NCBI RefSeq assembly: GCF_032818155.1
Contig: NZ_CP102589.1
Span: 1,970,001 to 2,034,000, forward strand
DNA length: 64,000 nt
Direction: 5' to 3'
From: Niallia taxi
GTDB taxonomy: Bacteria > Bacillota > Bacilli > Bacillales > Cytobacillaceae
Shown here one piece after another: positions 1 to 64,000 of the stretch (positions are counted from its first letter, which is position 1; every line of letters begins with the position of its first letter). A program made the translations under genes and the position numbers. The notes under the pieces are model-generated. The model was not told the DNA's origin and ran no database searches. It saw nothing but the letters and a program-made list of their open reading frames with translations.

Positions 1-342
1 GGCAAGTCCCCAAACAATCCCGAATAATGTCCAGCCAAGCGGCCCTCTGATTGCTACAAGTAAAAAGGGCGTGTACGTACCTGCGATAAGCAAATAGATG
101 GCAGAATGATCGAGAATTTCAAAGAAATCCTTCAGCTTTTCATATGTTGTACTGTGCAGAAGAGTCGAGCATAAATACAGGATTACCATAGTTGCTCCAA
201 ATATCGTAAAGCTGACGATTCTCCACGGATTATCTGTTTCAGCTGCATACAGAATTAAAAAAACAAGTGCTGGAATGCTTAACAAAAAGCCGATTCCATG
301 TGTTATGCTGTTGGCTATTTCTTCTTTTACAGAAAAATTCAT
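1..342 (-). CDS. Hemolysin III / TrhA-family membrane protein (N-terminal part)
   Basis: The window edge cuts this gene, leaving 114 codons. The ATG at 342 follows a good GAGGTGAT ribosome binding site. The visible part has the HlyIII/PAQR-family layout: a short polar N-terminus beginning MNFSVKEEIANSITHGIG, hydrophobic segments near residues 15-30 and 43-60, then HS..Y..L....LDH.AIYLLIAGTYTPF, the family signature whose His and Asp residues are thought to bind metal. TrhA-type proteins (B. subtilis YplQ) are integral membrane proteins tied to membrane homeostasis rather than proven toxins. It reads away from the next gene. Confidence 0.85.
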   Translation of the reverse strand, partial: MNFSVKEEIANSITHGIGFLLSIPALVFLILYAAETDNPWRIVSFTIFGATMVILYLCSTLLHSTTYEKLKDFFEILDHSAIYLLIAGTYTPFLLVAIRGPLGWTLFGIVWGLA

Positions 343-455
343 TCCATCACCTCTTCTTTATTCTAAAGGAACAACGTTGGAAAAACAAACGAAGACAAAG
401 AAATGAAACAAAAATAGGTCTAGAAACGTATATACTTTATAAGGAGGCTGGACAT

Positions 456-1160
456 TTGATACACTTGAATTTTATATTTTTGCTTATTTTAATCGGAACA
501 TTTCTACGTTATCTTGTTTATGGCGAATTTGATGCATCATCCATTGTCTTAGCTTCTTTATTTCCCATTACTTCTGTCTTGATGTATATTGCTGCAAGCT
601 ATTTAGCCAAAAAGGAACAAGCTTATTCTCCGAAATATGACGATAGCTGGTCCTTTTATGTGCTGCAAAAACTGCTTCACACACCGAAGCCTCTTTTTAA
701 AGGGAAGGAAAAAAAAGGCGTTTACAAACGCTATTATGTTAAAGGCTGGCATTGGCTTATTGATAGCCTAATGGAAGGCAAATCGCCAATGTATTATTCC
801 TTTTACCTAACTATAGACGACCATAACTACAAAGTAGAGTGGAAGCGGGATAAAATTTTTTCCAACAATGATAAATGGGTTATTTATAAAGATGGCGAGT
901 ATTTTGGTGAAGCAGCAACTGACTTTCGATTAAAAAACGCAGTCCAATTAAAAGAATGTGTGAAAGCTACATTCGGTAGGGAAGAACTGCTTGTCACTTC
1001 AAAAACAATAAAAGGGGAGGCTGTATTACAATGTAATGATAAAGTTGTAGGAACCATAAAGCGCAGCAGTCTGGTAAGCAGTTCGCATATTATCAGCATA
1101 GATGAAAATTCAGACACCTACATATTGGTATTAGTGCTTTTCCGTATGTATTATAAATGA
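456..1160 (+). CDS. Conserved hypothetical membrane-anchored protein
   Basis: I place the start at the TTG at 456, 8 nt after a perfect AAGGAGG (441-447). The frame is open further upstream but has no ribosome binding site there. The 234-residue product has two hydrophobic segments at about residues 3-20 and 27-48. A soluble part rich in Lys and aromatic residues follows, with alternating beta-strand character (TIDDHNYKVEWK, KWVIYKDGEYFGEA). That pattern suggests a small beta-barrel of the tubby/LURP-like kind, but this is a guess from pattern only. No enzyme motif is visible and I do not recognise the family. Function unknown. Confidence 0.6.
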   Translation: MIHLNFIFLLILIGTFLRYLVYGEFDASSIVLASLFPITSVLMYIAASYLAKKEQAYSPKYDDSWSFYVLQKLLHTPKPLFKGKEKKGVYKRYYVKGWHWLIDSLMEGKSPMYYSFYLTIDDHNYKVEWKRDKIFSNNDKWVIYKDGEYFGEAATDFRLKNAVQLKECVKATFGREELLVTSKTIKGEAVLQCNDKVVGTIKRSSLVSSSHIISIDENSDTYILVLVLFRMYYK

Positions 1161-1261
1161 TAATTAAAAATGGAGTCATCAGCATTCTAATATCTTTTCA
1201 ACTATTTAATGTGAAAAAACAAAAAATTTAGAATTATTTTATGGTTTTACTCCTCTGACAT

Positions 1262-1269
1262 GTTATAAT
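1262..1269 (+). promoter_or_regulatory. Extended -10 element, probable ilvA promoter
   Basis: TGTTATAAT (TGn plus a perfect TATAAT) lies 34 bp before the ilvA start, with no good -35 box at the usual distance. The same core recurs before ypmR (6034) and glpD (55372). Confidence 0.45.
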
Positions 1270-1302
1270 GTACAAATTAATGGTGGAAATGAGGGTGTGG
1301 AT

Positions 1303-2568
1303 ATGGAACAAAATGTAATGAAAAAAATGGTGCAGCTGGAGGATATTCTAATTGCATACCAGCGAATTAAAGACATAGTGGCCCATACTCCTTTACAAAA
1401 GAATCATAGATTATCAGAGAAATATGATTGTAATATCTATATCAAAAGAGAAGATTTACAGCATGTTCGTTCCTTTAAATTAAGAGGAGCCTTTTATTCT
1501 ATGGTAATGCAGGAAAAAGAAAAAATGAAAAATGGAGTAGTGTGTGCAAGTGCAGGGAATCATGCGCAGGGAGTTGCCTATTCATGCCGGTATTTAGGTG
1601 TGCATGGGAAGATTTTTATGCCTGCAACAACACCGAAGCAAAAAGTAACACAGGTAAAAATGTTCGGTAAAAATTATGTCGAGGTTGTTTTAGTAGGAGA
1701 TACGTTTGACGACTCGTACGAAGAAGCAATTAAGTGTGCCACTGGGGAAGAGCGCGCATTTATCCATCCGTTTAATGATGAGCATGTGATTGCAGGTCAA
1801 GGAACAGTAGGTATTGAGATTATGAATGACATCGATGAGCCTGTCGATTATGTGTTTGCAAGCATTGGCGGAGGCGGACTAATGGCAGGATTAAGCACTT
1901 ATATTAAAGGTGTGTCTCCTGGAACGAAAATGATCGGCGTTGAGCCAGCAGGTGCTCCTTCGATGAAGGAGGCTATCTTGCAGCGCCAAGTCGTGACACT
2001 TAGTAAAATTGATAAATTTGTTGACGGTGCTGCCGTCAAGCGTGTTGGCGAAAAAAGCTATGATGTGTGTAAACAGCTGCTTGAGGATATTCTGCTCGTT
2101 CCAGAAGGAAAGGTATGCACATCTATTCTTTCTCTTTATAATGAGCACGCTATCGTTGCAGAGCCAGCAGGTGCTCTCCCTGTTGCTGCATTGGATTTAT
2201 ATAGGGACAAGATTAAAGGAAAAAATGTCGTTGTTGTTATCAGCGGAGGCAATAATGATATCGACAGAATGCAGGATATTAAAGAACGATCCTTATTATA
2301 TGAAGGACTGCTTTATCATTTCATCGTCAATTTCCCACAAAGAGCTGGAGCACTAAGGGAATTCCTTGATGAAGTGTTAGGGCCTGATGATGATATAACA
2401 AGGTTTGAATACATCAAGAAAAACAATAAGGAAAATGGACCAGCGCTAGTAGGACTGGAGCTTAAGCACAGGGAAGACTATAAAGGGCTAATTGAGAGAA
2501 TGGACATCAAGGGCTTTGCTTATACAGAGCTTAATAAAGATTCAAATTTATTTAATTTGCTTGTTTAA
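1303..2568 (+). CDS. ilvA: Threonine ammonia-lyase (threonine dehydratase), biosynthetic
   Basis: This enzyme deaminates threonine to 2-oxobutanoate, the first step of isoleucine synthesis, using pyridoxal phosphate. The PLP lysine sits in SFKLRGAFYS (about K59), the phosphate-binding glycine loop is GGGGLMAG (about residue 190), and a single ACT-like regulatory domain fills the last 90 residues. The 421-residue length matches the Bacillus form. The ATG at 1303 is preferred over the GTG at 1297 because GAGGG (1291-1295) is 7 nt upstream of it. It is monocistronic, with a hairpin terminator directly downstream. The ACT-like domain suggests allosteric control by branched-chain amino acids. Confidence 0.93.
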   Translation: MEQNVMKKMVQLEDILIAYQRIKDIVAHTPLQKNHRLSEKYDCNIYIKREDLQHVRSFKLRGAFYSMVMQEKEKMKNGVVCASAGNHAQGVAYSCRYLGVHGKIFMPATTPKQKVTQVKMFGKNYVEVVLVGDTFDDSYEEAIKCATGEERAFIHPFNDEHVIAGQGTVGIEIMNDIDEPVDYVFASIGGGGLMAGLSTYIKGVSPGTKMIGVEPAGAPSMKEAILQRQVVTLSKIDKFVDGAAVKRVGEKSYDVCKQLLEDILLVPEGKVCTSILSLYNEHAIVAEPAGALPVAALDLYRDKIKGKNVVVVISGGNNDIDRMQDIKERSLLYEGLLYHFIVNFPQRAGALREFLDEVLGPDDDITRFEYIKKNNKENGPALVGLELKHREDYKGLIERMDIKGFAYTELNKDSNLFNLLV

Positions 2569-2608
2569 AAACAAGTGGACGGTGTGAAACATAAGGAATC
2601 ACTTAAAT

Positions 2609-2669
2609 AACCCCGAGTATTATGCGAATTTCCAACAAATTTTCGTTTAATAGTCGGGGTTCTTTATTT
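2609..2669 (+). terminator. Long hairpin terminator after ilvA
   Basis: AACCCCGAGTATTA pairs with TAATAGTCGGGGTT (one mismatch). The stem extends inward through GCGAATTT/AAATTTTCG, and the tail TCTTTATTT is weak. Confidence 0.6.
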
Positions 2670-2818
2670 GCAGGTTTGTGAATTTTCACTAACTGCTTTA
2701 TATATAGAAAGGTTGTTAGATTAGGATATTGCTTGCTAACTATAGGTCTATTGTTGTATAATTTATGTTTAAGAAAACGCTTTTACAATTGATTAGATTT
2801 TTAAAAGGGAAGTGTAAT

Positions 2819-3661
2819 ATGAAAAGAATTAAAATTGTTACTGACTCCACCGTAGATTTGGCAGATGAATTGATTGAAAAATATGAAATTGAAGTGATTC
2901 CTTTATCCATAACAATTAATGGGGAAACTTTTTTAGATAGAGTAGATATAGAACCAGCAGAATTTATTCAAAAAATGAAGGAAGCAGACAATCTTCCGAA
3001 AACATCTCAACCTCCAGTAGGCTTGTTTTTGGAAACCTACAATAAGCTAAGTGAACAGGGATATGAGATTATTTCTATTCATATGACTGGCGGAATGAGC
3101 GGAACAGTTGATTCTGCCCGCAGTGCTGCTACTTTAACAGAGGCAGATGTTACCGTATTTGATTCTGAGTTTATTTCCAAAGCCTTATCCTTCCAGGTTA
3201 TAGAAGCAGCAATATGTGCACAAAATGGGAAAAATAAAGACGAAATCATCGAAAAAATTCAGCATATTAAGAAGCATACGAAGCTATATGTTGTGGTGGA
3301 TACACTTGAAAACTTGATAAAAGGTGGAAGAATAGGCAAAGGGAAAGCTTTTATTGGTTCACTCTTGAACATAAAGCCGATCGCCTCATTAGAAGAAGGA
3401 GTATACAACCCTGTCACTAAAGTGCGAAGCAGAGCGCAAGCAGTTAAGTATTTGGCAAATGCGTTTGCAGAGGATTGCTTAGGAAAAACCATCAAAAGAG
3501 TTGGTATCACACATGCAGACAGTCTCGATTATGCCAAAATGCTTCAGGAAGCAATTGAGAAGGTTTCAGGCTTTAATAAAATCGAAATAGATTTCACTAC
3601 ACCAGTTATAAGTACACACACAGGACCTGGAGCATTGGGATTCAGCTACTATGCTGAATAA
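2819..3661 (+). CDS. DegV-family fatty acid-binding protein (FakB type)
   Basis: The 280-residue protein has the DegV fold. The N-terminus carries VTDSTVDL, whose TDS residues contact the fatty-acid carboxylate, followed by the conserved TSQPP segment near residue 63 and the HMTGGMSGT loop near residue 88. In Firmicutes such proteins present fatty acids to the kinase FakA for phosphorylation and phospholipid synthesis. AAAGGGAAG lies 6 nt before the ATG at 2819; upstream in-frame codons lack a site. Bacilli usually carry several DegV paralogues, so the acyl specificity cannot be read here. It appears to be a single-gene unit. Confidence 0.88.
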   Translation: MKRIKIVTDSTVDLADELIEKYEIEVIPLSITINGETFLDRVDIEPAEFIQKMKEADNLPKTSQPPVGLFLETYNKLSEQGYEIISIHMTGGMSGTVDSARSAATLTEADVTVFDSEFISKALSFQVIEAAICAQNGKNKDEIIEKIQHIKKHTKLYVVVDTLENLIKGGRIGKGKAFIGSLLNIKPIASLEEGVYNPVTKVRSRAQAVKYLANAFAEDCLGKTIKRVGITHADSLDYAKMLQEAIEKVSGFNKIEIDFTTPVISTHTGPGALGFSYYAE

Positions 3662-3888
3662 ACTGAAAATTTTTAAGGTTTGCAGAAAAAGGAAATGCTA
3701 GCAATTGCTTAAAACTACAGTCAAGCTACAGTTAAATGAAGTATTCACACTTTGAATTCTGGATGTTTTAGCACCTCGTAAATGAAATTCTGCAGGAACG
3801 TTCATCTAGATGGAGCTTTTCTCCGCAGAAGGCTTTGGAGAATTTTCAAGTTACAGAAATCATAGAAAAAAAGTTTGTCGACAGACTG

Positions 3889-3919
3889 AGAGATTGATAC
3901 TATATCAATCTCTTTTTTT
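3889..3919 (+). terminator. Rho-independent terminator
   Basis: AGAGATTGAT-ACTAT-ATCAATCTCT is followed by seven T. It lies 230 bp past degV. Nothing else recognisable occupies 3662-3888. Confidence 0.8.
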
Positions 3920-3993
3920 GCTGTTTCATAGGACTGTGACATGCTTTTAGAACATATATTGTAGTGGGGAAGCGATAAAGGGGGAATTATTAA

Positions 3994-4152
3994 ATGGCGT
4001 ATTTTGGTTCGAAGGGCTGGTATGTTAGCCGTCTGAAGGAATTGGGAGTAAACAGACATCCACAAGAACAAAGGAAGCTTGAATTATACAAAACATATAT
4101 TTTAAGGAATTTATATCAGGAGCAGCTCGAAAAAATAAAAGGCAATGTTTAG
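3994..4152 (+). CDS. YflJ-like small protein (DUF2639 type)
   Basis: This 52-residue ORF begins MAYFGSKGWYVSRLKELGV and continues with RKLELYKTYILRNLY. That is the pattern I recall for the Bacillus YflJ/DUF2639 family of very small, Bacillus-restricted proteins of unknown function. AAAGGGGGA ends about 8 nt before the ATG. It sits alone between a terminator and the kinase gene and would be missed by length-limited gene finders. The family name is from memory. Confidence 0.75.
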   Translation: MAYFGSKGWYVSRLKELGVNRHPQEQRKLELYKTYILRNLYQEQLEKIKGNV

Positions 4153-4280
4153 TGTTATGGAAGTAGTTAGCCGCCAACCTGCCTTGAAAAAAAGTTAGCG
4201 AAATAAGAGGGAATTAGTGAGAATCTGTCGAATTCTTTTAGTTATATTTCTAGAAAAGGAATAAAAAGGATTTGGTGGAT

Positions 4281-5855
4281 ATGATGATAAAAAAAATGAA
4301 GCAAATTCCTCTATTAAATAAAATTCAATTATTCTCTTTCTGTATGCCCTTATTTCTTTTAGCGTGTGCTGCTATCGCCATTTTTGCGATTTTTTCCTAC
4401 GAATGGAAGGAAGACTTGACTTATCGTGCTGACAGTCTGTTAAAGACTGCAGGATATCAGCTAACGAATGCTGATAAAAGCAGCACGATAAGTAATCAAG
4501 ATAAGGAAATGCTCACATCCTTGCTAACAATACAGCAAGAAACGGTAACTAATACATATATTTGCTTATATGATGAATCCTCTGCATGCCAGGAGTGGTC
4601 AGTAATTCATCAGGACGGCACATATTCAACTGTAAGCAGTACAGCTTTACAGAAGGTATACAATCAAATTGGGAGAAAAGGTGTTTCAAACAACAATGCT
4701 GATTTCCTTGGCTTTCATAAGGAAAACAGCAGCTATTTTTATACTGCCTTCCTTCCTTTAACTGATGAAGATGACAAAATTGTCGGCGGAATTGGCATGG
4801 ATATATCTGCGGATAATCTGTTCCATGATATTCACAAGCTACTTGCTGCTATCATTACTATATTTGTTGTGACTGCACTCCTTTTGTTTGTCTATACGAA
4901 AATAACAATAAGTAAATACCTCCTTCCATTAAAGGAGGTTATTTGGGGACTTCAGGAGATCAGCAGTGGCAATTTGGAGGTAGAGCTTACTAGCAATGGT
5001 GCTTCTGATATTAGGATGATAAGCGAGAGCCTTAACGAGATGGTTAGAAAACTCGCTATGCTTTTTACAAGACTGTCTAAAACCTCCAAAGAATTAGGTA
5101 CTTTATCGCGTGATATTGAATTGAATTCTGTGGAAGAGGCACTGAATGAAATGGATAATATTATGAATTACACGAAAATTCATCGGGAGCTGCAGCGTGC
5201 AGAAAAAATGAATGCAATCGGTCAACTTGCAGCATCTGTTGCACACGAAATTAGAAATCCAATGACAGTTGTTAAAGGTTTTCTGCAAATATTCTTGGCA
5301 AAGGAGCATATAAGCGAAGAGGAACGAATGTACATAAAGCTGATGATAGAAGAAATGAATCGGGCTGAGACAATTATCAACGATTATTTATCCTTGGCTA
5401 AGCCTGGAATTGAGCAAACAGAAAAAATTGATGGTCAAGATATGATAATAAAGGTGATTGATCTTATGTACTCCTATGCCATGATGTCGAAAAGTATTAC
5501 TTTTGAACGGGATATACAGCAAGTATTTTTACGTGCAAACAGGAGTGAATTAAAGCAGGTGTTAATCAATATCGTTAAAAATGGGATTGAATCCATGCAG
5601 CAAGGCGGAGTATTAAGTGTTTATCTATACACAAAAGAAGGGTATGGAATATTTGAAATAACAGACACTGGTATTGGGATGACAGAGGAAGAATTAAGCA
5701 GGCTTGGCACTGCCTTTTATTCCTTAAAGGAAAAAGGCACAGGCATGGGATTAATGGTCAGCTACCAAATGATTGAACAGATGAAAGGCAAAATAGAAGT
5801 GGAAAGTAAAAAAGGCATGGGAACAACATTTAAAGTATTTATTCCACTTTATTAA
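4281..5855 (+). CDS. Orphan membrane sensor histidine kinase
   Basis: Domain order: a transmembrane helix at about residues 16-38, an extracellular sensor of about 150 residues, a second helix near 188-208, a HAMP-like linker, HisKA with phospho-acceptor H322 in VAHEIRNP, then HATPase_c with N box NIVKNGIESM, G1 DTGIGM and G2 GTGMGL. HEIRNPMTVVKGFLQ is typical of the sporulation kinases that feed Spo0F/Spo0A, and no response regulator is adjacent, so a phosphorelay input is a reasonable inference. The start is uncertain among TTG 4272, GTG 4275 and ATG 4281; AAAAGGA (4264-4270) best suits the later ones. Confidence 0.88.
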   Translation: MMIKKMKQIPLLNKIQLFSFCMPLFLLACAAIAIFAIFSYEWKEDLTYRADSLLKTAGYQLTNADKSSTISNQDKEMLTSLLTIQQETVTNTYICLYDESSACQEWSVIHQDGTYSTVSSTALQKVYNQIGRKGVSNNNADFLGFHKENSSYFYTAFLPLTDEDDKIVGGIGMDISADNLFHDIHKLLAAIITIFVVTALLLFVYTKITISKYLLPLKEVIWGLQEISSGNLEVELTSNGASDIRMISESLNEMVRKLAMLFTRLSKTSKELGTLSRDIELNSVEEALNEMDNIMNYTKIHRELQRAEKMNAIGQLAASVAHEIRNPMTVVKGFLQIFLAKEHISEEERMYIKLMIEEMNRAETIINDYLSLAKPGIEQTEKIDGQDMIIKVIDLMYSYAMMSKSITFERDIQQVFLRANRSELKQVLINIVKNGIESMQQGGVLSVYLYTKEGYGIFEITDTGIGMTEEELSRLGTAFYSLKEKGTGMGLMVSYQMIEQMKGKIEVESKKGMGTTFKVFIPLY

Positions 5856-5916
5856 ATAAAAACTTTATCAGCACTAGTTCATTCTTATAACATTATTGCA
5901 CTGTTTAGATTGCTAT

Positions 5917-5942
5917 AAGGGCCTAATGAATCGGTCTTTTTT
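5917..5942 (+). terminator. Probable terminator after the kinase gene
   Basis: AAGGGCC-TAATGAATC-GGTCTTTTTT forms a short stem containing G-U pairs with a T tail. Confidence 0.45.
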
Positions 5943-6033
5943 AAATAAAACAAGGACGAGTAGAGAAGATTCTCGTATAGTTTTCCTGAATCTGTAGAAG
6001 GATAAAAATGTAAAAAATATTCTACTGTCGATA

Positions 6034-6042
6034 TGTTATAAT
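6034..6042 (+). promoter_or_regulatory. Extended -10 promoter of ypmRS
   Basis: TGTTATAAT is a TGn plus perfect TATAAT 33 bp before ypmR. No clear -35 box. Confidence 0.5.
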
Positions 6043-6075
6043 GATTAAAAATGGAATAAAGGTAGGTGTATATAA

Positions 6076-6906
6076 ATGAGACCATTTACCTTAATAATTT
6101 CTATTATTACGCTTTTATTGCTTTCTTCTTGTGGCAACAATACCTCTTTTCAAAAAAACAATGGAAAAGAAACTGTTTTGGCCATGAAGCAGGAAGTCCC
6201 TGAGAGCTTTGTTTCGGAGGAATTAAATGTTGTTGCTGCAGGTGATTCTTTAACACAAGGGGTCGGTGACAGTACTGGTACAGGAGGCTATGTCCCTTAT
6301 TTACAGAAATTATTTCAGCAAGAGCAGGGAATAGGAACCGTAACCATTAACAATTATGGTGTAAAAGGCAACAGGACGGACCAGCTTTTGAAAAAAATTA
6401 AATCTGCGGAAGTGAAGCAGTCGATTAGTGATGCTGATATGGTTATATTAACAATCGGTGGAAATGATATTATGAAGGTTGTTAGGGACCATATTTCGAA
6501 TTTGCAGCTTGATGATTTTACACCACAGATGAAAACCTTCGAAACAAATCTTTATAATGTTCTGAGAGAAATTCGCAAAGACAATCAACAGGCAGCAATT
6601 GTTCTTGTTGGGGTATATAATCCTTTCACGAAGTGGTTTGCAGATGTGGATGAGATGAATGATATTGTGACAGAATGGAATAGGACTGGGGAAAACATAC
6701 TTACCCTTTATGACAACACGTATTTTGTCCCAATTGAACAAATCTTTTCCGATACTACGGAAAACCTATTGTATACGGACTATTTTCACCCGAATGATAA
6801 GGGCTATCAGCTGATTGCTGATGAAATATACACGAAAGTTAAAGATACTGCCATTGGGGAAATTTTGGCGACAAAGCGCATGAATAGAGAAAACAGAGGA
6901 GAATGA
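6076..6906 (+). CDS. ypmR: SGNH/GDSL-type lipoprotein hydrolase YpmR
   Basis: The N-terminus is a lipoprotein signal peptide with lipobox LLSSC, so the mature protein should be lipid-anchored outside the membrane. SGNH blocks: AAGDSLTQGVGD (catalytic Ser), the Gly of block II in NNYGVKGNR, TIGGNDIM (block III Asn) and YFHPNDKGY (block V, with the catalytic His). The 276-residue length and the overlap with the next gene match B. subtilis ypmR-ypmS. The natural ester substrate is not known; cell-envelope lipid or acyl-sugar is a family-level guess. Confidence 0.88.
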   Translation: MRPFTLIISIITLLLLSSCGNNTSFQKNNGKETVLAMKQEVPESFVSEELNVVAAGDSLTQGVGDSTGTGGYVPYLQKLFQQEQGIGTVTINNYGVKGNRTDQLLKKIKSAEVKQSISDADMVILTIGGNDIMKVVRDHISNLQLDDFTPQMKTFETNLYNVLREIRKDNQQAAIVLVGVYNPFTKWFADVDEMNDIVTEWNRTGENILTLYDNTYFVPIEQIFSDTTENLLYTDYFHPNDKGYQLIADEIYTKVKDTAIGEILATKRMNRENRGE

Positions 6907-7493
6907 GTTTGTTTAAGAAAAAATGGAAAGCAGCATTTTTACTATTAGCAGGCATCAATATTGTTATACTGCTTGCACTTGTCCTGCTGATATTTTTACC
7001 TGCTGAAAGGTCAACTTCGGACAGTGCGGATGCAGGAAATGAGGAGGTTATCCCATTTCAGGTTACAACGAATAAGGAAGACTTGACGTTGCTCATCAAC
7101 AGCTACTTGGAGAAGGAAGGCTTAAATGGACCTGTCCATTATGAGGTTAACTTATCAGATGAAGTAGAGCTTTTCGGTTATTTACCGATTTTTAACAGTG
7201 ATATTGAAATGAAACTGACATTTGAACCAATCCCGCTTGAAAATGGAGATCTCACATTAAAGCAAAAATCAATCAGTATTGGGCAGCTGTCCTTACCAGT
7301 ATCTTATGTTATGAAGTTTATTGAAAATCAATATAAGCTGCCAACTTGGGTTAATATAAATCCAGATGATGAGACAATTGATGTACATCTAACAAATATG
7401 AAAATTGGGGACGGCATGAGTGCGGAAGTAAAGGAATTTGATCTTGAAAATGATCGTATTCAGTTTAATCTGCTCCTTCCTGTTACGGAATAA
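6903..7493 (+). CDS. ypmS: YpmS-family membrane-anchored protein (DUF2140 type)
   Basis: The start ATG overlaps the ypmR stop as ATGA, implying translational coupling. The 196-residue product has one N-terminal transmembrane helix (about residues 10-32, KAAFLLLAGINIVILLALVL). An extracytoplasmic domain follows with the pattern HYEVNLSDEVELFGYLPIF and a C-terminal VHLTNMKIGDGMSAEVKEF. This is the YpmS family, always near ypmR in Bacilli. Its biochemical role is unknown; a partner or scaffold for the YpmR hydrolase is inference from coupling only. Confidence 0.85.
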   Translation: MSLFKKKWKAAFLLLAGINIVILLALVLLIFLPAERSTSDSADAGNEEVIPFQVTTNKEDLTLLINSYLEKEGLNGPVHYEVNLSDEVELFGYLPIFNSDIEMKLTFEPIPLENGDLTLKQKSISIGQLSLPVSYVMKFIENQYKLPTWVNINPDDETIDVHLTNMKIGDGMSAEVKEFDLENDRIQFNLLLPVTE

Positions 7494-7504
7494 GAGTAAA
7501 TACC

Positions 7505-7540
7505 TAAAAAAAGGGCAGAATGAAATTTCTGCCTTTTTTA
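7505..7540. terminator. Bidirectional terminator between ypmS and the DUF4397 gene
   Basis: GGCAGAA-stem-TTCTGCC is flanked by A-rich and T-rich tracts usable from both sides. It serves convergent genes. Confidence 0.85.
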
Positions 7541-8293
7541 TATGGAAATCAGTAGTATTTCGGCGCTTACATCCGCTGAGGTAGCCTCTAGAATAAAGGC
7601 TGAATAAGCTTTATTTTCTTTTAATGTGAGTGGAGGAAAGCTTGCGAGCTTGCTGTTTGTTTCCGCATCCTTTGCTTCTAAGTAGACAGTCATAGGGTAA
7701 AGCCCAAGATAGGAAGTGGCCGCCTTTAAATGTAAATTAGGGAAAACGACATCGCCCTTTTGAACGGCAATATTTAATGCAGACATTTTTGGATGGAGAT
7801 GAATGATACGCAGCTTTGTTTCCGATGGATGAACAAAAGGGTCTTCTTGATAGGTGTAAAGCTTTAAGTAATTGTTTGCTGATTCTAAAAATGTAATGGT
7901 ATGAAAAATATTGCTCTCAACAAGAATTTTTTGGCTGCAAAGTGAATCAACCATTGCTCCTGTTTCATATATATCAACCTGATAGCGGCCGACTGGTAAT
8001 GTCATCTCATTTGTAACCGATTTAAAGGAGACCTCTTTAAACAGCTTTACTCCATTGATATAAATATCAACAACAGGCTTTTTGGCAGCGGTGTGGATGA
8101 ACCTTAGTTTGCCGTACTCTGTTTGCCTGTCTAAGTCTGTTGTTATCGAGTTTTGCGGCAAAGCTTTTCTAAGAACCTCGAGATGCTTTTGATAATAGTA
8201 GATATGGAGGTCTGGATTAGTATATTTATAATAATCACTTAGCAGATTGTACATTCCGGCTTCATTTAAGGAATTGTCTTCTTGTTTATGCAT
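7538..8293 (-). CDS. DUF4397 domain-containing protein
   Basis: The 251-residue protein has two repeats of the DUF4397 beta-sandwich, visible as KLRFIHTAAKKPVVDIYING and TKLRIIHLHPKMSALNIAV, with ALNIAVQKGDVVFPNL closing the second. The start is taken at the ATG at 8293, which is 8 nt from AGGAG; the GTG at 8302 directly abuts that site. No signal peptide is visible, which is unusual for DUF4397 proteins, many of which are exported. Function unknown. It is convergent with ypmS. Confidence 0.78.
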   Translation of the reverse strand: MHKQEDNSLNEAGMYNLLSDYYKYTNPDLHIYYYQKHLEVLRKALPQNSITTDLDRQTEYGKLRFIHTAAKKPVVDIYINGVKLFKEVSFKSVTNEMTLPVGRYQVDIYETGAMVDSLCSQKILVESNIFHTITFLESANNYLKLYTYQEDPFVHPSETKLRIIHLHPKMSALNIAVQKGDVVFPNLHLKAATSYLGLYPMTVYLEAKDAETNSKLASFPPLTLKENKAYSAFILEATSADVSAEILLISI

Positions 8294-8389
8294 GGTTTTC
8301 ACTCCTGTTTCCTAAAAGATGATAACAGTTTATGCATGCATTTAGATACAGTGCCTATTTTAAAAACAATCTTAAAAAGGTAAATTTTA

Positions 8390-8418
8390 TGTACAAATTA
8401 GAAATGATGGAATATAAT
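8390..8418 (+). promoter_or_regulatory. Candidate promoter of the rsgA leader
   Basis: TGTACA (8390-8395), 17 bp, then a perfect TATAAT (8413-8418). This puts the transcript start about 25 nt before the leader peptide ORF. Confidence 0.5.
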
Positions 8419-8450
8419 AGATATTAACTACAACGGAAAGGGTGATGACG

Positions 8451-8525
8451 ATGAAAACAACAATCTGTGTAAATAAGGCAATTGCATTCATCGTACAGCC
8501 CACTGCTTACTTGCTTATTAAGTAA
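8451..8525 (+). CDS. Leader peptide of the rsgA attenuator
   Basis: This 24-codon ORF starts MKTTICVNKAIAF and ends in LLIK, with a strong GGAAAGGGTGAT site 5 nt upstream of the ATG. Its 3' half contains the 5' arm of a long-range RNA pairing, and its stop codon lies inside a small hairpin (CTTACTT/AAGTAAG). This is what one expects if ribosome position on the leader controls downstream structure. I do not recognise the peptide from any described leader. Coding is inferred from ribosome binding site, codon structure and RNA architecture. Confidence 0.6.
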   Translation: MKTTICVNKAIAFIVQPTAYLLIK

Positions 8526-8593
8526 GTATCTTTTATCCTGCATATTTAATGCATGAGAAAACCATGGGCTGTACGTCGCTTATGGTTTTTTAT
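8492..8593 (+). promoter_or_regulatory. Ribosome-coupled transcription attenuator upstream of rsgA
   Basis: CGTACAGCCCA (8492-8502, inside the leader ORF) is perfectly complementary to TGGGCTGTACG (8565-8575). The second arm lies within the loop of a terminator hairpin, AAAACCAT (8558-8565) / ATGGTTTT (8582-8589) plus T run. Two small hairpins sit between the arms (8506-8526 and 8539-8553). The 11-bp stem and the terminator cannot comfortably coexist. A ribosome reaching the leader stop would cover the first arm and free the terminator; slowed or stalled translation would leave the arm free to block it. Confidence 0.6.
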
Positions 8594-8620
8594 TATGCTT
8601 AAAAAATGGAGGATATACAA

Positions 8621-9679
8621 ATGGATTTGAATAAAATTGGGTTTAATGAAAATATAAACAATGCTTTAGAAAAATTAAACAAGGAAGGTCTCATTGCAGG
8701 ACGGGTTGCTTTAGAGCATAAGAGACTTTATCGAGTATATACGGAAATTGGAGAATTATTGTGTGAGGTTTCCGGAAAACTGTCCTTTGATGCTGTTGGC
8801 AGAGATGATTATCCAGCTGTAGGCGATTGGGTGGCTGTATTGCCTCGTAATGGTGAAGGGAAAGGGACCATCATTTCCGTTCTTCCAAGGAAAAGTAAGT
8901 TTTCCAGGAAAGCAGCAGGAATGACAACAGAGGAGCAAATTGTCGCCGCAAATGTCGATACTATTTTTCTTGTCAATTCCCTAAATGAGGATTTGAATTT
9001 ACGTAGGATAGAAAGATACTTGACGCTGACATGGGAAAGCGGAGCAAATCCAGTGATTTTGCTAACGAAATCTGAGCTTGCTGAAAATGCGGCAGACAAA
9101 ATTGCCAGTGTGGAATCCATTGCATTTGGTGTTCCAGTTATCGCCATAAGTGTTCATGGAAAACAGGGACTTGAGTCCTTAAATGATTATTTGCTTCCGC
9201 AAAAAACAATTGGGTTATTAGGCTCCTCAGGTGTTGGAAAGTCAACGTTGACTAATTATCTGCTTGGTTATGAAAAGCAGTTAGTTCAGAACATTAGAGA
9301 GGACGATGATAAGGGGCGCCATACAACGACATATCGAGAAATGGTTGTGCTGCCTAATGGCTGTGTTCTGATTGATACACCAGGAATGAGAGAGCTGCAG
9401 CTTTGGAACAGTGATTCAGGTTTATCAGAAAGCTTTACAGATGTCGAGCAGCTTGCAACAAAATGCCGATTCAGGGACTGCAGCCATATAGGTGAAGCAG
9501 GTTGTGCTGTTAAGCAGGCGGTAGAGGAAGGAAGATTGGAAGAGGCACGTCTCAACAGCTATTTCAAGATGAACAGAGAGCTCGCCTATTTGGAAAGAAG
9601 GCAAAGCAAAAAAGCACAGGCAGATGAAAAGAAGAAATGGAAAAGTATTCACAAAGCGATAAAAGCAAAGCGTAAATAA
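8621..9679 (+). CDS. rsgA: Ribosome small-subunit-dependent GTPase A (RsgA), probable paralogue
   Basis: This is a circularly permuted GTPase acting in 30S maturation. An N-terminal OB fold is followed by the permuted motifs: TKSE (G4, about residue 148), GSSGVGKST (G1, about 201) and DTPGMR (G3, about 252). The C-terminal zinc knuckle Cx4CxHx5C begins near C282. The ATG at 8621 is 8 nt after GGAGGAT. The usual housekeeping rsgA lies with prkC/rpe/spoVM; this copy stands alone behind an attenuator, so it is probably a second, conditionally expressed RsgA. The 352-residue length is longer than the usual ~300, mostly as a basic C-terminal tail. Confidence 0.88.
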   Translation: MDLNKIGFNENINNALEKLNKEGLIAGRVALEHKRLYRVYTEIGELLCEVSGKLSFDAVGRDDYPAVGDWVAVLPRNGEGKGTIISVLPRKSKFSRKAAGMTTEEQIVAANVDTIFLVNSLNEDLNLRRIERYLTLTWESGANPVILLTKSELAENAADKIASVESIAFGVPVIAISVHGKQGLESLNDYLLPQKTIGLLGSSGVGKSTLTNYLLGYEKQLVQNIREDDDKGRHTTTYREMVVLPNGCVLIDTPGMRELQLWNSDSGLSESFTDVEQLATKCRFRDCSHIGEAGCAVKQAVEEGRLEEARLNSYFKMNRELAYLERRQSKKAQADEKKKWKSIHKAIKAKRK

Positions 9680-9687
9680 CAGTTTGA

Positions 9688-9718
9688 GGGAGTGCATTGC
9701 ATGCACTCCCAATATATT
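9688..9718 (+). terminator. Terminator after rsgA
   Basis: GGGAGTGCAT-TGC-ATGCACTCCC is a perfect 10-bp stem followed by AATATATTTTT. Confidence 0.65.
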
Positions 9719-9858
9719 TTTCCTGACCAACAATCATTTTGAGCCTCCTTTTTGCATATTTTTGCGAATTTGTTTAAGCTAAATAAAAGATGTGTTGCCA
9801 CACACCCTTTGGGGAATATAAAAAGATATGAAATATTAAAGGAATAGAGGTGCATCGT

Positions 9859-10398
9859 ATGGAAAAACAATACGAAAAAGCAACATTTGCCGGCGGCTGT
9901 TTCTGGTGTATGGTTAAGCCTTTTGATCAACAGCCTGGAATTATTTCAGTCGTTTCAGGCTATACAGGTGGACATAAGGAAAATCCTACATATAAGGAGG
10001 TCTGTTCTGAGACAACAGGTCATTATGAGGCAGTCCAGATTACTTATGATCCTTCCCTGTTTCCTTACGAAAAGCTCCTTGAACTCTATTGGCAGCAAAT
10101 TGATCCGACAGATCCAGGCGGGCAGTTTTTTGACAGAGGATTGTCTTATCAAACTGCGATATTCTATCATAATGAAGAACAGAAAAAGTCAGCAGAGGAA
10201 TCAAAAAAGGCTTTAGGAGAAAGCGGCAAATTCAATAAGCCGATTGCGACAAAGATCATTCCAGCAACTGCTTTTTATGATGCGGAAGAATATCATCAAG
10301 ATTATTATAAGAAAAATTCCCTGCATTATAATGCCTATCATGTAGGGTCAGGCAGAGCCGCGTTTATTAAGAATAACTGGGGGGATAAGCATGAATAA
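9859..10398 (+). CDS. msrA: Peptide-methionine (S)-S-oxide reductase MsrA
   Basis: This enzyme reduces the S form of methionine sulfoxide in proteins and free methionine. The catalytic motif GCFWC is at residues 13-17, with the nucleophile at C14. The family segments [11 protein letters not shown] and EYHQDYY also fit. The ATG at 9859 is 8 nt after AGAGG; GTG 9850 overlaps that site. It overlaps msrB by 8 bp, so the two are co-translated. Confidence 0.95.
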
Positions 10399-10822
10399 AA
10401 ACGAATTGAAAGAAAAACTAACACCAATTCAATATGAAGTTACACAAAACAACGGCACAGAACCGCCGTTTCATAATGAGTACTGGAACGAATTTGCGGA
10501 CGGCATTTATGTGGATGTCATCTCAGGTAAACCATTGTTCAGCTCAAACGACAAGTATGATGCAGGCTGCGGTTGGCCTAGCTTCACAAAACCAATTTCA
10601 GAAGAGGATCTTGTAGAAAATACAGATACAAGCCATTTCATGGTGAGAACAGAGGTAAGAACAAAGGAAACCGATTCCCACCTTGGCCATGTCTTCAACG
10701 ATGGACCACATCCATCAGGATTACGATACTGCATGAATTCTGCATCTCTTCGTTTCGTTAGAAAAGAAGACCTAGAAGCAGAAGGCTATGGCAAGTATAA
10801 AGTTTTGTTTGACGAAGATTGA
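10391..10822 (+). CDS. msrB: Peptide-methionine (R)-S-oxide reductase MsrB
   Basis: This is the stereo-complement of MsrA, acting on R-methionine sulfoxide. It shows [21 protein letters not shown] and the catalytic C114 in [11 protein letters not shown]. The two CxxC pairs of zinc-binding MsrBs are absent, which is normal for the zinc-free type. The 143-residue length is normal. The start lies inside the end of msrA, with GGGGGAT as ribosome binding site. Confidence 0.95.
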
Positions 10823-10828
10823 TGTTAA

Positions 10829-10867
10829 GAAAAAAGGCAATCCTTCTATCTAGGATTGCCTTTTTTT
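10829..10867. terminator. Bidirectional terminator after msrAB
   Basis: AAAAAAGGCAATCCT-TCTATCT-AGGATTGCC is followed by seven T. The A tract makes it usable from the minus strand too. Confidence 0.9.
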
Positions 10868-11954
10868 AGTTATCTTGCACGATTATCGATGAAATTTGTA
10901 CCCTGTGAAAACCGGAAGTATTATGTGACGAAGATTTACCCTTCATACGAAACGACACGGTGTGCTTGCTGTCAGAAAGCCCGCCGGCAATATATAAGGA
11001 ACGAGGCTTTTTGAAGGGCCACCATGTTGAAATGCTTGTAACAAACTCGTCATCAATATAAACATCCACCAAGCCTCCTAAGGGACTTCTTATCATATTT
11101 GCCCCAAGATAAGTGCCCGTAAAGGTAAAGTCAATGCTAGCTCCTTTTTCATCAGAGGTATAATAGCCGTCCCTTTTAATAAAAGAGCTGTCTTTATAGT
11201 GATAGTCGTTTTTTGTTTCCATGTTGATTGCCTTTGCAGCAAATTCATTTTTGGGAATATCGGTGCTTTTATTCCCTTTTTGTATTCTTGATTCTAAATA
11301 ATGATAAATATAATCACCATATAGCAGATAGCCATCGTCATTTGGGTGGACTAGATCTTTTGTTAAACGTTTCATGCTTTTACCCGATTCATTAAACGGA
11401 ATTCTCATATCAAGATTTATCGCATTTACTTCTTTTGATACTTCCGCAATTGTATCGGCAAATTTTTCATTGTCTAAGCTGCTTTCTGTAAGTGTAATAA
11501 TTTCTGCAGTCGGGTATTTCTCCTTTACTTGCATAAGTAGCTGGCTGTAAAAGGTGTAGAATACTTCCTTATTCATATATTTCCGATCATTTTCACCGAA
11601 TACGATAAAAACAAGATCAATATTCTGAAGGGAGGAATTTCTGAATTTATATAAGCCTTCAAAAGCTGTAGCCCCGCTTTGAACAAGCATATTCCTCTGC
11701 ATTGGTGTACCGTGCTGTTCAAACATGGACTGCTCTAACAAGGAAAACCATTTTGTTTGATCCTTGCTCGCACCAGACCCTCTACCGATACTGTCTCCAA
11801 TTATTAAATAAGATATTGGCTCACTTGATCTGATTTTGTCAAATACATTTTTGGCTGTGGAGCTTGTCTGATTTGGTTGATAGAGGCAATACAATAAAAC
11901 GAAAGCTAATCCAATTACGGAGCTGATTAAAAGAGTATAGGTTTTGTTTTTCAT
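10866..11954 (-). CDS. SGNH/GDSL-family hydrolase with C-terminal beta domain
   Basis: An N-terminal hydrophobic helix (about residues 6-24) anchors or exports the protein. The SGNH core has IIGDSIGRGSG (catalytic Ser), VFGENDRKY (block III) and KDLVHPNDDGY (Asp/His of block V). From about residue 240 there is a second domain, beta-rich and ending HRVQISSIIVQ, which looks like a carbohydrate-contact or accessory domain. Envelope polysaccharide or peptidoglycan de-esterification is a plausible but unproven role. No strong ribosome binding site stands at the usual distance from the ATG. It is the second SGNH enzyme within 5 kb. Confidence 0.8.
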   Translation of the reverse strand: MKNKTYTLLISSVIGLAFVLLYCLYQPNQTSSTAKNVFDKIRSSEPISYLIIGDSIGRGSGASKDQTKWFSLLEQSMFEQHGTPMQRNMLVQSGATAFEGLYKFRNSSLQNIDLVFIVFGENDRKYMNKEVFYTFYSQLLMQVKEKYPTAEIITLTESSLDNEKFADTIAEVSKEVNAINLDMRIPFNESGKSMKRLTKDLVHPNDDGYLLYGDYIYHYLESRIQKGNKSTDIPKNEFAAKAINMETKNDYHYKDSSFIKRDGYYTSDEKGASIDFTFTGTYLGANMIRSPLGGLVDVYIDDEFVTSISTWWPFKKPRSLYIAGGLSDSKHTVSFRMKGKSSSHNTSGFHRVQISSIIVQDN

Positions 11955-12147
11955 AGGATTAACTGTACGTCCCTTCTGATTTTTTGCATGGTTTATTATA
12001 TCCTAAAGAATCTTCATTAAACATAAAGAATAATACTTTATAGCTTTATAGATTACTAATTATCTTTTAATGGTGAATAATGCTTGCACCATTATTTCAT
12101 GTTATGTATAGTATACGTTATATCATTTCGGATAAGGAAGATGCACG

Positions 12148-12384
12148 ATGACAAAATCTTTTTACCATTTTTTAATGAAATTCCGACATCCCGAGCCAAA
12201 GGACGCTATCAGCAGATTTGCAAATCATGCTTATTTAGATCACAGTTTTCCTAAAAACAGCTTTGACTATGATGAAGTGAGCAATTATTTGGAGCTTAAT
12301 GGCCATTATTTAGACAGTATGAGAATCTTTGATGAAGCATGGGAGACCTATTTATTTCAAGAAGAGAAGGAAACACGCTATTAG
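12148..12384 (+). CDS. yozE: YozE-family protein (SAM-like fold)
   Basis: The 78-residue protein has the YozE pattern: KSFYHFLMKFRHPEPKDAIS near the N-terminus, then FANHAYLDHSFPK and YLELNGHYLDSMRIFDEAW. These are short helical cytoplasmic proteins of unknown function found only in Firmicutes. In B. subtilis yozE neighbours yodN, as it does here. Its stop codon lies inside the terminator stem. Confidence 0.88.
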   Translation: MTKSFYHFLMKFRHPEPKDAISRFANHAYLDHSFPKNSFDYDEVSNYLELNGHYLDSMRIFDEAWETYLFQEEKETRY

Positions 12385-12419
12385 CATTTTGCAGTGGTTA
12401 CTGCAAAATGCTTTTTTTG
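12383..12419 (+). terminator. Terminator after yozE
   Basis: AGCATTTTGCAGT-GGTT-ACTGCAAAATGCT is a perfect 13-bp stem followed by seven T. Confidence 0.92.
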
Positions 12420-12774
12420 TTTAGTAACTTGTATGCGGCTTTTACATAATGAGTATTCTAAAATAGTTTGTCAGCTACATATATTGGATTAAAACAAAAA
12501 CATCGATTTCTAACTGACATGTTTGTTAAAAAAAAACGCGTGAAAATAGGGTGGAGCATTGTCGATTAGCAAGTGAGATGCATATATTATTTCATGAATA
12601 GATAAACAGAGAACAAAAAAAGGATGAAGATGAGATGTTGATTGAGGAAAGGCTATGTTGTTTCATTTAATCCCCCACCGTAAACGTTCAAATCTTTAAG
12701 CATGACTGTGGGGGAGTGTCGCCACACAAGTGGCCAAAAATATCGCACAATCTGTTTAGAGAGGACTTTTAACT
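12420..12774 (+). other. Gene-free leader region of the yodN-like gene with GC-rich hairpins
   Basis: There is no ORF with a ribosome binding site here. The 3' part holds two stable hairpins unlike the AT-rich surroundings: CCCCCAC (12672-12678) with GTGGGGG (12708-12714), and GCCAC-ACAA-GTGGC (12721-12734). They lie about 40 nt before the next start codon. They match no riboswitch I know and have no T run, so they could be a structured leader or a repeat remnant. Confidence 0.4.
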
Positions 12775-13470
12775 ATGGGAAATCGAAAAAAACCGAAATT
12801 TAAAATTGGCGATACGGTTGTCATCACCATATACGGTACTGTAGGAAAAATCACGGACGTAAAGTGGCTTGATGATATGCATGTCTATGAAGTAAATAAG
12901 AGTGAGGGCCTATACTTAGAATCCAGCCTGCAAATGCTTTCCGAATTTGAAGGGGAACTGATGGATACAGAAAAAATAGATATTGAATATCGCTACTTTA
13001 TAGGTGATCTCGTCAAAGTGAAAGGCTATGGCTCCAACCTCTTTAAAATTATGGGCTTCCGAACGGAAATATGGCGTTACAAGTCAGATGCATGGGAAGA
13101 CATCATTTACGAGTTGTCTAGAGTAAGTGATGGAGATTGGCTTGAGGCTGGTGAAGAGGAGCTGACATTAGTAGCAGACGCAGAAAATGCCGATAGTTTC
13201 ATTCAGAAATTAGGACTTTTGTATATAATGGATAAAAAGAAGAAACCTGTTAATCTGCAAAAACCAAATAGCTCTTACCGAAAAACGGAAAAAGAGCTGC
13301 TGGAAAGTACGAAGGAAAAACAGGAGTTAATCGATGGTTTACTTGATATTTACAATGATTATCATATACTACATGAGTTATTTCAGGACAATGAGTATGA
13401 ACAGGCGATGAGGCTAACAATAAGAAAGCTGAAGCAGCTAAGCAGCAAGGATGATAAGCCTGCACTATAA
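12775..13470 (+). CDS. YodN-like conserved protein with SH3-like N-terminus
   Basis: The 231-residue protein opens with two KOW/SH3-like modules: KFKIGDTVVITIYGTVGKI (residues 8-26) and FIGDLVKVKGYGSNLFKIMG (about 77-96). A charged helical C-terminus follows (KTEKELLESTKEKQELIDG). Position next to yozE and yozD matches B. subtilis yodN, so I call it YodN-like from context plus length. No catalytic motif. Function unknown. Confidence 0.7.
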   Translation: MGNRKKPKFKIGDTVVITIYGTVGKITDVKWLDDMHVYEVNKSEGLYLESSLQMLSEFEGELMDTEKIDIEYRYFIGDLVKVKGYGSNLFKIMGFRTEIWRYKSDAWEDIIYELSRVSDGDWLEAGEEELTLVADAENADSFIQKLGLLYIMDKKKKPVNLQKPNSSYRKTEKELLESTKEKQELIDGLLDIYNDYHILHELFQDNEYEQAMRLTIRKLKQLSSKDDKPAL

Positions 13471-13478
13471 TAATGAAA

Positions 13479-13631
13479 TTACAAGATTAAATAGAGAAAA
13501 TATGGGATGCATCCAAACACTAATAGAGAAAACAAAACTTGCAGCCCTTTGTCAAATATTCGTAAGATATTACTATTATCCTCATTAACATCTTCTTTTA
13601 CTACTGCGACTAAATGCTGCAACTTTTTCAT
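13479..13631 (-). CDS. Small membrane protein, unrecognised
   Basis: This 50-codon ORF begins MKKLQHLVAVVKEDVNEDN and ends in the hydrophobic segment SLLVFGCIPYFLYLIL, giving a charged cytoplasmic part and one C-terminal membrane helix. AGGGGGAT precedes the ATG by 7 nt, which argues strongly for translation. It is convergent with the yodN-like gene, ending 8 bp past that gene's stop. I do not recognise it. Length and single-helix design are typical of under-annotated Bacillus small proteins. Confidence 0.55.
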   Translation of the reverse strand: MKKLQHLVAVVKEDVNEDNSNILRIFDKGLQVLFSLLVFGCIPYFLYLIL

Positions 13632-13819
13632 GATAATTATCCCCCTAAAATCTCGGATTATAGTAATGTTTTCTTGTTATTAGTAATGAATATGAGCATG
13701 ACCATCTAAACATGTCTCTTTTTACTTGAAAAATATTTTAATTTATCACATAATTTGTACAAATGCCTTGCATTTTTTATGCATTGTCACATATATTCTT
13801 ACTAAAGGGGGCGATATGC

Positions 13820-13990
13820 TTGAAAGAGATTGATGTAATAATAGATACGGAGGAAATTGCTGAGTTTTTCTTTCGTGAGCTATTAAAAAGGGGATACGTT
13901 CCCACAGAAGATGAGATGGATGAATTGGCTGACATCACGTTTGAATATTTGCTTGAAAAATGCATTATTGATGAAGAATTAGATGACTAG
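13820..13990 (+). CDS. yozD: YozD-like small protein
   Basis: The start is TTG 13820, 7-8 nt after AAAGGGGGC. The 56-residue product KEIDVIIDTEEIAEFFFREL ... ADITFEYLLEKCIIDEELDD is very acidic and helical. It closely resembles the B. subtilis YozD that I recall from the same neighbourhood (yozD-yodN-yozE). Function unknown. Confidence 0.78.
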   Translation: MKEIDVIIDTEEIAEFFFRELLKRGYVPTEDEMDELADITFEYLLEKCIIDEELDD

Positions 13991-14045
13991 CTTGCAATGT
14001 AAGTTTGTAAAAGACAGTTAATTATATAAAGAAGTATGAATGTAT

Positions 14046-14077
14046 ATGGCAGGAGAATCCTCTTGCCATTTTTTTAT
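14046..14077 (+). terminator. Terminator after yozD
   Basis: ATGGCAGGAG / CTCTTGCCAT (one G-U pair) is followed by seven T. Confidence 0.85.
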
Positions 14078-14168
14078 GGAAAAAATGATCAGTAATCATG
14101 AAACCTTTTTGTTATTAATGCGTAAATCAAATTAATAAAATCAAATTAGGGTAACAGGAGGAAAAGGA

Positions 14169-14939
14169 ATGTCTATATTTAAAAAGGCGTTGGCAAGTGT
14201 TGGGGTAGGTGCTGCTAAAATTGATGCAGTACTGGATAAGAGGGATTATATGCCAGGTGAAAGGCTAGAGGGAGAAATAAATATTGTTGGCGGTAATGTG
14301 GAGCAGAATATTGAAGCGATTTATGTAAGACTGTATACAGAGTATGAAGTGGAACATGATGATAAAAAAGAAACACGCACCGCTCTGATAGGTGAATTTT
14401 TGGCAGCAGGCGCCTTCACGATAAATATAAAGGAAAAGAAGGTAATTCCATTTTCTAGTACTCTTCCATATGATATTCCTTATTCCATAGGCAAAACAAA
14501 AGTATGGATTTCAACAGGCCTTGATATCAAGCAAGCCATTGATCCTAGCGATGTAGATCCAATTAATATTATTCCATCTCCGCTTGCTGACGAAGTGTTT
14601 CGTGCATTTCAAGAATTAGGCTTTAAAATGAAAAGCGGTGTTTGCAAGGAGGCAGGCAGGCGGCATCAGCTGAGACTGCCATTTGTACAGGAATTTGAAT
14701 TCATCCCAGTTACAGGAGACTTTCGAGGGAAGCTGGATGAAGTGGAGCTTGTGATTTTGTCTTCTGGCGAAAATGTAATGGAAGTAATGCTGCAAATTGA
14801 CAGGAAAGCGCGAGGACTTTCTGGCTTATTCGCAGAAGCTCTTGATATGGATGAAAGCTATGTATCATTAAGCATTCACAAACATGAGTTGCCAGGACTG
14901 AAGAACAAACTTTACCAACTGATTAATAAATATGCCTAA
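14169..14939 (+). CDS. spo0M: Sporulation-control protein Spo0M
   Basis: This 256-residue arrestin-like protein starts MSIFKKALASVGVGAAKIDA, the conserved Spo0M opening. Two beta-sandwich halves follow, with AVLDKRDYMPGERLEGEI and DIPYSIGKTKVWISTGLDI. In B. subtilis Spo0M is a cytoplasmic protein that influences sporulation onset and cell division. AGGAGGAAAAGG lies just before the ATG. Single-gene unit with a terminator behind. Confidence 0.93.
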   Translation: MSIFKKALASVGVGAAKIDAVLDKRDYMPGERLEGEINIVGGNVEQNIEAIYVRLYTEYEVEHDDKKETRTALIGEFLAAGAFTINIKEKKVIPFSSTLPYDIPYSIGKTKVWISTGLDIKQAIDPSDVDPINIIPSPLADEVFRAFQELGFKMKSGVCKEAGRRHQLRLPFVQEFEFIPVTGDFRGKLDEVELVILSSGENVMEVMLQIDRKARGLSGLFAEALDMDESYVSLSIHKHELPGLKNKLYQLINKYA

Positions 14940-14946
14940 AAACTTA

Positions 14947-14981
14947 AAGCGTGTGCCATTTTGGCACACGCTTTTTATTTT
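14947..14981. terminator. Bidirectional terminator after spo0M
   Basis: AAAGCGTGTGCC-ATTTT-GGCACACGCTTT is followed by TTATTTT. It also closes the small minus-strand gene next to it. Confidence 0.9.
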
Positions 14982-14984
14982 GAC

Positions 14985-15110
14985 TTAGTTCTTTCTTTCT
15001 CTTGCAGACATTTCCTTACCGTGTGCTTCTTGTTCGGCTATAATAGCCTCTTTTGGTATATGATTATTCTTTTTAGGAGAGTTAATTCGATTGCGATGCT
15101 TTTTTCCCAT
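14985..15110 (-). CDS. Small basic protein, unrecognised
   Basis: This 41-codon ORF begins MGKKHRNRINSPKKNNHIP, followed by KEAIIAEQEAHGKEMSARE and a final RKN. It is highly basic at the N-terminus and helical at the end. AAGGAGA stands 11 nt before the ATG. Composition resembles the many tiny, hydrophilic, spore-associated or regulatory proteins of Bacilli, but I cannot assign a family. It is convergent with spo0M and shares its terminator. Confidence 0.6.
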   Translation of the reverse strand: MGKKHRNRINSPKKNNHIPKEAIIAEQEAHGKEMSARERKN

Positions 15111-15348
15111 AATATTATATGTCTCCTTACGTATCTGTTTTTAGAATATTACCATTGATAAGCATGTTTTCCAAAACCTATGGAAAACCTAAAGTTAGTA
15201 TTGCCGATTAAAGATTTGTTATCCTGCAATTAATTGTATTTAACCTAAAACTAGAATATGATATAGTACAAATAGTGATTGTTTAAGGTATGGAAATGAT
15301 TCCTATTATTATTTAAAAGAATGTTCTTAAAATTTGGAGGTACAAAAA

Positions 15349-16050
15349 ATGAGTGTACATATTGGAGCTAAAGAAAATGAAATCGCTGAAACGGTTCTTC
15401 TGCCTGGAGATCCTTTAAGAGCAAAATATATTGCAGAAACCTTTTTAGAAAATGCGGTTTGCTATAACGAAGTCCGAAACATGTTTGGATATACTGGTAC
15501 ATATAAAGGCAAAAGAATCTCTGTACAAGGGACAGGCATGGGAGCACCATCCATTGCCATTTACGTTAATGAATTAATGAATAGCTATAATGTCCAAAAC
15601 CTAATAAGAGTTGGTACTTGTGGAGCAATCCAACAGGACGTAAAGGTGCGTGACGTTATCCTTGCTATGAGTGCATCAACTGATTCGCAAATGAATCGCC
15701 TAACGTTCGGCGGTGTTGATTATGCACCGACAGCTAATTTTGACCTGCTTAAAAAAGCGTATGATGCAGGCATTGAGAAGGGGCTTTCCCTAAAGGTAGG
15801 AAATGTATTTACAGCAGATAGTTTCTATAATGACAACTCTGAGCTGGAAAAATGGGCGAAATATCAGATTCTTGCTATTGAGATGGAATCAGCTGCACTT
15901 TATACATTAGCAGCAAAATTCAATCGCAAAGCATTGTCTGTACTTACTGTGAGCGATCATGTACTGACTGGTGAAGAAACAACTGCTGAAGAAAGACAGA
16001 CAACTTTTAATGAAATGATTGAAGTATCACTTGAAGCAGCAATAAAGTAA
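15349..16050 (+). CDS. deoD: Purine-nucleoside phosphorylase DeoD
   Basis: DeoD catalyses phosphorolysis of purine nucleosides to base plus (deoxy)ribose-1-phosphate in salvage. The 233-residue low-molecular-mass hexameric type shows [30 protein letters not shown], the phosphate-binding RVGTCGAIQ and [11 protein letters not shown]. The ATG at 15349 follows TTTGGAGGT. It precedes yodJ and ctpA, as in B. subtilis. Confidence 0.95.
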
Positions 16051-16098
16051 CATACGCGTAACTAGTAACCTGGAACAAAGTGTAATATGGGGTGTAGA

Positions 16099-16929
16099 AT
16101 GAAAAAACTATTGCTGCTGCTGATGCTTACTTTCCTTTTGACAGGATGCAGTAAATTGGATGGCATTACAGATCATATACCTTTCTTAAACAAAGAAAAG
16201 GAATCGGAAGAAACAGCCGTGAATAATAACAATTCAGAACCAACAAACGATCAAGATACTGGAGATAGTACAGAAAAGCTTCCATGGACTTTAGAAGCTG
16301 CTTTTTTCAATGATATTAAGGTTGTGGATGGCAGGAACATCATCCGAAATCCAACAAATACAGTGTCATTGGTTAACAAAAGCTTTGGATTGCCAGATGG
16401 ATACGCACCAGAGGATCTTATCAGGCCAGAAGTTCAGTTTTCCTTTGGTGATCAAGATATAGAGAAAAGCTATATGAGAAAGGAAGCTGCGAATTCTTTA
16501 GCTGACATGTTTAATGCTGCCAAAAAGGACGGTATTATCCTTTATGCAGTATCAGGCTATCGTTCTTATGACCGTCAGACTGTTCTGTATGATGCAGAGG
16601 TTGACAAGGTTGGACAGAAGAAAGCAGAGGAAGCAGTCGCATATCCTGGTAACAGCGAGCACCAGACAGGTTTAGCAATGGATATATCAGCTGAAAGTGT
16701 CGACTTCCTGCTTACAGAGGACTTCGAGGCTACGAAAGAAGGCAAATGGCTGAAAGATAATGCGCATCTTTATGGGTATATTCTGCGTTATCCGAAAGGA
16801 AAAGAGGATATTACCAAATATAAATTTGAGCCATGGCATTTCCGCTATGTCGGGGAAAAATCTGCAAACGATATATATGAAAACGATTGGACATTAGAGG
16901 AATATTTTGACCAGGTTAGAAAAATCTAA
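16099..16929 (+). CDS. yodJ: D-alanyl-D-alanine carboxypeptidase lipoprotein (M15B/VanY type, YodJ-like)
   Basis: The signal peptide with lipobox LLTGC predicts a lipoprotein on the outer face of the membrane. A low-complexity Glu/Asn/Asp linker leads into the VanY domain, with SGYRSYDRQ, zinc ligands in SEHQTGLAMD and EPWHFRYVG. These enzymes trim the terminal D-Ala of peptidoglycan stem peptides. The ATG at 16099 is preferred because GGGGTG precedes it and because it starts a clean MKKLLLLL signal peptide. Confidence 0.9.
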   Translation: MKKLLLLLMLTFLLTGCSKLDGITDHIPFLNKEKESEETAVNNNNSEPTNDQDTGDSTEKLPWTLEAAFFNDIKVVDGRNIIRNPTNTVSLVNKSFGLPDGYAPEDLIRPEVQFSFGDQDIEKSYMRKEAANSLADMFNAAKKDGIILYAVSGYRSYDRQTVLYDAEVDKVGQKKAEEAVAYPGNSEHQTGLAMDISAESVDFLLTEDFEATKEGKWLKDNAHLYGYILRYPKGKEDITKYKFEPWHFRYVGEKSANDIYENDWTLEEYFDQVRKI

Positions 16930-17060
16930 GTAATAAATAGATTTATTTGTTCAAAATTTATTCATAATTATGTCATGATTTAAACCAATTTTTTTGATAC
17001 TGTTGAGTATAAAAGGCATGTATCACGGTGCCTAAAGGGCAAATGAAAGTGGTGAATTAT

Positions 17061-18539
17061 TTGGAGAATGAAAACAATGTAAATGAAGAAACGGAAAAAG
17101 AAGCAAGCGATAAAGATTCCAGCTTTATTCGCATTAAGAAATTTCACTTTGTTATGCTTATCTTCTTTACTGTTATATTGGCAGCTGGTATTACAACGGT
17201 TGCCCTGGCATTTGGTGAGGAGCCGGCAGTAACAGTAGGCACAGATCGAAGCGAATTTTCAAAGCTATATTCAGCATATGATACTATTAAGGATAAATAT
17301 TATCAGGATGTTGAAACAGAGGACCTCGTCAATGGAGCGATTGACGGCATGTTTACAGCACTAGATGATCCATATTCCGATTATATGAACCAAGAGGAAG
17401 CAACAAGTTTCAATGAAAGTATATCCTCTTCCTTTGAAGGAATCGGAGCAGAAATTCAGGAAAAGGATGACAGCATCATTGTTGTATCACCAATTAAAGG
17501 CTCACCAGCAGAAAAAGCAGGAATAAAGCCGAATGATAAAATTTTGAGTGTTGATGACAAGACCTTGCAAGGGATGAGTTCATCTGAAGCAGTCCTTCTT
17601 ATCAGAGGTAAAAAAGGGACAACAGTCAGCCTTGAGATTGAAAGACCTGGAGTGGAAGATACTTTAAAAATCGATATTGTCAGGGATACAATTCCAATTG
17701 ATACAGTTTACGGAGAATTACGTAAGGACGGTATTGCCGAAATACAAATCACGAGCTTCTCCGCAGATACAGCACAAGAGCTTACAGATAAACTGAATGA
17801 GTTCAAGGAAAAAGGAATGAAAGGGATTGTACTTGACTTGAGACAAAATCCAGGCGGATTATTAACGCAAGTACAAGCAATTGCCAATTTGTTTGTTCCA
17901 GACGGCAAGGTGATTTTCCAAGTCGAGCATAAGAATGGAAAAATTGAACAAGTCGCATCAGACAATGAAAATTCCAATACATTACCGCTAGTTGTATTAA
18001 TTGATGAAGGTAGTGCTTCAGCCTCTGAAATACTTGCTGGAGCAGTTAATCAATCTGCAGACGTTCCATTAGTAGGTGTGAAATCCTTTGGTAAAGGAAC
18101 AGTTCAAAGTGCAATAGAACTCTCTGATGGAAGTAACATCAAATTTACAACAGATAAATGGCTGACACCGAATAGCAGCTGGATTCATGAAAAAGGGATT
18201 GAGCCAACGTATAAGGTGGAGCTTCCAAGCTATGCGAAGCTGACAGTCATTAACCCAGAGACAAAGCTGAAGCTTGATTCAAATTCCAATGAAGTGAAAT
18301 CAGCGCAAGAAATGCTGAAAGCACTTGGATATAAGGTCGACAATGCAAACGGCTATTTCGATGAGAGCACAGAAGAAGCAACTAAGGAATTCCAAGAGAA
18401 GGAAAAGTTAAAAGTTGACGGTGTAATCACTGGAGATACCACAACAAAGCTTATGGAAAAACTTAGTGAAAAGATTCAAAAAAACGATACACAAATGAAT
18501 AAAGCGATTGAAATACTGCAAGAAAAATTGAAAAAGTAA
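17061..18539 (+). CDS. ctpA: Carboxy-terminal processing protease CtpA (S41 family)
   Basis: Order: a charged N-terminus, a signal-anchor helix (about residues 27-50), a PDZ domain (GIGAEIQEKDDSIIVVSPI to GTTVSLEIERPG), an S41 protease domain with nucleophile Ser in DEGSASASEIL and Lys in VKSFGKGTVQ, and a C-terminal peptidoglycan-binding domain (AQEMLKALGYKVDNANGYFD). It cleaves C-termini of extracytoplasmic proteins. The start is uncertain: TTG 17061 has AAAGTGGTGA 6 nt upstream, while GTG 17028 and ATG 17043 have poorer spacing. At 492 residues it is slightly longer than B. subtilis CtpA. Confidence 0.92.
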   Translation: MENENNVNEETEKEASDKDSSFIRIKKFHFVMLIFFTVILAAGITTVALAFGEEPAVTVGTDRSEFSKLYSAYDTIKDKYYQDVETEDLVNGAIDGMFTALDDPYSDYMNQEEATSFNESISSSFEGIGAEIQEKDDSIIVVSPIKGSPAEKAGIKPNDKILSVDDKTLQGMSSSEAVLLIRGKKGTTVSLEIERPGVEDTLKIDIVRDTIPIDTVYGELRKDGIAEIQITSFSADTAQELTDKLNEFKEKGMKGIVLDLRQNPGGLLTQVQAIANLFVPDGKVIFQVEHKNGKIEQVASDNENSNTLPLVVLIDEGSASASEILAGAVNQSADVPLVGVKSFGKGTVQSAIELSDGSNIKFTTDKWLTPNSSWIHEKGIEPTYKVELPSYAKLTVINPETKLKLDSNSNEVKSAQEMLKALGYKVDNANGYFDESTEEATKEFQEKEKLKVDGVITGDTTTKLMEKLSEKIQKNDTQMNKAIEILQEKLKK

Positions 18540-18546
18540 CAAATGG

Positions 18547-18578
18547 AAGGAGCGGCACTCTATTTGCCCTCCTTTTTC
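18547..18578 (+). terminator. Terminator after ctpA
   Basis: AAGGAG-C-GGCA / TGCC-CTCCTTTTT is a stem with one bulged C and a T tail. Confidence 0.7.
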
Positions 18579-18617
18579 CATGTCTGCTTTATGAACAAAA
18601 GGATTAGGGGGATAAAG

Positions 18618-19523
18618 ATGGAAAAAACAGAAGTGTATATATTGTCAGGGTTTTTAGGCAGCGGTAAAACAACTTTGTTAAAAGAGTTGCTTATACATGA
18701 AAAAGCAGAAGGCAGAAAAGTGGCCGTTCTTATGAATGAATTTGGAGATATCTCGATTGATTCGAATGAAGTCGACGAAGATATTCCGTTAAAGGAGCTG
18801 TTAGGAGGCTGTGTTTGCTGCACCATCCAGGATAAGCTGGAAGGCCAGCTCCAATCCTTACTGATCGAGGAAAAACCAGATGTAATCTATTTAGAGACAA
18901 CGGGAGCGGCACATCCGGTTGAAACCATGGATAGTATCCTTTCTCCATATTTCGCAGATAGGCTATGCATGAAAGGAATTATTACCGTAATTGATGGCAA
19001 GCTTTGGCTTGATCGTAAAAAAATGAGTCCAAGCGTGCAGCAGCTGCTGATTGAACAGGTTCGTCACGGGAATATGCTGTTAATTAATAAACAAGACCAA
19101 CTGACAGAGGAAGAAAAAGCAAAGATTACATTCGAGCTTCAAAGTATAAATCCACAGGCCTTTACGCTATTAACAAGCTATTCAAAGCTGCCTTTTCAAA
19201 GGTTAAAGGGTATGGTTATGCAGTTTGCAAATGATACTGTTAAAACAACGATTCAAACATTACAGCTAAGTTCTTTTGTTTATCCATTTCAGCATACTAT
19301 TTCAGCAGAGAAATTTGAGGCATTTTTAAAAGAATTGCCTGATACCATTTACCGTATTAAAGGATATATACAATTCCATCAAAATAAGTATCCTGACCTT
19401 TTCCAATATTCTTATGGAATGCCTTTAATGATGAGAGAAGACATGAAAATGCCGTTAAATTTAGTGTTTATCGGTGAAGATGTAAACTGGAAGGAAATAA
19501 AGGACAAGTTGGATCTGCTTTAA
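18618..19523 (+). CDS. CobW/YjiA-family G3E GTPase (putative metallochaperone)
   Basis: The 301-residue protein has Walker A FLGSGKTTLL, the family metal-binding GGCVCCTI (GCxCC) near residue 67, LETTGAAHP, and NKQD as the base-recognition motif. A short CobW C-terminal domain ends it. G3E GTPases deliver zinc, cobalt or nickel to client proteins. The metal is not readable here: no zinc-uptake gene or recognisable Zur box sits beside it. The ATG at 18618 follows AGGGGGAT; the longer in-frame extension overlaps the ctpA terminator and is rejected. Confidence 0.88.
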   Translation: MEKTEVYILSGFLGSGKTTLLKELLIHEKAEGRKVAVLMNEFGDISIDSNEVDEDIPLKELLGGCVCCTIQDKLEGQLQSLLIEEKPDVIYLETTGAAHPVETMDSILSPYFADRLCMKGIITVIDGKLWLDRKKMSPSVQQLLIEQVRHGNMLLINKQDQLTEEEKAKITFELQSINPQAFTLLTSYSKLPFQRLKGMVMQFANDTVKTTIQTLQLSSFVYPFQHTISAEKFEAFLKELPDTIYRIKGYIQFHQNKYPDLFQYSYGMPLMMREDMKMPLNLVFIGEDVNWKEIKDKLDLL

Positions 19524-19608
19524 CAGTCAGGGTTTCCAGCTATATCCAGAATGGGACCTTCATAAAAAGGGCAAACTTTCTTTAGTTAAAGGAAAGAGGA
19601 GGATAATC

Positions 19609-20442
19609 TTGTTCAAGAAGCGAAAGTTTATTCCTTGTTTTGCACTTTTGGTTAGCTTGTTTTGTATATCAACGGCAAATGCCGCACCATTGGAAAGCAT
19701 TTCACCTGTATATGGTATCCAACTGCTTGAATGGAAGGATGCAGATGTAATTATTCCTCGCTACAGCAAGTTTTCTATTTATGATGTCGAAACAGGCAAA
19801 GTATTTCATGTTCAGCGGAGGGCAGGTTCTCAGCATGCAGATGTCCAGCCTTTAACCACCGCGGATACCGAGATTATGAAGGGAATTTATAATGGCAAAT
19901 GGAGCTGGAAACGACGGGCGATATTTGTTTTACAGGATCAATATATTCTCGCCGCATCCATGCATGGTATGCCACATGGAGCAGGATCATTAGCTAATAA
20001 ATTTCCGGGCCATTTTTGCGTGCATTTCTTAGGAAGCACTACACATAAGACGGATAATATGGATCTATCCCATAAATTGATGGTATATAAAGCTGCAGGC
20101 ATACTGACACAGGAGCTGGATAAACAAAATCCAAATGAGACAGTGCAATCATTTGTAGCTGGAATGAAAGAACAGGATAATACAATCCTTAACCATTTAA
20201 GCTCCAAAAAAATTAATTGGACAAAGGCTTTGGCGAACGTTGAGAATGTTAAGCTGTTAAGGGTAGAGGAAGTGGAAGCAAAGGATTATCTATCCAAAAC
20301 CTCTATACACATAACAATAGAGTGGCAGCTGTATATCCAAAACGAAAAGAGAAAAAGTGAGAGTAAAACACTGACGCTTGTTAGAAGCTCACCGCTTGAT
20401 CCATGGAAGGTCCTAACTGACGATCGGTTAATGCCATTATGA
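19609..20442 (+). CDS. Secreted conserved protein of unknown function
   Basis: The TTG start follows AGAGGAGGAT. A classical signal peptide ends in ANA-A (cleavage near residue 26). The mature domain begins with LLEWKDADVIIPRYSKFSIY and contains HGMPHGAG and GHFCVHFLGSTTH. The clustered His/Cys/Asp suggests a metal or catalytic site. A helical stretch is followed by a C-terminal beta region ending SSPLDPWKVLTDDRLMPL. I have seen this fold type in Bacilli and Clostridia only as an uncharacterised exported protein. No operon partner. Confidence 0.7.
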   Translation: MFKKRKFIPCFALLVSLFCISTANAAPLESISPVYGIQLLEWKDADVIIPRYSKFSIYDVETGKVFHVQRRAGSQHADVQPLTTADTEIMKGIYNGKWSWKRRAIFVLQDQYILAASMHGMPHGAGSLANKFPGHFCVHFLGSTTHKTDNMDLSHKLMVYKAAGILTQELDKQNPNETVQSFVAGMKEQDNTILNHLSSKKINWTKALANVENVKLLRVEEVEAKDYLSKTSIHITIEWQLYIQNEKRKSESKTLTLVRSSPLDPWKVLTDDRLMPL

Positions 20443-20446
20443 GTCG

Positions 20447-20480
20447 AAAAGCCGTATGCAGCAAGCATACGGCTTTTAAA
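20447..20480. terminator. Bidirectional terminator
   Basis: AAAAGCCGTATGC-AGCAA-GCATACGGCTTTT. It separates convergent genes. Confidence 0.9.
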
Positions 20481-20516
20481 AGCAATTTTTGGAATGCTAC
20501 ATGCATTCCTTTTTCA

Positions 20517-20759
20517 TTACTTCATCTCTCCAAATTTGGCGAAAGTCCGTTCTTCATCAATTAAACCACAAGCAGCACATTGGATACGATAGTCAGGTCC
20601 TTTATATCCCATATGAAAGGGAGAAAGATTTTCTGCTGTGTATTCTTCTACAATATCCCCTGTTTGTGGGTCTAATTTTACTGATTGAGGCACTTGTTGA
20701 ATGATATTAAAGCGACTCCGATTTGTTCTGCAGTTCGGACAGGCATACGGTGTACTCAT
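20517..20759 (-). CDS. Small zinc-ribbon protein
   Basis: The 80-residue protein has two CxxC pairs: YACPNCRTNRSRFN near the N-terminus and IQCAACGLIDEER near the C-terminus. The 48-residue gap between them fits a zinc ribbon. The segment between (QSVKLDPQTGDIVEEY) is acidic and polar. The ATG at 20759 has GGGAG at 8 nt. Such small ribbons often bind nucleic acid or act as adaptors, but no specific role can be given. Confidence 0.7.
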   Translation of the reverse strand: MSTPYACPNCRTNRSRFNIIQQVPQSVKLDPQTGDIVEEYTAENLSPFHMGYKGPDYRIQCAACGLIDEERTFAKFGEMK

Positions 20760-20772
20760 GACCAAACTCCCT

Positions 20773-21190
20773 TCTTTAAAGAATGCATTCTGTTATTACT
20801 ATTCCATCCTTTGTCCAGATATATACGTGCTAAAAGCCAAGTTTACAAGGTGTTTATTGAGATAGTTACAATTATTGCGCTGATGATATGTACGACAAGT
20901 TATTGTCATAAATGTTATAAAAACAAGGCTGCTTCCATGCTGTCAATACTAAAAAAGCTGAATTTTATTACTTGTATGGATAATTAAGGAATTTTAAGCG
21001 GTTTGCCGATAAATTATTAAATATAGGAGGATGCTTTGGGAGAGAAGTGATTGATAGCTTGATAGATTTATAATCAGAACAGTTAGTAATGAAGTAGTTG
21101 ATTATTGGAAGAATCATCCTTAAATATGACAAAAATCGTATGTTATGATTTGTCTGTAAGCAAGCACGAATACAAGCTTTATATTCAAGG
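20773..21190 (+). other. Gene-free region upstream of the CAP-protein gene
   Basis: No ORF with a convincing ribosome binding site was found. TAGGAGGATG at 21023-21032 opens only a 7-codon frame. An extended -10 element, TGTTATGAT (21141-21149), probably drives the downstream gene. No riboswitch consensus (c-di-AMP, c-di-GMP) is recognisable. Confidence 0.4.
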
Positions 21191-21203
21191 AGGATATAAT
21201 CAA

Positions 21204-21959
21204 ATGAACAAAAAAGTGATTTTATCAACAGCAGCAGCAGCAGCTTTATTAATGTCTAGTCCATTAATGCAAAAAGCAAATGCAGCATCTAATACTGCTC
21301 AAGAATCTACAAAAGTAGTCTATCAATCTTACAATTTAAATGAAGACCAAATAAATGCATTAATAAAACAATTTTCAGGTAATGTGGATGTTAACAAGCT
21401 ATTAAGTTCATTGGAAGCTAATTCAGCTACTGCAGCAAATAAACAGACAGAAAGCACGAAAGCTCCAGCGAAAACAACAGCAACACCTGCAGAAAAGACG
21501 ACAACAAACACTGCTAAGCAACAAACTAATACAACTTCTAAACCACAGCAAACAACATCAACAACACAAGCAACTTCCTCTGTTAGTGCGTTTGAAAAGC
21601 AGGTTGTTGAATTAACAAATGCAGAAAGAGCAAAAAATGGTCTTCCTGCACTGACGCTTGATACAAATTTAAGCAAGGTTGCGAGAGCTAAATCAGAGGA
21701 TATGAGTAAAAATAATTATTTTGATCATACAAGTCCAACTTACGGAAGCCCTTTTGATATGATGAAGCAATTTGGAATTTCCTATAAAGCAGCAGGTGAA
21801 AATATCGCCAAAGGCCAAACAACGCCAGAACAAGTTGTAAAAGCATGGATGAACAGCGAAGGACACCGTGCCAATATACTAAGCGACAAGTTTACACATA
21901 TCGGTGTAGGCTACGTCGCAAACGGAAATTACTGGACACAGCAATTTATTGGGAAGTAA
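21204..21959 (+). CDS. Secreted CAP/SCP-domain protein (YkwD-like)
   Basis: The signal peptide MNKKVILSTAAAAALLMSS ends at a KANA-A cleavage site. A Thr/Gln/Ala/Lys-rich linker (about residues 75-130) leads to a C-terminal CAP domain: VVELTNAERAKNGLPAL, YFDHTSPTYGSPFDMM, AAGENIAKGQ, and SEGHRANILSDKFTHIGVG. The two conserved His residues are present. CAP proteins of Bacilli are secreted or wall-associated with undefined activity. Strong AAGGAGGAT site 9 nt before the ATG. Confidence 0.9.
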   Translation: MNKKVILSTAAAAALLMSSPLMQKANAASNTAQESTKVVYQSYNLNEDQINALIKQFSGNVDVNKLLSSLEANSATAANKQTESTKAPAKTTATPAEKTTTNTAKQQTNTTSKPQQTTSTTQATSSVSAFEKQVVELTNAERAKNGLPALTLDTNLSKVARAKSEDMSKNNYFDHTSPTYGSPFDMMKQFGISYKAAGENIAKGQTTPEQVVKAWMNSEGHRANILSDKFTHIGVGYVANGNYWTQQFIGK

Positions 21960-22024
21960 AAAAGCCCGTGCTATACTAATGGAAAGATTTATCACTATAG
22001 ATAGAAAAACAAACTTAAGATATT

Positions 22025-22057
22025 GACCAAAGGTATCATTTCCTTTGGTCTTTTTTT
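22025..22057 (+). terminator. Terminator after the CAP gene
   Basis: GACCAAAGG-TATCATTT-CCTTTGGTC plus seven T. Confidence 0.9.
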
Positions 22058-22237
22058 ATACGAAAATTTCCGCGGTTTTGAATATTGTTATTTTTACCTA
22101 TAAGCATATACTTTAGTGGTTTTTTTGGTGAGAAATTTATATAATAGTTTTTCAAATGTTTTACTAAAGAAAATGAAGAAAATAAGATCATGCTAAATAG
22201 GGAATAATAAAGAAATACTTTTATAGGAGAATTCAGC

Positions 22238-22741
22238 GTGGAAATTAGACAAGCAACGATAAATGACTTAGAGAAAATCATGGAAGTAGCAGCAAAAACA
22301 GTAAAGATAATGAATGAAGAGGGTAATGACCAATGGTCGGATAAATATCCTGCTGAAAAGGATTTTAAGGCAGATATTGAAAATAGTGCTTTGTTCGTGG
22401 CATTTATGGATGATAAAGTAGTTGGGTCCATTGCCATTGATCGTATTGGCGGGAAGAATTATGACCTAATAGAATGGACATTACCGGATAATAACTATTA
22501 TGTTATTCACCGGCTTATGGTCGATCCGGAAATTCGCGGCGGAGGCATTGCAAGCAAGCTTTTATCCTTTGCCGAAGTTTTCGCAAGAGAAAATGATACA
22601 TTTTATTTAAAAACTGACACTTATGCCATAAATGAAAAGGCACAAAATCTTTTCTTGAAAAACGGCTTTAACAAGGTTGGAGAGCTCCACTTCCCTGGTA
22701 AGGAACGCCCTTTCTACTGCTTTGATAAAACCTTTAAGTAA
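22238..22741 (+). CDS. GNAT-family N-acetyltransferase
   Basis: The GTG start follows TAGGAGA. The 167-residue single GNAT domain has motif A VHRLMVDPEIRGGGIASKLL-like sequence (acetyl-CoA pyrophosphate loop RGGGIA, about residue 105) and C-terminal NEKAQNLFLKNGFNKVGE. The acceptor substrate is not predictable. Convergent with the Hsp20 gene. Confidence 0.88.
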   Translation: MEIRQATINDLEKIMEVAAKTVKIMNEEGNDQWSDKYPAEKDFKADIENSALFVAFMDDKVVGSIAIDRIGGKNYDLIEWTLPDNNYYVIHRLMVDPEIRGGGIASKLLSFAEVFARENDTFYLKTDTYAINEKAQNLFLKNGFNKVGELHFPGKERPFYCFDKTFK

Positions 22742-22745
22742 TAAA

Positions 22746-22780
22746 AAAAAATCAACTCGTGCAGCCGAGTTGATTTTTTT
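22746..22780. terminator. Bidirectional terminator
   Basis: AAAAATCAACTCG-TGCAGC-CGAGTTGATTTTTTT lies between convergent genes. Confidence 0.92.
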
Positions 22781-23195
22781 ATTGTCGAGGGATTTTTACG
22801 GACAGTATTCCGTATTTCAGCTCACAGCAAATGTCTTCTTTTATTATAGTATTTGGCAGTGTAATTACTTTGTGAAAGTCCCTGTTTTGTCTTTCCTTCA
22901 AATAATAAGCGTATTCCTCATGCAATGTTTTGTATTGCCCTGCTATATGGAGTTCATTACCAACACATTTTATCCCAATGTTTTCTGGCGTGATGCCAGG
23001 AAGCTCTAATTCAATGAAGTATTGCCCATCTTTAACATAAAAATCACAGGGCGGAAATTGATTATTGCTTTTAATACTATTCCGATTACTGAAAAAATCC
23101 TGCTGGCTTGCATCTTGAAAGAGATTATTCCAAAGCTTTTCATTTGTTGGATTTTCATGAAATTGAAAAATCTTTTCGAGGTTTTCGTAAGACAT
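22779..23195 (-). CDS. Hsp20/alpha-crystallin-like protein (CotP/CotM-like)
   Basis: The 138-residue protein has a divergent alpha-crystallin domain: FYVKDGQYFIELELPGITPENIGI, then GNELHIAGQYK, VITLPNTIIKEDICCELKYG and a closing LSVKIPRQ. Bacillus proteins with this reduced Hsp20 domain are spore coat components as well as chaperones. It follows another Hsp20-like gene by 23 bp in the same direction, so they form an operon. The ATG at 23195 is 10 nt from AAGGGAAGGA; an upstream TTG is too close to that site. Confidence 0.8.
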   Translation of the reverse strand: MSYENLEKIFQFHENPTNEKLWNNLFQDASQQDFFSNRNSIKSNNQFPPCDFYVKDGQYFIELELPGITPENIGIKCVGNELHIAGQYKTLHEEYAYYLKERQNRDFHKVITLPNTIIKEDICCELKYGILSVKIPRQ

Positions 23196-23218
23196 TGTTT
23201 TCAAATCCTTCCCTTTAG

Positions 23219-23695
23219 CTATTGCAATTCTGTCACTTCAATTTCTGAATATTGATTATGCTCATTTTTCTGGATCATAATTTCTAAAACGCCTTCCTTA
23301 TAATTAGCTGTTGAGCCTTTTTTACGAACAAGGGAAGGAAGATTGATAGTATGCTTGCTTTCTAATTCTGGAATGTTCTGAATAACTAATTGGCTTGATG
23401 TGTAGTAAACCTTAACTCTTTCAAGCCAAATTTCTTCTTTTATCGGAATGCGAATAAAAACATGATGATGTGTTTCAAACACAACGTAATCAAATTTTTG
23501 CTGGTTTGTCCCTTGTTGGTTGTTTGCCATTTGGGACATATTTTTAAACATATCATCACTGTTCATTTTTTGAAGGGATTCTGGCATCATTTTATTCATC
23601 ATATCTTGAACATAATTTTGAATGTCTCCAGGTCTCATTTGGTTTATTTTGTTTTTAGTGTCTTTGTTAAAAGGGAATAAATTCCATGGGAACAT
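23219..23695 (-). CDS. GerT-like Hsp20-superfamily protein
   Basis: The 158-residue protein has a Met/Asn/Gln-rich N-terminal half (MRPGDIQNYVQDMMNKMMP). A beta-sandwich follows with FETHHHVFIRIPIKEEIW, LVIQNIPELESKHTINLP and LVRKKGSTANYKEGVLEIMI. This resembles B. subtilis GerT, a coat protein with an Hsp20-like fold affecting germination. It is first in the two-gene unit, with AAAGGATG 8 nt before the ATG at 23695. The GerT name is a similarity call from memory. Confidence 0.65.
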   Translation of the reverse strand: MFPWNLFPFNKDTKNKINQMRPGDIQNYVQDMMNKMMPESLQKMNSDDMFKNMSQMANNQQGTNQQKFDYVVFETHHHVFIRIPIKEEIWLERVKVYYTSSQLVIQNIPELESKHTINLPSLVRKKGSTANYKEGVLEIMIQKNEHNQYSEIEVTELQ

Positions 23696-23875
23696 TGGAA
23701 ATTCATCCTTTCTTTCATTAGTTGCTGAATTTTTTATATCATATTCATGTGCACCCAAATCGTGTTAGTTAGGCATGTATTTATTTTCCTTTTTATTATG
23801 AGTAGAAGGAACTAGTTATTTTAACCTAATGATGGTAATATAAAAGTACAATTTAGGAAAATTAGGTGCATTGTT

Positions 23876-25372
23876 TTGGAAACATACAAAAAGCTGTTAA
23901 ACAGTCTGTTTTACAATTATATAATTGGTTCCTTTCTGGCTGTATTCGGGGTAGGCGGTGCCTTTATGTACACCAGCTTGAAAATTAGCAGCGATGACAT
24001 GAAAATTCTTGGGTTTATTATGATTCTTTCCTTTATATGCATGGTTTGTGCAGAAGGTGCCTTTTTTTATAAGGATTTAAACCCGCTACGAAAAGTGCTT
24101 AAAGATGGTAAGAGGGATGTAAATAGCCTAGTTGAGGCATATCACCGTTCTAAAAGCTTTCCGTTGTTTTCAGTCAGAAGAATTCTTATTCCCCACTTAC
24201 TTGGAATGTCTGTCCCGGCAATTATTTGTTCCATTTATTATATTTCATCTGGCAAGCTTGAACTGCCGTCCGTATACATTGTATATGCGACAATTGCGGC
24301 GATGATTGTTGCCATATTGCATGCATTTATTGAATTTTTCCTTACTATACGGACGATGAGGGGAATCACTATTTATATTAAATCTTTAATGCCAAAAAAC
24401 TTGGTTATTGAAGAGAAGGTGTTTATATCCATTCACAGAAAATTTCTACTTACTGTTGTCAGCATAAGTGTATTACCTTTAGTAATCATTCTGCTTTCAA
24501 CAAGAGTTAAGTTGATTGATAATGGCAATCTTTCAGAACTACCTTATTGGAATTGGGCAATTGTCATATTATTTATTTCGCTAGTTTATTCCGTCCTATC
24601 TGCGAGATTTCTGTCCAGAGATATAATAACACCTATCTATCAGCTGAAAAATCTTATGAAAAAGGTTGGTACAAGTCAATTCACCCAGCCAAACAGTGCG
24701 GTTTATACAGATGAATTTGCTGAGCTTTTTAAAGGTTTCCACAAGATGAATGATTCAATCATTCAGCGTGAAAGGGTTAATAAGGAGCTGCTTGACAGCT
24801 TTATGATGGTATTGAGCGCAACGCTTGATGCCCGTGATCCATACACGGCAGGTCACTCCACAAGGGTTGCAGGTTATTCGAAGCTAATAGGAGAAAATTT
24901 AAAGCTGTCGAAGGAAGATATGGAATTGTTATATAAAACAGCTATTTTACATGATATCGGCAAGATCGGTGTTCCGGATAATGTCCTATTGAAGGAAGGA
25001 AAACTGACAGAGGAAGAATTTGCTTACATTAAAGCACATCCAGTTATTGGAGAAAATATCTTAAAGCAGGTACAGCCCCAGGAAGAAATGGCGAGAATTC
25101 TAGAAGGTGTCAGATCCCATCATGAAAGATATGATGGCAAAGGCTATCCCGATGGACTGAAAGGGGAAGGGATTCCTTACTTTGGCAGAATTCTTGCTGT
25201 TGCTGATGCCTTTGATGCAATGACGTCTGACAGGCCATATAGAAAGGGCATGCCTTTTTCAAAAGCGCTGTCCATTTTGCATGAAGGCAAAGAAACACAG
25301 TGGGATGGAAAAATGGTAGAAGCCTTCATTGGAAAAATGACAGAAGAGAAGGTGGAAAAAGAAATAAGTTAA
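23876..25372 (+). CDS. Membrane HD-GYP domain phosphohydrolase
   Basis: Several N-terminal transmembrane segments (roughly residues 15-35, 45-65, 108-125, 135-155, 190-210 and 225-242) are followed by a HAMP-like helix. The HD-GYP domain has HSTRVAGYSKL, HDIGKIGVPDNVL (near residue 359), SHHERYDGKGYPDG (near 414) and ADAFDAMTSDRPYR. All metal ligands are intact, so cyclic-di-GMP or related hydrolysis is possible. Start TTG 23876 with AGGTG 9 nt upstream. Single gene. Confidence 0.9.
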   Translation: METYKKLLNSLFYNYIIGSFLAVFGVGGAFMYTSLKISSDDMKILGFIMILSFICMVCAEGAFFYKDLNPLRKVLKDGKRDVNSLVEAYHRSKSFPLFSVRRILIPHLLGMSVPAIICSIYYISSGKLELPSVYIVYATIAAMIVAILHAFIEFFLTIRTMRGITIYIKSLMPKNLVIEEKVFISIHRKFLLTVVSISVLPLVIILLSTRVKLIDNGNLSELPYWNWAIVILFISLVYSVLSARFLSRDIITPIYQLKNLMKKVGTSQFTQPNSAVYTDEFAELFKGFHKMNDSIIQRERVNKELLDSFMMVLSATLDARDPYTAGHSTRVAGYSKLIGENLKLSKEDMELLYKTAILHDIGKIGVPDNVLLKEGKLTEEEFAYIKAHPVIGENILKQVQPQEEMARILEGVRSHHERYDGKGYPDGLKGEGIPYFGRILAVADAFDAMTSDRPYRKGMPFSKALSILHEGKETQWDGKMVEAFIGKMTEEKVEKEIS

Positions 25373-25404
25373 AAAGGGAGGATCAATTATTGATCCTCCC
25401 TTTT
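25372..25404. terminator. Bidirectional terminator
   Basis: AAAAGGGAGGATCA-ATTAT-TGATCCTCCCTTTT is a perfect 14-bp stem. Confidence 0.93.
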
Positions 25405-25405
25405 A

Positions 25406-26764
25406 CTATTTTGTTGATAAGGTAATATGCTTTTTTTGGAGAGAATACAGTCTGCTAGATAAGAAGGCTGCACCAGTAGCTAAACCAATGATTAAGCCAA
25501 TCCAATAGCCGAATGGACCAAAGCTTGTGTAATTAGCAAGCAGATAGCCTGAAGGCAGACCGATTACCCAATAGCTGATTAGCGTCATAATTAAGGTGAT
25601 GTTAACATCTTTATATCCCCGTAATGCTCCTTGAACTGGCGCCTGGATGGCATCTGACAGCTGGAAGAAGATTGCGTATATAAGGAAGCCAGTTGTAAGC
25701 TTAAGTACTTCCGCATCATTCGTATAAATTCCTGCTATTTGTTGGCGGAATGCAAGCAGAATGATGCCGCTCACGAATGCAATAATGATGGCAGTAAATA
25801 CTCCCATCCAGCTGTATTGTTTTGCATCCTTCAGCCTGTTTGCACCAACTTCAAATCCAACTAGAATCGTCAAAGCAGTTGAAATGCTAAGAGGAACCAT
25901 ATAAAGGAGGGAAGCAAAGTTTATGGCAGATTGATGGGCAGCAATCGTATTCGTATCATAATTACTCATTAATAGTGTAACTGCACTGAAAATGCTTGTC
26001 TCAAAAAAGATCGAAAAGCCGATGGGTACACCTATTTTCAAAATCTCTTTCCATTTTTCCCATGAAATACGGTGTATTTTATTGAGCAGCTTAAATCCAG
26101 CAAATGGTTGATTATGATAAACAATATGAAGAGCTGTCAGCAGCATATACCAGTATGTAATACTTGTAGCATATCCTGTTCCAACGCCGCCTAACTCAGG
26201 AAAAATCCAAATGCCGTTAATAAATAAATAATTTAGCACAATATTAACAGGCAATGCAGTAAGGGTGATAAACATCGTCACTTGTGTTTGCCCAAGTGCG
26301 TCAATAAAGGACCGCAATACAAAATATAAAAAGATTGGAATAATTCCTGTGCTAAGTGCGGCCAAATAACGGAAGGCAATGTCTTGGACATCTGACTCAA
26401 GTCCCATTAATTGAAGGATTGGCTTCAAAAAAATAAAACCAAAAACAATTAATAAAACTGCCATGGATAAACTTAAATAAATAGCTTGAATAACAGAAAA
26501 GCTTACCTTGGATTCTTCTTTTCTTCCAACCAGCTGTGCGACAATTGGAGGAACAGCAAGCAGTATACCGCTTAATCCAGTATAAATCGGTGTCCATAAG
26601 GAGCTGCCGACAGCAACCCCAGCTAAATCTGTAGGGCTGTAATGACCAGACATGGTTGTATCAAAGAAGGTGAGACCAAACATACCTACCTGTGTAACGA
26701 GTACAGGCAGTAATATAACGAGCATCTGTTTTAGTTTTTGCTTTGTTGTAAAGGTTTGTTTCAT
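25406..26764 (-). CDS. MATE-family multidrug/cation efflux transporter
   Basis: The 452-residue protein has 12 predicted membrane helices in two similar halves. It opens with LPVLVTQVGMFGLTFFDTTMSG, the usual MATE N-terminal helix. It is NorM-like and exchanges Na+ or H+ for organic cations. A GAGG site precedes the ATG. No regulator is adjacent. Confidence 0.9.
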   Translation of the reverse strand: MKQTFTTKQKLKQMLVILLPVLVTQVGMFGLTFFDTTMSGHYSPTDLAGVAVGSSLWTPIYTGLSGILLAVPPIVAQLVGRKEESKVSFSVIQAIYLSLSMAVLLIVFGFIFLKPILQLMGLESDVQDIAFRYLAALSTGIIPIFLYFVLRSFIDALGQTQVTMFITLTALPVNIVLNYLFINGIWIFPELGGVGTGYATSITYWYMLLTALHIVYHNQPFAGFKLLNKIHRISWEKWKEILKIGVPIGFSIFFETSIFSAVTLLMSNYDTNTIAAHQSAINFASLLYMVPLSISTALTILVGFEVGANRLKDAKQYSWMGVFTAIIIAFVSGIILLAFRQQIAGIYTNDAEVLKLTTGFLIYAIFFQLSDAIQAPVQGALRGYKDVNITLIMTLISYWVIGLPSGYLLANYTSFGPFGYWIGLIIGLATGAAFLSSRLYSLQKKHITLSTK

Positions 26765-26852
26765 TCTTTTTCCTCACTTATGTTCAATAACGTTACGATT
26801 ATATCACAGATAAAAGGAAAATATGGCAAATACAGATTTTTTGCTAATAAAA

Positions 26853-27950
26853 TTAACCGTGGGACATGAGGCGCTTCATTGGCTCTTTGTTGTGCTCCTG
26901 TTCAGCACTTTCTAAATAAACAGCACTTTTCGGCACGGAAAATAATACATTTCTCTTTTCCAGAATACTAATAATTTGAAAATTAATGTCCTCTTTTGTT
27001 TGTAAATAGCCGAGATAATCAGTTGCCTTTGTAAAGAAATAAATTAATATGTCAGCACTAGTATCACTCACTGACTCAAAAGAAACGAGAATGGTTTCAG
27101 GATGTACATCCTGATGATGCTGCAGCAATGCTTTTATGTCTGAAATAGTCATATGTAATTTTTCTGTTTTTGTAAGAATATCTAGCTTTAAGTAAAAGGA
27201 GACTTGCCGTTTCCCCATTTTAGACCAATTGATAATCGGTTCGTTGGCAAGGGTAGAATTTGGCACAGTGACGAGGGCTTGTGCGAAGGTCCGCACCTTT
27301 GTACTGCGGAAGGTAATATCTTCAATCGTGCCTTCAACACTTGGAGTTTTAATCCAGTCACCGATCGTAAACGGTTTTTCTGTAATTAACACGATACCTC
27401 CAAAAAGGTTGCTGACCGTTTCCTTTGCTGCAAGGGCAAATGCAAGACCGCCTAGTCCAAGTCCAGCGATAAAGCCGTTTATGTTAAAGCCCCATTCCTG
27501 GGCAATAATGCTGAATCCGAACAGGAAGACTAGAGTTTTCAGCATTTTTGTCAAAAAAGGGATAATGATTTTATCAACATTAATATCCAGCTTTGTCATC
27601 AGCTTTGGAAATAGCAGTGTTGTCACATTGCTCAAATTAAACAAACCCCATGTTAATAATGCGATAAAGCATGAGCGGACAAGGCTTGATTCCCATGCTG
27701 CAGATACAGTTTGAAAGGGGAGAAACTGGAAAGCTAACTGCATGCCTATAACTACAAACACCCAGCGCATCGGTTTTTCAAAGGCGACAAGGACAGTGCT
27801 TGCTGCATGAATCTTTTTCGATTGTGTATAGGAAAGGACCAATGCAAACAAATGGCTGGTAAACCACTTTCGTAGTAATAGGCTTGTCGCAATAACAATT
27901 ATTGACAGCAGCAGACTTGCCCAAATGTTGGTGTCTAAAAAATCACTCAT
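26853..27950 (-). CDS. Small-conductance mechanosensitive channel family protein (MscS)
   Basis: The 365-residue protein has four N-terminal membrane helices and a pore-lining TM3 with FIAGLGLGGLAFALAAKETVSN (Gly/Ala packing). The MscS beta domain follows: GGIVLITEKPFTIGDWI, VEGTIEDITFRSTKVRTF and VTVPNSTLANEPIINWS. It should open on hypo-osmotic shock. AGAAGGAGTG lies before the ATG. Similar in length to B. subtilis YkuT-class channels rather than to the 286-residue E. coli MscS. Confidence 0.92.
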   Translation of the reverse strand: MSDFLDTNIWASLLLSIIVIATSLLLRKWFTSHLFALVLSYTQSKKIHAASTVLVAFEKPMRWVFVVIGMQLAFQFLPFQTVSAAWESSLVRSCFIALLTWGLFNLSNVTTLLFPKLMTKLDINVDKIIIPFLTKMLKTLVFLFGFSIIAQEWGFNINGFIAGLGLGGLAFALAAKETVSNLFGGIVLITEKPFTIGDWIKTPSVEGTIEDITFRSTKVRTFAQALVTVPNSTLANEPIINWSKMGKRQVSFYLKLDILTKTEKLHMTISDIKALLQHHQDVHPETILVSFESVSDTSADILIYFFTKATDYLGYLQTKEDINFQIISILEKRNVLFSVPKSAVYLESAEQEHNKEPMKRLMSHG

Positions 27951-28024
27951 AAATAATACACTCCTTCTAATAAAGTTGTCCTATCTGTACTATATTAGAA
28001 GGAGTAAGTAAGTATGCCTGCATG

Positions 28025-28058
28025 AAAAAAGCCTGAAGCGTATATGCTTCAAGCTTTC
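28025..28058 (-). terminator. Terminator of the GNAT gene
   Basis: Read on the minus strand: GAAAGCTTGAAGC-ATATAC-GCTTCAGGCTTTTTTC. Confidence 0.75.
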
Positions 28059-28061
28059 ATA

Positions 28062-28619
28062 TTAAGCCTCCATAAGACCATCTGCCTGGTCTATGGTTGA
28101 GCGCATTGTGTAAAGTGTGAAAACATCCTTTGGAACTTCAAATAATTCGTAGCTGACTCCGGTTTCTTCCTTGAGCTTTTCTACGATTGTTTTTCTGGTT
28201 TCATTGGCATGGACCGCATAAGGGAGTTTTTCTGCTGCTTTAATAGAACGAAGATTATGCTCTCTTATACGCATCAAGATACTGTTAATATTCAATTCAA
28301 AAAAGGTTTCCGAAAAAAACAGTTCCTTGGCTATTTTATTGTATCCTTTTCCGTGATATGGCTTGCCAATCCAGGTTCCTAAAAAGCCGATTCCGTCTTG
28401 TATATCATACAGATTGATTGTTCCAATCGGGTTATGCCATTCATCAAGAATGGTGCGAGAAATCAGTTCTCCTTTTTCTTCCGCTTCAATTGTTTGTTTT
28501 GTGACAAACAAATATTCTTCATAAGATGCTGCCTTTTGGCGAACAAATGGAAACACATCTGGATGCTTCATTAATTCATAAAGAACAGCACAATCTTCCA
28601 ATTCACGTTTTTTCAGCAT
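28062..28619 (-). CDS. GNAT-family acetyltransferase (RimJ/RimL-like)
   Basis: The 185-residue protein starts MLKKRELEDCAVLYELMKH and contains FLGTWIGKPYHGKGYNKIAK, the acetyl-CoA loop region, then HNLRSIKAAEKL, the typical RimJ-like motif B. The ATG at 28619 follows AAGGAGGGT. Substrate unknown. Its leader carries an unusual row of hairpins including a tRNA T-arm look-alike (see next entry). Confidence 0.82.
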   Translation of the reverse strand: MLKKRELEDCAVLYELMKHPDVFPFVRQKAASYEEYLFVTKQTIEAEEKGELISRTILDEWHNPIGTINLYDIQDGIGFLGTWIGKPYHGKGYNKIAKELFFSETFFELNINSILMRIREHNLRSIKAAEKLPYAVHANETRKTIVEKLKEETGVSYELFEVPKDVFTLYTMRSTIDQADGLMEA

Positions 28620-28641
28620 AAAAAATACCCTCCTTATACAT

Positions 28642-28740
28642 GAGGGCAGAAAACAACAGAATGACAAATACCGTTCCGCCCTCGAAATTTTTTATCAACT
28701 TGTAACTTGTAAAAAATTTCGGGGTGGGAATCGAACCCAC
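28642..28740 (-). promoter_or_regulatory. Structured leader with tRNA T-arm-like hairpin upstream of the GNAT gene
   Basis: On the minus strand, 5' to 3': GTGGG-TTCGATT-CCCAC (28740-28724), exactly a tRNA T arm. Then an 11-bp perfect inverted repeat CGAAATTTTTT / AAAAAATTTCG (28721-28683) with a 17-nt loop. Then GAGGGC/GCCCTC (28683-28642), immediately before the GNAT ribosome binding site. The rest of a tRNA (D arm, anticodon arm, 5' acceptor strand) is missing, so this is not a functional tRNA gene. Confidence 0.5.
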
Positions 28741-28878
28741 TAGAACCGTAAAGGTGGCGCACCATTTGCCTTCCCTATATTTTATTTATTGTTTTCCTGC
28801 AATAATGTCGTACTGCTTATATTGTACAAAAAAAATTTTAAAAATCCTATAGGTAAATGTAAGGTTATTGTAAAGTCT

Positions 28879-29469
28879 TTATTTATTTTTTTTGCGGATT
28901 TGAAGAAGTATATACGCACCAAGCAATAAGACTGCTGCAATGATAATAGGTGTGATGTACGGCTTAGCATATGTCTCTATATTCTCCCAGTGGTCGCCAA
29001 GTCTCATTCCCAGCAGTAAAAACAGAACTGTCCATGGAATGATTGCCGCAGTTGTATACAAAGTAAACTGCCCAATCGGCATTCTGGCAAGTCCAGCCGG
29101 AATGGAAATAGCATGTCTTACTACAGGAATAAACCGGGCAAGGAAAATCATGCCTGTCCCGTACTTAAGAAACCATTTTTCGGAAGCATCCACATGAGAG
29201 CTTTTGATTAAGATGTACTTTCCATATTTGTCAATAAAAGGTCTTCCGCCGTAAAGTGCAATCCAATATAAAAATAGCTGGGCAATCGTCCCGCCAATGA
29301 CACCAGCAAGTAGGGCGCCGAAAAAATTTATATGGCCGGTATGGATTAAATACCCTCCATAGCTTAGCACGATTTCACTTGGAATTACTTCGACCATCAG
29401 CCCCAATGCTATACCCATATAGCCTAAGGATGATAAAAATTCAAAAATTGTATGTACTAATTCTGACAC
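28879..29469 (-). CDS. DedA-family membrane protein
   Basis: The 196-residue protein shows DedA features: VIPSEIVLSYGGYLIHTGH in the first half, FLARFIPVVRHAISIPAGLARM (the conserved F-x-R-x-x-P-x-x-R segment) and C-terminal membrane helices. Recent work links the family to phospholipid (undecaprenyl-phosphate or PE) translocation across membranes. GTG start with GGGAGAGATG upstream. Same strand as the GNAT gene but separated from it by 260 bp. Confidence 0.9.
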   Translation of the reverse strand: MSELVHTIFEFLSSLGYMGIALGLMVEVIPSEIVLSYGGYLIHTGHINFFGALLAGVIGGTIAQLFLYWIALYGGRPFIDKYGKYILIKSSHVDASEKWFLKYGTGMIFLARFIPVVRHAISIPAGLARMPIGQFTLYTTAAIIPWTVLFLLLGMRLGDHWENIETYAKPYITPIIIAAVLLLGAYILLQIRKKNK

Positions 29470-29725
29470 TTACATCTCTCCCGCGTAATGTAATTATTTG
29501 TATTTTCTATAAAGAATAGTCAATCATAAGTATACATGACCAATGGACAAAATTGAAATAAGAAAATAAAATGAGTTTTTAATAGATAATCATAAAAGGA
29601 ATTCTAAATTATTTCCCTTAAATTTCACTTAAAACGAAAAAAGAGCAAAAAAAACTGAAACATATTAACAATATGCTCGTATATAATAAAGACAAATAAT
29701 TTAAAACCTATAGAGGGAGGACATA

Positions 29726-30061
29726 ATGACTTACCATAAAGAAGTACACCAAGATGAAAGACTATTTGCAATGCTCATTTATGTATTAAGCTTTTTTACA
29801 GCATTTATCGGCCCATTAGTCGTTTATTTAATAAAAAGTGATTCACCATTTGTTAAGTATCATGGCAAAGAATATTTTAATTTCCTTATATCTTATGCTA
29901 TATACGGAGCCATAAGCTGGTTGCTGGTATTTGTGCTTATCGGTTTTGTTTTGATGCCGCTTGTCGGAATTGCTGCATTTGTATTTACGCTTATTGCTGC
30001 AATCAGAGCATACGAGGGTGTTGAATACCGAATTCCATTCATTATCCGTATTATAAGATAG
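29726..30061 (+). CDS. DUF4870 (Tic20-like) membrane protein
   Basis: The 111-residue protein has the family pattern: DERLFAMLIYVLSFFTAFIGPL, then SPFVKYHGKEYFNFLISYAIY and a C-terminal IAAFVFTLIAAIRAYEGVEYRIP. That gives about three to four membrane segments. Function unknown. GGGAGG before the ATG. Confidence 0.85.
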   Translation: MTYHKEVHQDERLFAMLIYVLSFFTAFIGPLVVYLIKSDSPFVKYHGKEYFNFLISYAIYGAISWLLVFVLIGFVLMPLVGIAAFVFTLIAAIRAYEGVEYRIPFIIRIIR

Positions 30062-30072
30062 TACTGAGATGC

Positions 30073-30108
30073 AAAAAGACTCGTTCGTAATGAACAGAGT
30101 CTTTTTTT
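30073..30108 (+). terminator. Terminator after the DUF4870 gene
   Basis: AAAAGACTC-(GTTC-GTAAT-GAAC)-GAGTCTTTT with T run. The tail overlaps the next promoter. Confidence 0.85.
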
Positions 30109-30135
30109 GTCTTTTGTCGAAAAAATCGTTATGAT
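30107..30135 (+). promoter_or_regulatory. Promoter of the patatin-like gene
   Basis: TTGTCT (30107-30112), 17 bp, TATGAT (30130-30135). Confidence 0.55.
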
Positions 30136-30171
30136 AGATTGGAATGAAGGCAAGAGAAAGAAGGATTGAAA

Positions 30172-31026
30172 ATGAAAGAAAAGGTAGGATTAGTGCTAGA
30201 GGGTGGAGGTATGCGAGGTGTGTATACAGCAGGTGCCCTTGAGTGCTTTTTAGAACATGAGGTGTATTTCCCATATGTGATTGGTGTTTCGGCAGGAGCC
30301 AGTTATGGAGCATCTTATCTTTCAAAGCAAGCTGGCAGGAATAAAAGAGTTAGTTTGGATTTTGTTACAGATCCCCGCTATATGTCTTGGCGAAACTTTC
30401 GGCAAACAGGGCAGTTTTTTGGGATGGATTTCATTTACAATCAAATCCCAAATACGATGGTTCCATTTGATTATAATGCCTTTTATGAAAATGAAGCAGA
30501 ATTTAAGATAGGGGCAACTGATATTCAAACAGGCGAAAGTGTCTTTTTTGGTAAGCAGGATTATAAAGAGGAGCTGCTGAAGGCGTTAGAAGCATCGAGT
30601 TCTTTGCCATTTTTGGCACCGATTGTAGATTTTAAAGGTAAAAAGCTGATGGACGGGGGCATTGCTGATCCTATCCCTCTTAAGAAGGCGGTAGAGGATG
30701 GTTTCACAAAAAATGTTGTCATTTTGACAAGGAATTTCGGTTATCGTAAATCAAAATCGCGGTTTTCCTTTTTTGTAAAACGCAAGTACCCTCAATTTTC
30801 CGGATTGCAACAAGCTATGCAAGCAAGATATAAATATTATAATGAAACACTTGAATATATTGAACAAGAAGAACGGAATGGAAACATACTTGTCATAAGA
30901 CCACAGGAAAAATTGATTGTTGGACGAATGGAAAGAAATCCTCAAAAGCTCGAAAATTTGTATATGCAAGGCTATCGTGATGCAAAAGCGGCACTTGTGC
31001 AGATGAAAGAGCATGAATATATGTAA
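30172..31026 (+). CDS. Patatin-like phospholipase family protein
   Basis: The 284-residue protein has the oxyanion-hole motif EGGGMRGVYTAG, the nucleophile motif GVSAG (Ser near residue 42) and the catalytic Asp in MDGGIADPIP. It should be a cytoplasmic Ser-Asp dyad lipid acyl hydrolase. The bacterial function is usually undefined. The ATG at 30172 is preferred; the TTG at 30166 overlaps the AAGAAGGA site. Confidence 0.92.
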   Translation: MKEKVGLVLEGGGMRGVYTAGALECFLEHEVYFPYVIGVSAGASYGASYLSKQAGRNKRVSLDFVTDPRYMSWRNFRQTGQFFGMDFIYNQIPNTMVPFDYNAFYENEAEFKIGATDIQTGESVFFGKQDYKEELLKALEASSSLPFLAPIVDFKGKKLMDGGIADPIPLKKAVEDGFTKNVVILTRNFGYRKSKSRFSFFVKRKYPQFSGLQQAMQARYKYYNETLEYIEQEERNGNILVIRPQEKLIVGRMERNPQKLENLYMQGYRDAKAALVQMKEHEYM

Positions 31027-31033
31027 AGATACC

Positions 31034-31070
31034 AAATCCCAATTGATGTATACCAATTGGGATTTGTTTT
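31034..31070. terminator. Bidirectional terminator
   Basis: AAATCCCAATTG-ATGTATAC-CAATTGGGATTTGTTTT lies between convergent genes. Confidence 0.88.
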
Positions 31071-31090
31071 ATGTCCAACCATAAAATCTA

Positions 31091-31654
31091 TTAATATCCA
31101 AGAACCTTCATTTTGCCTATAGCCAAAAATTCTCGCAAAGTTAACGAGACTTTCACTGAGTTCGGTGTTTTAGCTGCAAGAGGATAGGCGCGTATCCCAA
31201 TTTTTTCAGAGATAGTAATTGCCCTGTAAAGGTGGAAATCACTTGTTGCGATAATTGCTTCCTTAATGTCATATATGTCTTTACTGTTTTGCAGGTTTTC
31301 AATTGTGGAAGTAGAAGTATCCTCCATAAGTATCATTTCTTCTGGAACTTTCTTTTCAAGAAGATAGTTTTTGAGTGCAGCAGCCTCTGAGATATTTTCG
31401 CCCTCACCTTTGCCGCCAGATACAATAATTTTAGACTGTTTATTATTATTCCAATAAGAGAGGGCAGCATCAGCACGGTTTTTTAGCACCTTTGATAATG
31501 TTTCGCCTTCTACTTTAGCCCCAAGGATAATTATGTAAGGTATTCCGTCTGGTGGTGTGGTAGAGGCGGTTCTTTTCATTTTTACATAGTAAAAGGATGT
31601 GCAAGCTATCATTACCACAGTAAATGTGAGGATAGCTAATTTTACTTTTTTCAA
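31091..31654 (-). CDS. YdcF-family (DUF218) protein with N-terminal membrane anchor
   Basis: The 187-residue protein has a signal-anchor helix (about residues 6-23), then the DUF218 fold: YIIILGAKVEG, the glycine-rich KIIVSGGKGEGE, ED.S.ST.EN and IATSDFHLYRA. These residues form the conserved pocket seen in E. coli SanA/YdcF. TTG start with GGAGTGAT upstream. Envelope-integrity functions have been reported for relatives, but the substrate is unknown. Confidence 0.88.
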   Translation of the reverse strand: MKKVKLAILTFTVVMIACTSFYYVKMKRTASTTPPDGIPYIIILGAKVEGETLSKVLKNRADAALSYWNNNKQSKIIVSGGKGEGENISEAAALKNYLLEKKVPEEMILMEDTSTSTIENLQNSKDIYDIKEAIIATSDFHLYRAITISEKIGIRAYPLAAKTPNSVKVSLTLREFLAIGKMKVLGY

Positions 31655-31748
31655 AAAATATCACTCCAATCAATCATAGATGATAATGGCTGCTAATAGA
31701 ATATAGAATACTAGATTATGTTTAAAAAATCAGTAAGGAGCCATGTTC

Positions 31749-32537
31749 GTGATGAATATCGAAAAATACTACAGACAATCAGCAACTGCTTATCTTAACG
31801 CAAGCCTTATCAGCTGCCTTCCAGTCATCTTTTTTCTGGCCATGTTTTTAAGTATTAAGCTGAATCGTCTCTTTCTTTTGTTAATCATACCCTTTTGTTT
31901 ATACAGTATAACAGCATTTGTCTCGTACTTGCTTCAGAAACGGCGATGTGAGAGGCTTGCGAATACTTTCGAAGAGACAAAGGTGAAGTCTCTCCTTCAA
32001 TCTCGGACAGTTCTTTTGTCTTTTTTGCCAGCACCATCCTTAAGAATGCTTATATTTGACGGCGAGGGCATCGTACTCGGAGAAATTAGGGATGAAAAGT
32101 TTGCTTTGATCAGGTGGTATTTGCCATCATTTTTAGACGGATTACGGTCAAAAAAATATGGCTTCTATAACGGGGAAAATATGCTTCAATATCAATTTAC
32201 AATGCGAAAACATTCGATAGAGATTCGGAATAGAAAAAATCAGCTTATCAGTAAAATGGATGAAAAGAAAACAGACAAAGCTGTGCAAACTAGTTATAGA
32301 TATGATGATAAGCAGCTTGTTTTAAAAAGGTCCCTTGCATTTACTGATTATTGCCTTGAGAAGGAAGGCGGCTTAATAATGGCCAATGTGAAAAAAGGCT
32401 GGATGCCAAAGGATTGGCAAAAGCGTTTTTTAGACCCAAACCATCCAGTTCTTTCTATCCATCATTCTGCAGCAAATAAAGATATAATTCATATTTATGC
32501 AATTTTGGCAAAAATATTTGCTTATAAGGACCATTAA
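31749..32537 (+). CDS. Conserved hypothetical protein with two N-terminal membrane helices
   Basis: The product has hydrophobic segments at about residues 18-34 and 38-60. A soluble domain of alternating strands follows (MLIFDGEGIVLGEIRDEK, LQYQFTMRKHSIEIRNRKN, LVLKRSLAFTDYCLEKEG). That layout is reminiscent of a tubby/scramblase-like barrel. The start is uncertain: TAAGGAG (31734-31740) best fits GTG 31749 or ATG 31752, while ATG 31743 is too close. I do not recognise the family. A 344-bp repeat begins 9 bp after the stop. Confidence 0.55.
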   Translation: MMNIEKYYRQSATAYLNASLISCLPVIFFLAMFLSIKLNRLFLLLIIPFCLYSITAFVSYLLQKRRCERLANTFEETKVKSLLQSRTVLLSFLPAPSLRMLIFDGEGIVLGEIRDEKFALIRWYLPSFLDGLRSKKYGFYNGENMLQYQFTMRKHSIEIRNRKNQLISKMDEKKTDKAVQTSYRYDDKQLVLKRSLAFTDYCLEKEGGLIMANVKKGWMPKDWQKRFLDPNHPVLSIHHSAANKDIIHIYAILAKIFAYKDH

Positions 32538-32545
32538 AGAAAAAG

Positions 32546-32889
32546 AGGCTGGGACATAAGTATGTGAACCAGCGTAAATACCGAACTATTTAATCACTAT
32601 TGTAAATAGTTCGGTTTTTTTGTTTTTAGTTTTAATACAATAATTAGAAAACTTAGTGGAATGGAGCGGAGGCCACTCGACTACTAAGGGAAATAGAGGA
32701 CGCTTTAGACCCCGCAGGCGAAGACGAGGAGGCTCAGCTTCCTACCCGCGGAAAGCGAGTGGGTGCAGCGCAATGAAACGAAATAACTTTAACTCAACAT
32801 TCTATTTAGACCCAACCTTCATTTTTCAAATTTAGTTGTAATTTTATTATTCGTGTTTAGAAAGGTTATCTTTTGATTTGTCCCAGCCT
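32546..32889. repeat. MITE-like dispersed repeat with terminal inverted repeats and internal terminator (copy 1)
   Basis: The element is bounded by AGGCTGGGACA (32546-32556) and its inverse TGTCCCAGCCT (32879-32889), with TTAA just outside both ends. Inside are a terminator hairpin (32581-32621), an AT-rich spacer, a GC-rich core (32655-32780) with GGAATGGAGCGGAGGC and GCGGAAAGCGAGTGGG, and an AT-rich tail. There is no ORF. A related copy lies at 57215-57375. Cores like this are scattered through Bacillaceae genomes as I recall. Confidence 0.75.
32581..32621 (+). terminator. Terminator hairpin carried by the repeat
   Basis: CCGAACTATTT-loop-AAATAGTTCGG plus seven T. It serves as the 3' end of the preceding gene. 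Confidence 0.88.
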
Positions 32890-32905
32890 TTTAATCACAC
32901 CTGCG

Positions 32906-34141
32906 TTATTCGTATTTTTTAAGCAATATAGCTGAATTATGGCCGCCAAATCCGAATGAATTGGAAAGACCGATGGACATCACTTTTTCTCTAGCTGTGT
33001 TTGCAACATAATCCAAGTCACAATCTGCATCTGGGTTTCGCAAATTGATGGTTGGGGGAATAAGCTGGTGCTGAAGAGTTTTGGCGAGGGCAATGGCTTC
33101 TGCTCCACCTGCTGCACCAAGCATATGCCCAAGCATTGATTTATTCGCAGTTACTGGAATTCGATGGGCATCTGCACCAAACAGCTTCTTGATTGCGAGT
33201 GTTTCTGACATGTCGCCAACCTTCGTGCTCGTTGCATGTGCACTGATTACATCAACGTCATCAGTTGTAATGCTTGCTTTGCGCAACGCATTTTTCATTG
33301 CTGTATATGCTCCAATTCCTTCTGGATGAGAAGCAACCATATGATAGGCATCAGAGCTTGCACCATAGCCGATTACTTCACAAATAATTGGCGCATTGCG
33401 ACTTAATGCATGTTCTAAAGATTCTAGCACTAATATTCCAGAACCTTCACTCATAACGAATCCATCCCGCTCTTCATCAAAGGGACGACTTGCAAGCTCA
33501 GGCTCGTTATTTCTTGATGATAATGCTCTTGCATTTGCAAAGCTAGCAACAGATAATCGGGAAATTGCGGCTTCTGCGCCCCCAGCAAACATGATGTCAG
33601 CATCATCATTTCGAATCGCGTTAAATGCTTCTCCAATAGATGTATTTCCAATGGAACAGGCAGTTACAGGCGAAAGGGAAGGACCTAAGGCACCAAGCCT
33701 TATACTTATCTGTGCTGCCGCTGCATTTGAAATCATCATCGGCACTAAATTTGGACTGACCCTATTTGGACCTCTGTCCTTTAATATATTCACATTATCA
33801 ATAAGAGTATTCAGGCCGCCGATTCCTGACCCGACATAAACGCCCATTCTTTCCTTATCAATCTTTTCTAGGTTTAATTGTGAAGCAGCTAACGCTTCTT
33901 CTGCAGCTGCTAATGCAAACTGTGCAAAGCGATCTAGTTTTTTAGCTTCCTTCGTTCCCCATCTTCCTTCAGCATCTAAATTTATAACACTTCCAGCAAT
34001 TTTTGTTTTTAAATCAGATACATCAAATTGTTCAATTTTGCTTATGCCTGATTTTCCACTAGAGAGATTTTCCCAAAATTGATTCACATCATTTCCAAGT
34101 GGGGAGATAACACCCATTCCTGTGACAACGACTCTTTTCAT
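32906..34141 (-). CDS. fabF: Beta-ketoacyl-ACP synthase II (stand-alone FabF paralogue)
   Basis: This is a condensing enzyme of fatty-acid elongation. The 411-residue thiolase fold has catalytic C162 in VTACSIGNTSIG, the first His in SAHATSTKVGD and the second in NKSMLGHMLGAAGG. GGAGG precedes the ATG. The main Bacillus fabF sits in fabHA-fabF. This copy is alone and divergent from a regulator whose sensor family has been seen to bind fatty acid, so it may be an alternative, inducible KAS II for membrane adaptation. That role is inference. Confidence 0.88.
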   Translation of the reverse strand: MKRVVVTGMGVISPLGNDVNQFWENLSSGKSGISKIEQFDVSDLKTKIAGSVINLDAEGRWGTKEAKKLDRFAQFALAAAEEALAASQLNLEKIDKERMGVYVGSGIGGLNTLIDNVNILKDRGPNRVSPNLVPMMISNAAAAQISIRLGALGPSLSPVTACSIGNTSIGEAFNAIRNDDADIMFAGGAEAAISRLSVASFANARALSSRNNEPELASRPFDEERDGFVMSEGSGILVLESLEHALSRNAPIICEVIGYGASSDAYHMVASHPEGIGAYTAMKNALRKASITTDDVDVISAHATSTKVGDMSETLAIKKLFGADAHRIPVTANKSMLGHMLGAAGGAEAIALAKTLQHQLIPPTINLRNPDADCDLDYVANTAREKVMSIGLSNSFGFGGHNSAILLKKYE

Positions 34142-34189
34142 CTTTGCATTCCTCCAAAAGCTTGTTTTTTTATCTATTTTATCGTTTAC

Positions 34190-34225
34190 TTATCCTATTA
34201 CAAGTTGTAGTTTATCCTATTATAA
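34190..34225. promoter_or_regulatory. Direct-repeat operator candidate between fabF and the XRE regulator
   Basis: TTATCCTATTACAA (34190-34203) and TTATCCTATTATAA (34212-34225) are spaced 22 bp start to start, two helical turns. The pair sits in the divergent intergenic region, the natural place for binding by the adjacent regulator. Confidence 0.5.
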
Positions 34226-34257
34226 ATACTACTATCTTAATGAGGAGTTAAATGATT

Positions 34258-35091
34258 ATGAATGATGAGATAAGACTTCGTGCACTGTCAGAGTTTTTGA
34301 AAACGAAACGCTCAAAGCTGCAGCCGCAGATGGTTGGGCTACCTACTGGAGGGAGAAGGCGGACACTTGGGCTACGCAGAGAAGAGGTGGCACAGCTAGC
34401 AGGGGTCAGCACAACATGGTACACATGGCTTGAGCAAGGCAGAGATATTAAAGTGTCGATTTCCGTATTAGAAGCAGTTTCAGACGCTTTAAGATTGAGT
34501 AAGGACGAAAAAAAATATGTATTTGGACTGGCCTTTGAGGAAGCGCATAATACAGAAATTACTTTAGAAGAGGGAGAATTAATCACACCTTCTTTAGAAA
34601 AAATTCTAAAGGAGCTTAAATACTGTCCGACAATTATTACAGATAGAAGATGCTTTATCGTTGGCTGGAACGAAGCGGCAGCACAAGTATTCCTGAACTT
34701 CGACCTGCTGCCTTTAGAGAATCGGAACTTGATTGAGCTTTTGTTTGCCAGAAAAGAATTAAAGGCTCTTGCTGTTAACTGGGAGCATTTCGTTCAAGGT
34801 TTTCTATCCATTTTCCGCACTTATTTAGGCCAGTATATGGCAGATGATTGGTATTCACACTTTATTCAACAAATGGGAGATAAGTATCCTGATTTCCAAA
34901 AGATGTGGAAGGAAAGTGAGGTTAGCTCTGCACCAGAAGTTATGATTGAATTTCGACATTCAAAAGCTGGAAAAATGCTTTACAATTTGTCATCTCTGCA
35001 GGTTCATGGTGTGAATGATTTAAGATGCAGCATTTATACACCAGTTGACGGTACAGAAACAGAAGAGAAATTAAAGCAGCTTATTAAATAG
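34258..35091 (+). CDS. XRE-family regulator with MmyB-like ligand-binding domain
   Basis: An N-terminal HTH (LGLRREEVAQLAGVSTTWYTWLEQGRD) is followed from about residue 105 by the MmyB-type PAS-like domain, with YCPTIITDRRCFIVGWNEAA and SKAGKMLYNLSSLQVHGV. A characterised family member bound a fatty acid in its PAS-like pocket, which would fit the divergent fabF. Both ATG 34252 and ATG 34258 are possible; GAGGAG (34242-34247) suits the second better. Confidence 0.88.
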   Translation: MNDEIRLRALSEFLKTKRSKLQPQMVGLPTGGRRRTLGLRREEVAQLAGVSTTWYTWLEQGRDIKVSISVLEAVSDALRLSKDEKKYVFGLAFEEAHNTEITLEEGELITPSLEKILKELKYCPTIITDRRCFIVGWNEAAAQVFLNFDLLPLENRNLIELLFARKELKALAVNWEHFVQGFLSIFRTYLGQYMADDWYSHFIQQMGDKYPDFQKMWKESEVSSAPEVMIEFRHSKAGKMLYNLSSLQVHGVNDLRCSIYTPVDGTETEEKLKQLIK

Positions 35092-35182
35092 CAGCAAAAA
35101 AACGCATTGTGCAATAAAATGCCTTCATATAAAATGAAAGTAAAAGAAAGTAAAAGAAAAGGATAGAATAGGTGAATGCATC

Positions 35183-36460
35183 ATGCTTGACGACTTACTA
35201 GTAAACGGTTTCTTCCTCTTTTTGTTTTGTTGTTTTATACCGCTGCTGTTTGTGTTTCAGAATGGCAGAATTGAAAATAAGAAATACCTACTTATTTTAA
35301 CTTCTTCAGCTGCAATCATTGCCTGTATGAGTTTTCCTATTAAGGTGGGGAATGGCACGCTGTTTGATTTGCGGCTTGTGGCCCAAATTTTCGGCTCCTT
35401 ATATGGAGGGCCTATTGCAGCGATTATTTTAACATTAGTTAATATCCTGTATAGAAGCTTTTTTGATGGCATAGGTGTAATAACCACACTTATTATTGCC
35501 CCAGTTCATTTGATGGTTATTTTGGTTGTGAGAAAGCGGTTTCTGTTGTTATCTATTCGGAAGAAAATTGTATATAGTTTTTTTGGAGGAACCATTTCCA
35601 CCTCACTTACTCTGTTAATGGTTAATTGGATAGCGGGAATTAATGTCCCAACTAAGCTGGCGATCCTTTATGCATTGCTCCTATCATCTGTATTAGCCTT
35701 AATAATTTATGTTGTGGAGACAATTCAAAAGCTTTGGACAGTGCAGCATAAAATAATGCAATCACAAAAGATGGAAACGGTCAGTCAGCTGGCAGCATCT
35801 ATCTCCCATGAGGTACGTAATCCACTAACATCAGTAAAGGGATTTATGCAGCTACTTCAAGAAACAACTCTTACTAATAATCAAAAGAATTACTTGGAAA
35901 TTTCAATAAGTGAGCTTGACCGGGCAGTAAAGGTAATAGAAGATTATTTGACATTTGCCAACCCAAAACCATGCAGTGCTGTGAAAGAATTGGATGTTCA
36001 AGAGGAGATTAATCGAGTTGTTAAGGTGCTTCGGCCCCTGGCAAATAAGAACTCTGTACGTTTGGTGCTTAGTACAAGCAGTATACATATTCTAGCAAAT
36101 CAGCAATACTTTAACCAATGTCTTATTAACATATGCAAAAATGCAATAGAGTCGATGGAAGAGCATGCCCATGGAGCACTGACAATTAAAACAGAAAAAG
36201 CTAAAAATGATATTATCATACGTTTCATTGATACAGGAATAGGAATGAGCAAAGAAGAAATAGCAAGACTTGGGGAACCGTATTATTCTACAAAAGGAAA
36301 AAACGGAACTGGACTTGGCATGATGTTTGTTTTTAATTGCATTAAAGAAATGGGCGGTACCATTCACGTAGAAAGTAAAAAAGGGCATGGCACAACATTT
36401 ATCATGCGCCTGCCCATTCAATATCGTACTAATTCAAAAGAAACGGATCATGCATCTTGA
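35183..36460 (+). CDS. KinB-like multi-pass sensor histidine kinase
   Basis: The N-terminal ~185 residues form six membrane helices of the 5TMR-LYT type (DLRLVAQIFGSLYGGPIAAI). HisKA follows with H209 in SISHEVRNP, then HATPase_c with NICKNAIESM, DTGIGM and GTGLGMMF. This layout and the 425-residue length match B. subtilis KinB, an Spo0 phosphorelay kinase. There is no adjacent regulator and no kapB partner, so KinB-like rather than KinB. The stop codon sits within the terminator stem. Confidence 0.88.
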   Translation: MLDDLLVNGFFLFLFCCFIPLLFVFQNGRIENKKYLLILTSSAAIIACMSFPIKVGNGTLFDLRLVAQIFGSLYGGPIAAIILTLVNILYRSFFDGIGVITTLIIAPVHLMVILVVRKRFLLLSIRKKIVYSFFGGTISTSLTLLMVNWIAGINVPTKLAILYALLLSSVLALIIYVVETIQKLWTVQHKIMQSQKMETVSQLAASISHEVRNPLTSVKGFMQLLQETTLTNNQKNYLEISISELDRAVKVIEDYLTFANPKPCSAVKELDVQEEINRVVKVLRPLANKNSVRLVLSTSSIHILANQQYFNQCLINICKNAIESMEEHAHGALTIKTEKAKNDIIIRFIDTGIGMSKEEIARLGEPYYSTKGKNGTGLGMMFVFNCIKEMGGTIHVESKKGHGTTFIMRLPIQYRTNSKETDHAS

Positions 36461-36475
36461 TCCGTTTCTTTTTTT
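36437..36475. terminator. Terminator overlapping the kinase stop codon
   Basis: AAAGAAACGGATCA-loop-TGATCCGTTTCTTT with T tail. A-rich on the other side, so also usable by the EcsC gene. Confidence 0.9.
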
Positions 36476-36496
36476 ATTAATAGAATCAGCATCCGC

Positions 36497-37297
36497 TTAA
36501 TGCTGGTGATTGTGGAGCCTTTCTAATACTTTGCGTTTTCGATAAAACATTTCACCTGTCTCGGCAATATCGTGAATCATCGAACGGTTGGAGAAAGCAC
36601 CAAAGACAACCCCGAATACTGGCACCATCTGAAACAGCTTTTTCCAGCCAAAAGTATCGCGATAGGCAAAGACAACCTCCTTCCAGCCTTGCATTTCAAG
36701 GAGAACCTCTCTTTGTACTTTATCTGCTTCTTGTTCGAAGTGGGATAGTTGATCCAATATAGTGTTTTTCCCTAATACGTCTGCTGAAACATATTGCAAA
36801 CATTTAATAATAAAAATACGCTCTTTTTTTTCATTTGGGTTATAGCCGTAACAAATGGCAATATCCTGCAATATTTTGATTTGCATCGAAAGCAGGATGG
36901 GAATATCGATTCCTAATGTCAAAAAACCGCCTATTCCTGTACTAGCTCCTTGAATGGTCGCAATGTTTTTGCGGCTTTTTTTCAATTTCTCGACTGCAGA
37001 TTTCATTTCAACTAACGGCAAGTCCTTAACTTCGTCAAAATGCTGTACATTAAGATGCTTATAATATTTTTTAGAGGAAGATATATCACTTAACAGTTTG
37101 CCGCCACTTTGAATATAGTTTCCCATTTCATCTAAAAGCTGACCAATTTTATTTTGAATGAAGGCTGGTGTTAATTTGTCTATTAATTTAAAGGGAAGTC
37201 TGCTGAGCTTCTCCCAAAACCATAATCCGCTTTGGTCCTTTTCCCATGCTTTTACTTCCTCCAGCTCATTCAATAAATAGGCTTCATTTTCTGTCAT
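36497..37297 (-). CDS. EcsC-family protein
   Basis: The 266-residue protein has the EcsC features: a helical N-terminus (ELEEVKAWEKDQSGLWFWEKL), the Gly-rich central hydrophobic hairpin ATIQGASTGIGGFLTLGIDIP, and a C-terminal VPVFGVVFGAFSNRSMIHDI. It is a stand-alone EcsC, not part of an ecsAB transporter operon. Membrane association is likely; function unknown. The ATG at 37297 has GGAGC 7 nt upstream. Confidence 0.85.
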   Translation of the reverse strand: MTENEAYLLNELEEVKAWEKDQSGLWFWEKLSRLPFKLIDKLTPAFIQNKIGQLLDEMGNYIQSGGKLLSDISSSKKYYKHLNVQHFDEVKDLPLVEMKSAVEKLKKSRKNIATIQGASTGIGGFLTLGIDIPILLSMQIKILQDIAICYGYNPNEKKERIFIIKCLQYVSADVLGKNTILDQLSHFEQEADKVQREVLLEMQGWKEVVFAYRDTFGWKKLFQMVPVFGVVFGAFSNRSMIHDIAETGEMFYRKRKVLERLHNHQH

Positions 37298-37480
37298 AAA
37301 AGCTGCTCCATTTCTAATTAGATGTTTTGTTTTATTGTATTGTAATACGATAGTATGGAAAAATGGTTTCAAAAATTCACAAAAAGAAATTGTAATACTA
37401 AGATAATTTTTCTGCTCAAGTTTATGGGAGAATAAAGTCCATTAAATTTGTTTTTTAATGTATATGTATAAACACAGTAG

Positions 37481-37509
37481 TTGCATTCTAATATTAAGTA
37501 GTGTAAACT
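37481..37509 (+). promoter_or_regulatory. Candidate promoter of the riboflavin operon
   Basis: TTGCAT (37481-37486), 17 bp, TAAACT (37504-37509), 40 bp before the FMN aptamer. Confidence 0.45.
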
Positions 37510-37548
37510 AGCAACAATTAAATAGTAAAGGACCACATTAAGTGGTCG

Positions 37549-37689
37549 CCTTCGGGGTAGGGTGAAATTCCCAACCGGCGGTGATGAGCGTTCGTTTGCT
37601 CTAAGCCCGTGACCCGGCTTAAAAAATTTTTTAAGGCGGTGGATTTGGTGAGAAACCAAAGCCGACAGTATAGTCTGGATGGGAGAAGG
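37549..37689 (+). ncRNA. FMN riboswitch (RFN element)
   Basis: All signature segments are present in order: CCTTCGGGGTAGGGTGAAAT, CCAACCGGCGGT, GCTCTAAGCCCGTGACCCG, GGTGAGAAACCAAAGCCGAC and AGTATAGTCTGGATGGGAGA. P1 is closed by CCTTC/GAAGG. GGGAGA (37681-37686) can alternatively pair with TCTCCC (37857-37862) of the downstream terminator, giving an antiterminator when FMN is low. Confidence 0.96.
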
Positions 37690-37856
37690 AATAACAAAAG
37701 CTGCTGATTCATTATGTGGATTCAGTGTGTTTGGTGTGAGTATTGCTAACTTAGGTTCGCTTTTTTGACTATGGGCTAATTGTGTCCATAATTAAAACAG
37801 GTGTAGCTTTATTTAGTGAACCCACATACCAAAATGCGCCTTTATTTGTTATGTAA

Positions 37857-37895
37857 TCTCCCGTATAAATTATTTTATACGGGATTTTTTATTTT
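37857..37895 (+). terminator. Riboswitch-controlled terminator
   Basis: CCCGTATAAA (37860-37869) / TTTATACGGG (37874-37883) is followed by ATTTTTTATTTTT, about 200 bp before ribE. No gene lies between; only a 20-codon frame at 37959-38021 that I do not trust. Confidence 0.88.
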
Positions 37896-38098
37896 TCAAT
37901 GCTAGCTTAAAGGGCATTTAATGAATTAATTGCATGAATTCTTAAAGGGTTGGTCAAAATGAAAAAAAACTGTTTTTACATACAGCAGCACATACTAAAT
38001 TATCCTCAACTTTATAAATAATTAAACATGCTTTAATCACCCCGCTTAGGTGTGAAGGCAGCTATTTAAGATAAATAAAAGAGGGAGGAGGAGATTTT

Positions 38099-38749
38099 TT
38101 GTTTACTGGCATTGTCGAGGAAACAGGTATAGTCAAAAATATTTCAAAAACAGGCAAAACGTTAGTGCTTGCCATCCAAGCGAAAACCATTATGGATGAT
38201 ATGAGGCTTGGGGACAGTATTTCGGTTAATGGGGTTTGTCTTACCGTTACAAGCTTTAGGCAAAATGAATTTACTGCAGATGTGATGCCTGAAACGTTTA
38301 AAGATACTTCACTTTCTCGGCTTACAAATGGTTCACTTGTAAATTTGGAAAGAGCAATGGCGGCAAATGGCAGGTTTGGAGGTCATTTTGTAACAGGTCA
38401 TATTGATGGTGTTGGGACCATTTTAAGTAGAAAACCCATTGAAAATAGCATCAGTCTTGAAATCGAAATACCGGAGGCTTGCTCTCATCTGGTATTGGAA
38501 AAAGGATCGATTGCCATAGATGGAACGAGCCTGACCATTTTTGAGACAAAAAGCCGATCTATTTGTGTAAGTATTATCCCGCATACTACGTTAGAATCCA
38601 TTGTTGGTAAAAAACAGGTTGGGGATATCGTAAATCTTGAATTTGATATGATGGCGAAGTATTTCTATTCATTCATGAATAGGAAGGCAGACAAGAACCA
38701 GACAAGCAAAATAACACCATCTTTCTTAAAGGACAATGGCTTTTATTAA
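38099..38749 (+). CDS. ribE: Riboflavin synthase, alpha subunit
   Basis: RibE dismutates two 6,7-dimethyl-8-ribityllumazine molecules to riboflavin. Two lumazine-binding repeats are visible: [12 protein letters not shown] ... [14 protein letters not shown], and [13 protein letters not shown] ... [17 protein letters not shown] start after GGGAGGAGGAG. It is the first gene after the riboswitch, where ribD normally stands in Bacilli. Confidence 0.94.
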
Positions 38750-38786
38750 ACGGATTCTATTGGTAAATAGGAAGGGGGAGTATTTT

Positions 38787-39413
38787 ATGTTTCATACAAT
38801 TGAAGAAGCATTAGATGATTTAAAGGCAGGCAAACTCATAATCGTAGTAGATGATGAAGATAGGGAAAATGAAGGAGATCTAGTGGGGATTTCCGACTTG
38901 GTAACACCTGAAATGATCAACTTTATGGCAAAAGAGGGCAGGGGACTTATTTGTGTTCCCATCGAAGCAGAGCTTGCCGACAAGCTCAAACTGACGCCAA
39001 TGGTAGACAATAGTAGTGATCCCCGTGGGACAGCTTTCACAGTGAGTGTTGATCATAAACAAACATCAACAGGAATTAGTGCATTTGAACGGGCATTAAC
39101 GATTGAAAAAATGGTTGCCCACGGAGCTAAGGCAGAGGACTTTACAAGACCAGGTCATATTTTCCCACTAATTGCCCATAAAGGCGGCGTCCTTTCTAGA
39201 AATGGACATACAGAAGCTGCCGTTGATTTAGCAAAATTAGCAGGTTGCTCTCCATCTGGAATTATTTGTGAGATTTTAAAAGAGGATGGGACGATGGCCA
39301 GAGTGGATGATTTAAAAGTGATTTCACAAAAGTTCGGACTGAAATTGGTCACGATAAAAGCACTAATAGAATATAGACAAAAAAGAGAAGAAGCAAAGGA
39401 GACAGTAAAATGA
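38787..39413 (+). CDS. ribB: 3,4-dihydroxy-2-butanone-4-phosphate synthase (RibB only)
   Basis: RibB converts ribulose-5-phosphate to the four-carbon unit of lumazine. It shows [12 protein letters not shown] (acidic metal site), [25 protein letters not shown] and [14 protein letters not shown]. The protein ends at 208 residues, immediately after this domain. The C-terminal GTP cyclohydrolase II domain that makes the usual ~400-residue Bacillus RibBA fusion is absent. AAGGGGGAG precedes the ATG. The stop overlaps the ribH start. Confidence 0.92.
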
Positions 39414-39877
39414 CAAAAATATTTGAAGGTAATTTAATTGGAAGTGGGCTAAAGGTAGGCATTATCGTCTCAAGATTTAACGAATTCATCACAACAAGAC
39501 TTTTATCTGGTGCAGAGGACGCTCTAAAACGCCATGGAGTAGAAGCAGAAAATGTTAATGTTGCGTGGGTACCAGGTGTTTTTGAAATTCCACTAGCAGC
39601 CAAAAAATTAGCAGAAACAAAGAAGTATGATGTAATAATCACATTAGGAACAGTTATTCGTGGTGCAACTCCGCATTTCGATTTTGTTAGCAATGAGGTG
39701 GCAAAAGGGGTGGCAAGCACGTCTTTATCAACAGGGGTTCCAATTATTTTTGGAGTTCTTACGACAGAATCGATTGAACAGGCAATCGAGCGTGCTGGTA
39801 CAAAAGCCGGAAACAAAGGCTGGGAAGCGGCAGTTAATGCGATTGAAATGGCAAACCTTTACAAAGAAATAGTTTAA
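39410..39877 (+). CDS. ribH: 6,7-dimethyl-8-ribityllumazine synthase
   Basis: RibH condenses the RibB product with the ribityl pyrimidine. The 155-residue protein has [42 protein letters not shown] (catalytic His) and [27 protein letters not shown] overlap with ribB. Last gene of the operon. Confidence 0.96.
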
Positions 39878-39886
39878 TCTCAAAAA

Positions 39887-39936
39887 AAATTGGCAAAGTC
39901 CTCCATTTTTACGGTACAGGATTTGGCCAATTTTCA
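39887..39936 (+). terminator. Terminator of the rib operon
   Basis: AAAATTGGCAAAGTCCT pairs with AGGATTTGGCCAATTTT with one bulge. Confidence 0.75.
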
Positions 39937-39946
39937 TTTAAAAGGA

Positions 39947-39975
39947 TTGGCAAAGTAATGGAAATCTGCTATCAT
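39947..39975 (+). promoter_or_regulatory. Promoter of the purine permease gene
   Basis: TTGGCA (39947-39952), 17 bp, TATCAT (39970-39975). No purine riboswitch consensus is seen between it and the gene. Confidence 0.5.
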
Positions 39976-40094
39976 ATTCAATTGTGGCTCCCTTAATAAA
40001 ATAAAACAAATTAGGACTAAAGATTTATATGTCTTAAACTTATTTTTAAGGTGATGCGGGTAGGGAGAGGGCTAAAAATACACAGGTTTACTAA

Positions 40095-41390
40095 ATGAAA
40101 AATTATATATCAGAATTCTTTAAGCTGAAGGAAAGCGAAGCTACTTTCAAAGGGGAATTTTTTGCAGGTCTGATTGGCTTTTTTACAGTCGTTTATATTG
40201 TCGCTGTTAATTCGCTTATTTTGTCAGAGGCTGGAATTCCACTTGAAGCAGCAATAATCGCAACCATTTTAACATCAGTCGTTGGCTGTTTCTTAATGGG
40301 GTTTCTTGGGAATGTGCCAATATTGCTCGTTCCAGGAATGGGGATTAATGCGCTGTTCTCGTACACGATTGTCCAGTCAATGGGATTAAGCTGGCAAGAA
40401 GCGCTTGCCGTTGTGTTTGTTTCTGGACTATTGTTCATGCTGATTGCCTTTACTAAGCTAGCGGCAATCGTTAGCAAGTCGATACCAAATTCTCTTAAGG
40501 AATCACTGACAGTTGGACTCGGTCTATTTCTAATGCTGATTGGATTGGAAAAAGGCGGAATTGTCGAGAAGGGCAGCAATTCTATCATTGCATTAGGTTC
40601 CTTCAGTGATTTGCATGTATTGGCAACCGTTATTACATTAATCATTAGCATTATCTTGTTTTTGCGAAATGTAAAAGGAAACTTCCTGATTACGATTTTA
40701 GTTGGAACAATGATTTCTTGGATGTTCGGCTTGATTGAACCAGGAAGTACAGGAGAGTCTGTACAGTTAAAGGATTATTGGAATGTTTTTGGGTCTATGT
40801 CCTTTGAAAATATTATTTCCATTCCTTTTTGGATTGCAGTTTTCTCTTTGTCCATGGTGCTTGTGTTTGAGAATATTGGTCTTGTATCGAGTCATGTTCA
40901 ATATGTTGGGAAGTCAGAGCGTTTTAAACGAGCTTTCCAGGCAAATTCCATTTCCGTGTTGCTTTCAGGTGTATTTGGAAGCAGTCCAACTGTTGCGACA
41001 GTGGAAAGTACTGCAAGCATGACAGCAGGTGGAAAAACAGGACTTACTTCTATTACGACAGCATTGTTGTTCATTTGTTCCGCATTCTTCATTCCTGTTA
41101 TAAAGATGATACCGAATAGCGCCATCGCCCCTATTTTAATCATAATTGGCGGGCTGATGCTGCAAAATATTCGCCATCTTGATTTAAAGGATATGAGTGA
41201 AAGTTTTCCGAGCATTTTTATTATTGCAATGATTCCTTTCACATATAGTATTGCGGACGGTATGGCTATCGGATTTATATTGTATCCGATATTAAAGATT
41301 GCACTAGGAAAAGCTAAAGAAGTATCTTTGCCTTTATACTTCATTTCTTCCTTGTTCTTAATAAATTTTGTCCTTCAATATACACACTGA
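40095..41390 (+). CDS. NCS2/AzgA-family purine permease (PbuG/PbuO-like)
   Basis: The 431-residue protein has about 12 to 14 membrane helices. It shows FFAGLIGFFTVVYIVAVNSLIL (AzgA subfamily opening), LVPGMGINALFSYTIV and FGSSPTVATVESTASMTAGGKTG (substrate-site segment). That places it with proton-coupled hypoxanthine/guanine/adenine transporters rather than xanthine/uracil carriers. No clear ribosome binding site at the usual distance. Specificity inferred from family only. Confidence 0.88.
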   Translation: MKNYISEFFKLKESEATFKGEFFAGLIGFFTVVYIVAVNSLILSEAGIPLEAAIIATILTSVVGCFLMGFLGNVPILLVPGMGINALFSYTIVQSMGLSWQEALAVVFVSGLLFMLIAFTKLAAIVSKSIPNSLKESLTVGLGLFLMLIGLEKGGIVEKGSNSIIALGSFSDLHVLATVITLIISIILFLRNVKGNFLITILVGTMISWMFGLIEPGSTGESVQLKDYWNVFGSMSFENIISIPFWIAVFSLSMVLVFENIGLVSSHVQYVGKSERFKRAFQANSISVLLSGVFGSSPTVATVESTASMTAGGKTGLTSITTALLFICSAFFIPVIKMIPNSAIAPILIIIGGLMLQNIRHLDLKDMSESFPSIFIIAMIPFTYSIADGMAIGFILYPILKIALGKAKEVSLPLYFISSLFLINFVLQYTH

Positions 41391-41392
41391 TG

Positions 41393-41440
41393 AAAACTGG
41401 CTTCCATAGGATTTCCTTTTATGGCAGCCAGTTTTATATT
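41393..41440 (+). terminator. Terminator after the purine permease
   Basis: AAAACTGGCTTCCAT / ATGGCAGCCAGTTTT (one mismatch) then ATATT. Confidence 0.7.
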
Positions 41441-41616
41441 GAGATATCAGGAAAAATTTGCTCAATAGTTTTGGAATGAGTTAATTTACCCATTATAATA
41501 GAGTAGATAGTCACTTTTTATAAAAGCTCCATCGTTCGACAGCCTTTGGAGACATCGTTTATTAGAATAAAACTAAATATTTTGAAATGAGTAGAAAGAA
41601 GTTCGGAGGTATTTCA

Positions 41617-42852
41617 ATGGAAGTTTTTGTGGCCAGGCAGCCGCTGTTCAATAGAATGGAAGAAGTGTACGGCTATGAGTTGCTGTATCGCAATAATGAA
41701 GTCAACATGTTTCCGAACATCGACGGTGATCATGCGACAGCAGATGTAATTATCAACAGTTTTTTAAATATTGGGATTGAAAAACTATCTGACGGAAAGC
41801 CTTGTTTTATTAATTTTACAGAAAATCTTCTGGATTTAGGGCTGCCTACATATTTTCAACCACGAGATATCGTAATAGAAATTCTGGAGACTGTCGAACC
41901 AAGCAGAAAAATAATTGACATATGCAAACAACTAAAGTCATTAGGCTATAAAGTCGCGCTCGATGATTACATTTTTGATAACAGTAATCCATATGCTTAT
42001 GAATTATTACTAGCAGCAGATATTATTAAAGTGGATTTTATGAATACGAATGAGGAAGAGAGACTAGAAATAGAGGCACTTGCAAAACAGCTTGGCAAAG
42101 AGATGGTTGCCGAAAAGCTTGAGACGAGAGAAGAATATGAAAAAGCTAGAAATTCTGGCTATCATTATTTTCAAGGTTATTTTTTCTCAAAGCCTGCAAT
42201 TATGTCTACACATGATGTTCCTGCATATATCCATACCTATTATGGTATATCCAAGCATATTCGCTCCAATGACCCGGATATTGATATGATCACCAATCTG
42301 ATTGAACAGGATATTTCATTGTCGTACAAGCTCCTTAAATTAATTAATACTTTAGGATTCGGCCTAAAGCATAAGGTGACGAGCATTAGGCAAGCGATTG
42401 TTCTTATTGGCTTAATGGAACTTCAGAAATGGTTGTATGTACTGGCAGTAAGGGAAAGGGACTGGAATAACGGCATATCATATGAAGTAATGTCCAATTG
42501 CCTAATCCGGGCGAGAATGTGTGAGTCTGTTGCAAATCTTATTCCAGGCAAAACAAATACCTCTGGACATTTTTTAACAGGAATGTTTTCGTTAATGGAT
42601 ACGATCTTGAACCTAGATATGCAGGATATATTAACACAGGTTCCACTTGACGGTGCAATAATGGATGCACTTTCAGGCAAAAATAATACACAAAGAGATG
42701 TCCTTGAACTTGTACTCGCTGTTGAAAAAGCAGATTGGGCACTAATCAGCAAAGGCTGCAGAAAGCTTAACATTGAAGAGAAGGAATTATTTAAGGTTTA
42801 TGCAGAATCACTTAACTGGGCGAAAAATCTAATGAAAGATAAAATACAATAA
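41617..42852 (+). CDS. EAL-HDOD signalling protein (YuxH-like)
   Basis: The 411-residue protein has an N-terminal EAL-like domain (EVFVARQPLFNRMEEVYGYE, FINFTENLL, VIEILETVEPS, VALDDYIFDN). A C-terminal HDOD domain follows (EQDISLSYKLLKLINTLGFG, SIRQAIVLIGLMELQKWL). The EAL signature is replaced by YELLYR, so cyclic-di-GMP hydrolysis is unlikely and a binding or regulatory role fits better, as for B. subtilis YuxH. The ATG at 41617 follows CGGAGGT; the frame opens further upstream without a site. Confidence 0.9.
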   Translation: MEVFVARQPLFNRMEEVYGYELLYRNNEVNMFPNIDGDHATADVIINSFLNIGIEKLSDGKPCFINFTENLLDLGLPTYFQPRDIVIEILETVEPSRKIIDICKQLKSLGYKVALDDYIFDNSNPYAYELLLAADIIKVDFMNTNEEERLEIEALAKQLGKEMVAEKLETREEYEKARNSGYHYFQGYFFSKPAIMSTHDVPAYIHTYYGISKHIRSNDPDIDMITNLIEQDISLSYKLLKLINTLGFGLKHKVTSIRQAIVLIGLMELQKWLYVLAVRERDWNNGISYEVMSNCLIRARMCESVANLIPGKTNTSGHFLTGMFSLMDTILNLDMQDILTQVPLDGAIMDALSGKNNTQRDVLELVLAVEKADWALISKGCRKLNIEEKELFKVYAESLNWAKNLMKDKIQ

Positions 42853-42853
42853 G

Positions 42854-42896
42854 AAATAAGCCTGCATTCTTAATACTGAATGAAGGCTTATTTTTT
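42854..42896 (+). terminator. Terminator after the yuxH-like gene
   Basis: AAATAAGCCTGCATTC / GAATGAAGGCTTATTTTTT. Confidence 0.85.
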
Positions 42897-42988
42897 ATGC
42901 GAATTTTTCGGTAAAGAAAAATGTTACAATTGCAAAAATAGTAAAAAGAGAAGTACAATGAGATAAAGTTAATGTTGGAGGGTTACAT

Positions 42989-43975
42989 ATGAAAATTAAA
43001 CTTACAAAATGTCATGGAAGCGGGAACGACTTTCTAATAATAGATGAAATTTCAAACAGCTACTCTTTTACAGAGGAAGAACGTGCAAATTTGGCAATCG
43101 CTTTTTGTAATCGTAGCACGGAATTAGGCGCAGATGGAATTTTATTTGTAATGCCTAGCGAGCAGGCAGATGCTCGTATGAGAGTGTTTAATGCAGATGG
43201 ATCTGAAGCATCGATGTGTGGTAATGGAATTCGTTGTGTGGCACGTTATGTTTGCGAGCTGCTAAATGTTGAGGAAGCTGTAATTGAAACAATGAAAGCT
43301 AACTTGGAAGTAAAAAATGAAGCAGATATCTTTCCAAACATACCGACATATTTGGTGGAAATATCGCCAGTTTCTTTCCAGACAAAAGACTTACCTTTAC
43401 ATGTTGGAAAAGAAACTCTGTTAAATGAAAAGATTGAAAGCCTTCATCCTAATCTGGAATTTACTGCCTTAGCTGTCCCAAATCCTCATCTTATTACAAT
43501 TGTCGACAAAGCAACTGTCGAATCCTCGGTTCAAGAGGAAATTAGCAGCTATGTAAATGGACCTAATGAGCTTTTCCCTGATGGAGTTAATGTGAGCTTT
43601 GTGTCTATATTGGACAAAGGAAGCATCTATGTCAGAACGTATGAGCGTGGTGTTGGATTTACAAATGCATGCGGAACTGCGATGTCTGCATCATCACTAG
43701 TATCTATTTTAAATGGCTTCAATAAGTCAGGTGATTACATTGAGGTTTATAATAATGGTGGAAAAGTACGCTGTTATGTGCATGAAAATGAGGGGAACTA
43801 TCGTATTGACCTAATTGGTAATGCGACATATGTATACGAAGCATTTGTGGAAACAGACCTTGCAAAGCCTGCTGATTTTGTGCTTCTTGAAAAAGTGATG
43901 GAGGAGCAAGAAGCTATTCATTACAGCAAGCTGCAGGATGCAGCTCAAGCTTATATTAACGAAAAGCTTGTATAA
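42989..43975 (+). CDS. dapF: Diaminopimelate epimerase
   Basis: DapF interconverts LL- and meso-diaminopimelate for lysine and peptidoglycan synthesis. The two catalytic cysteines are in NADGSEASMCGNGIRC and TNACGTAMSAS. The N-terminal KCHGSGNDF is conserved. At 328 residues it is longer than the usual ~280, with extra C-terminal residues after VYEAFVETDLA. GGAGGGT precedes the ATG. Single gene. Confidence 0.95.
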   Translation: MKIKLTKCHGSGNDFLIIDEISNSYSFTEEERANLAIAFCNRSTELGADGILFVMPSEQADARMRVFNADGSEASMCGNGIRCVARYVCELLNVEEAVIETMKANLEVKNEADIFPNIPTYLVEISPVSFQTKDLPLHVGKETLLNEKIESLHPNLEFTALAVPNPHLITIVDKATVESSVQEEISSYVNGPNELFPDGVNVSFVSILDKGSIYVRTYERGVGFTNACGTAMSASSLVSILNGFNKSGDYIEVYNNGGKVRCYVHENEGNYRIDLIGNATYVYEAFVETDLAKPADFVLLEKVMEEQEAIHYSKLQDAAQAYINEKLV

Positions 43976-43982
43976 GTATTTT

Positions 43983-44018
43983 TTGCCTGGAAGGACTACC
44001 CTTTCAGGCTTTTTTTAT
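43983..44018 (+). terminator. Terminator after dapF
   Basis: GCCTGGAAGG-ACTA-CCCTTTCAGGC with seven T. Confidence 0.85.
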
Positions 44019-44121
44019 TACATTGTCTATATGGAAGAATATATAAATGTTATGTTGGTATGATTTCCTTCTTTCCTTCAAAAAATAAGACCCTAGTCTT
44101 GTAATGGAAAGGAAGTACAAA

Positions 44122-44760
44122 ATGGCAAAATTATTATATATTACGGCACATCCAAACGATCATTCTCAATCCTTTAGCATGGCTGCTGGACAAGCGTTCA
44201 TCGATTCATATAAAGAGCAAAATCCAAATGATGAAATTGTCCATATTGACCTGTATAAGGAAGGGATTCCGCATATTGACAATGATGTTTTCAGCGGGTG
44301 GGGCAAGCTGCAATCAGGTAAAGGATTTGATGAGCTTTCAAACGATGAAAAGTCTAAAGTGAGCAGACTTGGTGAATTGAGTGATCAATTTGTCGGTGGG
44401 GATAAGTATGTCTTCGTTACACCGATGTGGAACTTCTCCTTTCCACCTGTTTTAAAGGCATATATAGACTCTGTTGCTGTTGCAGGCAAAACCTTCAAAT
44501 ACACAGATAAAGGTTCTGTTGGTTTGCTGACAGACAAGAAAGCTCTCCATATTCAAGCACGTGGTGGCATTTATTCAGAAGGTCCTGCGGCTGAATTGGA
44601 AATGGGACATCGTTATTTGAATGCGATCCTCGTGCACTTCTTTGGTATTCCTACTTTAGAAGGGCTATTTATTGAAGGTCAAGCAGCAATGCCAGATAAA
44701 GCACAGGAAATTAAAGATAAAGGAATTGCGAGAGCAAAGGATTTAGCGAAAACTTTTTAA
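44122..44760 (+). CDS. azoR: FMN-dependent NADH:quinone/azo oxidoreductase (AzoR type)
   Basis: The 212-residue flavodoxin-like protein has [17 protein letters not shown] (FMN phosphate loop), [17 protein letters not shown] and [21 protein letters not shown]. It reduces quinones and azo compounds by two electrons, a detoxification role. GAAAGGAAG is 6 nt before the ATG at 44122; the in-frame ATG at 44104 overlaps it. Confidence 0.92.
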
Positions 44761-44766
44761 ATATAA

Positions 44767-44800
44767 GGAGCTGCTTATTATTAGGCAGCTCCATTTTTAT
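44767..44800 (+). terminator. Terminator after azoR
   Basis: GGAGCTGC-loop-GCAGCTCC followed by ATTTTTAT. Confidence 0.8.
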
Positions 44801-44854
44801 TGGGATAAAAAGCTGTATTAGAGGCATGTTAAAGAAAAAAAGGAATGGGAAATA

Positions 44855-45796
44855 ATGAAACCAATCGTCCCTTTTGAACCAGTAGTAACAGAGTCCGTAC
44901 CCATTGGCGACAACTGGGTAGCACAAGTAAAGTGGGATGGGACAAGAATTCTTACATACCACGATGACGACAATACCAAGCTCTATAATCGTAAATTGAA
45001 CGAACGGACGAAGCAATACCCTGAGTTGCTTCATACCTCCACCTATTTAGAGGCAGACTCTTTCATATTAGACGGTGAAATAATTGCCTTAAAGGATGGG
45101 AAGCCATCCTTCTATGAAGTGATGAAAAGAGATCGCCTGAAAAATATCGATCGCAATGGCGGGATGATGGATCGGGTACCTATAACCTATATGGTATTTG
45201 ACATTCTTTATTTAAACGGTAATTGGGTGACAGACAAGCCTTTAGCAGAAAGAATGGAGCTTTTAAAAGCTTTGGTGAAACCAAATGAGCATGTACAGCT
45301 TGTTGAAAGCTTCCGTGACAAAGAAGGGCTGCTGCAGGCTTGCCTCAGCAATGACTTAGAAGGAGTAGTTTTTAAGGATTTGACAAGTACCTATACAATT
45401 GGTGCCAAGGATAAACGCTGGTTAAAAAGGAAAAAACAGCATGACTTGATTGCCGTCATTGGTGGTGTCACATATAAAAACGGTGTCGCAAATTCCCTTC
45501 ATCTAGGCTTATATGATCAAGAAACTAATTTGATTTACATCGGAAGCGTTGGCAACGGTAAATTGACTAACAAGGATTGGGTGGAGCTAACAAAAATTCT
45601 TGTTACATTGCAAATGGAAAACTGTCCTTTTATAAATATTAGTGATGGGAAATCTGCCATGGTTTGGTTAAAGCCTATTCTAACTGTAAAGGTCAGCTTT
45701 CTTGAATGGATTGAGGACCAGACATTAAGGCATCCGATCATAGAAGCTTTCGTGACTACAGACCCGCTTGAATGCAGACTGGAAAAGGAAGAGTAA
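44855..45796 (+). CDS. ATP-dependent DNA ligase (LigD-type, stand-alone ligase domain)
   Basis: The 313-residue protein has the adenylated Lys26 in KWDGTR, RKLNERTKQYPEL, LDGEIIAL, VFDILYLNG, EGVVFKDL and KRKKQHDLIAVIGG (motif V region). An OB domain ends it. In B. subtilis this activity is the N-terminal half of the bifunctional LigD (YkoU). Here it is its own gene, separated by 3.4 kb from the polymerase gene and 4.8 kb from ku. GGGAAA precedes the ATG weakly. Confidence 0.9.
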   Translation: MKPIVPFEPVVTESVPIGDNWVAQVKWDGTRILTYHDDDNTKLYNRKLNERTKQYPELLHTSTYLEADSFILDGEIIALKDGKPSFYEVMKRDRLKNIDRNGGMMDRVPITYMVFDILYLNGNWVTDKPLAERMELLKALVKPNEHVQLVESFRDKEGLLQACLSNDLEGVVFKDLTSTYTIGAKDKRWLKRKKQHDLIAVIGGVTYKNGVANSLHLGLYDQETNLIYIGSVGNGKLTNKDWVELTKILVTLQMENCPFINISDGKSAMVWLKPILTVKVSFLEWIEDQTLRHPIIEAFVTTDPLECRLEKEE

Positions 45797-45802
45797 AGTT
45801 GT

Positions 45803-45842
45803 GGGCGTTGCATAATAATTTATTGCTTTGCAACGCTTTTAT
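45803..45842. terminator. Bidirectional terminator
   Basis: GCGTTGCA-loop-TGCAACGC then TTTTATC lies between the ligase and the convergent HD-GYP gene. Confidence 0.75.
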
Positions 45843-46423
45843 CGAGACAATTGAAGCTTTTCGACTAACATGCGTTGTTTTTTTGCTTCGATAAAGTGTA
45901 AAAACGAACAGACTAGCTCAGCATCAAAGATAGTAGTTTTTAATGCTTCTATTTCTAATTTAATTTGCTCTTCATTAATTGGGAATTGATAAGCTCTCCC
46001 GTAAAGCATTGCATCATAACTATCAATTAAACGAAGCATTCTTGAAAATAGAGGAATCTCTTGTCCTTTTAAGCCATAGTACCCACTCCCGTCGAGATTC
46101 TCATGATGATATAAAATGATATTCATAAACTCCTCTGAAAACACCTTTTTCTCCTGTAATATTTGTTTTCCATAAAATGCATGCATGTTAAGCTCATGCT
46201 TTTCTGAAATGGTAAGCCTACCTGTTTTGTTCAGCAAGCTACTGCTGATTTTAAGCTTTCCAATATCATGAACTGCTCCCATGTAATAGATTTCAGCAGA
46301 CGGCTTAATGTCGATAAAGGAGCTAAATTTATGCAGCTCGTCTGCGACTCGCAATGAATGGCCCAAGGTACTCCTGCAGTGTTTAAATAAACTGCATACT
46401 AGCTCCTGAATATGTTTGTTCAT
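45839..46423 (-). CDS. Small soluble HD-GYP domain protein
   Basis: The 194-residue protein is almost only a phosphohydrolase domain: HSLRVADEL, VHDIGKLKI (H52-D53), YHHENLDGSGYYGLKG (near residue 105) and LRLIDSYDAML. The GYP-like segment is DGSGYYG. There is no sensor domain and no membrane helix. GGGAGGAATG before the ATG. It sits inside the split NHEJ cluster, though a link to repair is not shown. Confidence 0.88.
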   Translation of the reverse strand: MNKHIQELVCSLFKHCRSTLGHSLRVADELHKFSSFIDIKPSAEIYYMGAVHDIGKLKISSSLLNKTGRLTISEKHELNMHAFYGKQILQEKKVFSEEFMNIILYHHENLDGSGYYGLKGQEIPLFSRMLRLIDSYDAMLYGRAYQFPINEEQIKLEIEALKTTIFDAELVCSFLHFIEAKKQRMLVEKLQLSR

Positions 46424-46869
46424 TTAACATTCCTCCCTTTAATTAGTATGAAAAATCTATCTGAATTTAGGGTACCACTTATTTACATATTTTGTTTCTC
46501 ATTTTCGAAACGGTCTGTTTAATTTTTGGTGAAATAATATTTAGCTTCCTATTTTAATATTTTTCGATTTTTAAATCCTATTCAATTGGAAGTTGAATCC
46601 ATTTTTAAGATTATAGTTACAACGGGAAAGTTGTTAATGCTTTATTTTGAAAAGCTCCGTTTCAATGTTGAGACGAATCAGTTAATTCCTTGTTGTAAAA
46701 TGTAAATTGTTATTATTTGCACTTAAATCCTTTGTTCCTATTTAGTGAAAAAATAATCCTTAAAAACCTAGCATGTTTTTTTGTTACAAATCCTCTGAGG
46801 ATAAATAGGAATGTCTTCACTAGCTTGCAAATACTAACACGGAAGAATTAAAAGAGGAGACAATAATCT
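46424..46869. other. AT-rich divergent intergenic region, no gene seen
   Basis: 446 bp between divergent genes. No ORF with a ribosome binding site, no strong sigma-A promoter and no known RNA motif is visible. GAGGAGA ends at 46860 and serves the response regulator. Confidence 0.4.
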
Positions 46870-47523
46870 ATGGCTAAAATTGCACTTTTAGATAAGGATC
46901 CACTTGCAAGGGAGAAAATGAGACAAAGCCTTAGGATGGAAGAATCCTATCGTATTGTTGCAGAGGGGCAAGATGGGAGATTTGCACTGCCAATCATGAG
47001 AGCCCATAATCCAGATATATATATCATGTGCAACAAAATGCCGAATGTTAATGGGGTGGAAGCTGCGAAAGAGCTTATTGAGGAATTTTCAGAAGCGAAA
47101 ATTATCATGGTATTTTCAAATGAACAAGATATAGAGTTAACGGCATCTTTATGTGCAGGAGTAATGGGGTTTGTTTCCATTGAAAGAATAGAGGATTGGT
47201 TGAAGGAAGCGGTGAGGAACCTCCTGTCTAACAGAAATTATATGGATCCGTACATTTCAACTGAAATTCTCAAAGAATATCGTAAGCTTTCAGATCGAAC
47301 AAAAAAACATAAATTTGGTCGTGCTAGTATTTTTACAACACGAGAGCAGGTAGTTCTCCAATCGCTTGTAAAAGGAAAGAGCAATTTTGAAATTGCAGAT
47401 GAGCTGCGTATCAGTGATAAAACAGTAAAAAACCATATTAGTAGTATTTTAAAAAAGTCAGATACAGAATGCAGAACAAGAGCTGTTGTTAAAGCGATTA
47501 AATACGGATGGGTAAAGTTTTGA
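46870..47523 (+). CDS. NarL/LuxR-type response regulator with degenerate receiver
   Basis: The 217-residue protein has a receiver domain (1-125) followed by a LuxR HTH (FTTREQVVLQSLVKGKSNFE, ISDKTVKNHISSILKK). The usual phospho-acceptor Asp is Cys54 in PDIYIMCNKMPNVNG, the acidic pair is altered to LDKDP, and the conserved Lys after the Gly-Phe turn is missing (GFVSIERI). It is therefore probably phosphorylation-independent. No partner kinase is adjacent. The next gene, another regulator, follows in the same direction. Confidence 0.88.
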   Translation: MAKIALLDKDPLAREKMRQSLRMEESYRIVAEGQDGRFALPIMRAHNPDIYIMCNKMPNVNGVEAAKELIEEFSEAKIIMVFSNEQDIELTASLCAGVMGFVSIERIEDWLKEAVRNLLSNRNYMDPYISTEILKEYRKLSDRTKKHKFGRASIFTTREQVVLQSLVKGKSNFEIADELRISDKTVKNHISSILKKSDTECRTRAVVKAIKYGWVKF

Positions 47524-47530
47524 ATTACTA

Positions 47531-47563
47531 ACCAGCAATTTTACCGAGAAAATATTGCTGGTG
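47531..47563 (+). terminator. Weak hairpin after the response regulator
   Basis: ACCAGCAAT / ATTGCTGGT stem without a proper T run. It may reduce rather than stop read-through into the next regulator gene. Confidence 0.3.
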
Positions 47564-47631
47564 GTACGTTTTGCATTATTTTCATCATATCAAAACAGTA
47601 AAAAGCAAATCTCGGCTAAAAGGTGATAAGG

Positions 47632-49131
47632 ATGAATCGATTTTATAAGCGGTATTCTGATATAATTTTTCAACTACTAAGTGAGGAAAAGTGGAATAGT
47701 TTAGCAGTGCTTTCAGATAAGACAGGATTTTCTAAAACAACCATTTGGAGAGATTTGGAATTTCTTGAAAGTGTTTTACCAGAAGATTGGGTCTTCGAGA
47801 AGAACGAAGCATATGGTGTCAGACTCATTAAGCCAGAAAATGGGACACTTGAAGGTCTTTTGGGTCAAATAAGAGAAAAGAACACGTATTTGCATACATT
47901 GAAAATCATCCTTTTAAATGATGGTGTTGATGTTTCTCAAATATGTCAAGAAGTGCATATAAGCAGATCAACAGCATACAGGCACTTGGAGAAATTGCAG
48001 GAGGTAGTTAAAGAGGCAGAGGTCACATTAACAGCAAGTCCATTTCGGCTTGAAGGTGATGAAAGGAAAATTAGACGCTTCATTATGCAGTATTTAGATT
48101 TTATGTCCTTTGAAACAAATCTTGTCAAAGAAGAGCTTGATGCTGGGAAATTCCAAGAGCATTTGGTTAAAATGTTTTCGCGGTTTTCTATGTCTTATCG
48201 AACAGGTGCGCTCTATCGCTTGACGATTATTTTGTTTATAGCGAACCATCGTGCATCAATGGGTCATTATATTTCTTATCCAGATTCTGTGTTAAAGACA
48301 CATGAAGGCAGCAAGTATTTTGAATTGACTAAAAGGCTTTTGCCTTTTATGGTCAAATGTCCGCGCAGAGAAATTCAACTGCAGGAAATTCTGTACATTG
48401 CGATTTTTATTATGAGTGAGGAAAGACCGTTAAATAGAACAAAGCACTTGCAGTATATTCATAAATCAATGAAAAGTGAAAGAGGCTATCCAATGTCTGT
48501 CTTTCTCAAAAAGCTAGATAAGTATATCGGTTTATCTATATCCCAAGATGATATATTTTTGTTCAACTTCTATCAGTCACTAAAACGAATTTCTGTTGAG
48601 ACGGAATTTGAAACAGAAACTGTGAAGAATTCAGCTTTGCAATATTTAGATTTTTTTGAGGGAAACCAGCTATATCAGGCAATTGCACAAATTGCAAAAG
48701 AGTGCTTTACACATTATTCCCTTTTGTTAAAAAAGCTTGATATACTCGAAATTTTCGCCATTACTCAGGCTGCTATAATCAGAAAATGGAATAACCACAA
48801 AATCCAGGTGGCTGTAATGTGCAGAACATACAGTGAGAAGGATTACATCCGTGAAATCTTGAACTATCATTTTTACAGCAAACTGGAAATAACCTGTCTC
48901 GATCCTTCAAGCGTTCATCTGCTGTATATGTATGAGGAGTTTGATTTGCTTATTTCTGCAGGAGAATTGAATCCTTCAGATGCACGTATCGAGCATATTC
49001 CGAAAATCATCATATCATCCTTTCCAACAAGTGCTGAGTTAAGAGAAATAAGTCATTTTATTGAGGATCATTTTTTTGGCGATTTAGGTGTTACAAAGGA
49101 AATGGTTTATCCCTTCAATGAACCAGTTTGA
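47632..49131 (+). CDS. Mga/AtxA-like transcriptional regulator
   Basis: The 499-residue protein has two N-terminal helix-turn-helix units (LAVLSDKTGFSKTTIWRDLE, then VSQICQEVHISRSTAYRHLE). A PRD-like helical middle and a C-terminal EIIB-like part (IQVAVMCRTYSEKDYIREIL) follow. This is the plan of Mga, AtxA and related PRD-containing regulators that respond to the sugar phosphotransferase system. Its target genes are unknown; no PTS operon is near. The ATG at 47632 follows AAAGGTGAT. Confidence 0.85.
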   Translation: MNRFYKRYSDIIFQLLSEEKWNSLAVLSDKTGFSKTTIWRDLEFLESVLPEDWVFEKNEAYGVRLIKPENGTLEGLLGQIREKNTYLHTLKIILLNDGVDVSQICQEVHISRSTAYRHLEKLQEVVKEAEVTLTASPFRLEGDERKIRRFIMQYLDFMSFETNLVKEELDAGKFQEHLVKMFSRFSMSYRTGALYRLTIILFIANHRASMGHYISYPDSVLKTHEGSKYFELTKRLLPFMVKCPRREIQLQEILYIAIFIMSEERPLNRTKHLQYIHKSMKSERGYPMSVFLKKLDKYIGLSISQDDIFLFNFYQSLKRISVETEFETETVKNSALQYLDFFEGNQLYQAIAQIAKECFTHYSLLLKKLDILEIFAITQAAIIRKWNNHKIQVAVMCRTYSEKDYIREILNYHFYSKLEITCLDPSSVHLLYMYEEFDLLISAGELNPSDARIEHIPKIIISSFPTSAELREISHFIEDHFFGDLGVTKEMVYPFNEPV

Positions 49132-49147
49132 TTTCCTTTTATGTTAG

Positions 49148-49187
49148 AAAAGAATCCCATCTAACTGGTGAAGGGATTCTTTTTTTA
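49148..49187. terminator. Bidirectional terminator
   Basis: AAAAGAATCCC-loop-GGGATTCTTTTTTT lies between the Mga-like gene and the convergent polymerase gene. Confidence 0.88.
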
Positions 49188-49188
49188 T

Positions 49189-50397
49189 TCATGTATGGTT
49201 TGACTGGATAAAATGAAGGACTTCTTTTAATGATTGCTTTTCCTTCGTTGCAAAATAAGATTGGAAGGGATCCTCCCTGTTTTTCAGTCGTTCTGACACA
49301 GACTCCATTGTAAAGGCTTTTGGCGATAAATTATTTGTGAGTTCATCCCAAAATATCGGGCAAGCGACATATCCACCTTCATTTCCTCTAACAGAATAGG
49401 GAGCAATGATCGTTTTTCCTTCGCTATGCTGGATATAATCGATGTAAAGCCGGTTATGGCGATTTTTTTTCAAGCGCTCAATTGTAAATAATTCTGGTTC
49501 GATTGTTATCATATAGTTTGCAATAAATTCAGTGAAAATTCTTGCTTCATCATACGTGTAAGTTTTTTCTGGAAGTGGAATATATACTTGAATGCCTTTA
49601 TTTCCAGATATTTTTATAAAAGAAATAAGCTTTAATCCATCGAGAACCTGCTTGAGTATTTGTGCAGCTTTAATTGCCATAAAGAAATGATCTCGTGATG
49701 GCGGGTCCAAATCAAACACAATTTCTGAAGGCATACTGTCAGACAGGACGGTTTCAAATGGTATGTGAAACTCGAATGCAAGCTGATTGCCCAGCCAAAG
49801 CAGTGTTTGTTTATTGTTGCAGATAATATAATTAATATCTTCCTTCCAGCTTGTTTCAACAAATGCTGGTGCATAATCAGGACACTGCTTTTGATAAAAA
49901 GATTCACCGAACAATCCATGCGGGAAACGGATAACTGTCAGTAGCCGATTTTGTAAAAAAGGCAGTATTTTCTCTTCTGCCAATGTTAGATAGTTGATGA
50001 AATCTATTTTGCGTACATTGTTATCAGGAAATAATGGTTTATCTGGATTGGTGATAGTCAGTTTATCAAGTCCGATGTTTTGCAGTAGCTGTTCATAAGT
50101 GCACTCCTGCCAGCTTTTTTGGAAAAGAAATTGTACAAATACAGGTTGAATAATTTTTTCGTCTTCAAACGAAGAGAATTCAAGCTCAACACATATACCT
50201 GGTTCAACCAAGATCACTTTACCCACTGTCCGTGCATTTTTTTGCACAATGCTTAGTAAGGCAGTACTTTCTTCTTTTGTCATGCCTTCACTAAACTGTC
50301 CAACATTTTTGATGATGCCATTATCCGCAACACCTACCGAAAACAGCTTATCCATAAGGTTATACTCTGTAATCGTAAAGGAAGCAGTATATTTCAT
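49189..50397 (-). CDS. NHEJ polymerase (LigD PolDom) with vestigial ligase OB domain
   Basis: Residues 105-402 are the archaeo-eukaryotic primase-type polymerase domain: LTITNPDKPLFPD, VIRFPHGLFGESFYQKQ, metal-binding FDLDPPS (D229, D231), ISGNKGIQVYIPLP and LYIDYIQHSEGKTIIAPYS (D320). It fills gaps at double-strand breaks. Residues 1-104 instead resemble the C-terminal OB half of a ligase (FSVGVADNGIIKNVGQFSEG ... EPGICVELEFSSF), but the adenylation motifs are absent. It is divergent from ku. Confidence 0.88.
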   Translation of the reverse strand: MKYTASFTITEYNLMDKLFSVGVADNGIIKNVGQFSEGMTKEESTALLSIVQKNARTVGKVILVEPGICVELEFSSFEDEKIIQPVFVQFLFQKSWQECTYEQLLQNIGLDKLTITNPDKPLFPDNNVRKIDFINYLTLAEEKILPFLQNRLLTVIRFPHGLFGESFYQKQCPDYAPAFVETSWKEDINYIICNNKQTLLWLGNQLAFEFHIPFETVLSDSMPSEIVFDLDPPSRDHFFMAIKAAQILKQVLDGLKLISFIKISGNKGIQVYIPLPEKTYTYDEARIFTEFIANYMITIEPELFTIERLKKNRHNRLYIDYIQHSEGKTIIAPYSVRGNEGGYVACPIFWDELTNNLSPKAFTMESVSERLKNREDPFQSYFATKEKQSLKEVLHFIQSNHT

Positions 50398-50561
50398 GGT
50401 AGTACTCCTAACAATGCTTATTTGCTTTTAGTGTTTCTCCTATGCAGTCGAATCATTCATTTCCAAGATTTCATTGCATGAAAGGCGGGCTTAAAAGCCA
50501 TTTTATTAATAAGTACCATCTTAAAAAAGTCAGTGAAAAAACATGATTGGAGAAATAAGAA

Positions 50562-51401
50562 ATGCACACAATGTGGAAAGGAAGCATTAGCTTCGGTTTA
50601 GTTAACATCCCAATTAAGCTGCATACAGCAACAGAAGATAAAGATATAAAGCTGCGCACACTTCATAAAGAATGTCATGCACCTATTAAATATGAAAAAA
50701 AATGCTCTGCATGTGAAAAAGAAGTTGCACCAGAAGATATAGTTAAGGCATATGAATATGCGAAAGGCAAATATGTTGTCCTTGACAAGGAAGATTTGGA
50801 AAAGCTGCAAAAAGAAAATGAAGATAAAGCAGTTGAAATAATTGATTTTGTTAAAATGGATGAAATTGACCCGATTTATTATGATAAGTGCTATTATATG
50901 TCTTCAGGTGATGGAGGCAATAAAGCATATGCTTTATTAAGAGAGGCATTAATTGAATCAGGAAAGGTCGGTATTGCCAAAATTATTATCCGTTCAAAAG
51001 AGCAATTAGCGGTAATTAGAGTATATGACAATACATTAGTTATGGAAACAATCCATTTTCCTGATGAAGTCCGCAAAGCAGAGGATGTACCAAATGTTCC
51101 GGCAGAAGCCACTATCGCCAAAAAGGAGCTAGAGACAGCAATTCTGCTGATTGATCAGTTAACAACAGCATTTGATCCAACGAAATATACGGATGAATAT
51201 CGAACAGCATTACTTGAATTAATTGAAGCAAAGAAAATGGGCAAGGATGTTGTAACAAGTCAAGAAAAGGTTCAGACAACAAACGTCATGGATTTAATGG
51301 CAGCATTACAGGCTTCTATCGACAATACGAAGCCGGAACAGGCAGCAGAAGAGAAACCAAAAAAAACAAAAACAAGAAAAAAAGTCGCAAAAGAAGCATA
51401 A
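50562..51401 (+). CDS. ku: DNA end-binding protein Ku
   Basis: The 279-residue protein starts MHTMWKGSISFGLVNIPIKL, the universal bacterial Ku opening. It contains CSACEKEVAPEDIVKAYEY, VEIIDFVKMDEIDPIYYDK and a Lys-rich C-terminal tail (KPKKTKTRKKVAKEA) that aids DNA threading. It recruits ligase and polymerase to broken ends, chiefly in spores in B. subtilis. GGAGAAA precedes the ATG. A sigma-G promoter would be expected but I cannot show one convincingly. Confidence 0.95.
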   Translation: MHTMWKGSISFGLVNIPIKLHTATEDKDIKLRTLHKECHAPIKYEKKCSACEKEVAPEDIVKAYEYAKGKYVVLDKEDLEKLQKENEDKAVEIIDFVKMDEIDPIYYDKCYYMSSGDGGNKAYALLREALIESGKVGIAKIIIRSKEQLAVIRVYDNTLVMETIHFPDEVRKAEDVPNVPAEATIAKKELETAILLIDQLTTAFDPTKYTDEYRTALLELIEAKKMGKDVVTSQEKVQTTNVMDLMAALQASIDNTKPEQAAEEKPKKTKTRKKVAKEA

Positions 51402-51405
51402 TACA

Positions 51406-51440
51406 GCAAAGGGGGAGATCCCCCTTTGCTTACTAGTTTT
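51406..51440 (+). terminator. Terminator after ku
   Basis: GCAAAGGGGGA-GA-TCCCCCTTTGC is a very stable stem. The tail TTACTAGTTTT is weak. Confidence 0.75.
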
Positions 51441-51521
51441 ATTAAAAAGGTCCTTTTGGAAAATTTGTCTCAAGTTGTCTATAATGGGGAGATAACCTAA
51501 ATAAAAGGGGGATATACTTTA

Positions 51522-52178
51522 TTGAATAAAAGTGAAAAAAAGCTGACGCTAAAATATGTCAGTACAATACTTACGATCGTTTTTTTATTTATAATCGTTT
51601 TTGTATTTGTCAGCTACCAAATTAGAAGTGCAGAGATAATCGCTTTTGATAAAAACATCATTGAGTTTGTCCAATCCTATCAAACTGATGCCACAACTAG
51701 ATGGACCTCAATCTTGACAGATTTTGGCTCTATTAAATTTATAGCAATTGCCATTGCTGTTGGAGCAGTGCTTCTTTGCTTGTACAAGAAATATTCTCTG
51801 GCTATTTTCCTTATTTGTGTTCCGGGGATTGGCGGATTATTAAATAAGTTCCTTAAGTGGATTTTTAAGCGAGAAAGACCGGATATACTCCCTTTAATTA
51901 CAGAGCATGGGTATAGCTTTCCTAGTGGTCATAGTATGGGATCGCTAATTTTTTATGGAAGTGCTGCATATGTACTTCTTCATATTTGGAAGACTAATGG
52001 AAAAAAAGTAGCAACAGTTCTGATTGCCTGCTTTTTTATATTAATGATTGGGACAAGCCGAATTTATTTAGGTGTACATTATCCAACAGATATTGTTGGC
52101 GGATATGCTGTGGGCTCTGCGTTTTTACTAGTGTGTATCTTAGTTTTCCGCTATTATGAAGAAAGAAAAAATAAATAG
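51522..52178 (+). CDS. PAP2-superfamily membrane phosphatase
   Basis: The 218-residue protein has five or six membrane helices. The three PAP2 signature blocks are KWIFKRERPD, SFPSGHSMGS and SRIYLGVHYPTDIVGG. It is probably a phosphatidylglycerol-phosphate or undecaprenyl-pyrophosphate phosphatase. TTG start after AAAGGGGGAT. It precedes glpP by 25 bp and may be co-transcribed with it. Confidence 0.92.
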   Translation: MNKSEKKLTLKYVSTILTIVFLFIIVFVFVSYQIRSAEIIAFDKNIIEFVQSYQTDATTRWTSILTDFGSIKFIAIAIAVGAVLLCLYKKYSLAIFLICVPGIGGLLNKFLKWIFKRERPDILPLITEHGYSFPSGHSMGSLIFYGSAAYVLLHIWKTNGKKVATVLIACFFILMIGTSRIYLGVHYPTDIVGGYAVGSAFLLVCILVFRYYEERKNK

Positions 52179-52203
52179 ATAATAAAACAGGGTAGAGGTA
52201 ACT

Positions 52204-52746
52204 ATGATGGAACAGAAAATAATACCTGCATCATCCAACTTAAAGGAATTTGAAGCTTTTTTGGAAAGCAGTTATGAAGTTGGCGTCTTTTTAGAAATAC
52301 ATATATCGCAGCTGAAGAACATCAGTAAGCTTGCCAAAAACGCCGGTAAAAAAATGATTTATCATGTCGATTTAATACAAGGGTTGAAAAGTGACGACTA
52401 TGCGACAGAATATGTCTGTCAGGAATTTAAGCCATATGGACTAATATCAACAAAATCATCTGTTATTTTAAAAGCGAAACAAAAGAATGTAATCGCCATT
52501 CAACGTGTCTTCCTTCTTGACAGCCATGCAATTGAAAAAAGTATTAAACTGGTACAGCGAACAAAACCTGATTATATTGAGCTCCTGCCAGGCACAATGC
52601 CTTGGATGATTGAAGAAATAAAGGAGCGGCTCGATGTACCGATATTGGCTGGTGGATTGATTCGTACTGAAGCAGATGTTGAAAATGCGATTAAGGCTGG
52701 AGCAGCGGGTATTACAACATCAAGAAAAGAATTATGGGACAAATAA
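52204..52746 (+). CDS. glpP: Glycerol-3-phosphate-responsive antiterminator GlpP
   Basis: The 180-residue TIM-barrel-like RNA-binding protein has KMIYHVDLIQGLKSDDYATE, GLISTKSSVILKAKQK, IELLPGTMPWMIEEI and ILAGGLIRTEADVENAIKAG. With glycerol-3-phosphate it prevents termination in glp leaders. Two such leader terminators follow in this window (52850 and 55415). A GAGGT site precedes the ATG. Confidence 0.94.
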   Translation: MMEQKIIPASSNLKEFEAFLESSYEVGVFLEIHISQLKNISKLAKNAGKKMIYHVDLIQGLKSDDYATEYVCQEFKPYGLISTKSSVILKAKQKNVIAIQRVFLLDSHAIEKSIKLVQRTKPDYIELLPGTMPWMIEEIKERLDVPILAGGLIRTEADVENAIKAGAAGITTSRKELWDK

Positions 52747-52788
52747 ACAAGTTTTCACTATTTTTCTAGAGAAAATCTTGTAAACGTG

Positions 52789-52817
52789 TTGACAGCGTTT
52801 ACATGGTAGGATATGAT
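52789..52817 (+). promoter_or_regulatory. glpFK promoter with overlapping CRE site
   Basis: TTGACA (52789-52794), 17 bp, TATGAT (52812-52817) is near-consensus sigma-A. TGACAGCGTTTACA (52790-52803) matches the catabolite-response element except at one base and covers the -35, so CcpA should repress this promoter on glucose. Confidence 0.8.
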
Positions 52818-52823
52818 GTATCT

Positions 52824-52912
52824 ACAAGTTAATAAAACGTGTTGGAGATAAGGAGATGCACACAGATTTTCACATTTATTGTGATATTTTTCTGTTGTGC
52901 CCTCCTTTTTTG
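52824..52912 (+). promoter_or_regulatory. GlpP-controlled leader terminator of glpFK
   Basis: AAGGAG (52850-52855) / CTCCTT (52902-52907) extended by GCACACAGA / TCTGTTGTGC, then T run. It is preceded by ACAAGTTAATAAAACGT and GGAGAT, shared with the glpD leader. Confidence 0.85.
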
Positions 52913-52957
52913 CTGTTTTATAAACTTATTGTTTTTTTTAGAGAAGGGGGAGTTTGA

Positions 52958-53776
52958 ATGTCTGCATTTTTAGGTGAACTTATTGGTACAATGATTTTAA
53001 TCGTTTTTGGGGGAGGAGTAGTTGCTGGTAGCAATTTAAAGAAAACGTTTTCTAATAATAGCGGGTGGATTGTTATTACTATTGCTTGGGGCTTAGCTGT
53101 TACGATGGGAGTATTTGCTGTTGGCAGCATCAGTGGAGCACATCTTAACCCTGCCGTGACAATCGCGCTTGCTATAAATGGCGATTTTGCATGGAATCAA
53201 GTGCCTGAATATATCATAGCTCAAATGCTTGGAGCGTTTATTGGAGCAGTTATTGTATACTTACATTATTTACCTCATTGGAAAGCGACTGACGATAAAG
53301 GAGCTAAATTGAGCGTATTTGCAACAGGGCCAGCTATTCCACATACTTTTTCCAATCTGCTTGGAGAATTAATTGGTACTTTCATGCTTGTGCTAGGCTT
53401 GCTCTTCATTGGTGCGACAACCTTTACAGATGGCTTGAACCCGATGGCAGTCGGTTTATTAATAGTAGTGATTGGTATGTCTCTTGGAGGTACAACTGGC
53501 TATGCTATAAACCCGGCAAGGGATTTAGGGCCACGTATTGCACATGCATTGCTTCCAATCGTAGGTAAAGGGGATTCTAACTGGAAATATGCATGGATTC
53601 CAGTGGTTGGACCAGTATTAGGTGGAGGATTGGCAGCAGTATTTTATCAATATTTCTATAAAGGAACAATCTCCAGCTATTTTTGGCCAGTAGTCATCGT
53701 TAGCATAGTGATATTAGGGTTTGCGTTTTTTGCTACAAAAAGCAATAATTCTATTAAAATGAAAAATGCGGCTTAA
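52958..53776 (+). CDS. glpF: Glycerol uptake facilitator (aquaglyceroporin)
   Basis: The 272-residue MIP channel has six membrane helices and two pore loops, HLNPAVT and INPARDLGPR. The Asp after the second NPA marks the glycerol-conducting class. AGAAGGGGGAG precedes the ATG. Glycerol enters by facilitated diffusion and is trapped by the downstream kinase. Confidence 0.95.
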   Translation: MSAFLGELIGTMILIVFGGGVVAGSNLKKTFSNNSGWIVITIAWGLAVTMGVFAVGSISGAHLNPAVTIALAINGDFAWNQVPEYIIAQMLGAFIGAVIVYLHYLPHWKATDDKGAKLSVFATGPAIPHTFSNLLGELIGTFMLVLGLLFIGATTFTDGLNPMAVGLLIVVIGMSLGGTTGYAINPARDLGPRIAHALLPIVGKGDSNWKYAWIPVVGPVLGGGLAAVFYQYFYKGTISSYFWPVVIVSIVILGFAFFATKSNNSIKMKNAA

Positions 53777-53805
53777 TAATAGAAGGAAATAATATGGTAG
53801 ACTAG

Positions 53806-55326
<1,521 letters not shown>

Positions 55327-55370
55327 GCTAGTACAATTCAATTCTAAATACTATGAATATATATATAATT

Positions 55371-55470
55371 ATGTTATAATGAACACAAGTTAATAAAATG
55401 TCCGGAGATTTGGAGAGACCACAAAGTCGTTATCGCGTATTGGTAATGATTCTTTGTGGTCTCTTTTTTG
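55371..55470 (+). promoter_or_regulatory. glpD promoter and GlpP-controlled leader terminator
   Basis: The extended -10 TGTTATAAT (55372-55380) is followed by ACACAAGTTAATAAAATGTC and GGAGAT, as in the glpF leader. A stem GAGACCACAAAG (55415-55426) / CTTTGTGGTCTC (55452-55463) with six T comes next. glpD is thus a separately attenuated unit. Confidence 0.85.
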
Positions 55471-55499
55471 TTGGACATTATTCTTAGGAGGACATCCAA

Positions 55500-57179
55500 A
55501 TGAAAACGAATCGTAACTTCTTAAAAAAACAGCTTCAGGAAAACAAATTTGATGTGCTAGTCATTGGTGGAGGGATAACTGGTGCTGGGATTGCGCTTGA
55601 TGCATCAACTAGAGGGATGAAAACAGCATTAGTGGAAATGCAGGATTTCTCTGCAGGCACATCAAGCAGATCAACAAAGCTTGTCCATGGAGGACTTCGC
55701 TATTTAAAACAGTTTGAAGTGAAAATGGTAGCAGAGGTTGGTAAGGAAAGAGCGGTCGTTTACGAAAATGGTCCACATGTTACAACTCCAGAATGGATGC
55801 TTCTTCCTTTTCATACAGGCGGCACATTTGGAAAATTTACAACAAGTATCGGCTTACGAGTTTATGATTTCCTTGCAGGTGTCAAGAAAAAGGAAAGAAG
55901 AAAAATGTTCACAAAAGATCAGACACTTGCAAAAGAGCCTCTTGTTAAAAAGGAAGGTCTAAAAGGCGGCGGTTATTATGTGGAATACCGTACAGATGAC
56001 AGCAGATTAACGATTGAAGTAATGAAGGAAGCAATCGAAAAAGGGGCTACTCCACTAAATTATACGAAAGTAGAAAAACTGATTTATGATAATGAAGGAA
56101 AAGTTAATGGAGTATATGTAACAGATATGTTAACAGGAGAAACCTATTCGGTATTTGCTGATATAGTTGTTAATGCAGCAGGTCCATGGGTGGACACGAT
56201 AAGAGAAAAGGATGGCAGTAAAAAAGGGAAAACATTGCAGCTTACAAAAGGTGTGCATATCGTCATTGACCAATCTGTTTTTCCGTTAAAACAAGCCATT
56301 TACTTTGATACACCAGACGGCAGAATGGTATTTGCAATTCCAAGGAACAAAAAGGCTTATGTTGGCACAACAGATACCTTCTATAAGGAAGATCCAGTGA
56401 ATCCAGCGATGACAGTGGAGGATCGCACATATATTCTTAACGCGATAAAATATATGTTCCCAGCAGTTAATATTACAGAAAACGATGTAGAATCAAGCTG
56501 GGCTGGTGTAAGGCCGTTAATTTTGGAGGATGGAAAGGATCCATCAGAAATCTCAAGGAAAGATGAGATTTGGGTATCAGATTCAGGACTAGTGACAATT
56601 GCAGGAGGTAAGTTGACTGGATATCGTAAAATGGCAGAAACCGTCCTTGAGCTTGTCGGTAAGAAATTAACAGAAAAGGGTAAGAGTTTTAGCGGGTGTC
56701 AAACAAAACATTTGCCGATATCAGGAGGAAAAGTTGGTGGTTCAGCCAATTTTGAAAGCTATATGGAAAAAATCATACCAGAGGGTATAAGTGCTGGTTT
56801 GACAAGAGAAGAAGCTGCGACAATTGCGAAAATGTACGGAAGCAACGCACCAGATATTTACAACATTGTGAAAGAAAAAAAAGCAGCCGCACAACAGTTT
56901 AACTTACCTGTCCTACTATGGGCGAAAATTCATTATGCCATGCAGCGCGAACTTGCGATGACACCAGTCGACGTTTTGCTTCGTAGAACGGGGATGCTTT
57001 TATTTGACATAACAGAGGCATTAAAATATAAAGAATCTGTTCTAGCATATATGGCAAACTATTACGAATGGGATCAAGTAGAACAGCAATTCCACAAGCA
57101 ACAACTCGAAAAAGAAATCCAACACGCAACAATACCAGCAGATTTACAATCAGCCGAGCGTTTAAATAATATTATGTAA
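55500..57179 (+). CDS. glpD: Aerobic glycerol-3-phosphate dehydrogenase
   Basis: GlpD oxidises glycerol-3-phosphate to dihydroxyacetone phosphate and passes electrons to quinone at the membrane. The 559-residue FAD protein has [20 protein letters not shown] (dinucleotide fold, residue ~21), [28 protein letters not shown] and the C-terminal DAO_C domain. TTAGGAGGA before the ATG. Terminated by the hairpin of repeat copy 2. Confidence 0.96.
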
Positions 57180-57214
57180 GCAAAAAGAAGGTTTAACTTA
57201 AGTTTGTCTAGATA

Positions 57215-57375
57215 AAACTGAACTATTTTAACGTTAAATAGTTCAGTTTTTTTCTTTTGACGTTTTCGACTTTAATATAATAATTGAAAATCCTAGTGAA
57301 ATGGAATGGAGGCTGAGACCCAGCAGGCGAAAATACCTCCCAGCGGAAAGCGAGTTTTGTTGATCGCATGGAACG
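57215..57375. repeat. MITE-like dispersed repeat (copy 2, shortened)
   Basis: Same layout as 32546-32889: terminator hairpin AAACTGAACTATTT (57215-57228) / AAATAGTTCAGTTT (57236-57249), spacer with TTTAATATAATAATTGAAAA, then core 57294-57375 with GGAATGGAGGCTGAGACC, CAGCAGGCGAAA and GCGGAAAGCGAGTT. The core is about 40 bp shorter than in copy 1 and the AGGCTGGGACA ends are not recognisable. It doubles as the glpD terminator. Confidence 0.7.
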
Positions 57376-57466
57376 AACTAATCTTAGAAAACATACTCTA
57401 TTTTTAATGTTTAGGTGAGTTTTTTTATAGCTAGATTATGGATTTTATTACTAATATTCAGCACGG

Positions 57467-57949
57467 TTGACAAAATGTAAATAATAGGGTATTCTATTTC
57501 TTGTATGTATTTGAGGCAAGAACGGATTTGTACAATAAAAGTAAAAGATTTTGTGTAAAGTTATGTAGATGCAAAGCAACCAGGAACAGTTGAAATACAG
57601 AATAAACACCACTTTAACAATCTTCTCCAAAAATCACATTAAAATAATCTTCCATATGCGGATTAAACCCTTCCAAAAAATTATTCTCAGTTAATGTTAT
57701 TTTTGCCGCCGTTCTAAATTGATAGAACCTAAATTCACACTGGCACGGCCTCGGAGCCGTAAGGATGAAAGAGAGGTAGGGCTTTCGTTGTTTTAGGCAA
57801 TTGCACGAATTAGTAGTGCATTCCTTAAATATATGCCAATAAAAGTGCAAGATTTTACATAGGTCTACTTTCTTCATATAATAATGAACAAAGATCTATT
57901 GCAAGCACTCACCACTGGGCATCTCCTAAATACAGGAGATGCCTTTTTT
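57467..57949 (+). other. Promoter-to-terminator interval without a recognised gene
   Basis: TTGACA (57467-57472), 17 bp, TATTCT (57490-57495) would start a transcript near 57503. A strong terminator lies at 57917. The ~440 nt between has no plus-strand ORF with a ribosome binding site. It contains a GC-rich patch (57740-57780, with ACGGCCTCGGAGCCGTA). On the minus strand an 87-codon frame (57614-57877) ends plausibly but has no ribosome binding site. Candidate noncoding RNA or decayed gene. Confidence 0.3.
57917..57949 (+). terminator. Terminator of an unassigned transcript
   Basis: GGCATCTCCT-AAATAC-AGGAGATGCC plus six T, reading rightward, 740 bp beyond glpD. Confidence 0.88.
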
Positions 57950-57963
57950 CATGTCGAAACTTG

Positions 57964-57992
57964 TTTTCATAAAATGAGAGCTATGTTATTAT
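57964..57992 (+). promoter_or_regulatory. Candidate folD promoter
   Basis: TTTTCA (57964-57969), 17 bp, TATTAT (57987-57992), ending about 20 bp before the ZTP aptamer. Confidence 0.45.
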
Positions 57993-58013
57993 TACCTAGT
58001 AAATAGATTCGTT

Positions 58014-58092
58014 TCACAGTGACTGACGACAATAATGGAATGAACCATATGGGAGCTGCGAAAAGGTGTATAGCCGGTCGTCTGGGCAAAAG
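58014..58092 (+). ncRNA. ZTP (pfl) riboswitch upstream of folD
   Basis: Conserved pfl-motif segments in order: AGTGACTGACG, TGGAATGAACCATATGGGAG, then after a variable loop AGCCGGTCGTCTGGGCA. The family senses ZTP/ZMP, the alarm for 10-formyl-THF shortage, and is typically placed before folD, glyA or pur genes. A small hairpin, AAAGG/CCTTT, follows directly and may be the switch element near the ribosome binding site. Confidence 0.88.
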
Positions 58093-58131
58093 GTGATAAA
58101 CCTTTCTAACACAATACCTGGAGGGATATAC

Positions 58132-58968
58132 ATGTCTGAGAAAGTAATATTAGATGGAAATGTAGTAGCAAATGCTGTAAAGGAAGAATTGAAAAGCAGA
58201 ATCGATGCACTAAAAACGAAAGGCATTACACCATGTCTTGCAACGATCCTTGTTGGTGAAGATCCATCTTCCGCTACTTATGTACGCATGAAAGGTAATG
58301 CGTGCGCTAAGCTTGGAATTGACAGCAAAAAAATCCATTTAGACAAAGAGACAACAACAGAACAGCTGCTTGAGACCATCCAATCGTTAAATGAAGATAG
58401 TAACGTACATGGAATTTTGCTTCAGCATCCTGTACCTGACCATATTGATGAAAGAAAGGCGTTTGAAACAATTGCGATAGATAAGGACGTTGATGGTGTA
58501 ACGAGCCTAGGATATGGACAAACAGCTTTAGGCTTCGGAAGATACCCATCATGTACACCTGCTGCAATACTGAAAATAATGGAGCATTATGGTATTGACG
58601 CAAGCGGAAAGCATGCAGTCGTTGTTGGCAGAAGCCCTATCCTTGGTAAGCCAGTATCAGCATTGCTTTTAAATGAAGATGCAACCGTAACAACCTGTCA
58701 TTCTCGCACTAAAAACTTGGCTGAGCATGTCAAACAGGCTGATATTGTTATTGCAGCAGTAGGTAAGCCTAACTTTATTCAAGGTGACTGGATTAAACCA
58801 GGAGCTGTTATACTTGATGCGGGCTACAATAAAGGTAATGTTGGGGATGTTGATTACGATGCTTGTCTTGTAAATGCATCAGCAATAACTCCAGTTCCAG
58901 GCGGTGTAGGTCCTGTTACAATCAGTATGCTTTTAAAGCATACAGTTGATTCAGCAGAAGGAAAATAA
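58132..58968 (+). CDS. folD: Bifunctional methylene-THF dehydrogenase / methenyl-THF cyclohydrolase
   Basis: FolD interconverts 5,10-methylene-THF and 10-formyl-THF with NADP. The 278-residue protein has SATYVRMKGNACAKLGI (catalytic Tyr/Lys), LLQHPVPDHID, KDVDGVTSLGYGQ, CTPAAILKIMEHYGI and VVGRSPILGKPVSALLL. The ATG at 58132 follows CTGGAGGG. Control by the upstream ZTP riboswitch links it to one-carbon status. Confidence 0.96.
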   Translation: MSEKVILDGNVVANAVKEELKSRIDALKTKGITPCLATILVGEDPSSATYVRMKGNACAKLGIDSKKIHLDKETTTEQLLETIQSLNEDSNVHGILLQHPVPDHIDERKAFETIAIDKDVDGVTSLGYGQTALGFGRYPSCTPAAILKIMEHYGIDASGKHAVVVGRSPILGKPVSALLLNEDATVTTCHSRTKNLAEHVKQADIVIAAVGKPNFIQGDWIKPGAVILDAGYNKGNVGDVDYDACLVNASAITPVPGGVGPVTISMLLKHTVDSAEGK

Positions 58969-58978
58969 AAAAAGATAA

Positions 58979-59007
58979 TTGACAAAAGTCGATATTGAAG
59001 ATATGAT
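58979..59007 (+). promoter_or_regulatory. cspD promoter
   Basis: TTGACA (58979-58984), 17 bp, TATGAT (59002-59007). Implies a ~145-nt 5' leader containing TGTTTTTTAAGG (59035-59046), typical for cold-shock genes. Confidence 0.75.
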
Positions 59008-59160
59008 GTATATAACGCTTGTAAGTTCGGTATATGTTTTTTAAGGATTGTTGGTCATGGTTGTAAATACAGCCTATGTCCGAAAAGGTAGCGATGCTTC
59101 ACTGATTCCTAAGATTTATATAAGTTCTTAAAGGTGTAACACAATTTTGGAGGTTTTACA

Positions 59161-59361
59161 ATGAACACAGGTAAAGTAAAATGGTTTAATGCAGAAAAAG
59201 GTTTCGGTTTCATCGAGTCTACTGAAGGACAAGACGTATTCGTTCACTTCTCCGCTATCCAATCAGAAGGTTTCAAAACTTTAGAAGAAGGCCAAGAAGT
59301 AACTTTCGAAATCGTTGAAGGTAACCGTGGACCTCAAGCTTCTAACGTAAACAAAGCTTAA
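59161..59361 (+). CDS. cspD: Cold-shock protein CspD-like
   Basis: The 66-residue OB-fold protein has RNP1 KGFGFIES and RNP2 DVFVHFSAI. It binds single-stranded RNA/DNA and prevents secondary structure in the cold. TTGGAGGT precedes the ATG. Closest in wording ([20 protein letters not shown]) to B. subtilis CspD; the paralogue letter is uncertain. Confidence 0.95.
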
Positions 59362-59374
59362 TAATTTTTAGATT

Positions 59375-59411
59375 AAAGGTGATGCCTTTCCTTAATGCAT
59401 CACCTTTTTTT
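59375..59411 (+). terminator. Terminator after cspD
   Basis: AAAGGTGATGC-loop-GCATCACCTTTTTTT. Confidence 0.92.
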
Positions 59412-59680
59412 AGTGTAGTACGCTATCGCTCCACAGGACCAATCATTTTCATCAGGAATTTTAATCCCCTAATACTTTTTCCAGAATGTTTTGGAACATG
59501 AAAAAAAGTGAATGGAAGTGGAGAGTATATATTTATCAATAATTATACAAAGCTCTTGCTCCAATATTTCTCAAGATTAGATTATTTAAATGCCTACCAT
59601 TTTGGGTAAAATAGGCTAGGGAATCCAATGTGGACGACCAGCATTCTTTAAAAGTATTTAAGGCAATGAGCAATAACGAA
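59412..59680 (+). other. Gene-free leader region of cshA
   Basis: About 270 bp with no ORF carrying a ribosome binding site and no known RNA motif. It is AT-rich with short imperfect repeats only. The promoter of cshA must lie here but no strong -35/-10 pair stands out. Confidence 0.4.
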
Positions 59681-59693
59681 GGAGGAAAAAGTA

Positions 59694-61160
59694 TTGACGA
59701 CTTTTTCAGATTTTAATTTAAGCAGCAGTTTAGAAAAAGCATTATCCAATATGGGTTTTGAAGAGCCAACACCAATTCAAGCACAGGCGATTCCGATTGG
59801 TCTTGCAGGTAAAGATATGATTGGACAGGCACAAACAGGAACAGGTAAAACAACAGCATTCGGTGTTCCACTTTTGGAAAAAATCGAAGTTGGTAAAGCT
59901 GTTCAAGGTCTTGTTATCGCTCCAACTAGAGAATTGGCTGTACAGGTTGCAGAAGAACTTAACCGTATCGGTGCAGTAAAAGGTATCCGTACATTGCCAA
60001 TTTATGGTGGACAAGATATTAACCGCCAAATTCGTGGTTTAAAGAAAAAGCCAGAAATTATTGCGGCAACTCCTGGACGTCTTATCGACCATATTGAAAG
60101 AAAAACAATTCGTTTGCAAGATACAAAAATGATCGTTTTGGATGAAGCAGATGAAATGCTAAATATGGGCTTCATCGAAGATATCGAAAGAATCTTGAGT
60201 GAAACACCAAAAACACGTCAAACTTTACTTTTCTCAGCAACAATGCCAAAAAGAATTCAATCATTGGCAGAGCGCTTCATGGTGGAGCCAGAGCTTGTTA
60301 AGGTTAAAGCGAAAGAAATGACTGTTACAAATATTGAACAACACTTTATCGAGCTGCAAGAACGCCAAAAGTTTGATGTACTATGCAGTCTTCTTGATAT
60401 CCAATCACCAGATCTTGCGATTGTATTCGGAAGAACGAAAAAACGTGTTGATGAAGTAGTTGAAGGATTAATCAAACGTGGATATTCTGCTGAAGGAATC
60501 CATGGTGATATTCCTCAAGGTAAAAGGGATCAAGTAATCCGTCGCTTCAAGGAGCAAACAATTGATATCATGGTAGCAACAGATGTAGCTGCCCGCGGAT
60601 TGGATATTAGCGGTGTAACACATGTTTACAACTTTGATATTCCACAAGATCCAGAAAGCTATGTTCACCGAATTGGTCGTACTGGCCGTGCTGGTAAAAA
60701 AGGTTATGCTGTAACATTTGTATCTCCAAGAGAAGTAGATCACCTTCGCATCATTGAAAATGTAACGAAGAAAAAAATGGTTAAAAACCCAATTCCATCA
60801 ACTACAGATGTATTGGCAGGAAACCAACAGGCAACAATCAACAAAATCCAAAAAACGGTTGAAGAGAATCAATTCGCAGAATACAAGCGTCTTGCAGAAA
60901 CTTTACTGGAAGAAACGGATTCTGTTACATTGCTTGCAAGTGCATTAAAACTTCTTACAAAAGAGCCGGATGCAACGCCAGTTAGATTGACTGCTGTTGA
61001 ACCGCTTCGTTCTAAAAAGCCAAAAGGTGACCGTTCTGGCGGCGGCGGACGTCGTCGTAGTGGTGACAGAGGCGGACGCGGATATGATCGCAACCGTGGC
61101 GGCGGCAACGGCGGCGGCGGAGAAAGAAGAAGCAGAAACAGAAATAGAACTAGAGACTAA
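59694..61160 (+). CDS. cshA: DEAD-box RNA helicase CshA
   Basis: The 488-residue protein has Q motif [15 protein letters not shown], Walker [32 protein letters not shown] and [10 protein letters not shown]. The tail after about residue 440 is Gly/Arg-rich ([19 protein letters not shown]), giving RNA affinity. CshA acts in cold adaptation, ribosome assembly and the RNA degradosome. TTG start 2 nt past GAAGGAGGAAAAAG. It stands between two csp genes, as often in Bacilli. Confidence 0.95.
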
Positions 61161-61268
61161 TAAAAAATATTTTCTGGATTATGTTTAATTTCTCCTCATA
61201 ATGGTTAAAATGTACAAATGAAGGATATAAATGTATATCCTGGTTATTTAAATCTAGGAGGCAATAAA

Positions 61269-61469
61269 ATGGCAACAGGTAAAGTAAAATGGTTTAACTC
61301 AGAAAAAGGTTTTGGATTTATCGAAGTAGAAGGTGGAGATGATGTATTCGTACATTTTTCTGCAATTCAAACAGACGGTTTCAAAACATTAGATGAAGGC
61401 CAAGAAGTTAACTTTGATATTGAAGATGGCGCACGTGGCCCACAAGCTGTTAACGTAACGAAACTTTAA
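61269..61469 (+). CDS. Cold-shock protein CspB/CspC-like
   Basis: The 66-residue protein has [30 protein letters not shown] and a C-terminal [17 protein letters not shown] lies 8 nt before the ATG. It is the second csp within 2.2 kb. There is only a short leader after cshA and no clear terminator between them, so partial co-transcription with cshA is possible. Confidence 0.94.
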
Positions 61470-61481
61470 TATGCTTATCTC

Positions 61482-61512
61482 AAAGAACCCTGCATGTACA
61501 GGGTTCTTTTTC
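61482..61512 (+). terminator. Terminator after the second csp
   Basis: AAAGAACCCTG-CATGTA-CAGGGTTCTTTTT. Confidence 0.92.
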
Positions 61513-61598
61513 GCATTGTTCATTTTTTAGGCTATGTTTTTTGCGAAATGGACAAAGTCTGTTACAATTAAGGCTGATTAAGAAAGAGGTGCTAATAT

Positions 61599-62000
61599 AT
61601 GAAGGAATATACTGTTGAATTTCATAAAGAAGACGGTATGGAAAATATTACAGTTCAAAAATTAAGCGAAGAGGACTTCAATCGTGTCACAAGCGGTGGA
61701 ACTAGACAGCTGTTTGAGCTTGATACAAATATCGGCTTTTTCATCTATTTTGATGCAGTGGATGAAAGTGGCAAAGAATCTTATTTAGTTCTTCAATATG
61801 AAGAGGAGAATGAATCTCCATCCGCTTGCTATTCATTTGAGTTAAAGGATTTTTATCAGTTTATCGCATTGCATTTAAATGATCTGCAAATAGATGAGGA
61901 TGAAGAGGAAGAAGCGGATGAACAAGAATTTGGTCCAATTCATTACCTTGCACATTTAATGCATCATATTGTTGAAGACGGGAAGTCTGTGGAAGTATAA
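61599..62000 (+). CDS. Conserved hypothetical acidic cytosolic protein
   Basis: The 133-residue, strongly acidic protein has beta-strand-rich LFELDTNIGFFIYFDAVDES, YLVLQYEEEN and a C-terminal acidic run DEDEEEEADEQEF. It ends in a His-rich helix (HYLAHLMHHIVEDG). AAAGAGG precedes the ATG. I do not recognise the family and see no catalytic motif. Convergent with the DUF6509-type gene. Confidence 0.7.
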   Translation: MKEYTVEFHKEDGMENITVQKLSEEDFNRVTSGGTRQLFELDTNIGFFIYFDAVDESGKESYLVLQYEEENESPSACYSFELKDFYQFIALHLNDLQIDEDEEEEADEQEFGPIHYLAHLMHHIVEDGKSVEV

Positions 62001-62005
62001 GAAAA

Positions 62006-62038
62006 GAAAAAGGAGCAGGATTAGCCTGCTCCTTTTTA
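62006..62038. terminator. Bidirectional terminator
   Basis: AAGGAGCAGG-ATTAG-CCTGCTCCTT with flanking A and T tracts. Confidence 0.9.
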
Positions 62039-62044
62039 TGTAGA

Positions 62045-62338
62045 TTAAGCCTCTTCTGATGCATAGTGGCTGCTGCAAAAGTTGTGAATCTCTTGGAGCT
62101 CTTCATCCTCTAAAGCAAAGTCTAAGTACTTATCCTGACTGCTGTTATGGAAATGATAATTTAAAACCTTCATTTCCTTCTCATCAACAAAAAATAATAC
62201 CTTCAGCTCAACTGCTCCGTCCTCAAACAGCTCATCATCTTCCTCTTCTTCAAGCTGTAAGATAAATTCATAACGGTCTCCGGCTAAAATACCTGTAGGA
62301 TCCTGAAGCTTTTCAACTGTGTATTCTGTTATATTCAT
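62045..62338 (-). CDS. DUF6509-like small acidic protein
   Basis: The 97-residue protein begins MNITEYTVEKLQDPTGILAG, then DRYEFILQLEEEEDDELFED and a beta-rich LKVLFFVDEKEMKVLNYHFH. It matches my memory of DUF6509 (Bacillus pullulanase-linked small protein family); the family number is not certain. GGAGGC lies upstream of the ATG. Function unknown. Confidence 0.65.
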   Translation of the reverse strand: MNITEYTVEKLQDPTGILAGDRYEFILQLEEEEDDELFEDGAVELKVLFFVDEKEMKVLNYHFHNSSQDKYLDFALEDEELQEIHNFCSSHYASEEA

Positions 62339-62484
62339 TTGTGTTAGCCTCCTATGTTAGTACTTGCTAGTATTTGAAAGTATCGGTGAATTTATTGCAC
62401 ACTCGAAAATAATATCATATTGCTTTCAGGATAGCTATTGCTTTTCATTTGAAATGAAATATGTTACTATGAAATATTAAATAT

Positions 62485-62512
62485 TTGACTTTTTTTATAA
62501 ATGTGCTATAAT
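62485..62512 (+). promoter_or_regulatory. ydjO promoter
   Basis: TTGACT (62485-62490), 16 bp, TATAAT (62507-62512). Gives a 5' leader of about 155 nt. Confidence 0.75.
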
Positions 62513-62544
62513 TATAAGATAGGTTAAAAGATAGATATGTTTTG

Positions 62545-62645
62545 TCACTTGTTTTTTAAGGTCTAGTCTGTAGATTTCTTACGTTTACAAGTGATTTTTT
62601 ATTTTTATCGGCTCGAACGTACTCTGGCATTGTATCCAGAGCCGA
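62545..62645 (+). promoter_or_regulatory. Structured cold-type leader of ydjO with alternative hairpins
   Basis: TCACTTGT (62545-62552) / ACAAGTGA (62587-62594) followed by a T run forms a terminator-like hairpin. Next, TCGGCTC (62608-62614) / GAGCCGA (62639-62645) competes with CTCTGG (62622-62627) / CCAGAG (62636-62641), because both use GAG at 62639-62641. The 12-nt TGTTTTTTAAGG (62550-62561) also occurs in the cspD leader. Confidence 0.45.
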
Positions 62646-62676
62646 AACAAACAAAAGCTTCATGGAGGTGTTTCAT

Positions 62677-62886
62677 TTGGCAATGGGTTTTGGCCGGAAG
62701 AATAACGAGGAAGTTGTAAAAGAAGAAGTAGTAATTTGGGATTGTGTATCTGAAACATGTAAGTGTTGGTTACGAGACAATTTTAAAAGCAGTGAAAAAC
62801 CGAAATGCCCAATTTGCGGCAGTGATATGGCACAAACGACTAGAGAATTACAAGTCGTCAATAATAATAGCATTTATTCAAAATAA
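62677..62886 (+). CDS. ydjO: YdjO-family cold-inducible zinc-ribbon protein
   Basis: TTG start 6 nt after GGAGGTG. The 69-residue product has IWDCVSETCKCWLRDNF and EKPKCPICGSDMAQTTREL, giving four Cys in a zinc-ribbon spacing. The length equals B. subtilis YdjO, described as cold-inducible. The long structured leader and the csp-shared box support cold regulation here. Molecular function unknown. Confidence 0.88.
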   Translation: MAMGFGRKNNEEVVKEEVVIWDCVSETCKCWLRDNFKSSEKPKCPICGSDMAQTTRELQVVNNNSIYSK

Positions 62887-62922
62887 AAAACTAAAATCCT
62901 TTTGGATTTTAGTTTTTTTTTT
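62886..62922. terminator. Bidirectional terminator
   Basis: AAACTAAAATCC-TTTT-GGATTTTAGTTT plus T run lies between ydjO and convergent lrgB. Confidence 0.92.
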
Positions 62923-63610
62923 AACTCGTTATATTCATTAATAATGGGATGAGCGAGCTACCCCAAATAACCGTAATCCACGCAGCTAATATCATCGCAA
63001 GTGTTGAAAAGGTTGCTTCCTGTTCTCCAAATTCCATTGCTTTTGTTGTTCCTACACCATGTGCACCCATCCCTAACGCCAAGCCTCTTGCTATCGGTGA
63101 TTTTAGCGACAAAAATTTAATCGCATATGGGCCGATAATTCCACCAATGATTCCTGTCAGAATAACAAATACTGTTGTTAATGGCGGTAGCCCGCCGATT
63201 TCCTGTGAAACTTCTATTGCAATTGGAGTCGTAATTGAACGCGGCAGGATACTTATCATAAAATCAGGTCTTAAGTGAATGAACATAGAAAAGAAATAAG
63301 AAGAAACAATAGCAACAACTGTTCCGGTTGTGACGCTTATAAGCATGACACCGAAGTATTTCTTCAGCAAATGCTTATGCTTATATATTGGCACAGCAAA
63401 TGCTATTGTTGCAGGACCAAGCAGATGAGTTAAAAATCGGGAAGCATCTGTATAGTTGCCTGCAGGTATATGCAGGCAGCTGATAAAAAGTATCAACATT
63501 AATGGTGCCAGCAGGAGTGGGTGCAGTAAGGGATTTTTCCACTTTTTATAGCTCCACTTTGTCAGTCTGTATAATAAATAGGTTAATGCTGTAAACAGTA
63601 AAATATTCAT
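62921..63610 (-). CDS. lrgB: LrgB/CidB-family membrane protein
   Basis: The 229-residue protein has about six to eight helices. It shows FLTHLLGPATIAFAVPIYKH, LPRSITTPIAIEVSQEIGG and GMGAHGVGTTKAMEFGE, the conserved LrgB/YwbG signatures. With LrgA it forms a holin-like or pyruvate-transport pair at the membrane. ATGA overlap with the upstream lrgA-type gene. No LytTR or LysR regulator is visible inside the window. Confidence 0.92.
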   Translation of the reverse strand: MNILLFTALTYLLYRLTKWSYKKWKNPLLHPLLLAPLMLILFISCLHIPAGNYTDASRFLTHLLGPATIAFAVPIYKHKHLLKKYFGVMLISVTTGTVVAIVSSYFFSMFIHLRPDFMISILPRSITTPIAIEVSQEIGGLPPLTTVFVILTGIIGGIIGPYAIKFLSLKSPIARGLALGMGAHGVGTTKAMEFGEQEATFSTLAMILAAWITVIWGSSLIPLLMNITS

Positions 63611-63975
63611 TTATGAAAACTTCTCTTTCTATTATAGATTTTTTCTGCTGTAAAACCTGTCGCACCCATGACTATAAAGGTACTCACAGCAATGAGAAGT
63701 ACTGTTTCGACGCCTTTCATGTTAAAAATCTCTTCATAATTAACGATTCCAACTGCTGAAGGAATAAAAAACAGCAGTAGCTCTGCTAACAGCCAGGCAG
63801 CTCCTTGCTCCACCCATTTTAATTTAATCCAGCCAAGCTGCAATCCTATAAATAAAAAAATGAGACCAATCATGGATGCCGGCAGCGGAACTGACACAAC
63901 CATTTTTATTCCCATTCCCAGAAAAAGAAAAAGATGTATAAAAGCAATTTGCCCAATTATTATGATTAGTTTCAA
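63607..63975 (-). CDS. lrgA: LrgA/CidA-family holin-like protein
   Basis: The 122-residue protein has four membrane helices: IIGQIAFIHLFLFLGMGI, LPASMIGLIFLFIGLQLG, WLLAELLLFFIPSAVGIV and VLLIAVSTFIVMGATGF. This is the LrgA/CidA plan. TTG 63975 is preferred because AGGAAGG is 8 nt upstream; GTG 63984 overlaps that site. First gene of the pair; the promoter lies beyond the window edge or in its last 15 bp. Confidence 0.9.
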   Translation of the reverse strand: MKLIIIIGQIAFIHLFLFLGMGIKMVVSVPLPASMIGLIFLFIGLQLGWIKLKWVEQGAAWLLAELLLFFIPSAVGIVNYEEIFNMKGVETVLLIAVSTFIVMGATGFTAEKIYNRKRSFHK

Positions 63976-64000
63976 TAAAATCACCTTCCTAATGTTAATC

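Follow-up and report, generated by a model that had tools for sequence, protein, structure and literature searches.

A probable ribosome-mediated transcription attenuator upstream of a second rsgA gene in Niallia taxi

Results

Genes and features upstream of rsgA2

The DNA analyzed here, called the window below, is a stretch of 64,000 nucleotides from Niallia taxi in which the gene for an RsgA paralogue (RsgA2) is preceded by a short leader reading frame, a perfect long-range complement, and an intrinsic terminator (Table 1). The leader frame has the ribosome-binding site AAAGGGTGATG 5' of its ATG, and arm 1 begins 41 nt past the A of that ATG. The transcript would start near position 8425, just 5' of the leader ribosome-binding site. 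Note that the region holds six promoter-like sites versus 7.1 in shuffles, which is not above chance. In 85 of the 103 aligned leaders described below, the best promoter-like site agrees with the consensus at 10 or 11 of 12 positions, and in 91 of the 103 its -10 element ends 31-34 nt ahead of the leader ATG, both being counts without a shuffled control.

Table 1. Coordinates of the features upstream of and including rsgA2, and of other features found in the window.
Feature	Position	Strand	Basis or remark
Promoter-like TGTACA-17-TATAAT	8390..8418	+	10/12 consensus matches
Arm 0, leader ribosome-binding site and start codon	8440..8455	+	Minimum-energy fold, covariation, swap test
Leader frame, 24 codons, MKTTICVNKAIAFIVQPTAYLLIK	8451..8525	+	ATG 8451 to stop 8525
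Arm 1, CGTACAGCCCA, antiterminator 5' strand, within the leader frame	8492..8502	+	
Arm 2, TGGGCTGTACG, antiterminator 3' strand	8565..8575	+	Perfect 11-nt complement of arm 1
Intrinsic terminator, stem 8559-8569/8578-8588 and T run	8559..8591	+	
rsgA paralogue (RsgA2), 352 aa, controlled gene	8621..9679	+	TIGR00157, PF03193, tree
DUF4397 protein, divergent neighbor of rsgA2	7538-8302	-	PF14344
FMN riboswitch	37544-37694		Rfam
BsrC small RNA match	57715-57801	-	Rfam, 90.9 bits
ZMP/ZTP riboswitch	58009-58094		Rfam
Two cspA thermoregulator matches, ~2 kb apart	59109-59408 and 61137-61512		Rfam

Three mutually exclusive helices are encoded in 8425-8593: an anti-antiterminator, an antiterminator, and a terminator. 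In the fold of 8425-8600, the anti-antiterminator pairs 8440-8443 with 8498-8501 and 8448-8455 with 8487-8494, so that the helix between arm 0 and arm 1 is overall 8440-8455/8487-8501; the antiterminator pairs arm 1 with arm 2. The terminator-like hairpin spans 8556-8591, has 14 pairs, and leads into the T run. A preliminary description of this DNA had listed the 24-codon frame with its ribosome-binding site, the 11-nt complement, and the terminator, all of which are present as described, but had missed the pairing of arm 1 with the leader ribosome-binding site and start codon. It had also placed arm 2 in the terminator loop; this is true of part of the arm, but its first bases (8565-8569) belong to the 5' strand of the stem. 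Antiterminator and terminator thus compete for the same bases, and since arm 2 starts inside that 5' strand, pairing of arm 1 with arm 2 would directly destroy the terminator.

The fold of 8425-8600 has a z of -4.0, and none of 200 shuffles was equally stable. Rfam gave no family at gathering score for the leader region, even when matches in 8380-8640 with E up to 1 were included; the best of these was RAGATH-9, on the opposite strand, at 23.3 bits versus a gathering score of 75.2.

RsgA2 and the housekeeping RsgA

RsgA2 is, by its domains, a member of the RsgA GTPase family, scoring 172.4 bits with TIGR00157 (cut-off 100) and 170.5 bits with PF03193, RsgA_GTPase (cut-off 30); it is 95% identical to the paralogue in a Niallia taxi record. 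Of the 13 solved-structure sequences that it matched, 12 were of the RsgA/YjeQ/EngC type and the remaining one was the GTPase Der. PADLOC returned two weak matches, both over the P-loop stretch of RsgA2. RsgA proteins act in 30S maturation. At E up to 0.001, Pfam did not list RsgA_N for RsgA2, whose N-terminal domain may be a diverged form of it or a different one, whereas in the housekeeping RsgA of the same genome Pfam found RsgA_N (91 bits) as well as PF03193; the contacts that RsgA2 makes with the small subunit may therefore differ.

The two proteins are 31% identical within this genome. In a tree of 76 proteins, RsgA2 (59 rows) and the housekeeping form (17 rows) lie on opposite sides of a branch with 100/100 support, and phyla are mixed on the RsgA2 side. 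Because each protein was labeled by whichever query scored better, the tree tests the separation of the two forms and is not an independent annotation; long branches were flagged, among them L225, L227, L229, and L232. The last of these, a Streptomyces plasmid record, has its RsgA2-like gene near a Tn3-family transposase and a recombinase, a neighborhood that hints at mobility. A phage collection gave 28 matching records, 10 of which are named Listeria.

The housekeeping rsgA starts 15 nt past the gene for a PASTA-domain protein of the PrkC-like kind and is followed by the thiamin pyrophosphokinase gene; with a gap of 15 nt, there is no room for a leader. The check proposed in the preliminary description, for a second, housekeeping rsgA elsewhere in the genome, thus turned up such a gene, in a separate clade and without a leader, and the naming of the controlled gene as an rsgA paralogue is borne out by both domain models and the tree.

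Covariation and swap tests of the three helices

Upstream regions were collected for many of the paralogues found in relatives. Removal of eight duplicates left 145 unique ones, 103 of which aligned as a terminator-type core; in 13 of these, the leader start was placed manually or with the help of another search. The 42 set aside include distant relatives with other arms (e.g., L025, L028, L045, L135, and L136), L010, and L012, in which the same element has its terminator further upstream; no obvious element was found in others, among them L016, L019, L022, L134, L137, and L139-L146.

For the 103, the leader and the terminator were aligned as separate pieces, and structure was not used. In this alignment arm 1 and arm 2 are paired in 985 of 1085 cells; when one arm is slid by 1-3 columns, only 61 to 499 of 765 to 1026 cells are paired. 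Across the 56 distinct arm combinations, 535 of 616 positions are paired, versus a shuffled mean of 508.5 (sd 3.7), the top of 2000 shuffles being 521.

An independent count scored a tool-made alignment of 40 sequences for three structures taken from the Niallia taxi leader; L013 had been removed from the 41 references because of its long spacer, and L004 is misaligned at arm 1, which counts against pairing. The antiterminator is paired in 92.5% of 424 cells, with changes on both sides in 8 of 11 pairs (18 cells), and none of 500 shuffles was as high on any of five measures. For the terminator, 96.9% of 426 cells are paired and 14 cells are changed on both sides; no shuffle in 500 was as high on four measures, and one was on the fifth. 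The anti-antiterminator is paired in 79.1% of 479 cells and has 53 cells changed on both sides versus a shuffled mean of 21.3, with 0/500 shuffles as high on three of five measures, but it was not above shuffles in the number of pairs changed on both sides (5 versus 4.1; 101/500 as high) or in further pair types (108/500 as high). Its third part, 8452-8455/8487-8490, is paired in only 63.1% of cells. Slid controls were far lower for all three helices on cells paired and on covariation score; kinship can, of course, inflate shuffle tests, and a structure taken from one aligned sequence tends to beat slid versions of itself.

In the swap test, the duplex energy of each sequence's own arms was compared with that obtained using the arms of other sequences. 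It used 51 representatives, each <80% identical position by position, drawn from 110 sequences (the 103 aligned and seven hand-chosen distant ones). Arm 0:arm 1 gave -19.36 kcal/mol with own arms versus -14.62 kcal/mol swapped, and arm 1:arm 2 gave -23.42 versus -19.41 kcal/mol, 0/5000 permutations being as good in either case. In the control pairing, arm 0:arm 2, own arms were no better than swapped ones (-11.51 and -11.51). Distant relatives have arms that are unlike those of Niallia taxi yet match each other, as in Lysinibacillus L028 (GCAATTCGG/CCGAATTGC) and Kurthia L025 (CATCTTTTTAG/CTAAAAAGATG), although these match by construction, having been found by a best-complement search. Covariation of the 11-bp stem, which the preliminary description had suggested looking for, is therefore present and exceeds the shuffled, slid, and swapped controls.

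Uniqueness of the element

A detector was built that required a short frame, a Shine-Dalgarno match of ≥5 bases for that frame, and perfect complementarity over ≥9 nt to the 5' strand of a terminator lying downstream. The window and 43 loci around rsgA2 relatives were scanned on both strands, which together make up 700,394 bases. Its 14 matches fell at 12 loci, two of which were counted twice, and all were rsgA2 leaders; there were none elsewhere in the 700,394 bases. The detector is strict and misses elements whose arms are shorter or whose ribosome-binding site is weaker, e.g., L004-L006 and L043. An exact search of the 5.29 Mb genome for the 9-nt core of the two arms at native spacing found a single place, the rsgA2 leader, which appears on both strands since the arms complement each other. 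A looser arm-pair pattern had matches in 74 of 151 family genomes, many at rsgA2 leaders and others elsewhere.

The leader frame is kept, but not its peptide

None of the 103 aligned sequences, which include Niallia taxi and were chosen for terminator-type architecture from the 145 unique upstreams, has a stop codon in the leader frame before the end of arm 1. The core of arm 1 starts 43 to 52 nt past the leader ATG and falls in each of the three reading frames (81, 17, and 5 cases). In 300 close pairs, differences before arm 1 numbered 528, 696, and 645 at codon positions 1, 2, and 3, respectively (0.28, 0.37, and 0.35); there was no third-position excess in these pairs and so no sign of selection on the peptide. 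Neither a drug-specific nor a conserved stall motif was found in the leader peptide. Peptide-specific sensing was rejected as the main model because the third codon position showed no such excess. With neither a stall motif nor a selected peptide, the leader is not filed with the arrest-peptide leaders (the erm, msrD, and hflXr class); it may still respond to drugs. Since the frame is kept and the peptide is not, we argue that the leader is a ribosome track, with a trigger independent of any one nascent peptide. Conservation of the leader in relatives, another check named in the preliminary description, thus holds for the frame and its position but not for the peptide.

Predicted folding states and proposed switch

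The minimum-energy fold of the free Niallia taxi leader consists of the anti-antiterminator and the terminator (-50.0 kcal/mol). When 8436-8469 is held open, as by a ribosome on the first codons, the minimum-energy fold becomes the antiterminator, without being forced. In predicted folding of the 103 leaders, the terminator dominates in 101 in the free state and in all 103 with arm 1 covered. With the start covered, equilibrium folding gives the antiterminator in 54 and keeps the terminator in 49; for the latter, kinetics may matter, or the model may be too simple.

On the strength of sequence comparison and these folding models, we think it very probable that a vmlR-like ribosome-mediated transcription attenuator controls the RsgA paralogue in Niallia taxi. 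The reading as a leader-peptide transcription attenuator, already made in the preliminary description, is supported by the covarying stems, the kept leader frame, and the second, housekeeping rsgA. Without translation, arm 1 would be held by the leader ribosome-binding site, leaving arm 2 free and allowing the terminator to form; a ribosome running freely through the leader would likewise lead to termination, arm 1 being either rebound by the ribosome-binding site or hidden beneath the ribosome. Transcription in this default state would stop near 8592. A ribosome halted within about the first nine codons would cover arm 0 and leave arm 1 exposed, which would then capture arm 2, block the terminator, and permit rsgA2 to be transcribed. 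The ribosome footprint reaches ~16 nt ahead of the P-site codon, and halts at roughly codons 1-9 would therefore leave arm 1 of Niallia taxi free. The lack of peptide conservation makes it probable that any early ribosome that slows or halts serves as the trigger, rather than one nascent-peptide signal, and an inhibitor, assembly stress, or cold stress could probably each provide it; we infer that drugs would induce the gene. During the triggering stress, small subunits would be the target of the RsgA-type GTPase.

Distribution among relatives

A second, closer RsgA paralogue is present besides the housekeeping copy in about 110 of 151 family genomes, and a class-wide protein search gave a match at E < 1e-70 in about 87 of 200 genomes (both table counts). 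Under a fixed rule, a leader frame was found in 177/213 unique rsgA2 upstreams, versus 26/191 upstreams of other genes and 3/15 of housekeeping rsgA, the housekeeping gene having been recognized in 15 of 17 loci for this comparison; demanding a stronger ribosome-binding site gave 98/213, 3/191, and 2/15, respectively. The 36 rsgA2 upstreams that fail the rule comprise some with a weaker ribosome-binding site and some without a visible leader.

Among 69 class-wide upstreams, a script found the leader frame in 55, and several more were seen by eye; the 14 without a scripted leader are L166, L167, L170, L181, L206-L209, L211, L212, L214, and L220-L222. Leader frames before rsgA2 were also recognized by eye in Listeria, Brevibacillus marinus, Peptoclostridium, Cetobacterium, Leptolyngbya, Melainabacteria, and Armatimonadota records (L225, L226, L228, L229, L230, L023, L029, and L039); inspection by eye found none in Vibrio L227, Acidobacteria L034, or Flexithrix L035.

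Between the attenuator and rsgA2, L013, L014, L015, and L017 have another terminator-like hairpin (ACCATCGG..CCGGTGGT, followed by a T run), possibly a tandem terminator. L143, L144, L145, and L146 have a further RsgA copy that is 43-45% identical to the RsgA2 query; scripts gave no convincing leader element for these extra copies, the candidate in L146 being ambiguous, with a weak ribosome-binding site.

Putative translational variants in other Bacilli

Twenty-one leaders without an obvious terminator were picked by hand and cut to 16 representatives. In this group, pairing of arm 1 with the leader ribosome-binding site scored -15.82 with own versus -13.76 with swapped arms (2/5000 permutations), and arm 1:arm 2 scored -27.95 versus -24.31 (0/5000). 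Arm 2 could also mask GGAGGAATCC, the ribosome-binding site before rsgA; for this pairing, own and swapped energies were -15.22 and -14.81 (1026/5000), i.e., no covariation signal was found in the group, in which the arm 2 and GGAGGAATCC sides are both nearly invariant.

Single-structure folds were inspected for four leaders. L165 and L172 switch in the manner of ermC, with segments 1:2 and 3:4 paired when free and 2:3 paired when the start is occupied, and L159 and L178 show no clear switch. The predicted mean opening of the rsgA ribosome-binding site was unchanged over the 21 leaders, at 0.33 free versus 0.35 with a ribosome on the leader start. Given the mixed single folds and this unchanged accessibility, it is likely, but not proven, that these rsgA2 leaders of other Bacilli resemble translational attenuators of the ermC type. 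A compact version was seen in L194-L204, where 2-6 nt separate the end of the leader frame from the ribosome-binding site of rsgA; in those looked at, the 3' end of the frame is complementary to that site.

Discussion

Alternative explanations

The arrangement might be nothing but a plain upstream terminator and a chance complement with no regulation, as short perfect repeats and terminators can be found in any genome. The confinement of detector matches to rsgA2 leaders, together with the covariation and swap tests, makes this scarcely credible. A nutritional attenuator, in which the leader senses a shortage of one charged tRNA as in trp or cys leaders, would have the same general architecture of leader frame, antiterminator, and terminator. 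We nevertheless regard it as quite improbable: the leader peptides vary widely among relatives, with no shared single-residue run visible by eye, the differences between close pairs are spread about evenly over the codon positions, and rsgA2 is not a biosynthetic gene. The three helices would also permit a switch thrown by a ligand, a protein, or temperature, independently of translation of the small frame. Such a trigger is very hard to reconcile with a frame that spans arm 1 in every aligned leader even though arm 1 falls in three reading frames, or with the retention of the leader frame in other lineages while the apparent mode of output changes; nor does any Rfam family reach its gathering score here.

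A feedback on ribosome supply deserves somewhat more weight but is still unlikely. The leader would then measure initiation-competent 30S subunits, and a shortage of these would raise RsgA2, in keeping with the role of RsgA proteins in 30S maturation. According to PMC9226507, moreover, a deletion of cshA that impairs ribosome assembly induces vmlR. However, the untranslated rsgA2 leader is predicted to be terminated, its ribosome-binding site itself holding arm 1; a simple lack of initiation should therefore repress the gene, and only halted or slow ribosomes should induce it.

Possible role of RsgA2

We know of no purpose assigned to the second RsgA in Bacilli. A ribosome-sensing attenuator before rsgA2 would indicate when the cell wants the protein, namely on ribosome stalling, and it makes the function of RsgA2 directly testable. 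This suggests that rsgA2 may belong to an overlooked defense against ribosome-blocking stress such as antibiotics. The stall-induced ribosome factors known to us are ABC-F proteins, HflXr, and methylases, and a small-subunit factor would join them.

A broader proposal can be put forward, tentatively and as somewhat less than an even chance. The RsgA2 clade would be an old, horizontally spread, ribosome-stall-induced rescue or protection factor for the small subunit, equivalent, on the 30S side, to HflXr and the ABC-F resistance proteins, under leader attenuators whose read-out (terminator, masked ribosome-binding site, or compact overlap) has been exchanged repeatedly while the sensing logic was kept. 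If so, Bacilli would have a class of tolerance genes that has escaped recognition, and Clostridia, Fusobacteria, Cyanobacteria, and Melainabacteria would be likely to have members of it as well. The sensor logic seems to be retained within one gene family while a transcriptional output is swapped for a translational one.

Comparison with known systems

The first Term-seq study reportedly dealt with antibiotic-responsive attenuators. The portions of the open-access literature available to us contained no prior report of an rsgA, yjeQ, or engC attenuator, and none was found in the accessible parts of PMC10117726, PMC7157823, PMC8632094, PMC6310831, PMC7927858, and PMC9290621; subscription papers lay mostly outside this search, and absence from print is thus not established. 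PMC9290621 does tabulate rsgA with the protein-synthesis genes of an antibiotic-producing organism. The mechanistic kind of the attenuator is known, and its rsgA2 gene and RNA case is, as far as searched, new.

The housekeeping RsgA/CpgA/YjeQ proteins have the GTPase family in common with RsgA2, as PF03193, found in both, and TIGR00157 indicate, but are unlike it in sequence and clade, in their visible RsgA_N, and in having no leader. In the ermC translational attenuator, segments 1:2 and 3:4 are paired in the free state and 2:3 upon occupation of the start. The variants L165 and L172 of other Bacilli fold alike; ermC, however, masks the ribosome-binding site of its gene, whereas the Niallia taxi version ends in a terminator, and the controlled genes differ.

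The closest likeness is to the vmlR leader of Bacillus subtilis which, in the available text of PMC9226507, similarly has an anti-antiterminator, an antiterminator, and a terminator, with the terminator as default, and a short frame whose stalled ribosome frees the antiterminator, a step that for rsgA2 would follow from the predicted structure; the product of vmlR acts on the ribosome, as that of rsgA2 presumably does. Besides responding to the assembly defect of the cshA deletion, vmlR is induced by drugs. The same text puts the vmlR frame at three codons in a bulge of the anti-antiterminator, with its ribosome-binding site upstream, whereas the rsgA2 frame is 24 codons long, its ribosome-binding site doubles as a pairing arm, and arm 1 lies late in the frame; the vmlR product is an ABC-F protein, and that of rsgA2 is an RsgA paralogue. 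The hflXr/rli80 leader of Listeria monocytogenes, as far as the accessible part of PMC6310831, which also names ermC, describes it, is also a transcription attenuator with a short frame (14 aa) before a GTPase paralogue of a ribosome factor. It carries an RLR macrolide motif, unlike the rsgA2 leader, for which no selected peptide was found, and its product is of the ribosome-splitting HflX kind rather than the RsgA kind. Finally, the available portion of PMC7157823 lists the Streptomyces coelicolor RsgA/EngC proteins SCO6149 and SCO5211 among paralogue pairs, one member being WblC- and tetracycline-dependent. By analogy, this pair would lend independent support to the idea of an antibiotic-responsive RsgA paralogue, although it is under another regulator and is likened to RsgA2 by family only.
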